From Owenia fusiformis (taxonomy: Eukaryota > Annelida > Polychaeta > Sabellida > Oweniidae), in NCBI GenBank assembly GCA_903813345.2, contig CAIIXF020000009.1, positions 18,067,759 to 18,131,758 of the forward strand: a DNA stretch of 64,000 nt. The letters are read 5' to 3'. Below are positions 1 to 64,000 of this stretch, piece after piece; position 1 is the stretch's first letter, and each line of letters begins with the position of its first letter. A program made the position numbers and the translations under genes. Below the pieces are notes generated by a model, which made no database searches, was not told where the DNA came from, and saw nothing but the letters and a program-made list of their open reading frames with translations.

Positions 1-1745
1 AATATATCTACATGCAAGATGACACACAATATATCTACAAGCAAGATGACACACAATATATCTACATGCAAGATGACACACAATATATCTACATGCAAGA
101 TGACACACAATATATCTACATGCAAGATGACACACAATATATCTACATGCAAGATGACACACAATATATCTACAAGAAAGATGACACACAATATATCTAC
201 ATCCAAGATGACACACAATATATCTACAAGCAAGATGACACACAATATATCTACAAGCAAGATGACACACAATATATCTACATGCAAGATGACACACAAT
301 ATATCTACATGCAAGATGACACACAATATATCTACAAGCAAGATGACACACAATATATCTACAAGCAAGATGACACACAATATATCTACAAGCAAGATGA
401 CACACAATATATCTACATGCAAGATGACACACAATATATCTACATCCAAGATGACACACAATATATCTACAAGAAAGATGACACACAACATATCTACATC
501 CAAGATGACACACAATATATCTACAAGCAAGATGACACACAATATATCTACAAGCAAGATGACACACAATATATCTACATGCAAGATGACACACAATATA
601 TCTACATGCAAGATGACACACAATATATCTACAAGCAAGATGACACACAATATATCTACATGCAAGATGACACACAATATATCTACATGCAAGATGACAC
701 ACAATATATCTACATGCAAGATGACACACAATATATCTACATGCAAGATGACACACAATATATCTACAAGAAAGATGACACACAATATATCTACATCCAA
801 GATGACACACAATATATCTACAAGCAAGATGACACACAATATATCTACAAGCAAGATGACACACAATATATCTACATGCAAGATGACACACAATATATCT
901 ACATGCAAGATGACACACAATATATCTACAAGCAAGATGACACACAATATATCTACAAGCAAGATGACACACAATATATCTACAAGCAAGATGACACACA
1001 ATATATCTACATGCAAGATGACACACAATATATCTACATCCAAGATGACACACAATATATCTACAAGAAAGATGACACACAACATATCTACATCCAAGAT
1101 GACACACAATATATCTACAAGCAAGATGACACACAATATATCTACAAGCAAGATGACACACAATATATCTACATGCAAGATGACACACAATATATCTACA
1201 TGCAAGATGACACACAATATATCTACAAGCAAGATGACACACAATATATCTACATGCAAGATGACACACAATATATCTACATGCAAGATGACACACAATA
1301 TATCTACATGCAAGATGACACACAATATATCTACATGCAAGATGACACACAATATATCTACATGCAAGATGACACACAATATATCTACATCCAAGATGAC
1401 ACACAATATATCTACATGCAAGATGACACACAATATATCTACATGCAAGATGACACACAATATATCTACATGCAAGATGACACACAATATATCTACATGC
1501 AAGATGACACACAATATATCTACATGCAAGATGACACACAATATATCTACATCCAAGATGACACACAATATATCTACAAGCAAGATGACACACAATATAT
1601 CTACATGCAAGATGACACACAATATATCTACAAGCAAGATGACACACAATATATCTACATGCAAGATGACACACAATATATCTACATGCAAGATGACACA
1701 CAATATATCTACATGCAAGATGACACACAATATATCTACAAGCAT
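1..1745. repeat. 27-bp minisatellite with 594-bp higher-order repeat
   Basis: About 64 head-to-tail 27-bp units, cut by the left window edge. Each unit contains AAGATGACACACAATATATC. Units differ mainly just before this core, where the triplet reads ATG, AAG or ATC, with a few AAGAAAG units. The order of variants recurs: the rare AACATATC unit (instead of AATATATC) occurs at 487 and again at 1081, so 22 units (594 bp) were duplicated as a block. The period is a multiple of three and two frames lack stops, giving runs such as MQDDTQYIY. That follows from the repeat and is not evidence of a protein. The unique sequence after 1745 shows no gene. Confidence 0.97.
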
Positions 1746-4700
1746 GTCAGGAAAACCCCAATTCTAGTCATCAACACCATAACCCTGATTCTCCATCAGT
1801 GTATTACCCTCTGACAGTTTGATGCACATACAATCTTAACCATCTCAAATGCAGCCTTCATAAGACAATCCCCATGTGTAATAAATCAGGTGATCCAGTT
1901 AATAGATGTACACGACTCACATTAAAATGCAGTGTCTGTCAAAGATACTACAACTTACCGGCATAAGGATCTAGACAATGAGCTTATAGATGCTATCTTC
2001 ATAAAACATGGAATTTAGTTTGATAAAACACTAGTATTAATTGGAAAGATAGATTTATATACCAGTCAAGAAAGATTATTGCAATTAAAATCAGCTTCAG
2101 GTAGAGCTTCTGTACATAGATAGATAGTTGAGATATGAGAAGATGTGTTAAAGACTTGTTTATTGTCAATAAACACACAGAGATGACAGAAAATCAATCA
2201 AAACTTATTAGAAATATGTATCTAACACATGAAAACAATAGTCAATGTTTCTGAGTTAGGCCCCTATCTGCCTGGAGATCTGATTTATTCAATGCTGGTG
2301 ATTGGATACATGTATCAACAAGTAACTTTTAAACAAACAACTATCAAACAAACAAACAAACCAATTACAACATGCAAGTACATTACTTAAAAAAATATAT
2401 TAGTAAAATGGCCATTTTCTCCCTCAAATAAGCTTCAATTATCAAAAGAAACGATTTTGAAATCTTTCATGGTACTCAGCTAGACCCAATGCTCATTTCT
2501 AAAAGAACCATGGGATTCATGAAATGTTTTTGTCTTTACTGATATTTCCATACTACAGACATGAAAGACTTCCTAATTCATCAATTCATTTATTGATAGA
2601 ATTTTGGAAGAAATAAATAATTTCAATTTTCTGCTTGGCTCCATATCAATCCCCAGTAAGCCTCTGTCAGTGTATGATGGATAGCATTTTGCTTCCCTTC
2701 ACTTCCCTATAACCTGTAGGACATGCTACTCTATCTGCTTCTTTGACCAATTTGTCAGTGAGTTCAGAGGCTTTTTTACTATCTACCATGCTCTTTTGAC
2801 CAACTGAGAATGGGTTAAGATACTTTTGACATTTTTGGTATCTAGTTGCCTTTTGCCAAGTAGTTATGCATCAAGCCTTTGCTAACCACCTCTGATCATA
2901 ACACAGACACGTTCTACATTGGAGAATTAGTAGCTTCATGTTGCCAATTGTGTTTCATGAGTATCATTAGATTAGTGAATGTTATGCTGTATCACCTTCA
3001 GTGATATATCCCCTTAGTAAGAGTGTATGTATGTCAAGAGATCAACATAACCACCTTAACACATTTCTCAATAGATGCTGCACGGTGCAATGGCATTTGA
3101 GGCCTAGTCTTCATAACTACCTGGTAAATGACGTCAGATGGTGGACTGATTTAGATGACGTAGCATGCCATCATGAATAGAACAAATACACACATTGTGA
3201 CTTCTTTCACAAATCGTTATGGTACAAAGGCTGCTATTTGACAGCATGGGCAATTATTTCATCAAAACATTTTTCAATATAATAAACGCTTAGTATTCTA
3301 TATTTTATCAATGTCTCTTCAGGTTATTATTGTTGACATTGAAGAGCAAATATTGAATGTACATGTACGTTAAAAAATGTTGAAATAAAAACATTGAAAA
3401 AATCATCGCTGTTACAAAGTCGATCTCATATCTGACATAGATTGATTTTTATAGCATGTTTATCAATAATGTTTACTGCAGGCCTGATTATTGTATTTCC
3501 TGTTAGAAATAGTCTAAATTGATAAAAGGACATAGCCTCACACCCCAGATAATCCAAGTAACAGTCAAGATAATCCAAGTAACATTCAAGCCTGCCATAA
3601 GACCATTCTAACTAAAACCTGCATAATAATGTGAATACTAGTAGATAAAGTGGTGTTTACATATATCTTGTAAGGTGTTCACATTGCAAGGTGTTCATAT
3701 TATAGAGGTGTTTACAAACAGGATTAAAAGAATATAGTATGTTTTTCCTATCTATCTATTTCTTGTTGCCTAATTTTTAAAATTCTATTATAATATATCT
3801 TTCTTTAATATTGATGCTTACATTTTCTGAATTCCCTTAGTTAGTCAGATTATTCTCTGACTAGACCATATATTTCTAGTTTTGATGTTTTGAAGATCTC
3901 AATGGTCTCAAATGATATTTCATAATGTAGTGCCAAACTCCAGATTTCTCACAACAAACTCTCATTGGGTATATCAAAAATCACAGCTCATCTAAAGAGT
4001 GTTTGATGAATTTCAGCTCTTTCAAAGGGTACACTTCTGTTGAGAAAAGATCTAAACTGAGAAACAACTACAGATACCATGGCTAATCAACATGAATTCC
4101 CAGCTCATCTAAAGAGTATTTGATGAATTTCAGCTCTTTCAAATGGTACTCTTCTGTTGAGAAAAGATCTAAACTGAGAAACAACTACAGATACCATGGC
4201 TAATCAACATGAATTCCCCACCTCAATTCTATAAATAAATTGACATCCATCTGTAAAGTTGTTTGATCCGTGAATTGGGAATTCTACTAGATACCTCAGA
4301 TTTGTAAATAGGGTGTAACATATTCCACCCTGGTATATATCAGGGGGTGAAAAGGGGTATTACCCAGTAATCATTTCTCAGCTTAGAGAATTTGGAACAC
4401 TTAGGATATAAAGATTTGTAAATATTCATTTTCAGATTATTCTATTCTGACTTTTATCTCTTGAATAAAATTAAAGTGAAACCTTTGAAATCAATGAACA
4501 TTTGTATAAATCTCTATAACCAATGGATTTAATAAACAGTTGACCTTTTGAGGTTTGAAAGACTACTTCATAAAAAATTGCCATTTTAATTTCTATTTGG
4601 CATTATATTTCATAAGTCAATAGTTGAGTTGAATATATGTACTTAATCTATATAATTATGAGAATGATTGAGATTTATGGAAACCATATATTTATTATTC

Positions 4701-5733
4701 TACTGGGTAATTATTACAGTTCTAACACACCAAGTAAATTGTTGATTCTAGATTATACAGTGAAATTACACGTTTCATACTCGATTAACAGTTACAACTG
4801 CAAATTCGTTCTTTCTGCTTTCATGTGGTAACATTCAGAATAAACAGATTGAGAATAAGTTTCTATTAATGAGAGATCCTGATTGGATCTGAACAAAATC
4901 CTGGTACCCATTTAATTTACGATTGTTTTTCTCTATTATTTTGCAACAGACAACCACAACAATTTTGAATAAACATTGCATTGCAAAAAAGGAGTTTCAA
5001 TTCAGAGTTGAGCTTGTAATGGTTTGAACAACATTAAATGGATCAAACAGCAGCTTTACTTAATTTCCTCACACAATGTCAGCAGTGAAGTAGATTAAGA
5101 GATGCATCTATCAAAATTATCATTTGATACCGCAAAGTCATTTCATGTATGTTTTATCAACCTGGAAAGCTGTGAGTTAATAGTGATTACAAAAACAAAT
5201 GTTTGAAACCCATATCGCATCCCTATAAGGGGAGGAAATACATCTTCTGTGATATAAGATAGAATTCAATATGGCCCTATGTCAATCAAAGTTGTGATAT
5301 GGAAATTAATTTGGTGACATATGATTTAATCTGGTGAAATATAATTCAATATGGTGGTATATATTTCAATATGGTGATATATCATTCAATTCAATATAAA
5401 CCAGTTTCTTCTTATGGTAACATTCTTTTCAATGTGGTAACATACTTTTCAATGTGGTAACATACTGTTTAATGTGGTAACATACTGTTTAATGTGGTCA
5501 CTTATATGCAGTTTAATACGGTAGACTCTTAACATCAATTGATAAGACACAATATAACATGAACATACTAGAGATGCATCATTCATTGGAGGAAATGGCT
5601 AAATCATTAAAACACATCAAAAGATACTACCATTCGTTAACAAACAACCATAAAATATACTGATAAACTGTGACATTTCATTCAATAAAAATGTAACTTA
5701 AAAAATCATGAACGGAATTAAAAAAAATATTAC
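1746..5733. other. AT-rich non-coding stretch, no gene recognised
   Basis: No convincing exon was seen on either strand. It holds a 118-bp tandem duplication (3983-4218), a short 23-bp duplication near 3545-3590, and degenerate AATATGGTGATATAT-type and AATGTGGTAACATAC-type short repeats at about 5280-5510. One perfect TGACGTCA site occurs at 3129. If the ZMIZ gene continues to the left of the window, this is intronic sequence of that gene. Confidence 0.5.
3983..4218. repeat. 118-bp tandem duplication
   Basis: Two adjacent copies of a 118-bp segment, beginning CAGCTCATCTAAAGAGT at 3983 and again at 4101, with only a few substitutions. There is no ORF. It looks like a recent local duplication. 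Confidence 0.93.
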
Positions 5734-5937
5734 CTTCTAAGTTCTCAATAGGCGATGCATCTGGAGTCTCTTTAACAAAGTTTACGTAATCCATGTTGAC
5801 AATTAAATGTGAATTCAATATGTGTTTATATAATTCTGTATGTAGATTTACAATATGCAGTTCTTCTATGAACAAATGTCCTTAATAAAGTTCCATAGAC
5901 GTTCCTCCAGGGATTCTAAAATCGCGTCACGATGTTG
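5734..5937 (-). pseudogene. candidate exon of an unrecognised gene, with a one-base frameshift
   Basis: On the minus strand an acceptor-like ACATTTGACAG precedes position 5937, and a donor GAAG|GTAAT follows 5734. The first part reads QHRDAILESLEERLWNFIK and then meets a stop. About one base further on, a second frame stays open to the donor and contains residues such as LYKHILNSHLIVNMDYVNF and ETPDASPIENLEG. Both parts look like real protein (charged helical residues, little low complexity). They would form one exon of about 205 bp if one base were missing near 5878-5882. I do not recognise the family. It could be a decayed exon copy, an exon of a gene nested in the ZMIZ intron, an assembly error, or chance. 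The second part alone could also be a start exon, because it contains an ATG at 5794. Confidence 0.4.
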
Positions 5938-8900
5938 CTGTCAAATGTGTTAATAACCAACATGATTGTTCAATGTAGAGTACTCTACTGTCAATCGCTG
6001 CAGGAGAGCTACTGTTTTAATGTTTCATGAAGACAACTGTTTTCCTAATAATTATATGTATATGTAATTTCCTACTATAGTAAAAATATGTTGTACGAAA
6101 CAATAGGTGCAATTTTGCAATTAAAAATCCTCTCCTTCAGACTGGTTTCAAACAGTGTCAATTATTTTTACACCAAATGATCCACTGAGATTTCAAATGA
6201 GTACATAAGTTTGAATATGTGGTGAACTGTGTTTGATTTGTATCAAATTCTCCAATTTTCATCATCATCCCGTATTCTCACTGAATGAATATGAAACCAC
6301 ACAGGCTGCATCAAGTATAAACTTTGAACAATTATGCATTTGAAAGTTTTATCTCTATATTGATGTGCTCAGTCTTTACCTACCAATGAGGCTGTAGGTT
6401 CACTGAGTGGTTTGAGCTGTTAGTGATTTATATCCTGAGGTAAAGAAACACTAAGTAAATCATCTATGGTACATCAATGAAGTTTCATCTTCTTCAATAC
6501 AACCATCCCGTACAACAGTGAAATGCTGGACCATAGAGTAATTGCAACTTCTCTACAACATCCAGTGATGTAGTTTTATCAAATCTCACTTTATAGAGCC
6601 CTTTCAGAATTTGAACATTTTTTTGAATTTTATGACCTTGTATTTCGAAATATCAAGATTTCCAGATATTATACTTTTTAACAATTTGAAATGTTTCCCT
6701 CTATTTTCTTTGGTTTTCCTCTATGTTTATTTCATGGATAAAATAGAGAAGGAAAGACTGACTGGGATAGGTTTAGGGCAATAAGTCAAGTTAACTACAG
6801 ATGTGAAAACTATTTGCTACCTTTTAACAACATCAAAAAATATAATCACACTATAGATAACAGATGATGACCTTGAATAGCCTACAAAACATGAAATTAT
6901 GAGAAAAAGACAAAGAGTCACTGCATCTTTAAAAGTGCTCCATCATGAAAAATTGCAAAATCGTCCTGACACACATCCTGAAAAATAACTTAAACTTTGT
7001 GTATGTTTAACAAATATATTACATATAGTCTGTGTTGGCACTTATCTCAAATGAGTTGAAGCAATAGGTTAAGTATACAAGTGAGCACATTTTAATCAAA
7101 GTTGTGTACTTTTTGTAAATTGCTCATGATAAAAATGGGCAGCAGTATTCTTAATTGCAAAATAGATTGAAATGGGAGTAATTAACAAGGAAAAAATAAT
7201 ACAGGTGTAACGCTGACAGTCTAAATTATACAGAAATCTCAGAAAATCTCTGAAAATGAAAAGTGAAAATGAAACTTTCTCTCATAGATTGTTACAGTAA
7301 CCAGTGTAATTTCTGAATGATGCTAGAACAAGTGAACTATCATTCAAATTGTGATCAATCAATTATGTTGGACAGGTGATTGAGCCTCTAATTGACAATT
7401 GATTGATGCTCAACCTCTTCGTTTTATGTCTTCATACATTCCCTGTTATGTTTTAACAATAAAACTGTAACATTTTAACAATAGACGTTTTACTTGAAAT
7501 AATAGATCATTGAGATTACAGTCATATGCACAGATCCAAAAGTGGGCCAAGTACCCAACTAGCTATGTTTTATGATGCCAACCTATTAAATAAATGTTCA
7601 AAACACAGAACTACCAAACAAGAGTATAGACTGGTCCAATAAACAACACAAGAAATGACTCTAGCTGATCCTCTTCTCCATTTAATTTTTTTGCGAATGT
7701 GCACCAGATTGAGTATTTTAAGAAATTGAATGGTTTGATGGTTGTGATTCAGACCGTGTTTAAATAATACATTGTTTTCGTGATGTTTGAATTGTAATTC
7801 AATGATTGATTTAGGTTTTTAAAGTTTAGTGTGAAACATATGTATCAGTATTTAATATAAAATCTATATTTATTGTTTTTTTCTGGATTATGTAGATCAG
7901 AGCAAATGAATGAAATTTTAAAAACAACTTTTTAAGAAAAAATTTAAAATATCACAATACCAGACCACAGAAAATGATAAATCAAAAATGAATAAAAAGT
8001 GATCATAAGATCATAAATTCTCGACAAAACTCATCATTATTCTATTTTCTGCATTTCTTCATATGTTGAACTGTGAAGATCCAGAGATATCGCAAACTTC
8101 ATAGACAAAAATAGAACACCTTTTGACAACTCAAAACATTTATATTCCATGTAGCTAAGGTTAGATAGATGCCCTGTGTAATGTCTTGGGGCTCTCTTGT
8201 CTATCAATGTACCACTTCTTAAGTTAACTTCTCCTTCAAAATATATCATACAACGCTTGAGAAGTGGAATTCAGTCCATAATGTTTTTGCTACATTTAAG
8301 TAATTTTTAGGTGGAAAAAATCATATCCAAACTGGTATACTGGTTAACTTTAAAAGAGTTTGACTGCATTTTTAAAAGCTTCTGGGTTTCAGGGCCACTT
8401 ACTAATAAATACTCTCATTCTGATTTCTTGATATATATGTGTTGTATGTTTCTTAAATTCTCCAAATGCATAGCTTTGTGTATTTCTGTATTGCTCTGCC
8501 TCTTTATCAGTGTCAGAAAGAGAATATTTTTTTAAATTTAAAATTTATTAGACTTAACTTATATACAAAAACAGAGAAATTTACAAAAAATATTACAATT
8601 AGAAAGAGAATATAGTGGTAGCCTTTGAGGGGGAGATGGTAACTTCTGATTTTATCGATGCAAAATTAAATAAAAATAGTTCGGAAGAATTTGCATCAAA
8701 GTCTTGCATCAAGCCCATGTGAAACCGTATTATATCTATTCCAAGGTATGATAATGGATACAGAGGGAGAGACATGTATACAGGACTACATAGAAGAATG
8801 TCTCAATTTGAAATGGATCAGTTAAATAGTGAAAGAGCATGAAAGGAAAGCCTTCTAACTCAGGCATAATGCCAACAATTTCTTTATTCATGGTACATAA

Positions 8901-9343
8901 TCTTGCCTGATCCCAACACTGATCTACTTCAGTCTAGGGGAATTCTGGGCGAATTGCATTGCATACAAAACATATAAAGCATTAAACAGTTCAGATCTTG
9001 TCAATGAACTGAGGGATTGGGGTGATCAGATCAATAAATGATTTCTCTCATAGAATAGAAATTGTCCTTTTATTTGATACGATAAGACCAATGTAAATGC
9101 TATCTATTGCCCCATGTATACACATCTTGGATAACCCAGGTATGACGTTTTCATATGTGTCATTGAAACTGGTACGAAGTGAGTATATGCATACCAAAGA
9201 TCTATCATCCAGTTATCATACCCAAGTTGGAGAGCCAAACAGGTCTGAACCTTTGGCACAATGAGACAATTTGTTAAATGTGACCCTTAGTGCAATATAT
9301 TCCCTTAGCACAATCAGAGGTGTCACGGTCATTTGGTACATTG
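5938..9343. other. AT-rich non-coding stretch, no gene recognised
   Basis: Only short chance ORFs (about 70 codons or fewer) occur here. No splice-flanked coding block, RNA gene or clear transposon end was seen. Confidence 0.45.
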
Positions 9344-9704
9344 TGACCCCTCTGCACAATGTGACCCCTCTGCAAAATTTGACCACTTTGCACAATGTGA
9401 CCCCTCTGCACAATGTGACCCCTCTGCACAATGTGACCCCTCTTCACGATGTGACCCCTCTGCACAATGTGACCCCTCTGCACAATGTGACCCCTCTTCA
9501 CGATGTGACCCCTCTTCACGATGTGACCCCTCTGCACAATGTGACCCCTCTGCACAATGTGACCCCTCTGCACAATGTGACCCCTCTACACATTGTGACC
9601 CCTCTGCACAATATGACCCCTCTGCACAATGTGACCCCTCTGCACGATGTGACCCCTCTTCACGATGTGACCCCTCTGCATAATGTGACCCCTCTACATA
9701 ATGT
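9344..9704. repeat. 18-bp minisatellite
   Basis: Twenty tandem 18-bp units of the form GACCCCTCTGCACAATGT, with CTTCACGATG and CTACACATTG variants. The period is a multiple of three and the unit lacks stops in several frames on both strands, so ORF-like runs (for example repeats of HNVTPL) appear. They have no other support as genes. Confidence 0.97.
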
Positions 9705-12700
9705 TTAGAGTTTAGAGGATTACTGACTTAATTCAAGACTTTAATTCTTTTTTTTGCCCTTTTCATAAGTCTGTTTTTCATTTCATCTTCCCTAAATATG
9801 CTACTAGCACAACAGCTTGCACTTAGATTTTATATTCTAAAATGATTAACTCCATTCATATGTAATATTTAGGAAAATTGCTCACATCAAGGGTTGGCAT
9901 TTTAATCATTTTCTAATATCCGAAACACAAATGTAGAAACATTAAATGTAATTGATTTTGTTGAATTATCGCTTTTTAAATAATTCATTCAGTTGCTAAA
10001 TTAATGTTTATTTACATTTCTCATTCACACTTTTTCAGGACAAATCTAGTATATCTCTTAAGATGAAGTTTAATACTATACCTCTAAACCTTGATAAAAT
10101 GTGTATCATACAAATATATAAAGCATATTAAATTATAAACACTGTAGTATGAAACTCCTACTGCTTACTTATACCATGTTTTACCACTGGGTTCTGTTTT
10201 TATTCAATTTAGAGGTCCACGATTAGTGAAATTCAATCCCCTTGACATAAAATGTTTTCTTTCAAAACTGTTTAATTCGATTTAACTTTTTTGTATGTTT
10301 TATCTTAGCAGCTAACCAGTTCACAAAACAGACACACCTTCGTGAGATGCATATTCGTTTTTACTTAAATATGATATGTTATCAAAAAAGTCTTGTGATA
10401 ACTATTTAGTGAGAACAGAATACATGTCAAGTTGTAAATATTCAAGATAAGACTGTAATTAAATTAGAATATACATTTAGCTACATCTGACATCTAACAT
10501 TTTAAGATGTAGCTGCATCTTAAATCTAGCTGCATCTAACATCTAAAATCTAGCTACATCTAATATCTAGCTACATCTAAAATCTAGCTACATCACATTT
10601 AAGACAACTCAGAAATCCAATGCTTTTAATAAATTTCAGAGAAAAAGCCATTATGAAGAAAAAAAACAATAAAAGTGCTTAAAAGATATTGAGTTCTCAT
10701 TTTCTTGAAGAAACCAGATCTTGCCTGTTGATAATGTGATTAATCTAGGGGAATTCAGCCTTGCTTGATTTATTTTTGATGTATTTACATATTTATGAGT
10801 TTGTTTAGCATTTATTGTCATGTTCAATGTATTTGTGTATCAATTCATTAAAGATGATTGTGCAATGAAAATGTCAGAAGATGAAAGTTTCTTATGTGCA
10901 TATCTTAATTGTTACGTATCCCAGTAATTGATCTTAAAAATCAAAATAAACTACAAAAAATTGAAATATCTCGTACTTCTGAGGGAATAGACTCAGAATC
11001 AGACCCTAATTTTATCTCCATAAACTCTAGGTTCACAGCAATCAACCTTCAATTATAAATCCAATGGCCACCTTCAATCAACCAGATTTGTTTGTGACCA
11101 TATTTGGGCATCATTTTAATCAGGCGAAAGTGCAGTTTTCCATTACAGTGGCAATAAAGACATAACATTATTTCTTTGTAATGAACTATTCTTGCATGAC
11201 AGAATTCCAGCGTGACACAGATTATCAGTTTGTAGAAATTATCAAAGTGCATATACATGTATATCTTTTATTGCTTTTCTGTTGAAATAACAATGACGAA
11301 TGAGTTATATACATGTAAGCTATATCAAATATATGAATGATGGTTTATGAGGTAACATAAACACAGTTATTCTATCCTGAACCTAGAGATCCATTTTATA
11401 AACTATTCTCAAAGCAAACAAAACACATTTAACAATTAAACGTTTATATTGATGAAAACGCTCTGATATTAATCTTTATGAAATTAATAATTTATGATTT
11501 TGAAATTAAGCTAATAAATTAATAAATATAAGGTCAGGACTCAAGAATACAATTTGTGTTTTCTTTCATCTCCATTTTAACATATCAGTTTATTCACGAT
11601 CTGGCACAATATTTATTACACTCTGTTATGTCCTGAATCCAATACTAAATATTGTCATAATTGAAAAAATACATAATGTTCAGGGATATATTAAAATGCA
11701 TTAATAATTCAAGATATGTGATTTCCTCATCGTTTGAGCTTTGCAGTTTTTGGTTGCAAGAATATAGAATAGAAGTGAAATAGTCTTAGACAAAGGATGA
11801 AATATAATCATATTTAGAATAACATACATACACCTGTAATGGAATTCCATGTGAATTACACATATACATGTACATCTATCAACGGTCAACAGGCCATGGA
11901 AATCTGATGTGTTCCATTTAGGGAGGTGTTCCTCTTAAATCTAGGTGTTCTTGCCAGATTTTACTGCATTTGATAATGTGGAGACTAACAAATTACTTTA
12001 GAATTATTTTTATATAATGCTTGTTCAACTGATATGATTGCTCATTGTTGCAAGGTTAAACAGAGCATCAATAGTCTACAATCAGATTTTGTCAAATATT
12101 GTTTTTATAAACTTATTTACTCATTGCTCAATTTGAAGAATTACATCTGTAAACTATATAAAAATATTAGAAAATCATCTGGTTTAAAGTTTAAGAGACA
12201 AATAGACATAATAATCAAATATAAAAATATGAAAAAATGTTGGATCAAGAGATACTTTTGTTATTCAGGTTCAAATCTCTCCCTATGAATATAAAGTGAG
12301 GATAAATCAATGAAGTGTAATGTTATCTTTGCTGAAATTAGATCATCTATTATTGATCCTATTCTAGGTTTAGAAACGGTACCTCAGAGTGTATTATGTA
12401 ACTCACAGCTTATTTGTGCAAAACACAAGGTGTATTTTACCCTTTGCATTCGTTTGACTTCACTTCTTAAACGAGAGCTTCGTCTGTAGTTTAAATAGAC
12501 TCTGCACGCAGGGTAGGTGTATTTGAGTAACACATATATATGATTTTTCATACACACTCAACATGTGGTATATTTTACATAACTGACTCATGGCTACTTA
12601 ATTTCAGTATTTTATGTAACATGCACACTCAAAAGCGCATGACAAAAGTAATGGCATCTTACAAAACAAATTGATATGAAATTGTTTCATTTGAGTTCTG

Positions 12701-15040
12701 CCTACACATCTTGTCAAAGACGATCAATTAGATATCTGAATTTGATAAACTACACATACGGTCATATTACATTTGTATTGATTAGTAAATATGCAGTAGA
12801 TAGATATCTAGGAGTCGCTATTATGCTGTTGTTAACATTAGATCCGTCCTCTAGTAATATCCTAAATACATCTGCCTATTTGAGTTTTGCTAATTAGAAA
12901 TATATTTGCAATTTACGCTAATCATCAAAGCACTATTTATTAGTTTTTTAAAGAAAATCATACTTGTCTATTTCATTGGGTATCATTTCACCAAGGCACC
13001 ATTTCACCAGATCACTTTTTCACATGGCACCTTTTTATCAGTGTACCATTTAATAATAGCACTATTTCAATAGATCATTATGAACATGATGTATATGTGT
13101 AATGATGTATAAGGAGAGTTAAACAAAAATGCTGGATCAGCATTTTCTTTCTATAAGGCTACATTTTTTCATTTATCAGAAGTACCAAACCAATGTAAGC
13201 TATTTCACTGACCTCTTTTTATATATTAATATTTATGGATCATACAACCTAGTTTAAGGACTCAGTTAATAATAATTAATCATAACAACAACTTCACCTT
13301 GTGCTAAAAAACTATATTTTGCATTATCTCACATGTAAGCCACACACCTTACAACAGTCACGTAATTGACAACTACCAGATTAGGCCAGAATTTCCGAAA
13401 TGAAAGCATCCTGAAAATGAAATGTTTTATCACTGGATGAACCCTTGAGAATATCATTGCGCAAGATTTGGGTTAAGATGATACTAAGATAATATGTTTT
13501 TTAAGAATACATTGTAATAGGACAGTGAGTAAATATATGCGTAACAGGAAAATTGAAAGGAATTTAACATAGTTGCAAAACAATAAGTAGGAATTGATAA
13601 GATTGCCATACCATCTCCACAAACATTCATTTTGTATATCAGTTCATTATGCATGCCTGACATCTATAAACAATACAGATAAACATTTTCATCATTTTGT
13701 CAAAGTTGCAACATAAAATCATCATGTGAACATTCTCTGACCACAAATGAGTTGCAAACATGTTAATGGTTTTAACTGTAATTCAATTAAGGTAGACCAG
13801 TATGAGTATTTTCATGATTACAATTCCCAGTTCCAATATTTCACGAAACAGGTAATATCTGCCAAAATTTTATGGTGACATTTCCACATTATTATAGAAT
13901 ACATATTTCAATGTCAATTTTTGTTTGTTAAAATGATGCTAAAATGACATTTATCTGATTATTTGTACATTTTTTATAAAAGCATGGAACTACCTTACAT
14001 GCCTCACTGTTTCGTATATTTACATGTATGTGGAGGTGAGAATGGGTAAGCTGGCTAATTAACCCTAATATTAAACATGAAGCTGTGTATTATGACAATA
14101 TTGCAAACAGGTCATATAGCCATCTAATTAGGTCAATCTACATCAGCAAGTGTGACAGTCAAGCCAAGACAATCTGCATCACAGATTGAATGCTGCTTTA
14201 AAACACCTCCAGCTCTTCTCATCTTTACTTTCTACAATCCATCCTTAATTTGTCAGAATGTTGGAGTGAATTTCTCATAATAAAGATATACTCACACAGA
14301 TTGGAAATACTACAGCAGGTGTTTCATTAGATACTACACTGTACCATGCAGTTGTGTGTTTCTGCTTGGTCACTAAAAGAGGACAAAATTCTCTTGCTAT
14401 TTATCCATGAATAAGCGGCTATAAATGGTCAGACATCTCCAATTTTTATTATATAATCCATTGTTATTGTTACTTCCTCGTTTAAATTGAATATCTAACT
14501 ATGAGCTTTGTCGGCCTTGTGTTAATTACAGTTCTGAAAGACTGTTAAACTGCATCCAAAACAATGTTAACAATGTTAACACCTTTTCAATTTTCAGAGC
14601 ATGTATCCAAAAGTGTTTTTTTCAATCATAGCATCCATCTAAAACTTTGTTTTCTAATCTTAACATCTCATCCAAAACTTGGTTTTCAATTTCGTTAAAC
14701 ATAACCAAGAACTAGGCACTCAGTACAGTGTTAATGTATTGCATATCAAGGATTTCTATTTACAACACACACCATACCAGAGTCTAATTAGAACACTAAT
14801 AACCTGTCAAACACCTATTAAAACAACATCTTCATGTGAAATCTATGAGCATCTCCCATTGAGATAGCTCTCACTGGTTAATTAATTAGAACAGTGCAAG
14901 TTGTGATTGTTTAATGGCCAATTTAAAGGGCAACATGAATGAAGTGTAAATTCAGCCCTTCCAAGGGTTTATAACATGAGGATAAAGTTTCAAACTTTTG
15001 ATTCTAAAAATAGAGAAAATAGACAGACAGACAGCCAGAG
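9705..15040. other. AT-rich non-coding stretch with small repeats
   Basis: No gene recognised. A short cluster of CATCTAAAATCTAGCTA-type repeats of about 17 bp lies at 10480-10590. A degenerate run of CACCATTTCACC-like motifs is at 12975-13075. The 62-84-codon ORFs here look like chance. Confidence 0.45.
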
Positions 15041-15044
15041 TTAA

Positions 15045-15742
15045 CCTTCTGCACTCCGACTTATTTCAGCAAATATATCCCATGCATCTGACTTATTTTT
15101 CAAAAATGATATGCCTGGACTAAATAATTAATATCTCAATAACTACTGAATGAATCTGGATAAAATTTTCACAAAGGGAAGATACACTAGCGTGGCTCAT
15201 GAGAAAAATGTTCTCATGAATTTTTTTCGTACATAAACACGACTGGGCATAAATATACCATGAATACTCCTCCGGAATCCGCCGTTTCGCCCCTCGGGAG
15301 ATTCAACGTCTGGTCAGAATCCAAAACTGAATTTGCAGCGATTGAATGTTCTTCTTTTCAGTTCAGAAAATATTCTAGTTTCTATTTTCGATGACCATTA
15401 TCGGCTTCCAAGAGCCTAAAGAGCTCGAAATCGCAATCCATTTCCTCCACATTTTCGTTGTGATCGTATTTGGCCGTCATTTTGTACGATTTGTTCACTA
15501 AAAACGACTTAAACACTGTTTAAATTGTTGAATTTAGAAATATTTTTCGAAACATCGCCATTTCTAGGTCAACAGGAAGTCACCTACTAAGGACTGAATA
15601 AATCGGGCAAGCTAATTGGATCATAAGAACGGCGGGAAAAAGTAAAGTTTTCAAAAGTTAGATTTGTGTCGTCCGGATCCGCCGGTGGATTCTGGCAGTA
15701 ATTTTGAATGGGCGGACGCGGTCGCCGGTGGTCTGCTAAAGG
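15045..15742. mobile_element. TTAA-flanked non-autonomous element, possibly piggyBac-like
   Basis: A block of about 700 bp is clearly richer in G+C and CpG than its surroundings. It is bounded by TTAA at 15041-15044 and 15743-15746. The ends read CCTTCTGCA and TGCTAAAGG, giving imperfect CCTT..AAGG termini. A subterminal inverted motif is also present (CCGGAATCCGCCG near 15271, and the inverse CGCCGGTGGATTCTGG near 15679). TTAA duplications with CCYT..ARGG ends are known for piggyBac elements. No transposase ORF remains, so it would be a MITE-type derivative. The family assignment is inference. Confidence 0.5.
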
Positions 15743-15746
15743 TTAA

Positions 15747-18430
15747 AAGGCTTGAGTAGAATTATCAATGAAAACTGAATAAAGAATCAGAAACGGGAAA
15801 ACAGAGCCATGATTAAACAAATGAAGCAAGGATCTTTAAAACAAAAATCCATCCATTTTCAATCCATTTAGTTTGATTTAGTCCCTTTAAAGAGAGTCTC
15901 ATTGTAATTCTTCACTTCTTTTTGTTATACAACTGGTTATATGTCAAGAAAGATGACAAAAACAGAAATAGTCATTTTTTAGAAATGGTTATGTAATATG
16001 TAGCCTTTTTGCTCTTATCTTGTTCTACTAGTGGCATGTGTTGTGGTCTATGCATGTTAGCAGCCAGGTATTTAAATACATGTAATAATCATAATTACAA
16101 CAATTAACATAAGAACTAGTAACACCTGCATATGAGGAGGTTGAGGCCTATGCTACTCTTCAGAGTTGCCTTATACTAAATAGATAAATATCTTACTGTT
16201 TTATATAGAAAATGGTGTTATATAGAGAAGAGTGGGGGTTGAAGGAAATCAAACAAATCAGCTGTATTTTATGGGAAAGTAGGGGAGGCATAAAGAGAAG
16301 GAGAGAGGGCTAGAGATTGGGAGGGTACACAATTTTGCTTAAATGGAGTGTTATTACCATCCTTGGCCCAAGGGTATTTAAATTCTTCCGTAGCTGCTAT
16401 GGCAGTAAAGCACAATCCTTTTACTTCTATATTACCAAGGATAAGAGCAAACAACATGAAGGGGGCCTTGGTATATCTGGGGAGGGGCACAGGACATTGT
16501 GGTCTTAATTTCTCTGGAATTGATTAGAATAGTAGAGAGCTATTACAAAGATTTATAAAGTCTTACAGCAGGTTTCAATGACTTTCTAAGCCTCATTTAC
16601 AGCCATATGTTGTCTCCTCAGGTCTGCTTTGTTAACATCATGTAACAGCATTGACAGTGAGATAACATAAGTTGTAATGATGCCTTGAGGCATGGTCACT
16701 TAGGTGACCATTTCAACACTCTAAACTTAGATGGACAGAGTATATTCTGAGTTATCTTAACAATGGTCTTGCATCAAAACACTGGGATCCTAGATGATGG
16801 GGGGGGGGGTCACTCTCACAAGTTTAGATAGGAAGAGGAGCTCTGTTAGATCAAAATGATATTGCTGAGCTTGATTAGATAGCATTTCAGCCTACCATTC
16901 TATAATAGGTCAATCTAGAAGTAGAAAGTACCTCCCTGGGGAAATGCAGGAAGAGGTCATCAGGGTAAACCATTATAACCAAGGATATTTTCCCTGGAGA
17001 AGGGTAGGTTTAGAAGTCATCAAGATGGAAAAGCTATATCTATGCATCTCTTCTTGGAGGTTCATTTTCAAAATCAGTGGCAAATCCTATAAAGTAGTTT
17101 CCTCCTCTTCACCTTATTGCTTCCAAGGTACTTTGAAAGTGGACAAAACAAGAAGATATTTACCAAATTGAGAGAAACATCTAAGCCATGCAATCGGGTC
17201 ATTATAATTAGCAGTTTATAATGTTTAGCAATCAAGTAGGCTGTTAATATAGCATTTAACCACTAGCTTACTGATTAATTACATCTCCATGGAGATTTTC
17301 ATCTTCAGAACATCCCTTCCAATATAATACATTGTAACAACCCTTTATAAGAGAACAACTTTATCTATACTCTTTATTGATCAACTTTTAATTTTATTTC
17401 ATTCATCAGAAAACATCAATATATATTTCGAACTTAATTCATTTCACATTCATTCAAATACAGACAAAAGCAGCAACATATTCATTTGAGATGGTTAAGA
17501 TTCCATCAGCCCTGATACTATAAATCTGTTTGTTATAACCAGAGGGAAGTTTGGCTGAATAGAATCAGGGTAACCTATTCAAGGAGTACTCAGTTCAAAG
17601 ATGCATGAAATGTACTAAAAGATCCATCTCCCCTTGCATGCAGCAACATTCTGAGGCTCGTGAGAAGAATTTTTTATAGATCATTTGAACAATGAACTAA
17701 ACGAAGGATGTGAAATAGGAATGAATACTTTAAAAGATATTATATCAATTTCATAAATTTGTTAAACCATATATTACTTTAAAAGGTATTCAATATTCTT
17801 TGAAGCGATATTTGTTATACACTGTAGTTCTATTCAGTTTTGCAACTTATAAATACTTTTTTGTCCATTCAGAAACCAATTACAACATTGGTTTTATATA
17901 AAAAATAATAATAGTTATCCATTTAAGATTTGAGGGAAATAGACGCCCTGGCTATATCCTAATACCCCTATTGACATATATCACATCTAATGTGAACAAA
18001 CCAAAAGTTGTTAAACTTTAAAATAATATCTTTCAATAGAAAATACCAAACATACACATTGCTGTGTAAAAGTTCAAAAACAACACAAAGAAACTTTTGA
18101 TTCCTGATCAAATATAACATATTTAAGTGGTTATATCTACACATAAGGAGTCCCACTGGATATGCTTAAAGCATTCAACAAATGCTCCATCTAAACTGCT
18201 TTAAAAATAAATCAAATAAATGAAATATGAGCTGTTACTGCAACCTCTCAATTTGGCCTCAACTTTTTTTTCTATATTACAGAATGTGTTTTGAAAAGAA
18301 ATAACAAGCTCTCCTGAAAATGTTAGAACATGATTGATAAAGTTGTCTTTCAAGTATGCCATGAAAGAAAATCAGGTATTTTAGCAGAGTAAAGCAAGAC
18401 ATTAGTAATGGGAAGATTATAGTGAATATG
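15747..18430. other. non-coding stretch, no gene recognised
   Basis: Contains an 11-base poly-G run near 16800 and short chance ORFs only. Confidence 0.45.
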
Positions 18431-19035
18431 TACAAGACATGACTAGGTATGGGGAGATAATCATGCACACATACAAGACATGACTAGAGATGGGTAGATA
18501 ATAGTACACATATGCAAGACATGACTAGGTATGGGGAGATAATCATGCACACATACAAGACATGACTAGAGATGGGTAGATAATAGTACATATATGCAAG
18601 ACATGACTAGGTATGGGGAGATAATCATGCACACATACAAGACATGACTAGAGATGGGTAGATAATAGTACATATATGCAAGACATGACTAGGTATGGGG
18701 AGATAATCATGCACACATACAAGACATGACTAGAGATGGGTAGATAATAGTACACATATGCAAGACATGACTAGGTATGGGGAGATAATCATGCACACAT
18801 ACAAGACATGACTAGAGATGGGTAGATAATAGTACACATATGCAAGACATGACTAGGTATGGGGAGATAATCATGCACACATACAAGACATGACTAGAGA
18901 TGGGTAGATAATAGTACACATATGCAAGACATGACTAGGTATGGGGAGATAATCATGCACACATACAAGACATGACTAGAGATGGGTAGATAATAGTACA
19001 TATATGCAAGACATGACTAGGAATTGGGAGATATT
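18431..19035. repeat. 82-bp dimeric minisatellite (two alternating 41-bp subunits)
   Basis: About seven copies of an 82-bp unit made of two related 41-bp halves, one with ACTAGGTATGGGGAGATAAT and the other with ACTAGAGATGGGTAGATAAT. Strict alternation shows that a diverged dimer was amplified rather than a monomer. Stop codons make it non-coding. Confidence 0.96.
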
Positions 19036-22000
19036 GTCTAATAATGTGAGACTAGCGCACAAGACCCAGAGACTAGCATTATTATCATCATTTTAAGAGG
19101 TAAAGTCAAACTTTTGCAAAGGGTTAATTTTAAAGAGGACTCTATTCTGAACTTTACAGTCTTGAACAAATCAGGAAAAATCCTGCAGATCAACAACCTA
19201 AATAAAATATTCAGCAAAGGTTATGTTAACTCATCTGGTCTTGTAGTGAAGATATACCCAAACAGCTGAATTTATCTTGCAGTATATTACATACTACAGT
19301 TATTGCCAAAAATGTTTCTAAGAGTTAGTGAAGAAAACGCCAAAAAACAATGCAAATATTTATCTTGCAATATCCGCCATTTGAAGATGCTGTTGATTCT
19401 AACATCACTTTAAGATCATCACCAGAAGTAGAAAGTGAAAATGACAAATACATTGTGTTAAAGGCTCTTTTCAAGGCTATAGGGTTATGTTAACTGATGT
19501 TGTAGGTGAATTTTAGCAGCTTATTTAATAGTATAGGCTCCAGAGTATTAACTTTCCTAGTGAATGTTCAGTGGATGATACAAATACTTCAGGTGTGGAA
19601 CTGTACTGACTTTAACATAGGGGTTCTCTCAAAACTTTAAATCAATCTACCGTTTTTAATATTCTGATTTCAAATGAGAACTTCCTTGCAACTAGGCTCT
19701 GGGTATCGAACTGACCTCAACCAAAACTGATGGCCTCTGAATATGTCATGAGAGATATGTCATTATATTTTAAAATAGGTAAAATTCAGGCAATAAAAGA
19801 CGATGATGTTTAGGTGAAATGTTCGTTTGTTTGATTACTGTATTACTGGTCGAGACCAATTTTCAGATGTGTGTTTTGTGAAGAGGACTAAGTACTGCTG
19901 CATATTAGAATGTCTTTTACTGAAACAAACAGCCCTTCTTCAAGAAATGATCGATTCAAATGTGTTCAAATTAGGAGCATTCTTAGGAGCAAACTGATTA
20001 AAACTTGAAGCCAGATGTAACATGAAGATAAATTACACAAGGACAATGGTATTGACAAAATCATTGATGATGCTGAGCTGACTTTATACAGAATACACTC
20101 TCAAACCTTGACATTAATGGTAAAATTCTACAGAAGATGAAGCTCCTCAAGTCAAACTTTAGTGAAGGGAATATCAAGGGGTGAAATACATGTCTGCAAA
20201 AATAGAACTAATACATGTAGTAAGTCTCTGCCATGTTTTTTGACATTCTATGACATCATGTGTATGTCTCAGAGATAGTATTATCTAACTGTTCCAGTCA
20301 AAGAATAATCGCAAGCCTACAATTTTCTTTTAAAGCATTTATGTCAGATTTTCTAATCGCCATACATTATAAATAGCCGACCAAAGAATGACATTTGTTT
20401 AACACATCTTCTTGGTAAACCATGGAATGACGTATGTAAATACAACTCATTAGCAAAAAAAGTATGATGTATGTTAACTGGAAATAAACTTCCTTGAAGC
20501 AGGTCCCTAATGTCAATTTGACCTTGAACCCCAGCTTCCCCAGTTGACCTAATCTATAGAGACATCCAGCAGACACACCTTTGGTGATATTGCAAGACCA
20601 ATGCCTCAATCAGACAATAGGTGAACCAAGAAAGTGTAATACATAACAGTCTAAAACATATGGAATCAACTCTCCAATGACTACATTGATACACTATTGA
20701 CCTCAGAGCTGATATTATAGTCTTCTAAGCTGCTATTAACAATCAACTTGATGTAACATAATCAGTGAAACACTGTAGTTAATACAAATAGATATTACCA
20801 TAGCCAACAGATAGGGAAGTGTACAATAACAGTACGATATATTGACATAATGTGATATTGACAATACCTAACACAACTTAGCTAAATATTACACATCAAT
20901 TCATGAATGCTCCCTTTCATCACTTGAAACATTCTTTTTTCATAATCAAATTTCTTTCATGAATTTTCTTAAAAAATAATAAGATGTTTCAAAGAATCAA
21001 ATAACAGGTACGAGGTTATGCTTTAAACTGTACACAATCTTGAAAAAATCATTGACTCCTTCCAATATTTTCTGAAAGACCTTGTTAAAACAATGCCGTC
21101 TGCTTTGGAGTTAGGACATCTGCAGGCCGCATAAGGGATTTGAAGCTTCTCATAGCCGTGTTAATTGATTTCTATTGACTACATACACTAGCAGTTGCAA
21201 TAACATAGAAACATACAACATACACTCTACACAATACATCATTGATTTTGTTAAAACAAATCTTACCATATCACAGCAGAAGTCATCCTTTCTGTTTTAT
21301 TAACCATTGCTGCTCAATTTTCAAATTCCGATTTGCATGTTAGAGTATACTCCAATGGTTAAAGTCCTGCAGGGTCAGTTTTGTGTGGCCCAGTGGTTTA
21401 ATCCGTGGATATGTACACATTAACTGAGCAGTAATAGTAACACTGTCTGTTATACACTTGTTAACAGTGTGGACTAAATATAACTTAATCACACACTGGA
21501 AGCTCATGAATATTAAGCCCCCTTACAAGACCTTTTCACCCAAGACAATTTTCGTGTAAAAAGTCACATAAAGTTTTTCAGATCTGTAATTTGTTTCCAA
21601 TTAGGGTGTTAACTTAATGCATCTTGGTTTTTTCACGATAAATCAAGTTTATATGAGATATTTGATGATGGATAACTTGACGCCTCAGCAGAGGTATCTC
21701 TGTATAGTTACACCTAGGTAAGGTTAAAGGTTACCACAGAGTGATATACTAAACAGTCTCTGTGTTTGGCTAAATGGTTTAACGCCTTAAGAAAACATCA
21801 GGTGTATATTTAATAGGCTACAATAATAATATGAGTGAAATGGTGCTTTAATTGGTGTTCATACTAATATATCTAATATGGTGAATAATTGTCAAAAGGC
21901 TATCAAAAGATTGGAAAATGATGGCATCTTCAAAACCCATACTGCATTTCATAATTGTCATAGATTTTAGATTTAAAGTAATCTTTATATCACTTCAGTT

Positions 22001-25000
22001 GATTCATGAACAAACTATCATGTTTTAAAGTAAATTATAAAGTAAAAAGTGAAATAAGCAAAAAAGAACACAAACAGGCATGTACTCAATAAAATGAATT
22101 AGCGAGAAGTAAATAGTAAATGAAAATAATAAGAACCAAGCAGTTTATCCAATTTTATAGAGAAAATTTCAAATAAAATAAACAGCAAAATTTTGACAAG
22201 GGCTAATTTGTATTATTGATGTATCATAAGAGTGAATATCTCATTGATTTAAAGGTGCATAAGGTGGAGTGTAAATATATGAGTAAATATACCTCATGAG
22301 TTACCTTACTAATAGATAACACATCTTCAAATAGGAACTGATTCAAGTAAAATCAATATACATTGAACCCATCTCATGCAAACACCATTATAACCAGCCT
22401 CATGACCAGAAAGTTGATGCAAAACTGGAATCATTAGAAACATTAGAAAGATGTTCACTTGAGAGGTCATTCTTGAGAGGTCACCCACTCTTATCTATTG
22501 TTTGGGAGGGACTCTGGTTTAATGAATAGACCAACCCGTTTAAAGGGTGGGGTTCAAATATCACTTTGGAAAGTCTCATTGCGATCGTGAAATTCCACAA
22601 ATTCTGGGATCATTTGATAGCTAAAAATTTTCCCACTCCCGGTCTTAGCACATCTTATTTATTCTTTACATATAAGCATTCAGATTGATCAGTTTTTCTG
22701 TAGAAAATCATATATAAAAAAACTGTCAGTTATGCAGTTGTTAGGCACCTTCAGATTCATAAGTAGAGAAAAACAAGCCAAGAAAATATATCTACACACA
22801 ACACAGTATATCGAGGACACTTTGAAAGTCTAAGACTAGGGGCGTGTACTTATCGCAATGTTGTGAGGTATTCACATATACAGGTTTAAGTGTATAATTC
22901 AAAACTGCAGTGTGATGGTGTTCAAGACAAAGAAGACCATTTCTATTGTGTATATTGATGGAAACTTCTCTGCTATCAAACAATGGTTTAATTAATCACT
23001 CTCTTTCAAAGAGAACTAATATACTGATATGAACAATATAGAACTTTCAAATTAGTAAAACATAGTGTGTCTATTAGATGCCATACAAATAAGCATCAGA
23101 CGCCCAATTCTATGAAACATCACATCATTCCCCTCAACATAGAAAATATATTCTTCGCAAATAAATTCTTTTATGCAAATAAATTCTTTTATCGTCTTTA
23201 TATATCATTTTTGTAAACATGCATATTGACATTTTGATTTCATTTATTCTTTCTCAATAACACTTCAGCAGACAACAATTAAACAAGTTTAAAACCCATT
23301 CCTCCTTTATTGGATTCAGTCAGGCAATGGGATAATCTATCTGCGAATATAATAAAGCAGAGTGCTATAGAAAATACTTTGCACTTGTCAAATGTCAATT
23401 TGATCTTTCTTATAGAAAGACTCAACTCTCATAACATAATCATGAGTGTTATAATCAAGACTTCAAGAGAGAAATCCATATGGTTTAAATCCTCTGCAGT
23501 CATAATTATTCCTTGTTTTTTCTCTTTAAAATCTTAATGAAGTTTCTATTTTGTGGATATTTCTATACAACTTGGGATGTTAACTACATGCCTGTTTACT
23601 TTATTCCTTGCTGATTTTACTAATGTTTCCATTATTTTCCATCTAAAACACAAGTGTAGACATTTTAGCTAAGTGGTAGACAGGGGAAGCACTAACAATA
23701 CACTTGTTATTTAGAAAAAGAAATTGATATATTAAATGTCCTTGGACATATTTGAGGTAGTCTTGTTCTACATTTGCTTTCTATTAGTCCCTTATCTTTT
23801 GTTGTAAAACATAAACCAGTGTAAAGGCAGACATAAACTCTGCATACACAGAAAACTGTGAAACTATTATGCTTTACAATTACACTGAGACAGTTTAATG
23901 TTTCAATAATGGTACAAAACGTTTTACATTTATGAATGAAATCTGTTTTGAACTCTAAGATTCATTCAAAGCAAAATAAATTGATTTTTTTGAGGGAAAG
24001 ATTGTTGGAATATTTTCTGGGGACAAGGATAATCACGGAGATAAAGGTTTTCAAACAAAAAACTGCAATCCTTGTTTATAGTACTATTTACTGTTTCTCT
24101 GTTTCTCACATGTTGCCACTTGTAGTTGGGTTAATAATGCTGTTTCTAAAATTGGCTCTTTACTTGGTAAAAGAATCATTTTCACAAGACCTATTTATAT
24201 TGTAATTGGCAAATATCTGCAGAATATCAACTGCATTCTGTCCTTAGTTTGTTTATAGTACAAGTATCAGGCTTTAATTGCTATCATTCTTGAAAATCTC
24301 CATTTCTTCAAAACCCAAGATATCAGTCCTAGAAGGAAGTAGCTCTTTCAAAGAAACAATTTGTGACTGTATTTCAAATATTTCCCAGTAAATCTATTTG
24401 TGGATTCATGACCACAAAGAATCAAGGGTTTTGCTTCATGGAGAAAATATGAAGCAAGTTGTAAATAATGGGAGTTCACAATAGTGTGGGTCACAATCGG
24501 TCACAATGGATAGAGTTGTTCAGTATGTAAGTTGAAACTGTATCAGACCATCCAGTCTCCACAAACCACTGCCCTTACAGCAGATAACATCATCCAAAAT
24601 TAGAAAATGGAGATTCCTTTTTGAAAATCATAGAGAAACAATGTTAGACGTTTGTGAGTCTTAGTGAAAATGGAAGGACAGTATTAATAATTAGTGTTCC
24701 CAATAATAATACTGAAATGGTTTGATATCTCAATAGCCTACAAGCTGACCTGTTGTAAGGACTGATATGTGACCACTATAGATTGTTTAGAAGGGTAAGT
24801 AGTCCAAGACACCCACACTGAGAGATACCCTTCATAAGACCCAAATGTTGTCACCACTCTTGATATAGAGATAACTCCAGGATCTAGCCTAGCGCCTATC
24901 TCTAGAAATCATTATACTGCATTTCCTACCCTATATACTGGTAGATCTATGAGTGGCTAACATTCATTTATACTCAAATTCTATGAACGGCTATATTCCA

Positions 25001-26457
25001 ATGAGATCATTAAGACCATATCAGATTGAACACTATCAAATCCTCTTTTACAGTTAGAGGTTAATATGGCTTGCCAATAGAGAATCAATCAGGGTATATG
25101 AGGCACTCACACTGAGAAAGAGATGTCTGACCATCTTAGTGCAAATTTGCTACTAACCAAATTCCTCAACCACTGAATGTATCTGAAACACTAGAATCTA
25201 ACTCTTCCTTAAAAACAAATAAATGAATGGCATTTTCACAAATATTTAGCATATCACAACAAATCAGAGTGAAATGTATCAAATTCACAAAAAAACTTAA
25301 AAAAATACATTCATTAAAAAAATCAGTTGTAATGCACTCACTGTATTTACCAAAAGGGGTCAGGTATATGGTAAGATCATGTCACCCTATATTCAGTATT
25401 CACCCAGCAAGGGTGTTTAGAAATGAGGTAGTAATAAGTAGTTAGTACTAGAAACTAGGTGTCAAGTGTGTCGATTTCTGATCAATTCTAGACATAAAGA
25501 ATAAAATAATATAAAGTCAAGCAAAGAATAAGCAGGTTGACAAATTGATTAATTGATAAAAGTGCAGTTTAATTTAGTGTCTCGCACTATGACATTATTC
25601 CAAGCATTATTCTTCCTCTTTCATGACAAGAAAATGCAGCGTTAATTAGATTCTAGCCTTTATATTGATATTTCTAATACAAAAATCTGTTGAGCAAAGA
25701 AACCGTTTCAATAACAAAAGACAAAGGGACAATCCGAGACAATTGACTTTCTAACGGGCTTAGATGGGCGGGTAAAAATCTATTGAATTTGTGGCTTGAA
25801 TGAGAAGATCGGCAAAGGTTACCCATATGTTGTTGTTTCATCGCTCAATAATTGTCTCATTAAACTAGTATAGGGAACGATTTTGCTTCTGCCTTATGTC
25901 TAGAGCTTAACTTTATATAATCTTTAAAGCCATCTTGTAAATAATATACCAAGTCACATTTTTTCGGTTTTTATTAATTTGTTACCATCCAAAGAACTCC
26001 TGGGTTACTTTATATTTTCATTTCTTATGTTCATGTATATATATATTTTATACAGTTATGCACACAAGTATACTTGTGTGCATCAGCAAAAGTGATTCTG
26101 TGAACCACGAATCAGAAATCTTTTGAACAATTATGAACATTAAACTTTTTGGACAGAATGGAACAAACTGGAGTTACCATGACAACTTCAACAAAATACA
26201 TGGTGACATTTTGAATGATCTACAAGACCATATTATTGTATATCTAATATCAAGTACATATACTCAATATGATACTGCTCTTGATCATTCAACAACCAGT
26301 TAGTACAGTATCTTGAGGGGATAATCATATAATAAAAAATTGTATTAATCAATAATATGGTTATTCACCACTATTTCTCATTTCAGGTGAGCTGAAACGA
26401 GGACTTCTTGGAACACCTGTCTATATGGAACAGCAAGATTGAAATATACATGTATGC
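19036..26457. other. long non-coding stretch, no gene recognised
   Basis: No exon, RNA gene or full transposon could be supported over 7.4 kb. Weak tRNA A-box-like words occur near 21390 and 22500 (possible old SINE remnants). A perfect 26-bp palindrome lies at 26058-26083. ORFs are 89 codons or shorter and lack recognisable motifs. Confidence 0.4.
26058..26083. repeat. perfect 26-bp palindrome
   Basis: Half-site ATGCACACAAGTA followed directly by its exact reverse complement, with no spacer. It lies next to an alternating TA tract. It could extrude as a cruciform or be a dimer-binding site; its function is unknown. Confidence 0.9.
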
Positions 26458-26664
26458 CAGGCCCGTAGCCAGGATTTGCCAAGTTGGGTTCAGCTTTCAA
26501 AAATTTCCAGGGGGGTTCACATTTGACAATTTTGGCCCAAATATGGCTAAAATCACTTGAGAAGTGCTCAAAATAGTGAAAAACTGCTTGATTTTGAAAG
26601 AATTTTTGGCCAGGGGGGGGGGGGTTTGCCCGAACCCTGGGAACCTCCCCTGGCTACAGGCCTG
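26458..26664. mobile_element. MITE with CAGGCC termini and 5-bp target duplication
   Basis: A 207-bp element with imperfect terminal inverted repeats CAGGCCCGTAGCCAGG and CCTGGCTACAGGCCTG. It is flanked by TATGC on both sides (26453-26457 and 26665-26669). It includes a run of ten G residues. There is no coding capacity. 'GTAGCCAGG' repeats of this kind are, from memory, widespread in invertebrate genomes; I do not assign a superfamily. Confidence 0.75.
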
Positions 26665-27378
26665 TATGCATATACTGTACATGTATCTACAACCATAGTC
26701 AGGAGATTTTTGGCCTATTGATCTTTTTTATCTGTATACATTGGGAAGTCAGAGATGGGTCTATCAGGTGACATGGTCAGTATGTGGACAGGTCAGTCAC
26801 AGAATAAAGGTATGAGACACATTTCAATATATGGACATAATGAAAACATGAAGTTCCTATTTTAAGATGGTCAGACAGCTTTTAGTCAGGATTCTTTGAA
26901 GTAAGGAAACAAGTAATTCATAAAATAAACCAAAACTGAAATGCATTGTTGCAAATGTTATCATTAAGGAAGACAGAAATTGACCCTTTCAATGAAAAGG
27001 TGAATCTAGTTTTGGCTGCTTTCAGGTTTAGAGGTTTGTGGCAAAAATTAGGATTCAGTAAGAAACATTCCCAATCACTAGGAAAATACCATACCCATGG
27101 TCAAGAAGGTCATGGGAATCCCGTACTATGAGCACTTGAAAATCATTTTAATTGAATCCATACAAACACAAATTATCCACCTATGAAGTTTCACAATTTT
27201 AATAAAATTTAATATTTTCTAAAAAATGCCCCAAGGCAGGGAGGTATATGATATTTGTATGTTGTGCTATTTCAGGTTCTTCAGTTAAGTAGAATATAAA
27301 AGTCTCATTCATTTTATTTCAATAATCATTTCATAAATTTAATACTAAGTATGTGTTCATATTGCCCAGGAGTATTTT

Positions 27379-29073
27379 CACGAGGGGAAAGAGTACCCGT
27401 GTATATACAACCTACCGCCGAGCAAGACACGCATATACCGCCGAGCAAATGTTTGATAATGTCATCTCGTAGGAAAATGGACAAATAAAGGTAATATAAT
27501 GTCACTAACAATTCCTTTGGATGGTTAGAATTGTTACTAAGATGTTCTAGCAGGCGCAATTCGCCTAGAATTATAGTTGAAATATATTTTTATGTCCAAA
27601 TTAAGAGATAAGGTAAACGTATAATGGTTTTCGATTTGTTTTTCTCATTCATACTCGCTTTAATTGATAATGAGCCATACATAAGACATACTTGGGTCGG
27701 TAAATGGATGTGCATATGCATAATATATTAAGTGTCAAAATATTAGGTGAAAATAGCACTTTTAAACAGCAAAATCTTCACTTAAACTTTGTCCTAAAAG
27801 ATCCGATGTTATCGGACATCGGACCCGATGTGATCGACGAGTAATATTATAAAGATCCGAAAATATCCTGAGTAAAGGATCTCAGAATCCGAACATTACT
27901 TGAGTAAAATCTGTTGAGATTCGATTATATCATCGAGTTTATGACGTGCTGATGAAAAAATAATAAACATACAATCTGCATCATTCATGTGAATCATTTT
28001 GTTGTGAACAATAAATGAAACTGTAAAAAATATGGCTATCACCAGTTACCACTGCACATCGAAACATTGTATTTCAGGTCCTCGGTACAAATGCTTCCAC
28101 TGTAGTTATAAATCACACGAGATGGATGACTTTGTGGTCCACTTCAGTCAGCACCATCCATTACTGAGTATTAAAGTTAATGTGCCTGAGTTAAATGGCA
28201 AGAAATTGATTTACAATGTTTTTGACTATGGTATTGTATTATCAAAGAAAGATCACGGTAATTTTCGTTTCGAGGATATGAAGCGTGTGAAGCTTAACTT
28301 GGAATTCTTCAAGTTGTGTTCTTTGAGTAGAATGGCGCTTGCAATGCAAAATTAAATGTTTTTTGGGTTGCACACTTACCATAGACACATAGGAAATTAT
28401 GGTGATTCAAGTGTAAGCATGAATTCAATGTTTAAAGAACTTTGTCGGAAACAGACGTTGACGTAGAGTGCTGCGGGAATTATATCATATTATATTATAT
28501 CCCGGTGCCAGGAGTATATGATAAATAAAAAGGAATATTTGTGATATCGTCATGATCATTATATGCTCATTCGAAAGCTTACTCACTACCTCATCGGGTT
28601 CTACTCACGGTATAGTCGGAATAGCTCGGTGGTAGATTCGGGTCCTATATAATCGTACTCGTGACATAATCGGGTCTTTCATTTTCAACTTTCACCAGTG
28701 ATTTCAATGATATGCAACGTATGGCAGTGAAATAAATATGATACATTTACACCTATTGTATCTTTGAATCGAATGAAGTAAAGACAGCCATGGTTGTTAC
28801 TTATTCAAGATGTAAATCATCATTCAAATATTTAAAAGTTGAACTTAGCGATTGGATAGTAAACATTGCGCTAAGTACTCATTATTTTGCAAACATGAGT
28901 GCCTGGAACAATAACTTTATTAGTTACACACATTTCTGTTTTTTATCTGTTTCTCATATTGAGAAATTCAAGATATAAACAAAAGTTTATAACTCACCCC
29001 CTACATTTTCAGACATCTTCGGGTCTTTGCTCGGCGGTAGGTTGTATATACACGGGTACTCTTTCCCCTCGTG
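27379..29073. mobile_element. 1.7-kb DNA transposon with 47-bp perfect TIRs
   Basis: Positions 27379-27425 are an exact inverted copy of 29027-29073. The terminal sequence starts CACGAGGGGAAAGAGTACCC. The element is flanked by a 5-bp direct repeat ATTTT (27374-27378 and 29074-29078), the signature of cut-and-paste insertion. The 1695-bp interior holds one plausible ORF (28032-28355, plus strand) and no transposase core. Short inner repeats such as ACCGCCGAGCAA recur just inside the left end. CAC termini with 5-bp duplications are known for the Transib/RAG group, but the rest of the terminus does not match a Transib heptamer that I can confirm, so the superfamily is open. Identical TIRs suggest a recent insertion. 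Confidence 0.88.
28032..28355 (+). CDS. 107-aa zinc-finger protein encoded inside a TIR transposon
   Basis: Intact ORF of 107 codons, roughly central in the 27379-29073 element. Residues 8-13 form a CTSKHC cysteine pair. Residues about 21-43 fit a C2H2 pattern: C-x2-C, twelve residues, then H and a C-terminal HH (CFHCSYKSHEMDDFVVH, then FSQHH). The C-terminal half, from about residue 47, is a mixed strand-and-helix stretch (KVNVPELNGKKLIYNVFDYG) without a motif I can name. In transposons such small N-terminal fingers usually bind element ends and belong to a transposase or an accessory protein (family knowledge). Here it could be the first exon of a lost transposase, an accessory ORF, or a protein that mobilises relatives in trans. 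The GC content resembles the rest of the element. Exact function unknown. Confidence 0.6.
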   Translation: MAITSYHCTSKHCISGPRYKCFHCSYKSHEMDDFVVHFSQHHPLLSIKVNVPELNGKKLIYNVFDYGIVLSKKDHGNFRFEDMKRVKLNLEFFKLCSLSRMALAMQN

Positions 29074-29078
29074 ATTTT

Positions 29079-32011
29079 AAATATAAATTCAGTGTTTATT
29101 AATATATCTAAATCTCACCACTAGGGGGCGTATTGAACAGGTGCCCCATAAAGAGTTTTACTTTCATCTTTATCTAACATTAAAACTCTTATAGTTAGTA
29201 GTTCATTGAGTATATTATGAGATAAATGTGTTGGAGTCCAGTTGAAATGTATAGAAGCACACTACTTCAACTTTAAATGGCCCATATAGTTTCAATACAC
29301 TGACCAGATGTTCGACAGTAAACCTAATCATGGTCTAAATATTTGCCTTTGTCTAGGGACAAAAGGAGCACAAAAGATTTTGATATATGCCCTGAATATT
29401 CACAGAGGGGTGTGGAATGTAGTGATTTTAAGCTGATATTAGCATTAAATGGTGTGCCTTGTTCTACATTAAAGGGAACCACATTGACCACTTGTGGAAA
29501 GGCAAACTGTCTCAATATTGCAAAGATTTCCATGGAGATTTCAACTTGATACTTTGGAGAAGGGTTAATGAGGGGGGAGAGGTTTTGCTAGAAAGATATT
29601 CCATTAATATTAGGATAATAATTATGGGACATTTGTTCAGTGAGTTTTAACACCGTGTCCGAGTATTACAACACTTTTACTGCAATACTAAATAACTCAG
29701 TTTTTCCATGAAATAAGCTAATGTGATTTGTTATAGAAATGTCATGAATTTCCTTTCATGAAATGTAAATATTAATGTTTAATTCACTAATATGTCAAAA
29801 ACAAAATCTATGACATTTCATATTAACCGCAATGGCTCTATTCCAAATATCTAAATGATTAGGTCTTTGTTAATAAGATCTTTGGTTAAAATCAGAGTTC
29901 ATTTAAAACTATCATCTTCATGGTGAGGGGCTTAACAAAGACATTTCCCTTCAATGACAACATGATTTGTGTTGTATTGAATTATACATGCATTCATTTC
30001 TTCTAATTTGTAATTGAATGATTGCGAATGATTCTCCATTCTATGTTAATTCTTTGCAATTTCACATCATTTCTCATGATTTTACAAAAAGTGGAATGTG
30101 AAGTTGTTTTTCCTGTAAGGGTTGTATTGAGAATTGTTTCCATGTTTACGCATCATTTTCTTCATTCATGTGATATTTTTGATATTTTAAACCTTTCAGT
30201 ATATGACCTTTCTCAACTGTTAGAGCCCTGGAGAAGAGGTACAACACCGAGAAACTGTCACATGTCATGATCTTACAAATAGCAAAATATATTTCTGTTT
30301 TCTGATTCAAAACAGAAACTGCTTTGATTTTCCATATATCTAAAATAGTGGATTCTTATACCTGTCAAAATGGGCAACATATCATAATTCTATGTCGAAA
30401 GAAATATGACCTTTTGAAAAAGCATCCAAGAAATGATTGGCATTATACCAGCACGTGCCTGACCATTAAAATACAACAGTACAAAAAATTCACACTTCAA
30501 TTTGTAATAAATCAATTGTAGCATTTAACCCGCAAATGTATGCTATCAGAGGTAATATCTATATCTTCATCATGGGATCTACAATCCAGGCCTATTTAAA
30601 CCTGTTATTAGATGTTTTGTATCAATATTGCTGTCCGCTATTCTATTTAGAAGAGCTCTCATGAATCACAAATAATAACCCCCTTACCACTGATCCTTGT
30701 CGCACGCCTATACTTAACTTGTTTATGATTGCAAACAAATAAAAAACCTAATGACAATTAATTAAGTGGTTTGAAAAGGTGATTTGTATGGATTTGTGAT
30801 TTATCTAATTTTTATCGCTATCCTTGCTACTTAATTCTATTGAAATAGGATCATGAAAATCATCATTTGATGTTAATCTTGAGATGAACACAAACAATTG
30901 AAAAGGACTGGTATAAAGTTAATTTAGTGAGATCAAAGTAATTGTAACAGTCTGTTAAACAAAGAATGCTATTCGTCTTAAGCATAGACCTAAAGAGGCT
31001 AAAATCTCACTAATAGCTTTTCAATTTCTTTGTTGATGGTCTTAAACTTGTAATATAAAAACATATTAGGGACAAGAAAAATATTCGAGAAGTCATAAAA
31101 ACACCTGAAAAATTGTTGTTGATATATCAAGGTCTCTTTGTAATTAATGAAGTAAACGAGAAATAATTGAAGCTTCACGGAAATAACAGCAGATATAATC
31201 CTCAATCTAGCGGAGTATTCATCCACTTTTTATGAGCAATTAACCTGCTCAATAAATTTTATTTCCAATCACGCAAGATTATCACACATATAGACCTTCA
31301 GATTAGCAATTTATAGATGTTTCAAAATACATGTCTATGGCTTCTTATTCCCAATCTACTTTACCTCTAATAAACTAGCAAAATCAGAGAAATCAGTCTC
31401 AGGCATTTTGGCTTTTTGTATATTTAAAAGACTGTTCTAAATGATTGTTTCAAGTTCTTGTGACCCCATCCCTACACACCTCTATGGGTAAAGTAGCTTA
31501 GTGGATAGGAGATGGAGGTCTAGACTTTTGCAATATCATCATTCCCCTTTCTTCAATGGGTCAATCCAAAAAGTAGAAACCATTTTCACAACAAGTTTTT
31601 AATGACTTCATTGAAAGATAAAATTTCCTCTTCTCTGTTTGACATCAAAATTCATCTCGCTCAGTAAAAATATTGTTGTAAATCCATTAGAAATAAATCA
31701 GTCATTCCCCTGGGTGACGTCACATAACGATCTCAGTAATAACAGCTCAATCAACTGGTGTCACATCTCAGACAAAAACAATTTCATGATTTAATCAAAA
31801 GACTTGCAATTTACACAGCACATAATTTTCTTTCAATAAATGGACATATGATTCACTTTTTTTCAAGATAGAAAATTAAATCTAAAGGATTTAATGGATT
31901 ACCTTCATCATGATGCTTTATGATTGTTTTATACTTTTTCAAATAAGTTGCTTCCTGAGATCTTTGTCATGTCAAGTGTTTTCACTACTTTTCTCAAAGT
32001 GTTTGTTTTAA
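29079..32011. other. non-coding stretch, no gene recognised
   Basis: No splice-flanked exon seen. It holds a perfect CRE-type TGACGTCA at 31715 and a tRNA A-box-like TAGCTTAGTGG near 31490 without a matching B box. ORFs of 82 codons or fewer appear to be chance. Confidence 0.4.
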
Positions 32012-32310
32012 TACCTCAAAGTATGTGTGCTACCTTAAAGTATGTGTGCTACCTTAAAGTATGTGTGCTACCTTAAAGTATGTGTGCTACCTTAAAGTAT
32101 GTGTGCTACATTAAAGTATGTGTGCTACCTTAAAGTATGTGTGCTACCTCAAAGTATATGTGCTACATTAAAGTATGTGTGCTACCTCAAAGTATGTGTG
32201 CTACCTCAAAGTATATGTGCTACCTTAAAGTATGTGTGCTAGCTTAAAGTATATGTGCTACCTTAAAGTATGTGTGCTACCTTAAAGTATGTGTGCTACC
32301 TTAAAGTATA
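32012..32310. repeat. 19-bp minisatellite
   Basis: About 15.7 tandem units of TACCTTAAAGTATGTGTGC with T/C and G/A variants. The period is not a multiple of three and there is no coding frame. Confidence 0.96.
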
Positions 32311-35220
32311 GAAATGAGCTTGCATCATCTTTCGTCTCTTGGAACAATGAAAACAATGAAGTAGGACATGAAATTGATCTCACTAAGGAAAGAAGTTTTA
32401 TCTATCCAACTGCCTTATGTGCATATAAACTAATACAACAAGAATCCCATTCTTCATTAAAATAGTGATACATACTCAAATAACTCCAAACCCTACCAAT
32501 AGGGAGAAGCACTGAGAAGGGTCTGTAAACCAAATAATTAATAATATCAAACGATTTTTAAATCTCAGCTTGAAAATCTTTTTATGATATTACCTATAAG
32601 TACACTATTTGCACATGAACTTCAAAGGATTCTATAATCAAAGTATACAGAGCTTTACACTAGGAGAATCCATGAATTAGTAATAAAAAGATCAATGTTT
32701 CAAATGTCAATGATTCACTTTAAGAGAATATTAGAGCTGCTAGATTACTCAAATGTCAAGTTAGTAGAAGAGACTCCCTATTGCTACGCATTCCTGGATT
32801 CTGTGAATGCGGAGCATTTACTTTTCAACAAAGTTGACAATCTTCTGAAAAACAAAATAGTTTGATTTTTCGAATAGACACAGTGTAGTCTGTGAAAGTA
32901 TGTATAAGTTGTATCTGTTAAAACCATTAAACATGCCTTGGTAAATGAAAAAGACTGATATGGGCACTACTATTTTTTAAAATCATTCCTTGTCAGATTG
33001 ATTACTGATAAAAGGAATGATGTAAATTTTTGTGACCACAGAATAGTTTGGATTCCTAATGAATATGAACTGATGAATGGAACTATGGTACATGTAGTTC
33101 TCAATGAATTTATGAGGAGTATCTTACACAGTAACTTAAACATTATCACATATTAAATGAGTACAATCTGATTAATATATTAGTAAGTGATTAATACATT
33201 GGTCTATTAAATCTGTGTTCATATGTAATCAATGCAAGTTGACTTGTGTTTTATATGTTCTCTTGCATTGTGGACCAATAAAGCATATCCTATTTGCTAC
33301 ACTAATCAATATATCAAGAGGAAAATGACATTGCTATGGCAATATTAAAGACTTCTAAGCTGAAGCATTGGATCTCTGTCACTGTTTTCCCCTTACAGAT
33401 ATTTTCATGAAAATACATGAAAAACAAATGTATAATCACAAAATTGGAAAACAAGTGATGGAATAAGAATGAGCTTATTGTCTTAACCATGAAAATGGCA
33501 TTGCTGTTTATTTTATGAAAGGCAATGTAGAATATAATGGCTGTGGTAAATTATTTGAAAAGGTGTAGAAAATATCCAGTAATTGATGTGTTTAATTTAC
33601 GAAAGCTATTGCAGTATAATACTCTATTATAGAATGTTCTAATCTTTACTTCCCGCAATCAAAATAACTAAAGTTGTCCTTTTTTACTCTATTTATTTCT
33701 TTACATTGTCCCAGTAGCCATATTGCTCCTCAAAAATATTGCTAATTACAATTTTTAACTGTTTTTCAGAAAAGTGATTTCATAAAAGACGATTTCAGTG
33801 CCTTTATTAAAATATTATCACTGGTTAGAGGACAAACCTTTCTCTCACCTCCCCTCATTGCACTTGGATCCTTTATGTATGTTTTAATCTTGAAGATGAA
33901 TTCATTTGGGAATCTCCCAAATAGCACTGGTTATTCTTTACATATTTTCAACTGAATCGTTCTCTTTCTGTAAAAGGAACTCAGCAAACATTTGATAATA
34001 TGATGCATTTAGCAGTTACAGGCCAATTTAGAAATAAATATAAAGCACTGCACCATACAAATGTTAAGTATATGAGAATTATGAAAATTAACTCATGCAC
34101 CACCATTATCATTTGATTAAGTGTTAAACTAACGACTATTTACATTTAATTCTTGCTCTTTTTGATCGATCTATCATGTTACAAACAAACTCAATTTGTG
34201 GAGACACAATGACTTGCATATTATATCTGCTGAAAAATCTATGCTGTAAATTACATCAATTATTAATGAATCAATAAACAAAGTACTATAGACATAGTCT
34301 GTTTATATATGTCACACTACAATTTCAAATAAGTAACATACAAATTAATGTGGAACATGACCTCTATTCTATGTATCATGATTTTACCATACTTTGGAAC
34401 CGTTACCTCCGCGTTACCTGTGGCACAACATCTGTGCTTTGGTTTTATTTACAATGCTTATTAATACAGTGCTGCTCTCTTTTAATAAATAATTCTGTGA
34501 AAATGAATATTATACAGTCTAAAAGCTATAACTCTCATCTGAAATAACCCTAAAATATTTATGAAGTGTAAATCCTTCTTTTCTCTAATTATCGAACCTC
34601 ATTCATGTTGAAAGTGAAAATTGGATTCTTTTTAAAATTTAAAAAGTGTGGGTAGATTTTTCAAGCTGGAACTTCTAATACCGCTTACAAGGTAAATAAA
34701 GAATTACTTCCACCGTTAATATTTTCAGAAAGGTGTATGTCCAAATCTAATGACTGCGGAAGTCACATATTATGAATTTAAACTATTTCAGATTTATTCA
34801 GGATGAGATTACAGGTATTGGTCCTAATAATAAATATCTTCCTATCTTATATTGATGGAAGATAGAATAGTGTAAGTATAATAGATTGATCCAATGCTTT
34901 CTATTTGATGTATCATCTCCTTAAGCCTGCTCCTGTTTCCGCAACAATCACCCTTGAGTACAATTTTCATTTATTTTTGAATACAGATTATACATATCCT
35001 TTTACAGGATAATCAAAAAATAAAAATACACTTAGTTGAAATTATGCTCACAATGTTTTTTTAATTACATTTATTCAAATTGATTGAAACTACATGTATT
35101 TACCAATAAGGCATATTTTGGCAAGAAGCTTGGATGATTTCAGAGAATGTCTCACTATTGCATCCCGATACGTCTGCTAGCATGAACTGATGCATTATGG
35201 GAAATAAAATGACTACTTAC
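32311..35220. other. intronic stretch of the ZMIZ gene, nothing else recognised
   Basis: AT-rich sequence downstream (minus strand) of the last ZMIZ exon found. I looked for the next conserved ZMIZ segment (in vertebrates it continues with a W-C-E-E-type helix and a leucine run) and did not see it here. Confidence 0.45.
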
Positions 35221-35326
35221 CAGCTGACTTGGAAGTGAATTTGTCTCTGTGGGCAGCACATACTGCAAGCAATCTATAGCCAAGTTCAAGGTCATACCCC
35301 GGTTGAGACGCAACTCGACTGACTAC
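35221..35326 (-). CDS. ZMIZ1/2 orthologue, third coding exon
   Basis: Minus-strand exon of 106 bp: acceptor TTTTTTCAG before 35326, donor GCTG|GTAAG after 35221. It starts in phase 0 and ends in phase 1. It encodes [20 protein letters not shown] followed by [15 protein letters not shown], which closely matches the N-terminal domain of vertebrate ZMIZ1/ZMIZ2 as I remember it. ZMIZ proteins are PIAS-like nuclear co-activators with an SP-RING (MIZ) finger. Their N-terminal helical, TPR-like domain binds partners such as Notch1 in vertebrates. The next exon is not found to the left, so the following intron is probably longer than 35 kb or the exon lies outside the window. Confidence 0.92.
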
Positions 35327-36720
35327 CTGAAAAAATTAAAGAAACGATGGTTGCGTATAAGAAGCTGTTTATTTAATTTTAGATGTCAAGAAAGAATATA
35401 ATTCATCTGAGGAAAGAGAAGAATGTCACTCAACAGAGGAAAGGGTTTGGCCCACAGTCTCCTTACCCCCAAATCTGTATCAAATCTCACAAACCAGGAG
35501 GAACATATATGGGGTATAGGGTATGTTTAAGAAGTAGAACACCTCAAGATTCAATTGACACAATACGATGATGTAAGACGATTGATACTTGTCTTGGAAT
35601 ATTGTTCTGTTTAAAAACAAACAAGATTACGGATGTTATAAATCAATATGCCGTAAGATTAATAGCAAAACGCAAGTAAAAGTACTTATTAAATCAAATT
35701 ATCTGATTTAACTTAGAGAGTGTCTTCTAGGAAGGGACAATTGATTTATTATATATCTTAAAATGATCAATTATAAATTATAGCCTCACAATTTCATTTC
35801 ACCCCCTTGATTCATAGACCAATGGACCGTACTGACTATAAATGCAATAATCCATTATTGAATAAAAACCTTACTTATGCGGGTTAATTTATAGATTAAT
35901 ATATCACCATTAATAACCACTTAGAAATGCAGCCATGTATTAGGTAATAATGCCTTATCAGGGCATCTTATTCCCCCTTTACACCAGAAGAATTAATTTG
36001 TTAGTGGTTTTATGATAGAATAAACGTGAAAGGATTTCTTAAAAATACTTAAGATAAAATGTCTAGCGTCTTACAGGCATAAGAGAATGTTATACAGCTA
36101 TTTTTCTTCTATATCGTAATTATTATTACTCTATTAAGGTACGTTCACACCAATGGCGAATGCCACGCTTTAAATCGGCGAGCAAAGCGCCGTCATTTTT
36201 GTCATTTTTCTTCATACCAACGGCGCTTTGATGGCGCTTTAGAGCGGCTTGTAAAGCGGCACCAAAGCGTAACAAAGTTTGATTAAAGCGTCGGGGTCGT
36301 AATAGGTCGTAGAAAAGCTCAGAGTAAAACGGGATATTCGGCAAGAGCGCCAAAAAATTTTAAACTCTTAAAAAATTTTGGGCGCTCTGTTACGAATCGA
36401 TTAAGCGCCGAGAGCGTATCAAAGCTTAACAAACCGTAACAAAGCTCAGAAAAACTTGATCCAAAGCGTAGGAAAGCTTAACATAGCTCTAAAAGGTTCC
36501 TCACGCTTTGATCCCGCTTTGATCAGGCTTTGTTACGCTTGAAATCACGCTTTGAAAAGCTTTGATAAGCATTATTACGCTTTGATGCGATTATGACGCT
36601 TTAAATCAGGCTCTGATATGATTGCAAAACTCTGTTGTGCATTGTTACGCTCTGTTAAGCTCTGTCACGCATTGGAAAATGTCGAGATCGCCGATTCCAT
36701 GCCGCTTTTGATCCAATGAC

Positions 36721-36728
36721 TATATAAA
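36721..36728 (+). promoter_or_regulatory. TATA box inside the foldback element
   Basis: TATATAAA, with CCAAT about 10 bases upstream (36713-36717) and an ATG 55 bases downstream. The spacing fits a TSS near 36750 and a short leader. It lies in the single-copy core between the inverted arms. Confidence 0.5.
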
Positions 36729-36775
36729 GATGCAGTAGATCCATAAAACCATTGCATCTTTGACTCGAGAACACG

Positions 36776-36889
36776 ATGGCAGAACAACGAGATCCAGAAA
36801 TTCCAGATGGACCAGAGCATGACCTATCTGAAGAAGACATGACGTTTGTCGCACGGCGTGATATAGCGTGTGAAAACTTTCAAGCGTAA
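36776..36889 (+). CDS. 37-codon ORF downstream of the foldback TATA box
   Basis: ATG at 36776 to TAA at 36887-36889 encodes 37 residues: MAEQRDPEIPDGPEHDLSEE, then DMTFVARRDIACENFQA. The peptide is acidic and proline-containing, like the disordered start of a larger protein, and then runs into arm-type repeat sequence (CAAGCGTAACAAAGC) where the stop arises. It could be the truncated N-terminus of the element's own transposase or a captured 5' end of a host gene with its promoter. No domain is recognisable and no splice donor is obvious before the stop. Confidence 0.4.
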   Translation: MAEQRDPEIPDGPEHDLSEEDMTFVARRDIACENFQA

Positions 36890-39800
36890 CAAAGCCTAGC
36901 AAAGCGTTTCAATCCTTGATTAAAGCGTCTCAATTCGTTGGAAAGCTTGAGAGTCCCTCAGGAAAGTGTAACAAAGAGTGTCAGATATTGATGAAAGCGT
37001 CTGACCTCGTGTCAGATCTTCATGCCAGATCGTAGCAAATCTTGAGACATCTTAACGAAGCGTGTCAAGTGGTAACAGACCGTGAATAGACTGGGGTCCC
37101 CGCTTTGAACCAAGCTGTGTTAAGCTTTCCTACGCTTTGAGTCAAGCTTTGTTGAGCTTTGTTACGGTTTGTTAAGCTTTGATACGCTCTCGGCGCTTCA
37201 ATCAATTCGTAACAGAGCGCCCAAAATTTTTAAACAGTTTAACATTTTTTGGCGCTCTTGCCGAATATCCCGCTTTACTCCGAATTTTTCTACGACCTAT
37301 TACGATCCCGACGCTTTAATCAAGCTTTGTTACGCTTTGGTGCCGCTTTACAATCCGCTTTAAAGCGCCATCAAAGCGCCGTTGGTGCGAACGCTTAAAC
37401 AGTTTAAATTTTTTAGCGCTCTTGCCGAATATCCCGCTTTACTCCCGAGCTTTTCTACGACCTATTACGACCCCGACGCTTTAATTAAGCTTTGTTACGC
37501 TTTGGTGCCGCTTTACAAGCCGCTTTAAAGCGCCATCAAAGCGCCGTTGGTGTGAACGTACCATTACACAACATCACAAATTATATCAACATTAATAATA
37601 TGTCAATATGCTCTTTCAGCAAAGTTCTGACATATTCTGCAGCTTCCCCTGTGTTTTGTGAATGATAGATCAAGCAAGATGATGCCACTGCAGAATCACT
37701 TAAACAAGAGATGCACTTAAGATGAGATTGCTAGAGAGGTATATTCATAAAACAAGAATGGCCTAAAGGAAGGATAATATACAGAATTGTTACACCTTTT
37801 GTGTAAAAAAGAGGGCATTTGTATGGTAAAACCTGTGTAAGATGTACAATACCATACATTATCTTATATTACAATACGATATGTGCATAATATGTTGCAA
37901 TATAATATGTTCATATATTACAAAATTATGTCTACTTACAACTTATTAGAAAGTAAGTTGATAATATATAAGTATACCATGAATTTATACTACTATTCAG
38001 TATAACGTTACTCTGAGGATACTTAAACTCTGACTAGAATTCTCAATTTAACTGATTTAATGATCTTACCGAGTCTAAAAGTAGCTGTCAGTTTGAATAT
38101 GAAGTAAAAGTCAGTGCTTATAAAGCCAGAAATACAGTGGTTTATTTCTGATGTGGGAGGGGGCTGAATTTGGGGGTCAACATAATCTGATCAAAGTATT
38201 ATCTCTAATTCAAAGTGTACATGAAGCTCTCTTTCAAAGGTTTGAAATCAAGCTCTTAAAACGGTTATAATAGTAGACTGACTTCTATAAGTAAGATTGT
38301 GAACAGCTAAAGATTCACAGGTAGACAACATGAGATCATCTCAAAAATAACAATAAAACTAAAACCCCAGCATCTTAAATAAGAAGGACTAATCAGAAAA
38401 CGAACAAAGTAATATATTTACTACTAATCCATTTGAATGACATATTGATAAAGATTTTCAGATTCTAAGCATTGCAGGGATGGATATGGTATCTTAACCC
38501 TGTTACTTAACAATCCAACTGATACTGAGATGAGATGGTCCCTGATAGTTCTGACATATTCAACAACTGGTTAATTTGTGTTCACCATGGAGATTATATG
38601 CCTACCTAGTAACTAATCTCTGATATATACCAAGTTTGAAGTCTGCATTCCTTGGAACAACTACACTGTAGTGTACTGTATATCACTCACTAGTAGAACA
38701 TATCTATCGGAAGAGAGATGGGGTTCTAGGCCCCAATGCCAATAGTATACAGTATTTGTAATTTGCTTGTCTGGTGATCTGAGCATTACTAAGTCCCAGA
38801 AGTCATCTACCTTGAAAATAAGCATTTTGTACAATTTCTGTTTTTTTAAGTTCTCAGAGAAAGAGTGTTGCATTTACACCTAATCCAACCCCTGGTGATG
38901 GACATGGGCTTTGAATATAAGATAAGGTAATAGACCAATGGCTTAGAAAAGATTTCTTACAATCATTCAAAAACTGTAACAATTGTTACAGAAATCAAAC
39001 CACAGATGCCATACTTTGAGCACCAGTCACAAAAGATTATGACCATAACAATACATCAACAGTTTTTGGTTTTCATATGTAAAACTATCTTCATAGATGG
39101 TAAATCAGAAAGGCATCATAGATCCCAGAGAATTTTGAGCAAATTGACTATCTGTGTGTTTTGTTGTTTCTACAACACTTCTGTATATCATCCTAATCTG
39201 GTAGAAGTTCCCCTTTCATAGCAAATCTCAGTTGTGTTATGCTTGATGGAATTCACAACTAACAAGAAACAACAGAGGATTTGCAAAGTGTCATATAGTT
39301 TTTTCATATTTCAGGCAGTTTTTTAGAAAAAATGCCTAATTTTTGCACTAAATAGAAACTTGAAAGGAATTCATAAGAAGGGAACTCAAAATTATTTCTT
39401 CAAGATGTTTACTCATAGACACATTCCTGGCCACGTTAAAATTCCACTAGGCCCAGAACCTGAATATAGAAATTGAAGAAATATTATGAGAATCTGATCT
39501 TTCCTGGTAGAGTATCTAAAATTAGAGAAGGTATAGATACCAAACTCTCGGTCTATCACACTTAATCATATTAGGTCTAAACCTGAATGCAGGTAAATAC
39601 CCTGTGAAATAGTCTAGATTGTTCTATAACATTTGGCTTGAGTATATTCCAATCTGATTTCATGGAGTTCATTTGATTTCTTAGCTAATTACAGTAAACG
39701 GCTACCACCTTGTTAGAATGAAGCCAGCGATTAAATGAAATACTACGTTAAATTCAATTCCACTTGTTTCAGCCCATATACATTCAACAATTCCCTATAC

Positions 39801-40019
39801 CTGGTGTGTGTGATGAAACAGTCAAACTTTATCAAATACAATTCAAATATGAGTCATTATCATAACTATAATATTGAACAAAGTTCAATTTAAAAGATTA
39901 AAATAAAAAAGGATACAAAACTACTCTCAGATATCTGCATATCAATTTTATCTCAAAATATTGGAATGTAATATATAGATTTTGCCATTCACAAAACTGA
40001 CCTTACTTAAATATAATTC

Positions 40020-40600
40020 TTAAAATCGCGGATTCGGTAGTATTGAATCTCTAATAAAGATGGCGCGAAAGTTTTTCCTTATAAGGTCAAAATATTTCCC
40101 ATGATGCAGTTCGCGGGGGAACAAAATTTTTCTACCTTGTTTTTCCCCGTTGGTTTAACATGGGGATTTTCATACCCATTTTTCAAGCGATATTTTCGAT
40201 CGAATCTCCATGCGATCGGAGAAAACAAACTATCAGAAACAATTAGTCTTTTAATAATCTTTATATAACATATATTTTTTTTCATTTTATTGGCTCCTAA
40301 CGGGGTGAAAACAATGATTGAAAATGGGAGTATATTCCGGAAGAGAAGAAGTCACGTGACTAGTCGCCATATTGGAAAAAGCAATTCCATTCGACTTTCA
40401 ACACGTTCATGCCAATATTACCGCACTACAAACTGTAACATCGATGCAACAACTGAATCAAAGTACTCATCTTCATATTACATTATAGAGTTACGTTGAA
40501 AACCCACAAACAACTGAGCATTTGACCAAAGAAGACACGTCGCTATTATCTAGGTCAAGTTTAGTGGTTCGAAAGCAAATCTTACATACTCGTTTCCGAA
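40020..40600. promoter_or_regulatory. candidate CpG-containing promoter in the ZMIZ intron
   Basis: A stretch with more CpG than its surroundings. It carries AAGATGGCG (YY1-like, 40058) overlapping GCGCGAAA (E2F-like), TTCCGGAAG (ETS-like, about 40336), the palindrome GTCACGTGAC (E-box, 40351-40360) and CGCCATATTGG (YY1-like, reverse, 40365). ETS, CACGTG and YY1 sites within 40 bp are typical of housekeeping-type metazoan promoters (established knowledge). It could drive an N-terminally shortened ZMIZ transcript (minus), a transcript toward the FABP gene (plus), or a non-coding RNA. Two short ORFs (40079-40285 minus and 40290-40499 plus) show no known motif. Confidence 0.35.
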
Positions 40601-41090
40601 TTTTGTTGTTAATTGTATAATCTTTTATTGATTAAATCTGGTATACTGACTATTAATTCAATGACAAAGAAGAAGAATTCCGATGGTGTCATTTTTTTAT
40701 TTAGCTTGCGGGTGTAAAAACAAAATTGCGTAATTAATTTGATTTAGAACTTTCGGGTCTCACAAATAGCTACACGAAATGCATCGTTGAAAAATATTGA
40801 CCAATCAAATTTTGTCCTTTTTGAGTACATATATGCACCATATATGCGAACGTTCTGATTCAAAGAGCGAACAGCGAAATGGAGAATTGATCTACAGTAT
40901 TTAGCTCTATTATAACATTCCAATCCCTTGACATTATGTCTTTAAATATCACCTGGAAGATGGAAGTTGGAAGTAAGATTTTGAATTTGATTATATTCTG
41001 AAATTTTAATTGTTCTTTAAAAACATTCAAGAACGAAACATTGAAAAATACATCAGGCTAATATAGAAGTAATACTCCTATTTATCCAAT

Positions 41091-41326
41091 GCCAAGTAGA
41101 GTTTTAGGGAGATAAGTTGGTAAGATATATCCTGTATCCTGATTTTGAGGTTTCCATATCCAGAACCTCCATATCTCCCGCCATATCTCCCGCTTAGGTG
41201 CATATCTTCCCGCTTCCGGTAAGTAGTGGAAATGCAATAAAATGACTTTGCATATCAATGATATGTTTATTATTTTACACCTTGTACTATTGAAATGGCC
41301 ATATGCCCCTGAAAACTCTACTTGGT
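41091..41326. mobile_element. short MITE-like inverted-repeat element
   Basis: The left end GCCAAGTAGAGTTTTAGGG is matched by the right end CCCTGAAAACTCTACTTGG in reverse orientation, about 236 bp apart. The interior has ATATCTCCCGCC/ATATCTCCCGC duplications. There is no transposase. A target duplication is unclear, although TA lies next to the right end. Confidence 0.55.
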
Positions 41327-42541
41327 ATAGGATAAAGCAGTTATGTATGGTCGGTTTGGATATTGGGTTCATCCCTCGTGAGATATGCACATCTACCTTC
41401 TACCAGTCTTAGTGAACACATGTCTCTAGTAGACACCCTTTTTCTACTCATTCTCTACTGACTTCTGTAGAAATTGCCCTCTGAAGTGAACACCTACCAA
41501 GACTGAATGTTTTTTCTCGGCCAAGAATATTCAATATATACTGTATTCTACTGTATATATACTAATAGAGCTGACTTTTGAATTGTTCATCATAACACTG
41601 AACACTGCAAGATCAAAATGACCTCAACCTGCCTGGATGCAGTCAAGAAATAAATAAATTTTTATGTACTTAGATGACTTATATTTTCATTTCTAATGTT
41701 TCACAATCAGTATGAGTTCTATACCACAAACATTTACCTACAAAGTCTCTTACCTCACATATTTTAAATTCTCTAAGCTCACATATTTTTAAAAGAAATG
41801 ATATTGGAAAGAGGGATAAAAATATTATTTAGAAATGTTTAGGGGCATAAAGATGTTTTGGTTAAGGTTCGGTTCTGGGTATGCCCAAATCTACCATAAT
41901 GCATAAATTACATGCATTATGTATAAATGCAAAAGTACAATTATTTTTCTTTTACAAATTACATCAACTGATTTGACATTGATCACGTAAAGTCAGACAA
42001 ATATGAAATGAGTAAGTAATTAACGTGCGCTAAAGCATATATTCGTACCTATCTATAAATACAGATAAAGATAACTCGAGTGAACAGAGTCACTATGACC
42101 CATACCATTGATAATATTTGTGCACACTTAGAAATTGAATTATTACTTCATTTGTGAAAACAAGAAAATTATGTGGTGGCCAGTTTATATTGATATAAAA
42201 GCCCCATTGAACTCAGTAGATAGCTTCTTATCCCTGTATTGATGTCGTCTCTGGAAAAATATGAGGACATTGGCACAGAATAACATTGTATAGGTATAAA
42301 TCTTTGTTTCCAGACCTATGCATGTACCAATATATCAATATAGAACATGACATCAACTTGACAGAATGTCACAATCTGGAAAAGTGTAACAATTGTCACA
42401 GATGCTGACACAAGGCAAGAACAGTAGATATGACAATATATCAGCTCTTATTAGTAATGATATTACAATAAGTTAAATAGTACTTAGGTACTAGTTCTGA
42501 TATTGAGTGCACCATGTAAGGATCAGAATTACTGTGCCACG

Positions 42542-42549
42542 TATATAAT
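42542..42549 (+). promoter_or_regulatory. possible TATA box of the FABP gene
   Basis: TATATAAT, 142 bases upstream of the FABP start codon. This would give a leader of about 110 nt. It is the best TATA-like word close to the start, but AT-rich sequence makes chance matches common. Confidence 0.3.
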
Positions 42550-42683
42550 CTTAAGTGGAAACGTCTTTCAAAGTTCAAAAATATGTCTTCAAGAAGACCT
42601 ATAACTAGTGAGTCACCACACAAACAAGGCACTAGCTCTACTGGACGCACCAGACAGACAACCCTAGACACCAACACGACAAG

Positions 42684-44255
42684 ATGGAAACAATCGTAGG
42701 AGAATGGGTGGGAGTGTCCATTGAGGGTCTTAAGGAACTGATGGATGCAATGAGTGAGTGGAATCTAAATTATGACTCTCCCTTCATCTTTTACTATAAA
42801 TCTTTTAATATAAATTTGTACAAAATGTTTTTTTATATTTATATATTGTTTGAGTATCAGGGCTAGTTTGAGTATTTCTAACTGTGTTGTGTCATCGTGA
42901 AAATGATGAAAGAAACTTGAAAGTGACACAATCATTTATTGTTTTCAACAAATACTACATACTATGTCAAGACATTTGTATGACTGCCTCCTTGATTAAA
43001 TATCATAAAATGATGTTAAATTCAATAGCAGGATACAGAATTGACATTCTCTGTTTTGTTAAACCAACAGACCTGTCAGCTGAATTTCAAGAAAAGGCAG
43101 CAAAAGATACAGCAGGTGGTAAAGCTACCATACGAAAGGATGGTGACTCTTGGATAATTGGTACTGGAAATGCGAAGGGCATGAAGGAGCATAAATTCCA
43201 GCTTAACAGTGAATATGACTACAAAACTTCAGATGGTCGTGAAGCAAAGGTATCCACCTTTTGTCATACAGAACTGTATTTCCATTTGCTTTGACAATTG
43301 TTTTTCTTGAATATCTATTAGAAATATTGGACAATGTCTTGAAATAAATGATAAAAAGAAAAAATTAGCTTTCCTTATTTAACACCCTGTATATTTCCAA
43401 CAGAACAATAGAAATGTAAGTTTTGTCAATTTCTAATTATTTTGGCCAGTTAATGTTCTGAAAAAAATTCCAAATCAGGATATACGTATTGAGAACATTT
43501 GGAATTGTGATTTTAAGTAGTGGTTTATTTTGACATCATATATATTGAATATGTATTGCAGGTGACTGTCACTGAACAAGGCCCCAAGGTTGTTGAGACA
43601 CAGAAACATCCCAGTCTTGATACAATCGTAACATATGAAATTGTAGATGGAAATCTAGTGCTGGTAAGAGGATACATTAAACATTTTGACAAATTTAATT
43701 TCAAGACTTGCTAACATCAAGAGATATATAAGTCAAATCATCTTTCTCACTTTGCCACATGTTTTTAAGTCAACACGTTCACCTTTTTACAACCGAAAGT
43801 GACAGACATATATGTCACAACATGATGCAATGCCATTAGGGTTGTGAAAAGGTGAAAGTGTTGACTTAAAAACAAGTGGCAAAGTGAGAACGATCATCCT
43901 TCAAGATCGGTCCTTCACTGCTTTCATAGCAGATCATGTAATGTAATGCAATGAATTACTCTTGGGCCAAGGATGAGAAAGATGATTTGACTTCATTTCA
44001 TTTATTATTGGTCATGAAAATTCTCATCAAGCAGATTTAACTATGACAAAACTGGTGGACAAAACTGATTCTGATGCAGTTGAGAGCTTTCATTAGAATA
44101 TCTACAGAAGTAGAAAGCGTCAAAATTGTTCTCATTTCAAACATTGCTTAACTCCAGCAATATGAATATTTATACATTTTCTCTCATTTATCTTCCAGAG
44201 TATTACAGAATGTAAGACCAATGTTACAGCCAAAGTTACATACAAGAAAGCTTAA
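42684..44255 (+). CDS. intracellular fatty-acid-binding protein (FABP/CRABP family), four exons
   Basis: Exons 42684-42753, 43071-43249, 43562-43663 and 44199-44255 are separated by introns of 317, 312 and 535 bp, all GT..AG. They join to 135 codons with intron phases 1, 0 and 0. The exon lengths (70, 179, 102, 57) and phases are those of the classical FABP gene. Residues 1-23 (METIVGEWVGVSIEGLKELM, then DAM) carry the G-x-W start motif. Later strands include GGKATIRKDGDSW, KEHKFQLNSEYDYKTSDGRE, DTIVTYEIVDGNLVL and the last strand TNVTAKVTYKKA. FABPs form a cytosolic ten-strand barrel that binds fatty acids or retinoids. The C-terminal R-x-Y that usually contacts the ligand carboxylate appears as V-T-Y, so ligand choice may differ. 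The gene sits inside a ZMIZ intron on the opposite strand. A possible AATAAA is at 44893. Confidence 0.93.
43730..43993. mobile_element. nested hairpin element in FABP intron 3
   Basis: The outer inverted repeat is a perfect 20-bp match: AAGTCAAATCATCTTTCTCA at 43730-43749 and its reverse complement at 43974-43993. Inside, 43745-43889 is a long hairpin with arms of about 49 bp (TCTCACTTTGCCACATGTTT at the left, matched near 43870-43889) around a small loop region containing GTGACAGACATATATGTCAC. The layout suggests a palindromic MITE. It occupies half of the intron and does not touch the splice sites. Confidence 0.75.
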
Positions 44256-45710
44256 GAGAAGGTGTTAAGGCACAATAGGACAATTACAACATCTGACAAT
44301 TAATGCTGTCTCTACATTTAACAATGTGAGGAAACTACTATGATTGGTGATAAAAGGGACATAATAGAAACTGTTATATTATGATGGGTTATATTAAGAT
44401 GAGCCAAGTAGGGTAACTTTAAGACATCTGCCTCAGACATAAGTCATTAAACTTGTCTTACCTTAAAGTGATCATGCAAAAATCTGGTTGTCAAATTGGC
44501 TTTAATTAAATCTGCACAGTAGAGATATATTTTGTATTATAACTGATAAGTACAAAATATAAGATATGATGTTAATGGGTAATCCTTTCATGTTTTGTTA
44601 TTCATTTGGTTTTCTAATGCATAATTGTCAAATGTTCATTGTACTGAGCATTGTTACATATCAAATGTTATGTAACACCCCCTCCCTCCTCACCCCCCAC
44701 CCCTATGCCATCTCTCTTTCTATAATAATTCTTGGGGAGAGTATACAAACCAGAAGAGGAAATAGCAGTACTCTACCCAGTGAGTTTTCACAGTTCCCAA
44801 AATAATATGACAATTTTTCAAGTTCTTATTTCAAGGAGGTGCAAATGAAGTTTCAAATGGGTGCAAGCCCATTTCCTAAATCTGAGTAGTTGAATAAACC
44901 CATACACTTGCTGAAATTCTGGAAAGATGACGAAAAATCATAATCTACAAACCTTAATGAACAAATACCAAATAATGACAACATCCAACAAGAAAAAAAA
45001 AAAAAAAAAAAAATCACGTGAACATTCTAAAACTTTGAAATGACAATACATAAAACAAACACATGAAGATCCAACAAATCACAAAAATCTCCCATGACCT
45101 CAGAGATTAACAGCATAACACAATAAATATACAAATTTAGAGGCCAGTGACCCAACAAAAACATACCAGGAGAAACATTCCTCTATCAAACAATTGTCTA
45201 ATTTGATTGTGAGAACTAAAAGACTTTTAACACTTCATGTAATCCTTCATCAAATCTCACTCTTACATCTGACAATAAAAATAAACTAAAAGGCAAGTCC
45301 CAGATCTTTAATACCCTTCAAATAGCAGTAAACATAAATCTTATCTTGAAAATATAGTCATAAAAATCTAGAGAAAATGCAAATACTGTGACCACTTAGG
45401 GGTCAAGTCAATACTCCAATACCGTCCCAAAATAATAATTGATAATAGCATTACAGGAATTTACACTCTTTCACCCAGAAAAAATGAATTGAACATTCAT
45501 TGATTTTCAAAATAAACAGTTTCTACACTTAAATATTGATATACATTAATTAAACCCAATGTATCCCCATTCCCTCAAAATATGTTAAATCAAGTTTGAA
45601 GGAAACAGGATATATCGACCTGTTCTCTCGTGGGGCATGAAATAGAATTACATTCTTCAGATTGTCTGTAGTTGAAATGATTTTTGTAGTTAACTTATTC
45701 AAAGTCTAAC

Positions 45711-46316
45711 ATGAACACTGATTGTTTGTAGTTTAGTTAAGTGTAATGATCCTGATTGTTTGTAGTTTAGTTAAGTGTAATGATCCTGATTGTTTGTAGT
45801 TAAGTTAAGTGTAATGATCCTGATTGTTTGTAGTTTAGTTAAGTGTAATGAACACTGATTGTTTGTAGTTTAGTTAAGTGTGATGAACACTGATTGTTTG
45901 TAGTTTAGTTAAGTGTAATGATCCTGATTGTTTGTAGTTTAGTTAAGTGTAATGATCCTGATTGTTTGTAGTTAAGTTAAGTGTAATGATCCTGATTGTT
46001 TGTAGTTTAGTTAAGTGTAATGAACACTGATTGTTTGTAGTTTAGTTAAGTGTGATGAACACTGACTGTTTGTAGTTTAGTTAAGTGTAATGATCCTGAT
46101 TGTTTGTAGTTTAGTTAAGTGTAATGATCCTGATTGTTTGTAGTTTAGTTAAGTGTAATGATCCTGATTGTTTGTAGTTTAGTTAAGTGTAATGAACACT
46201 GATTGTTTATAGTTTAATTAAGTGTAATGATCCTGATTGTTTGTAGTTTAGTTAAGTGTAATGAACACTGATTGTTTATAGTTTAGTTAAGTGTAATGAT
46301 CCTGATTGTTTGTAGT
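45711..46316. repeat. 34/35-bp minisatellite
   Basis: About 17 tandem units centred on TGATTGTTTGTAGTTTAGTT. They alternate between a 34-bp form with AATGATCC and a 35-bp form with AATGAACAC. The order of the two forms partly recurs, so blocks of units were duplicated. Non-coding; lies in the ZMIZ intron. Confidence 0.95.
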
Positions 46317-47442
46317 TGAATTGATACTTTGTATTCTAGCTAATTGTTTTTTGCAGCATCTCTTTATAAACTGATTATTTGTAATCTAGCTGGGTGTCTA
46401 CATAACCTTTAAGTATCTACCAAGTAAATTGGACCAACAATTTCAAACAAACATTTTGTACTATTAAAAGGTAATCACACTCCCCCACCCAAGTCATAAT
46501 AGGCTAAGTGATATCTTCTGTTTTATCATTTCAACGTTTGTTTTCATTCTTTTTGGAATAATACAGGTGGAAAACAATTTCTTTAAAGTAAATTCACACA
46601 TACATATCTAACTCGAGTAAAAAACTAAGCAGCTAAACAATGCCAGTATAAAAGGCAGAAGATCCCCGGAGAAGATCAAGGCAATCCTAGTATTACATAC
46701 TGTGATGAAATATCAAGTAGTCATACGTTGAGCATTGTATTCCAACCGCCAAAGGTTATCAATTAAATGGGTGTATTTGACTGACTCAATCATGGTGTCT
46801 GTGGAGAGATATATGTGATGAGAATTTGGAAGGCATTCTTTTGCACATAATAAGATATCCATATTTTACAAAATAATATTTTAAGATAAAACAGTTTATG
46901 TGCTATGCATTCTGGGTAATGATCTCACATATCATAAAGTGCATTCTTGGTAAAGACCTCCTGCATTATTAAAGAGAACTCGGTGACTCCTCAACAACAG
47001 ATACGAAGTCCAATGTTAAAGTTATCTTAACGCATCTTGAGCTATAAAGTCTAAAAACAAGCAATAATACATTTCACACCTTATCTTATAAAAAAAACGT
47101 TATATTAAATTCAAATCAATTCACAACCTTTAAACTCAAAAGTTATTTTAAGAAGGCATATTTTTCTAATCTTCCTCTATTAATAAAATTAAGCATTCCT
47201 ATGATCATGTAACAAATATCACCAAGTCCAAATGAAACTGAAATGAATCTGCGAAAAAAGCACTGTTAAAAACAGGTATTTTATACCAATTTTTCATAAA
47301 GGCTATCAATAATCGTCAAAATACAAGCTGCCGTCTGCTGAAAAGGTTATAAAAATAGTAGAAGGTAGACTAGTATATATTGAGCATCTAGATTTGGCTA
47401 TTATTTTGAAGAGTGCATTGATCATATAATGCCTATAGAGTA

Positions 47443-47614
47443 CAGTAAAACCTTCCTAAGTGGAACACCTTTGGTACTTCTAAAAGTGTTCCACTTAGGA
47501 GGTGTTTCACTTATAGAGGTTTATTTAACATTAAGTCACTTGGTCTTGGGACTTAGTGTTCCACTAACAGAGGTGTTCTACTTCTAGAGGTATTCCACTT
47601 TACAGGTTTCACTG
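47443..47614. mobile_element. TA-flanked MITE, pogo/Tigger-like ends
   Basis: A 172-bp element flanked by TA on both sides. The ends CAGTAAAACCTTCCTAAGTGG and, reversed, CAGTGAAACCTGTAAAGTGG are imperfect inverted repeats, and the interior repeats the AAGTGGAACACCT theme several times. A TA duplication with CAGT-type ends fits the Tc1/mariner superfamily, pogo/Tigger branch (family knowledge). No transposase. Confidence 0.7.
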
Positions 47615-47753
47615 TACTGCCTTTTCAAAAGTCATACCCTAACATACGATTATATGACTACTGAAGGACATGTGACTTTGGAAATACTGTGACTATTCCA
47701 AAATTGCTACTGGCCATAAAAATATCAGACACAACATTGACCAGCAAATGTAA

Positions 47754-47900
47754 CTAATGCGTGGGTCACATTTGCTCCGATTCATCGGCCGGCACCCGGC
47801 CGATTGAGTATCCTGTTCACAAATGTATTCAGTTTTAACAGAATACTCAATCGGCCGGGCGCCGGCCGATGAATCGCAGCTAATGTGACCCAGGCATTAG
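47754..47900. mobile_element. 147-bp GC-rich hairpin MITE
   Basis: Left arm CTAATGCGTGGGTCACATTT.. and right arm ..AATGTGACCCAGGCATTAG are inverted over about 60-65 bases around a short AT-rich centre. Each arm contains a CGGCCGG-rich block (GATTCATCGGCCGGC). The transcript or single strand would fold into one long stem. Target duplication not certain. Confidence 0.75.
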
Positions 47901-48360
47901 GCATTAATAATCAAGTCATAGTACAACCATGTTACCAAACTCACAACTAATTGTTAACTTTCATGTATTACCCACCTAATGCCTGTTATGCAGTAAACCT
48001 TGTAGCAGAAAATCTTGAACTTGCAAGTTATTTGTGTGTCAGGTGTAAATAATAACTCAATGGTAACTGTTTAAAATTCAGACACTATGATATTATAGCC
48101 TTCTCCAAACAAATCCATGTTTCTGTTTTCATTGGGAATATGAGGTACACTAAACTTAGGGTTTACACATGAGGTAAACATACGTGCGGTGTATATGTAT
48201 ATACACATGAGATAAATGTTCATTAGGAATATTCATTTGCTTCATTTTCGTGAAGTTTACATTCATGAAGTACAAAAACATGGTTTATACTACTTAAGTG
48301 GATTTAATAATCATGAAGTAAAACTCCACACACTGAGGTACATATTCATGATATATACAT

Positions 48361-48870
48361 ATGTGAGGTAAACATACAGGTGCACATATAAGAGGTACAC
48401 ATTGCATAAGGTTTACATATGTGAGGTACAATTACATAAGGCTCACATATATGAGGTGCATATATATAAGGTTCACATATATGAGGTGTACATACATAAG
48501 GTTCACATATATGAGGTGCACATACATAAGGTTCACATATATGAGGTGTACATACATAAGGTTCACATATATGAGGTGCACATACATAAGGTTCACATAT
48601 ATGAGGTGTACATACATAAGGTTCACATATATGAGGTGTACATACATAAGGTTCACATATATGAGGTGCACATACATAAGGTTCACATATATGAGGTATA
48701 TATACATAAGGTTCACATATATGAGGTGTACATATATAAGGTTCACATAAATGAGGTGCACATACATAAGGTTCATGTATAAGAGATGCATATATATAAG
48801 TTCAGATATGTGAGGTTCAATTACATATGGTTCACATATATAAGAGGTACACATACACAAGGTTCACATA
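48361..48870. repeat. 30-bp minisatellite
   Basis: About 16 units of 30 bp built on ATAAGGTTCACATATATGAGG plus a GTGCACATAC or GTGTACATAC end; the regular core is at about 48437-48770. Degenerate GAGGTACA/GAGGTAAAC motifs extend on both sides (about 48140-48980). The period is a multiple of three and gives long open frames on both strands that are not credible genes. The array ends about 40-150 bases below ZMIZ exon 49013-49126, on its 3' intron side. Confidence 0.93.
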
Positions 48871-49012
48871 ACACATACACGCAAAAGCTAAGTATATATG
48901 GACACATACACCGGATATATATACACATGAGGTACACATGAAACATATATAAATGAGGTTCACATAAAGCATATTACATAAATAAATGAGGTAATCAATA
49001 AAGATTACTTAC

Positions 49013-49126
49013 TGTGAGGCAAGATATTAGAGCCTGTTCAAATGGACGTTGGAAGGCACGAGTATCAGAACACCACTCTAGTAATTCACGCGCAGCATTC
49101 TGGAAGCCTGTTGGTGTCCCCAAGTG
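49013..49126 (-). CDS. ZMIZ1/2 orthologue, second coding exon
   Basis: Minus-strand exon of 114 bp: acceptor TTTTCCTGTTCCAG before 49126, donor CTCACA|GTAAGT after 49013. Phase 0 at both ends, 38 codons. It encodes [20 protein letters not shown] followed by [18 protein letters not shown], which aligns with the human ZMIZ1 segment between its first helix and VVSRV as I recall it. It joins in frame to exon 35221-35326. Either of two upstream exons (A, 54895-55018; B, 51566-51621) can supply the start, because both end in phase 0 with ..CIKQ. Confidence 0.93.
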
Positions 49127-51565
49127 CTGGAACAGGAAAACCACACATTTCAAAAGTACATTAAAAATTATTGTATCATAATGATAGTAAGGTCCCTTCT
49201 CTACAGTTTATTCTCTGTTTAAGCAGGATTTGTTTTTAATTTCAAAAGAACCAAGTAATTTAATAGTATAAATATGATATGATGGTAGCTTGGCCATATT
49301 TCATCTCTTAATCTCATTTCAATCATATTGTTTAATATTTAATTTTTAGCCCCTCTTTTTTCTCTATATCATTTATCGTTTAAGTTTTCCACAACTGCTT
49401 CTTTTCTGTACAATCTTGTATCAGCATTCCCTACAACACGTTCTTTGACTCGACCCCTCATAGCAATTGATGAAACAATGACGTCATATATACTTTACAA
49501 AACAGGTTGATATATTCTATAACCTTTTCACACAATGAAGATTAAGTCAGGATAGGAGTTGTTTTGACATGAAAACATCCTGCACTAAGATGTAAAAAGA
49601 CTAAATCAACTATGAACGGGATATGTAGAAACATTAGTTTCGAAGTGTTATATACTACTAGGAGGTCATTGATCATATTTAGAGGCTCCATCAAGATTTC
49701 ATTCTCTAGCATCCTCAGGGTATCATATCTAATGGGAGGGTCTACACATGTTAGCCAATGAGGCCCCATAAACGTTTCAAACCGCTTGTTCTGAGCCTGG
49801 TGGTCGACCCTCATTGAGTCAATGCTACCATGAGCAAACTCATGATAGGATGGGGTAAAGTTTATACTTTGCAACTTTTCACCTCCTGTTTCCCATCCTT
49901 CCCACCCTTCATTATAAAAACCCCTCCCTCTATAATAAACTAGAAGATGTCATCTGGAGTAATCTGCGTTTCCTTCCCAGCACATGCTCTTAATACACAG
50001 AACTTGAAAATGAGAGCAAATAAGTAATTACGCATCTAGAAACGATGAAAGACAAAAGAACAATGCAATTTCATTCATAAATGAATTCGTTGTAGAGTAG
50101 GTGGGGATTAATGTATTGGATTACTCTACCATGTTAAGTACTACACATTAATTATACTACAGTTAAGCAATCACACATATATTCTCAGCTACATGTTTAC
50201 AATATCCATATATGCCACAGCTTGAATTTCTAAGGTATGAAGCTTCAAATCAAACTGGTAAGCTTGGAGTTTGGAGAGATACATTCCTCGCATCTTTTCA
50301 AGATTGTCACTGTCAATCCCATTGTAAGGTATAATACAAACATGTTTTACTGTAGAATACAAACATGTTTTACTGTAGAATACAAACATGTTTTACTGTA
50401 GAATACAAACATGTTTTAATGTAGAATACAAACATGATTTACTGTATATGTAATATATATTGCAAATTGTAATAGATCATAATAACATGGTGAAATATAC
50501 TAGTATAAGACTTGGTTTTGGTATTGCATTATATTGTAACCAGACCATACATTACATCACTATATTATATAGTACTGTAAGCATTGCATTATTGTATCAT
50601 ACAACATTGCAATATTATCCAACATTGCATAACTGTATACATTTTCACTATGTTACATAATTGCAGTAAATGATGGAAGCGTTCCTTATTGGAACACACT
50701 GTAATGCTTTATCCTTTATTGCAATTATGTATACCATTCTGATACTTATAGCATCTTTCAGTTTCACCAGGTTGAGTTGAAATGAGATTTAATGGTTTAT
50801 CATCGTGACAATATACATGTAGTGTAGCAAAACAGGAAATTGTATTACATCAAATTAAATTAAAGTTATTATAACTATATTATATACAAAGCAGGTTATA
50901 TGTTTTATATTAGTCTCTGGGCATACATGTAGTTACATCATATTTAGAGCAAAACTAACTAATAAAAGAAAAATTAGCAAAATTAACAAAGAAACAAAGC
51001 ATGCACAGATTTGAATTCATAATATTTGATTAAAATAATTAAAATAATTTCTAAAATAATCACATGAATAAATATGTGTAAAATGTTTTGCTCTAAATCG
51101 GGAGCCCGAGTTAGACTTGGTTAAGGTTTTTCTCATATAATCTCTTGTAGTATAGTACCAGAATCAAATATGTTGTATAAATGTTTATATCTTGTTTAAT
51201 TGCCTCACTAAATTCTGCAAAAAATCATATATATATGTGACAATTCACATATACAAATAGGTTCTATTATATACTTAATGGAATTGGCATATTTCAAAAA
51301 TATTTTCTCTCATATTGTATATGCTGACATTTTGGGGGTTGACAAAATCTCCCATAAGACTTTGCCATTACTCCCTCCTCCTTAAAGATTTTTCAAGATT
51401 TTATTTTTTGTCTCTCAATTTTGGAATTTTGACTCTTGAATAGATTCTCACGAAAACTGGTACAATAAAGAAGCTATGTATTATCAAGGTTGATTCTGGT
51501 AGAACTATAACTAATCTAGAGATATAAGAGAAAGTAGTTATATAGTTATTTTTCATTCAATATAC
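49127..51565. other. ZMIZ intron sequence, no further exon supported
   Basis: Contains a 23-bp minisatellite at 50334-50446 and a TGACGTCA at 49479. A 110-codon minus-strand open frame (49542-49874) was examined and not accepted: it has no domain and no splice context. Confidence 0.45.
50334..50446. repeat. 23-bp short tandem array
   Basis: About five copies of a 23-bp unit starting ATACAAACATGTTTTACTGT, nearly identical. Confidence 0.95.
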
Positions 51566-51621
51566 CTGCTTTATACATTGTAATCTATCTCGAGTCTGTC
51601 CTATATATTGGTCCATAATAT
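51566..51621 (-). CDS. ZMIZ alternative first coding exon (exon B)
   Basis: Minus-strand exon of 56 bp: acceptor ATTTGCAG before 51621, donor AAGCAG|GTATAT after 51566. Five untranslated bases precede an ATG at 51616, which encodes 17 residues, MDQYIGQTRDRLQCIKQ. This aligns without gaps to the last 17 residues of exon A (VDRHIQQTIDRLLCIKQ), with the same phase-0 end. Splicing A to B would shift frame and stop quickly, so A and B must be mutually exclusive. B could be entered from a 5'UTR exon through its own acceptor. Selection seems to have kept the protein pattern, so I think it is functional, but only transcripts can show use. The donor is weaker than that of exon A. Confidence 0.72.
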
Positions 51622-53500
51622 CTGCAAATAACACAAACATTGCAACCTAAACTGTCACATAACACTTTAACAGTACATTCAAGCTTTAACTGCACATTCA
51701 AACTTAAACTAAACATTCAAGCTTAGACTGTATATTCAAGCTTCAACTAAACATACAAGCTTAGATTGAACATTCAAACTTAAAACTGTATATTCAGGAT
51801 TAGACTGAACATTCAAACTTAGAGTGTAACATTTCATTGAAAATTCAAACTTTAGTTTTCAGATCAAAATGCTGCGTATAACATTAGCTTTGATTGTACA
51901 TATTATCTCAAAGTTAAAATATATGTTTACAGTCAAGCTTTAACTGTAAAATGCAACCAATGCCTATAAGAAGGATTGAATGAACATTCAAAACTCTGAT
52001 ATACATAGCTTGAACTAACTATACCTTATATTCAAACAATCATTTCATGTTCAAATAATGATCATTTTACACTAAAGTTGTAACTTCAATGTTGCCAATC
52101 ATGATTTACAAAGAACATTTTTATAAGGAAATCTTAAGTTAATTGATCCAAGATAAGAATTGTAATAGAATTAAGCCTTTTATCTCATAATTTGAACATT
52201 ACGTTTTCATTCCATATTCAATAAGGTGTGAAAAGGCAAGAAATTCATAAACATTCAGCAGGAATGGGGGGATAGATTCAAGGATTTTGACAGAAACTGT
52301 TCTACTCCCATGGAGAAAATCTATATAATATTATAAATATAATTTTCAGTAACAAGTGTATCTAACAACAATTTGGAGTGTAAAAGGTGGACCCTGGGTA
52401 TACAAGAATTCTATGCTATAAACACAAAATAAATTGTTGTTTTCTATCCCCGACCACCCTCCAAATATACACAAAGTCTTTTTAACAGAACACATTATGT
52501 TGACCCAATCCCTTAAGGTAAAATACATGAAAAGGATTAACTAAAAATCTAGACAGATACATACTATGTCAATTCATTTAAAACTGAACAGCTTTTAAAT
52601 TTATCACCATAAATTCTTACTTGGATGTATCAGCAATACTTGTCAGCTCCATGTTTATGATTTCATGATGATGTAAGACAATTGAATTGATTTGATACAT
52701 ATCATATACATTTAGTTCTGTTTCAGGTTTAATGGGAGAAACAAGGACTATTAATTGAATCTCATATATGAGTTTGTTGATAGAGTATTGATCACTGGAA
52801 ATATCTGATATTTGCCTTCTCTGTTTACAGACAGCTTTATAACTAAACAATGTAATAAATCACGAAAGAGTAAAACTGTTCAACATTAATAACACCATTA
52901 TAACCTGGTGATTTTTCAAATCGTTCAGGTTCATTTTTTAGCATTTCTGACAGATGTTGAACTTGGGACATAAAATATATGGAGATATTTGTAAATTAAT
53001 ATCATTTTTATCATAAAAAAATTAATTTCGATATAATATATCTAGAAAACAGCAACCCGATGGATTAGCAAATCAATAAACAAAATGTAATCGATTCAAG
53101 ATTGTATATTTTATGACAATATTTGAAACCACTAAAGATTAAACCATTTGAATCCTTTGAAGAAAGTTTTGTGTTTCTATGTTGCTGATTGTCTTTATTG
53201 GTCTTAAATTCTATACACATATGACTATGTTTTTCCTGAGACTTTACCTTCGAGTTAGATCAAGGTTAAACAAATAGGGTACACTACTCAACAAGATACC
53301 GAACAAATACAAGATTCTTTGAATTTAACTTTCTTGATACAAATATATATTTAAGTAAGATCAAATACCACAGTTAAATATTTACCTTCAATTTGATATA
53401 CTGTTAAATAATGTTAAATATATTAAGTCATAAATCTACTATTGAGAAAGGAATGGCCTTGAACTATGCAATTCTGATAGGTTTTCATGAACATGCAAAA
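51622..53500. other. ZMIZ intron sequence between exons B and A, no gene recognised
   Basis: Degenerate repeats of the ACATTCAAGCTTAAACTG type occur at about 51660-51850. Other ORFs are 77 codons or shorter and show no motif. Confidence 0.45.
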
Positions 53501-53591
53501 TGTCACCACCTGCCAATTGTTACAGATGCCAAGCACCAAGCACAAAAATGTTGGAGACTATAACAATATGTCACCACTTGTGGTGGTGACA
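53501..53591. mobile_element. 91-bp element with TGTCACCACC ends
   Basis: Starts TGTCACCACC and ends GGTGGTGACA, a perfect 10-bp inverted repeat. The 3' end, TGTCACCACTTGTGGTGG.., is itself a small hairpin. A related copy lies at 55591-55725 in the same orientation. There is no coding capacity. Confidence 0.6.
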
Positions 53592-54344
53592 TTATAGAAC
53601 CTTGACATAAATATTCAAAGGGCTATTTAGTTCTAGTAATATGTCCCTTTAACCCAAATATCCCTTGTGTTTTTCAATACTCTGCCTAGTTTTAATAGAA
53701 TAGCCCTTTAAGTAATTTATTCTTCCTCAATATCAAAGTGCTGTTCAGTTTTAATGACATGTCTCTAACTTTCTTTGGCACATACTACTCTACAAACTAA
53801 TTAGCACTTTTGGGGTAACTAAATGTTGAATAACTTATAATAATCACCTTGGAATTTTTACAAATTAATGAGAAGAAAATTACAAGTTGATCTGGATTTG
53901 CAAATTTATAATTATTGCTAGTGCATCGATATACAGGGTGTTCAAAAACGATGACTCCATTTTTTCACAAATTATTGTAGTTGAGATGAATGATAGTGAA
54001 GCAAATAACATGAATGATACTTCCCAATAAAAATAAAATTGTACATGAACTTTTCCTTCCAGATTCAGACTAAACTACAGGGTGTTACGCCTTTTAGATT
54101 TTTTAGATTCTGATATTTTCAGTATTGGGAACCTTACTTTAACCTCCTATACTTATATAAATACAGTAGTTCTCAAGACCCAAAGCAAAAAAATAATTAT
54201 TACGACTCTTACAGAATGAATTGTTCTAGAATGAGATGAAATTTCATGGCATAACATCACTTATTTACAAAACTTAGAATCAGCACATTTAGTGTAATAC
54301 CATTACAATGGCCCATGATTTCCACTATGAAGAGCAAGGGTTAA

Positions 54345-54894
54345 TCTGGTCTAACCTATTTAATACATAGTAATCTGTCAATGGTCTGACTTAGTAATCT
54401 GTAAATGGTCTGACCTACCTATTCAATACAGAGTAATTTGTAAATGGTCTGACTTACCTATCTAATACAGAGTAATCTGTCAATGGTCTGACCAAGTAAT
54501 TTGTCAATGGTTTTACTTAGTGATCTGTCAATGGTCTGACTTCCCTATTTAATACATAGTAATCTGTCAATGGTCTGACTTAGTAATCTGTAAATGGTCT
54601 GACCTACCTATTCAATACAGAGTAATTTGTCAATGGTCTGACTTACCTATCTAATACATAGTAATCTGTCAATGGTTTGACTTAGTAATCTGTCAATGGT
54701 CTGACCTACCTATTTAACACATAATAATCTTTCATTGGTCTGACTTATAAATCTGTCAATGGTCTGACTAACCTATTTAATACATAGTAATCTGTCATTG
54801 GTCTGACTTACCTATTAAATACATAGTAATCTGTCATTGGTCTATTTTGATTTACTTATCTAATATACTGGAATCTCTTAATTGTCTGACTTAC
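54345..54894 (-). repeat. minisatellite made of ZMIZ exon-A/splice-donor copies
   Basis: About 15 units directly downstream (minus strand) of coding exon A, mostly 39 bp with some shortened 24-bp units. Read on the minus strand, a unit contains CAGACCATTGACAGATTACT, then ATGTATTAAATAG and GTAAGT. This is the last 33 bases of exon A followed by its donor. The main consistent difference is TAG instead of CAG before GT. Several units keep a good donor (TAGGTAAGTC), so the intron begins with an array of decoy donors. Variants such as TTTGTAAATGG show that the units have diverged for some time. Confidence 0.88.
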
Positions 54895-55018
54895 CTGTTT
54901 AATACATAGTAATCTGTCAATGGTCTGCTGAATGTGACGATCAACGTCATTCATTTTTCATTGATAGATGGGTCTGTGGTGCCTAAGGCATCATGGGATA
55001 TCAGTTGGAAACTCCCGT
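54895..55018 (-). CDS. ZMIZ1/2 orthologue, first coding exon (exon A)
   Basis: Minus-strand exon of 124 bp: acceptor ATTTGCAG before 55018, donor AAACAG|GTAAGTC after 54895. The first 64 bases are 5'UTR. The ATG at 54954 starts 20 codons, MNDVDRHIQQTIDRLLCIKQ, which match the human ZMIZ1 N-terminus (M-N-S-M-D-R-H-I-Q-Q-T..CIKQ, from memory) and continue in frame into exon 49013-49126. The end of this exon and its donor are the source, or a member, of the minisatellite at 54345-54894. The ATG is the only in-frame start in the exon. Confidence 0.93.
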
Positions 55019-57011
55019 CTGCAAATATACAATAAAATATCATTACATAAATTATTTAAATAAAAAATGGTACTTTGTTTCAGTTAATTTAAGGTATCAG
55101 AAATTCAAGTGTCAGAAATAAGATTTGCTGTTTTTTCGTTAAATTATTAGATTATATATGTATCTTGCATGTAGATCCTGCTTTAAGTTTCATAGACAAA
55201 TATTTCTTTCATTGCTCCACAAAATATTTAATACAAAATACTAATACAAATGTTTATGATAGGATCACAGAAATTTAATATCCACCCAAACAAAAATAAA
55301 AAAATGTTCTTTAAAAGCTATTCAATTACAATCACCTGCCTTCAAAAAGACCTCATAATATTCGACAATATGAACTAATTGAAAGGAACATTTCTTCCAA
55401 ACACTTTCAATCATCTTAATGTTGATACATCAAGAAATTTCATTACTACTCTTCTCATACTATTTTATGAATGAGGGGATAAATGTATGCCCTTTTTCAA
55501 ACTACTTTTATCAAAGCTTCAAGCTTTCCAATTTTTCTATATTGGCCCTAAAATTAGACATCAGTTTCAATGAGGCATTAACATGTAAAATGTCAACATT
55601 TGCCATTTGTTACAGATGCCAAATGCCAGACTCTCATCTCTGAATTTCGAATGCCAACAACACTGAACAATTTCATAAAAAAGTTAGAGACCATAACAAT
55701 ATGTCACCACTTGCGGCGGTGACATAAAATAGGCCTTATTCGTTAGATAAAGACAAAATGTCACTACCTTGTTGCAAAAAATATATAAAGTACTTGTGGT
55801 GTTGACATAAAAGTTTAGGTTAATGGGCTGAAAATTTTTCCTACATAAGCATGGAAACCAATTTCAAAAATATTTTTCTTTGATTACCTTGAAAACCTTC
55901 CGTATCTAGCATGGGCATACTAGATATATTATCTTTACACCCAGCCATGATACATTTTGTAGTAAGTATCAAGATGAACACTGTTTATTTCTAATGCATG
56001 TCTTCCTTTAATTGTTAATTATTCAATCATTCAGTGAAATGAACAGGTACAAGAAATAGCTCAGTTTCCTTGAGTTTATGCTCCAGACTGTAATATATTT
56101 TATCAACATTAGAGTACATGTGTACATACCTATATTCAGAATCTGATCACAAGAAATGAAAGGACATATTTAATGATGATATTAGTACCTGAGCCAATTC
56201 TTTAATTAATCACTTTTCTACTCTTCCTTGCATGTATATTACATATTAATCATCCACAGTGATACATCATTATTTTTGACAATGACACAGAACACAATAC
56301 AGGAATCAAATATCAAACCAAAACATACTCATCTCAAATAAAAGATCAAAAAATTCAGTTGTCTGATTTCCTTCTAAAAATCTTACTTCAAAAACAAATC
56401 TAATTCTTCAAGTGTCTAAATGCAAGAATCCTCCATTTACAATCATTAATCATGACTTTTCCTAAATCTTTTGAAATTACAATATACAACAAAAAATCAA
56501 TTGAAATTGAAATATTTTCTCACCTATACACGTGCCATACTTTATAAATTCAAACTGTGTTAAAATGACTGTTTAATAAATATACTATGGATCATGTTAA
56601 AGAACCTTTTTTTATCTAAACCTATTTGCCAAATGTAAAGAATTTCTATTGATATCAAGCTCAGTAACTTGAATGGATACTATAAATGTAGGCATAAAGC
56701 TATAGAAACTCTTAGCATATCAATTGTAATATACACAAATTCATGAGCTCGAAAAGTTGAGTTCAATATTGATAAACGAATTGACATATGATATATATAC
56801 TTTCAATTGTGATTTCTTCAAATCATTGAACTTGCTAAACCTACAGGATATTCAATAAGTAAGTTGATAGTTCAATAGATTCCTCATGTAGAAACAGACT
56901 CTCCAATAGTTTGTTGTATTAACAACTCCACAAAATAAACATAGTAAAATATTGTTCTTTCAATAGAAATTCAATGAGAATAGCACTTTGGTTCATTTAA
57001 CAGCAACATAC
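55019..57011. other. 5' intron of ZMIZ, no coding exon recognised
   Basis: Contains a second copy of the TGTCACC-type element (55591-55725) and a third degenerate copy (55759-55807). Otherwise AT-rich with short chance ORFs. Confidence 0.45.
55591..55725. mobile_element. second copy of the TGTCACC/GGTGACA element
   Basis: Shares with 53501-53591 the words TTGTTACAGATGCCAA, GAGACCATAACAATATGTCA and a terminal CACTTGCGGCGGTGACA. The left end is TGTCAACATT and the internal part is longer (about 135 bp). Same orientation as the first copy, so the two form direct repeats flanking exon A and its minisatellite. Confidence 0.6.
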
Positions 57012-57120
57012 CTGTTATCCCACAGGGGTACTGAAGCTGAAGCCAATACTCCGTTAAACAGCGTATAATCCCTGATGATTTCACGTTATTAAAGCGTTCA
57101 ATTTACAACATTTCGGAATT
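57012..57120 (-). other. possible 5'UTR exon of ZMIZ
   Basis: On the minus strand, sequence with several CpGs (AACGCTTT, TACGCTG, AACGGAG) ends in GATAACAG|GTATGTTG, a good donor at 57012. It is upstream of exon A, whose acceptor needs a 5' partner. The 5' limit is a guess, since no clear TATA or initiator is visible. Confidence 0.3.
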
Positions 57121-60100
57121 TAATCCAGAGATTAACAGAATGCCAGGTAAAACACAGCTACAAACTTGCCAGTTTATACCCCTATCAAGTGGATACCAAC
57201 CCCTGTGCAAGTTATACAAATGTTTGCTACCAACTCTCTCACAATTTATTTGCAAATGGACTTAGTCTGCTCAAAGTAACAGATTCCCAGTCATAAACAC
57301 ATCTAGGATTAATCCAAGGGAATGGCTTAGGTTGATGGGAGGCTATGGGTTAAGGAGAGGTTTAGATTTCTGATTCTTCACCAGATGTAAACATATAGAA
57401 CTGTACTGATCTTTACCAATTAGTGTAGTCTTGGAGGTGAAAACTCTTCCAAATCATCTCAAGACATATTTCAAAATCCATCATGTATCATTCCCTTAAA
57501 AGCTTGAAGAAATTTCTTAATGTAATGAATTGGTATATCTTATTAGAAAAAATTAGAAGGGAACATATGCTTAAAAAAAGATACAGCGTATGTTCAACAT
57601 GTGTGCATATATAATATAAAGGTACCTGAGTTACTCTGAGATGAGCATCTTCGCTTACATATTTCTTTCTGATCTTTTCAATACTGGACCTTTAATCTTT
57701 TTTATATCAGGCTTTTCACTTTCATATAAGCTTTTCACTTTTTGATATTAGGCCTTTCACCTTTTCATATTGGACCTTTCACTCAATGCTAGGTGAACTG
57801 ATGTTTCTCAGTGTCATTTTTATATATCCAGTATCACATACTTTTATTTACCTAATTTTTAATATTCACCTGTAGTAACAGGACCTTGGAGATCATCAAA
57901 AGGTGTGTAAGTCAATCCCATAATACATCATACTCCCAAAGTGGTTTAATCCTTAATCCTGATTGGTCAATCTGGGTTAATAGATTGATGATGTTCAATC
58001 AAGTTCTATTTGCCATGTTTTTATTTCCAATGTATTTATATATAAATGATACCATCCATATTTGTATAGGGGTTAGGATTCCTAGGCTAACATCTGCTTT
58101 AGAGCTAATTGCTATTCCTTTATCATGCTTTCATTATCTAGTATATTTCTTTATTTATTAAGAGCATTTTCTTGTCAATTTATTTATACAGTCTGTATGT
58201 GCTGATTACAGTTTATAATCACTTTGAATTCATTGATAGCTTACTCCGCCCTTTAGAAAAAATGACAAATGTCATGCACTTTTTCATTGTTTTATGCCCA
58301 CAAAGAAATAAGACAAATAAGGATGAACTGACATCAAGTTCACATATCAAGCTATTAAAATACAGAATAAAATGAGCAACTTCTTCCAAGTTTTTCTGAG
58401 AAATTATGGGAAATCTGACTTTCATGCAGACGTCGGCTGCAAGTTCAACTCAGTGATATAGTGTTTATTGATCGCAAGATAATTGATCAATCAGATGTTA
58501 TTGTTGATAATTCAGTGGTTGATACTAATTTTTAAACATAACATGGTTTTCAAAATATTCCTCTAACCAGATGTTATTATCAGGCTTTCCTTATTCAACA
58601 ATTCTTTAAAATAAAAGTCATACATAAACAAGGAAATAATTCCGTATTCATGTAATTCATGTTTATTATTCAATGGTGTTTAGGATATGTTCTTTGTGTT
58701 GATATATTTTAATGATATACCCTATTCAAGAGTTCTAAGTGAATGAGAGCATCTGCACTTAAGGTATTAGTTTGGCTGGTTTTGTAATTTGGGGTTTCCT
58801 CCAGTGTTTCCCTCCATGTTTTGTAGTCTTGAAAATTAAGATTGACATAATTGAATTATTATACTAAATCTTTTTCCTTGTAAGCAGACACCAATTGTCT
58901 AACTACAAGTCAGTCTAGAACAAAGCCTGCAGAAAACATGGGCAATCAATTGGGTCACTGGCCCATATAAATCAATGAGGAGCCAAAATGGGGCATTTTA
59001 GCCAGGCACTAGACTCAACTTATTATATATCCTGAATCGCTAAAGACTAGTCACACTACCTTGACTTTGGCAGATGATGTAATTTTTTGGACTTTTTTCA
59101 AGAATTATTTAAATAAATGTTAGTTCTTTATCTATAGGCAGACCATGTAGTTTCACCATTTTTCTGACTTTATTTTTTTCTAATTGAATATATATCAAAG
59201 AATCATCACAAATACAAAGAGTAGAGTTGAAGCCTAACTCTTACAAAGGGTAGGCTCAACTGGATTTGTATTCTATAATCAAAGTCAAGCGTACTCAACA
59301 CCCTTCCATTATCTCAGCACTGAGAAGTTCTTAGCCTCATTTCCAACCAGGACTAAATCATTTAATGCATTAACAGCATTTTTATCAACATCCTGTCCAT
59401 AAATTCAGGTTTATGAGCTCTTGTGCTGAGGCAAACGTAATCATATAATAACTGATATTTGTACACATATTACAGTGAGCATGAATTACTTTAATACATT
59501 AATATGGTGGTTCGAGAATGATGGCATTATACACTAATCAACAGGATTCAGTCTACTAAACAACCACTAGATGTCAGCCAAAGCTGGTGTGAAAGTATCA
59601 TTTAGGTTCACCAGGGATGTTATAGCTTCAGGAGTGATTATTCTTCATAATATTGAAATGCATTAATGCAAGGAGAAATTAGCTAAATGAAACAGCTATT
59701 GTGCAATGTCTTTCTCCTGTTATATGTGACTAGAAAATTGCAAATTAAAGTGCTTTATATGATTAGATGGTGCATTTAATGTCCTATCAATACTTTTTCG
59801 AGAGTTCATTGAATTCCAACACAACCTTTTACTTGAATATTTCAAAATACAAAAACTTATTTCATGCTTTATTCAACTTTATGTATATTTTGCCATCTTG
59901 AATACTGTTCGTTTTTGCATTTTCTGCTGTAAAAATGGCAAAATGTGAATCGCTCCATGAAAGGAGAGCTTATGGGATTGATTTCTGTCTTAATAAATTT
60001 CCATTTTTAGCATTTCCCGATCACCTTTTAAAACATTATCTATTGAATTATGAAAATGTCAGCGAATCTCTTGAGGAAAATAAGAGAACAATAAGAAGCT

Positions 60101-63100
60101 TTTGGGAGCATTCCTTGGCAATATGCACTTAATCTTGACAATATCTGGATAGATCAATATGCAACAATCCATTTGTGGTTTATCTAGTGCTAAAGTGTAA
60201 ATTACACTCGGATGGGTAATATATTGCTTATCAGGCATTTTATTGAAAATGGGTATTGTATTTTCACACTATTGGTACTACTGTAATACCTTTTGAAGTC
60301 AGGTGAGGTAATTGGCCATTTATGTAGCTACTATCAGAATTGGCATAAGGTGTTTTTGTTGTTATCTCTAAATTGGCAATATATCATGGATGAGAGATTG
60401 ACTGTTATCAGGGATTTATGTTGAGTGGTGCAGCACCCAAAGCTGTAACCAGCTTTTGCCTGGGGGTGCCACAGCCACTCTAAGTGTAGCCTGTGTCACC
60501 TAGTGCTGGTATGTGGATTCATATTACAAGTAAATTAAGCTGTATATTTCAGCTCTAGTTGAGCAGTCAAACTATCAAGCTAACCCTAATGTCGTTAAGT
60601 GGTCATTCATATGTGCACAAGAAATATGCAGCTAAGTTGTATAGTTAAACTGCAGATCTAATGTGCAGTCAAGTTAAACTGTGTAGCTTAAGCTGTGTAG
60701 TTGAGGAACCACTGATGCAAGCTGTGCAGTTGAGTTGCAGTATAATGGACTTAATGAACAGATAATGAGATCAGATAAATATGAATTGAATACTAGATTA
60801 CATCAGCATCTCAGGTACCCACATCAATGGAGATGTAAATAATACACACAGGATATTTTATGTTCTCATATTATTGAATAATCTACTATTACAAGAAGAA
60901 TTCTATATTAACTAGATATTGGCAACTCCACGGAGTAGCAAATCCAAACGAACACTATATAAATCATGAATCTGTACAGTCACAATATAATATTTACCAT
61001 CTACTCTTCCCTTCAATAAACACTTGAGATTATTGTAGTATCATGTAACCATACTTAGTATGGTTCAACTTGTATTCGAGTTATCTTCCGGATGGCTGGA
61101 CTGACAGGCGGACTGACGGACGGATGGAGGGCTTCACTATATCCCTACCATACTTTGTTCGTTGGGATAATTAGAGTATAGCATCTATCATGTTGCTTAG
61201 GGGATATCAAAACAAAATTCATTAAGACATACAAGTAAAGGAGTTTATACTGAATTCGAGAGGCAATATATAATCATTAGAAAGCATGTGGTTTGAACCC
61301 CTTTATATATTTTAGAAATATCTAAATAATAAATGTTTTTTCTTTTGTGAAACATTCAAATTATTAACTATAAGGCTTCATCTCCATAAGGGTGTCCAAC
61401 AATACATCTCAAGATTTAGGTCGAAGAAATAGAACATACTTATAACAATATAATCAGAGACAACACTGAAGGATGAACCTGATATAAACCATTGTGAAAG
61501 CGTGGGATTTCTATCAGGTGACCACAAGTGACCAATCACAAAATTGAATTTTCAAGAACCTGGCCAAAAGCAGATTTCTTCATGTGAGAAACTGATTTCT
61601 TCATCTCAAAAACTTTCACTGTCAGACTTGATGAGTAACTGATTTACGACCTTCTCCCAAAAGGGTCAGATGGACTCAATAAATCATTTGTGGCATGTTT
61701 GTCTTTTCCTCTAAATTGTGTTGTATCTGGTATGTTTCCCTGTGGCATATCCACTCTGTACTCTGAGGTATAATATACTTATCTAGTGGCCTTGGATTAG
61801 GAGATTGTTGATCTCAACAAAGATGAAATCTTCAAAATTCAAATGGAATATCAAGCTTAGGTATTCCCCATAGCCCCCATGTTATAAAATCAAGAAAAGT
61901 GAAATATCCTTTCCTTTATTGAACAGATAATATATTTTATGTATCTTCTGTCTGAATGCTGTAATCCACTGACAGATAATACTGACCCGACATGCCATCT
62001 TTAGAAAAATATCTGAACTTTTGGAACATTCCCTTTATGGCGGTGTAAATTACAACTGATTGATTGACAAACTTGTCAATATTACTTCATCTAAATATAT
62101 TAATATCTGCTCTGTGTGAATACATACCAGCTAGCAATATGCAAACCTCTTAAAGGCCCAGAGATTTGGACCCGGGTGAAGCTATTAATCAAGCTGTCAC
62201 AACTCAGCCAATCAGTGCTAATGTGGTCAGTTTAAATGTCCAGCATAAACAGAAACACATGGTCTGCTACAAGTGAGATACAGCCTTATGCTATGTTTGT
62301 TTACTTCTAGACGGATAAGAGATGCCCATTGGCTGAAATTTAAACTGTCAGTTATGCTAATGAGCATATTTACAAAAAGAAATTGTCTTATTTCACAAAA
62401 ACTAAACAACATTTTCAGAATTTGATTTGAAATTTATAGTCATTATAGATTCATGAACCACTGTAACAAAAAAGAGCTTGTAACTCATTATAACAATCGT
62501 GTTATAGCAGAAAGTTTGAAAATTTTCTCATTTTGTTTGAACTGGACCTTTAAACTGCCATATTTGGCTTTTGTGGGCTGTTCCATCTGCCTTTTATACC
62601 CGCTCTCAGTCTTTAATATCAAACATCAATACACTCTAGATTTCATTATAAACCAGCACAACTCTTTTATATAGTTCCATTGTGAAGAAAGCAAAGGGGA
62701 CATTTTTAGCACCCAAAAGTGAAGAAAAATACTCACGACTGAAACGAGTCATTAATTTCTGAGAAGCACCCGTGATGTTATAATAGAACATAATAGAACT
62801 GTAGAAGTGAAATCGATGGATACAAGATCATTGAGGGCCGATTAATGAGTATATCACATGTTATCTAACAAGTAAAAGAGCGATGCAAGTCTATTACTGA
62901 CTTTTCCATGAAACAGGGTTAGTAATCATTGGAACTGGTTCAGGTGTCATTTGTCTCAATAAAATAACAATGGCTTTGGCAATTCTGCTAAAATAAGGCA
63001 TCTCCAGTTAATTAGGCACTGAAGATAGATGGATGAAACAGTGCGAGAATCAATAACCAATCAAAACAGCTCAACACTTTAATTTAGGCAATTGAATCAT

Positions 63101-64000
63101 GGGATTAATATACCTCTCATGATAATCTAATAAAATTACATTTCCCAATATTCTATGGTACATTTCAAAACAGACATTTGACAGAATAACAGATTGACAA
63201 AATAAGATTTCTGAGTTGCAAGACTTCGTACAGTAAAACATGATTCTAACACAAGACTGTATGTGACAAAATAACTGACCTGTACAGAAAAACAGACTGG
63301 GAGAATAACAAGTTTCTCATATCACAGAATATCTGATTACTGACAGGTTAACTGAGAATTATGACAGAATAACTTATGACAGAATAACACCTTTCTATCT
63401 AAAACATACTTCTGACAGAATAAAAGAACAGAAAGCCATCTCTCTCCTGATTTGATTGTTAGCCCTGAATGTTAATTAAGCAGAAATCATAGGATGCAGA
63501 AAACATTGTATAATGTAAGAGATCAACTGGATAAATCAATAATATACTAATAGACCTTACATAAACTATGAAACTGATCAAACATGATGCTAATCATCTA
63601 CAAGTATATAACAATATGGGGGACTTCTCATGAGGATTTAAAATAAAGATTCCTAATAATGTATATATTCCTACAAATTTTGAAATTGATGCAAATCAAC
63701 TTGTTTTGATTTTGTGTTAAGCTTGAGAACAGCATTTTCAGTTTGTGGTAATTTTGTAGAATAATACACTATTTTAATATGAATTACACAATCTAATCTG
63801 AAACTACTTAAAGCAATATCAGATATTAACATTATGCTGTATAATATATCCATCTCACCCATCAAAACTTGCTTTCATTATCTTGTCTCTTATGTGGACC
63901 TGAGAGAGTTCTCAATCAGCCATTGTAATAGCTTAATACATCACTAATATACAACTTAATGAATTGTGAGCTAGCAGCCGCTGTAGAATTAGCAGCTCTG
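57121..64000. other. non-coding sequence upstream of ZMIZ, no gene recognised
   Basis: About 6.9 kb with no supported exon. It holds degenerate short repeats: TTTCACTTTTTGATATTAGG-type at 57660-57790, AAGCTGTGTAGTT-type at 60540-60740, and GACAGAATAAC-type at 63180-63420. There is also a GGACTGACGGACGGATGG stretch at about 61105-61130. The longest ORFs (about 90 codons at 57886 and 65 at 59935) show no domain or splice context. Confidence 0.4.

Follow-up and report, generated by a model that had tools for sequence, protein, structure and literature searches.

The intron that follows the first coding exon of the ZMIZ gene of Owenia fusiformis opens with a minisatellite, the units of which repeat the end of that exon together with its splice donor. 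This locus raises two questions: how did such an array arise, and do the donor-like sites that it places behind the true donor have any effect on splicing? We addressed both in a window of 64,000 nucleotides, the whole stretch of DNA analysed, and in the assembly to which it belongs. Positions without a contig name are those of the window, and a slash marks a splice boundary.

The Pfam profile Zmiz1_N matched the window at 49007-49132 and 35204-35365, on the same strand as the first coding exon (hereafter exon 1a), and a zf-MIZ match was found downstream, beyond the window (C9:18045052-18045195). Exon 1a (54895..55018, minus strand) begins at the acceptor TTTGCAG/ACGGG with a short part of the 5' UTR, has its ATG at 54954 and contains the coding sequence MNDVDRHIQQTIDRLLCIKQ. 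On the minus strand, positions 54927-54888 read CAGACCATTGACAGATTACTATGTATTAAACAG/GTAAGTC, which is where an earlier note on this DNA had placed the exon end. The donor CAG/GTAAGT is perfect (GTAAGT at 54889..54894, minus strand, donor G at 54894) and complementary to the 5' end of the genome's own U1. The intron after exon 1a is 5768 bases long. Exon 2 (49013..49126, minus strand; Zmiz1_N; end counted by hand) begins at 49126 in phase 0 and encodes 38 residues. The bounds of the exon 3 region (35204..35365, minus strand) are those of the profile match and include intron bases, since two stops lie inside. Joined, exons 1a, 2 and 3 scored 126.9 bits against Zmiz1_N which, with the zf-MIZ match, bore out the name ZMIZ given to the gene by the same note. 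Because exon 1a is conserved coding sequence, we take the array to have been copied from the exon. Elsewhere in the window, an open frame is present at 42872-43294 (plus strand), which we take to resemble part of a fatty-acid-binding-protein-like gene.

Sixteen units follow the donor inside the intron and extend to about 54349. Ten are long (39 bp, the first 44 bp) and are copies of the last 33 bases of exon 1a plus the donor; six are short (24 bp) and lack about 15 bases including the donor. The first intron unit (54844..54887, minus strand, 44 bp) is degenerate, with 11 differences from the exon in 39 positions, and it bears the first in-frame stop met on read-through. The remaining array (54349..54843, minus strand) is made of nine 39-bp units, at 54843, 54804, 54741, 54678, 54639, 54576, 54489, 54450 and 54387, and six 24-bp units, at 54765, 54702, 54600, 54537, 54513 and 54411. 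The long units other than the first differ from the exon at 2-6 positions, and the one at the far end (54387) at only 3. The nine matched the exon's 33 bases at 28-32/33 and the exon-adjacent unit at 23/33, whereas 200 single-base shuffles of the array reached 22/33 at most. The array noted earlier is thereby confirmed. The best match elsewhere in the window (25/33 at 51598) corresponds to a candidate exon described below. The earlier note had counted about 15 copies of the 33 bases plus GTAAGT. There are indeed 16 units, ten of them with exon bases and a donor region, but the six 24-bp units have no donor and GTAAGT is found in only three. TAG, said to replace CAG in most units, does so in all nine alignable long units. 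A 189-bp block within the array is repeated 1.8 times at 96% (TRF). A DNA search of the 498-Mb assembly, in which very common words were skipped, found the array once, at its own locus.

Units 54843, 54804 and 54741 carry AAT where the exon has ATT, and the degenerate unit 54887 has ATT. At this codon the Zmiz1_N profile favours Asn (AAT) over the exon's Ile by 4.7 bits, and also over five other residues tried. AAT is possibly a relic of an older exon codon, or due to chance; a single T-to-A change within the array would account for the three units equally well. Tandem arrays abound in this region: other minisatellites of the window lie at 1-1744, 9338-9704, 18408-19033, 32012-32309, 45711-46317 and 48372-48870, with units of 27, 18, 82, 19, 34 and 30 bp, respectively.

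A named class of repeats has these properties. Lancelet "mirages" are tandem repeats over exon-intron boundaries, with AG/GT in many units and an unstable length (PMC3087553, which credits the term to Canestro and co-workers 2002). We consider it likely, judging from the sequence, that the ZMIZ array is a nearly neutral minisatellite of the mirage type, with the original first donor in use. A tandem duplication of the last 33 bases of exon 1a and the donor would have landed at the very start of the intron, with amplification as the next step. The copy that multiplied would have been a founder with TAG for CAG, as suggested by the T common to the nine alignable long units. The deletion of about 15 bp seen in the sequence would have given rise to the donor-less 24-bp subtype, and the duplication of the 189-bp block, also visible, would have come later. 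The spliceosome probably takes the original donor, since it is the first in order and the strongest, and the array would leave as intron. If a later donor were taken now and then, the transcript would be frameshifted and, as predicted by translation, would reach a stop after 32 codons; nonsense-mediated decay would probably remove it. Some observations could speak against neutrality: six array sites outscore the best site in the remaining intron (see below), the unit copies carry exon sequence, a context that could help the array donors compete, and TAG in all nine alignable units weakens their donors and could reflect selection rather than one founder.

The ZMIZ array would have many junction-born counterparts in a genome rich in minisatellites. 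We searched the assembly for arrays in which YAGGTAAGT, AAGGTAAGT or MAGGTGAGT occurs three times or more at a spacing of 14-44 bases, and inspected the 5' ends of 34: 13 for YAGGTAAGT (drawn from the first 100 of 168 matches), 12 for AAGGTAAGT (from all 66) and 9 for MAGGTGAGT (from the first 100 of 205). Neighbouring clusters were pooled, that at C6:14337765 being left undivided, and for L028 and L029 the sequence read stops short of the true start. By eye, on the basis of an open frame, an acceptor and resemblance to named proteins, the array starts at an exon end in 25/34 (11, 7 and 7 in the three sets), and in 21 of these 25 no fewer than 12 exon bases recur in the unit. A minisatellite arising from an exon-intron junction, described as unusual in the earlier note, is therefore not so in this sample, and in lancelets such repeats bear a name of their own. 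The genes concerned include CRIPT, PP2A-B56, Tudor and Rieske. When 24 exon fragments were compared with Pfam, 11 matched at E <= 0.003. Nine of these were above the curated cut-off (NIF phosphatase, a family named Il2rg, TPR, B56, I-set, CRIPT, Got1/Sft2, Rieske and Tudor), and the kringle and P450 fragments were below it. The other 13/24 fragments had no Pfam match, and the same was true of 2/2 control frames; the fragment for L025 is the exon upstream of its array and not the one at the first donor. Two arrays, L019 (C6:14303381) and L020 (C6:14336194), are near-identical copies of one locus, with an exon piece of 17 residues that is too short for Pfam. Their units repeat the first 37 intron bases, and the exon donor is GTGAGT, yet the units carry GTAAGT. 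The array period is a multiple of three in only 5/25 exon-abutting arrays, and therefore no frame constraint is visible; in ZMIZ itself both unit lengths (39 and 24) can be divided by three, a point that could likewise speak against neutrality. With the reversed motif as a control (66 matches, 14 arrays), the unit overlapped an exon end in 0/14 arrays, judged by eye and more roughly than the donor arrays; two control arrays, L043 and L049, lay near exon-like frames. On the acceptor side, one strict acceptor pattern gave 0 matches and its reversed control 1, a search with little power. We infer that the class is the product of a minisatellite-rich genome in which some arrays start on a donor by chance and are tolerated as the original donor stays first.

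Donor motifs did not appear to seed arrays in general: YAGGTAAGT gave 168 matches and its reversed form 181, and AAGGTAAGT gave 66 in either orientation. MAGGTGAGT gave 205 matches against 59 for its reversed control, a comparison of matches, and an excess may exist for GTGAGT. Two loci (C1:6976937 and C1:11974150) supply 60 of the 100 MAGGTGAGT places listed, and among these places the higher number is largely due to them. Enrichment of arrays at real exon ends beyond the motif itself was weak. An open frame of at least 30 codons precedes the first donor in 28/34 arrays against 16/31 AAGGTAAGT sites (p 0.016; the 31 sites are those at the head of the list for contig C1), but some of these frames are kept open only by the repeats of the array itself, as in L029, and the numbers are small.

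Duplication could instead be directed by the donor itself, with copies anchored on the donor hexamer, for example through microhomology between GTAAGT and an exonic AAGT. We regard this as improbable. It would explain why the intron-only part of the unit is 7 bases or less in 11/18 exon-abutting arrays of the GTAAGT sets and why AAGT lies at the copy's left edge in some exons (L009, L027 and L030, the left edge of L030 being ambiguous). The same short intron-only part was found in only 1/7 arrays of the GTGAGT set, leaving copies that end right at the donor hexamer as a weak reading. For L065 the length of the intron-only part is overstated, since its period mode is twice its 53-bp unit. The number of arrays per site was similar for AAGGTAAGT (12/7130) and its reversed form (14/11815), or 1.7 and 1.2 per thousand.

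The nearly neutral reading of the ZMIZ array predicts little use of the later donors, and we scored each of them as the earlier note had suggested. Bits were obtained with a human donor matrix, and U1 pairing with the U1 5' end read from this genome. Of 42 U1 matches, four were read; these genes start ATACTTACCTGG, and canonical U1-donor pairing therefore applies. U1 snRNA genes form a tandem cluster at C9:23745153-23771556, mostly with a spacing of about 750 bp, and more copies lie on C1, C2, C5 and elsewhere on C9. The true donor, which precedes all units as the earlier note described, scored 8.77 bits with a U1 pairing of -12.1 kcal/mol, and no other site in the intron did as well. Of the 16 intron units, 8 keep AG/GT where the donor would lie: the long units carry GTAAGT (three), GTAGGT (three), GTTAGT (one), GTTAGA (one) and a broken GGAAGT (one), the first unit being degenerate. 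Every array site scored below the true donor. The three TAG/GTAAGT sites (one at 54806..54814, minus strand, with its donor G at 54811; the others with theirs at 54646 and 54457) reached 6.12 bits and -10.5 kcal/mol each, the three TAG/GTAGGT sites 4.58 bits and -10.2 kcal/mol, GTTAGT 2.09 bits and GTTAGA 0.45 bits. The best site in the remaining intron scored 4.11 bits, which six array sites (4.58 or 6.12) exceed.

Later donors were also expected to lead soon to a stop, and translation agreed: all eight GT donors, joined to exon 2, gave an identical 32-residue product and a frameshift. The product is the same because the first in-frame stop sits in the exon-adjacent unit, and therefore copy number past that unit cannot change it. 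The length-polymorphic short isoforms envisaged earlier are thus not supported. As far as can be read from the variants among the units, neither the donors nor the reading frame is under visible constraint. The donor 9-mer had 5 distinct variants in 9 sites and the rest of the units 11 in 30 (Fisher p 0.52), and variants over codon positions 1, 2 and 3 stood at 6:3:3, small numbers that leave out the degenerate unit 54887. The proposal that the array tunes splicing therefore found no support, donor positions being kept no better than other positions of the unit.

Beyond the array, in the same intron, we recognised a candidate second first coding exon of ZMIZ at 51566-51621. This candidate exon 1b (51566..51621, minus strand) reads TTATTTGCAG/ATATT ATG from its acceptor, TTATTTGCAG, and its coding sequence MDQYIGQTRDRLQCIKQ/GTATAT ends at the donor CAG/GTATAT, which is weak (0.96 bits). 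It ends in phase 0 as exon 1a does, and six of its last 11 codons differ from those of exon 1a, four of them synonymously. Joined to exons 2 and 3 it scored 124.8 bits against Zmiz1_N, compared with 103.4 for exons 2 and 3 alone and 126.9 with exon 1a; exon 1b thus adds 21.4 bits. Joining exon 1a to 1b and then to 2 gives an early stop, the pattern expected of mutually exclusive exons. From its sequence, exon 1b is probably a diverged duplicate serving as an alternative first coding exon, and the array is located between the two.

This arrangement gives some shape to a regulatory ladder, in which the later donors would be used to a meaningful extent, exon-1a transcripts would decay and copy number would tune the choice between 1a and 1b forms of ZMIZ. 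Six array sites with a U1 pairing of -10.2 to -10.5 kcal (three TAG/GTAAGT and three TAG/GTAGGT), a stop at codon 33 from each of the eight later donors, and a candidate exon 1b further down the intron that also ends in phase 0 are all consistent with it. However, the array donors vary as much as other unit positions, the donor is missing from six units and broken to GG in one long unit, and lancelet mirages apparently leave regular splicing undisturbed (PMC3087553). We therefore give such a ladder only a slim chance. Its stronger form, a length-variable rheostat in which later donors send exon-1a transcripts to decay and copy number sets the balance between the 1a and 1b N-termini, is very unlikely; if it were true, the junction-born donor ladders of this genome would be a stock of copy-number-dependent splicing switches.

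The human 6-16 (IFI6) minisatellite is placed beside an exon. It reportedly provides this interferon-induced gene with multiple splice donor sites, and the title of Turri, Cuin and Porter 1995 offers a precedent for several units of the ZMIZ array being genuine donors of stable alternative transcripts. Both arrays repeat a donor, directly after the exon in ZMIZ. Unlike 6-16, the ZMIZ unit holds 33 exon bases, and by translation all later donors lead to one frameshifted, truncated product of 32 residues, so that in-frame variants from this ATG are not expected; the unit donors are also weaker than the first. We find it hard to credit a 6-16-like role here. Least probable is an assembly artefact, in which the repeat would have been collapsed, expanded or wrongly joined. 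Misassembly is a known hazard of tandem arrays, and PMC3087553 describes one lancelet mirage as aberrantly assembled, but the ZMIZ units are individually distinct, come in two lengths and include a diverged unit beside the exon, and similar arrays are present at many unrelated genes.

The nearly neutral mirage reading can be set against what is described in lancelets, where mirages were found at Adh3 and the globins BflGb6 and BflGb9 (PMC3087553), with troponin C added and PGBD5 duplications likened to them (PMC3902484). In both cases the unit straddles an exon-intron boundary in a real gene (in ZMIZ it takes in 33 exon bases and the donor), and AG/GT is present in many but not all units (8/16 in ZMIZ). 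In both genomes the arrays recur at several genes, here at an exon end by eye in 25/34, with 21 re-using at least 12 exon bases. Mirages concern both the 5' and the 3' boundaries of introns, and our survey had power at the donor side only. Boundary units of mirages escape homogenisation; in ZMIZ the unit beside the exon has 11/39 differences from it and the unit at the far end (54387) only 3. The ZMIZ array also resembles the Rogers model, in which introns are gained when AG/GT proto-splice sites are duplicated in tandem (as told in PMC3087553), both being tandem duplications that carry a splice signal. Unlike in that model, no new intron is seen, and the copies lie inside an intron between coding exons that jointly match Zmiz1_N.

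The present arrays probably belong to another lineage than lancelets. The titles and abstracts searched, which leave most subscription papers outside their coverage, contained no report of a mirage-type class outside lancelets, and a genome-wide set of exon-donor mirage minisatellites in a genome other than lancelet is probably new. Collectively, the data suggest that minisatellites at exon boundaries, a class first given its name in lancelets, are also common in another genome, where they lie in conserved genes. Each array is a natural competition experiment among near-identical tandem donors. RNA reads could show how the cell picks the first, the last or the strongest of many 5' splice sites that resemble each other, and what share of new tandem duplications at donors can be tolerated.
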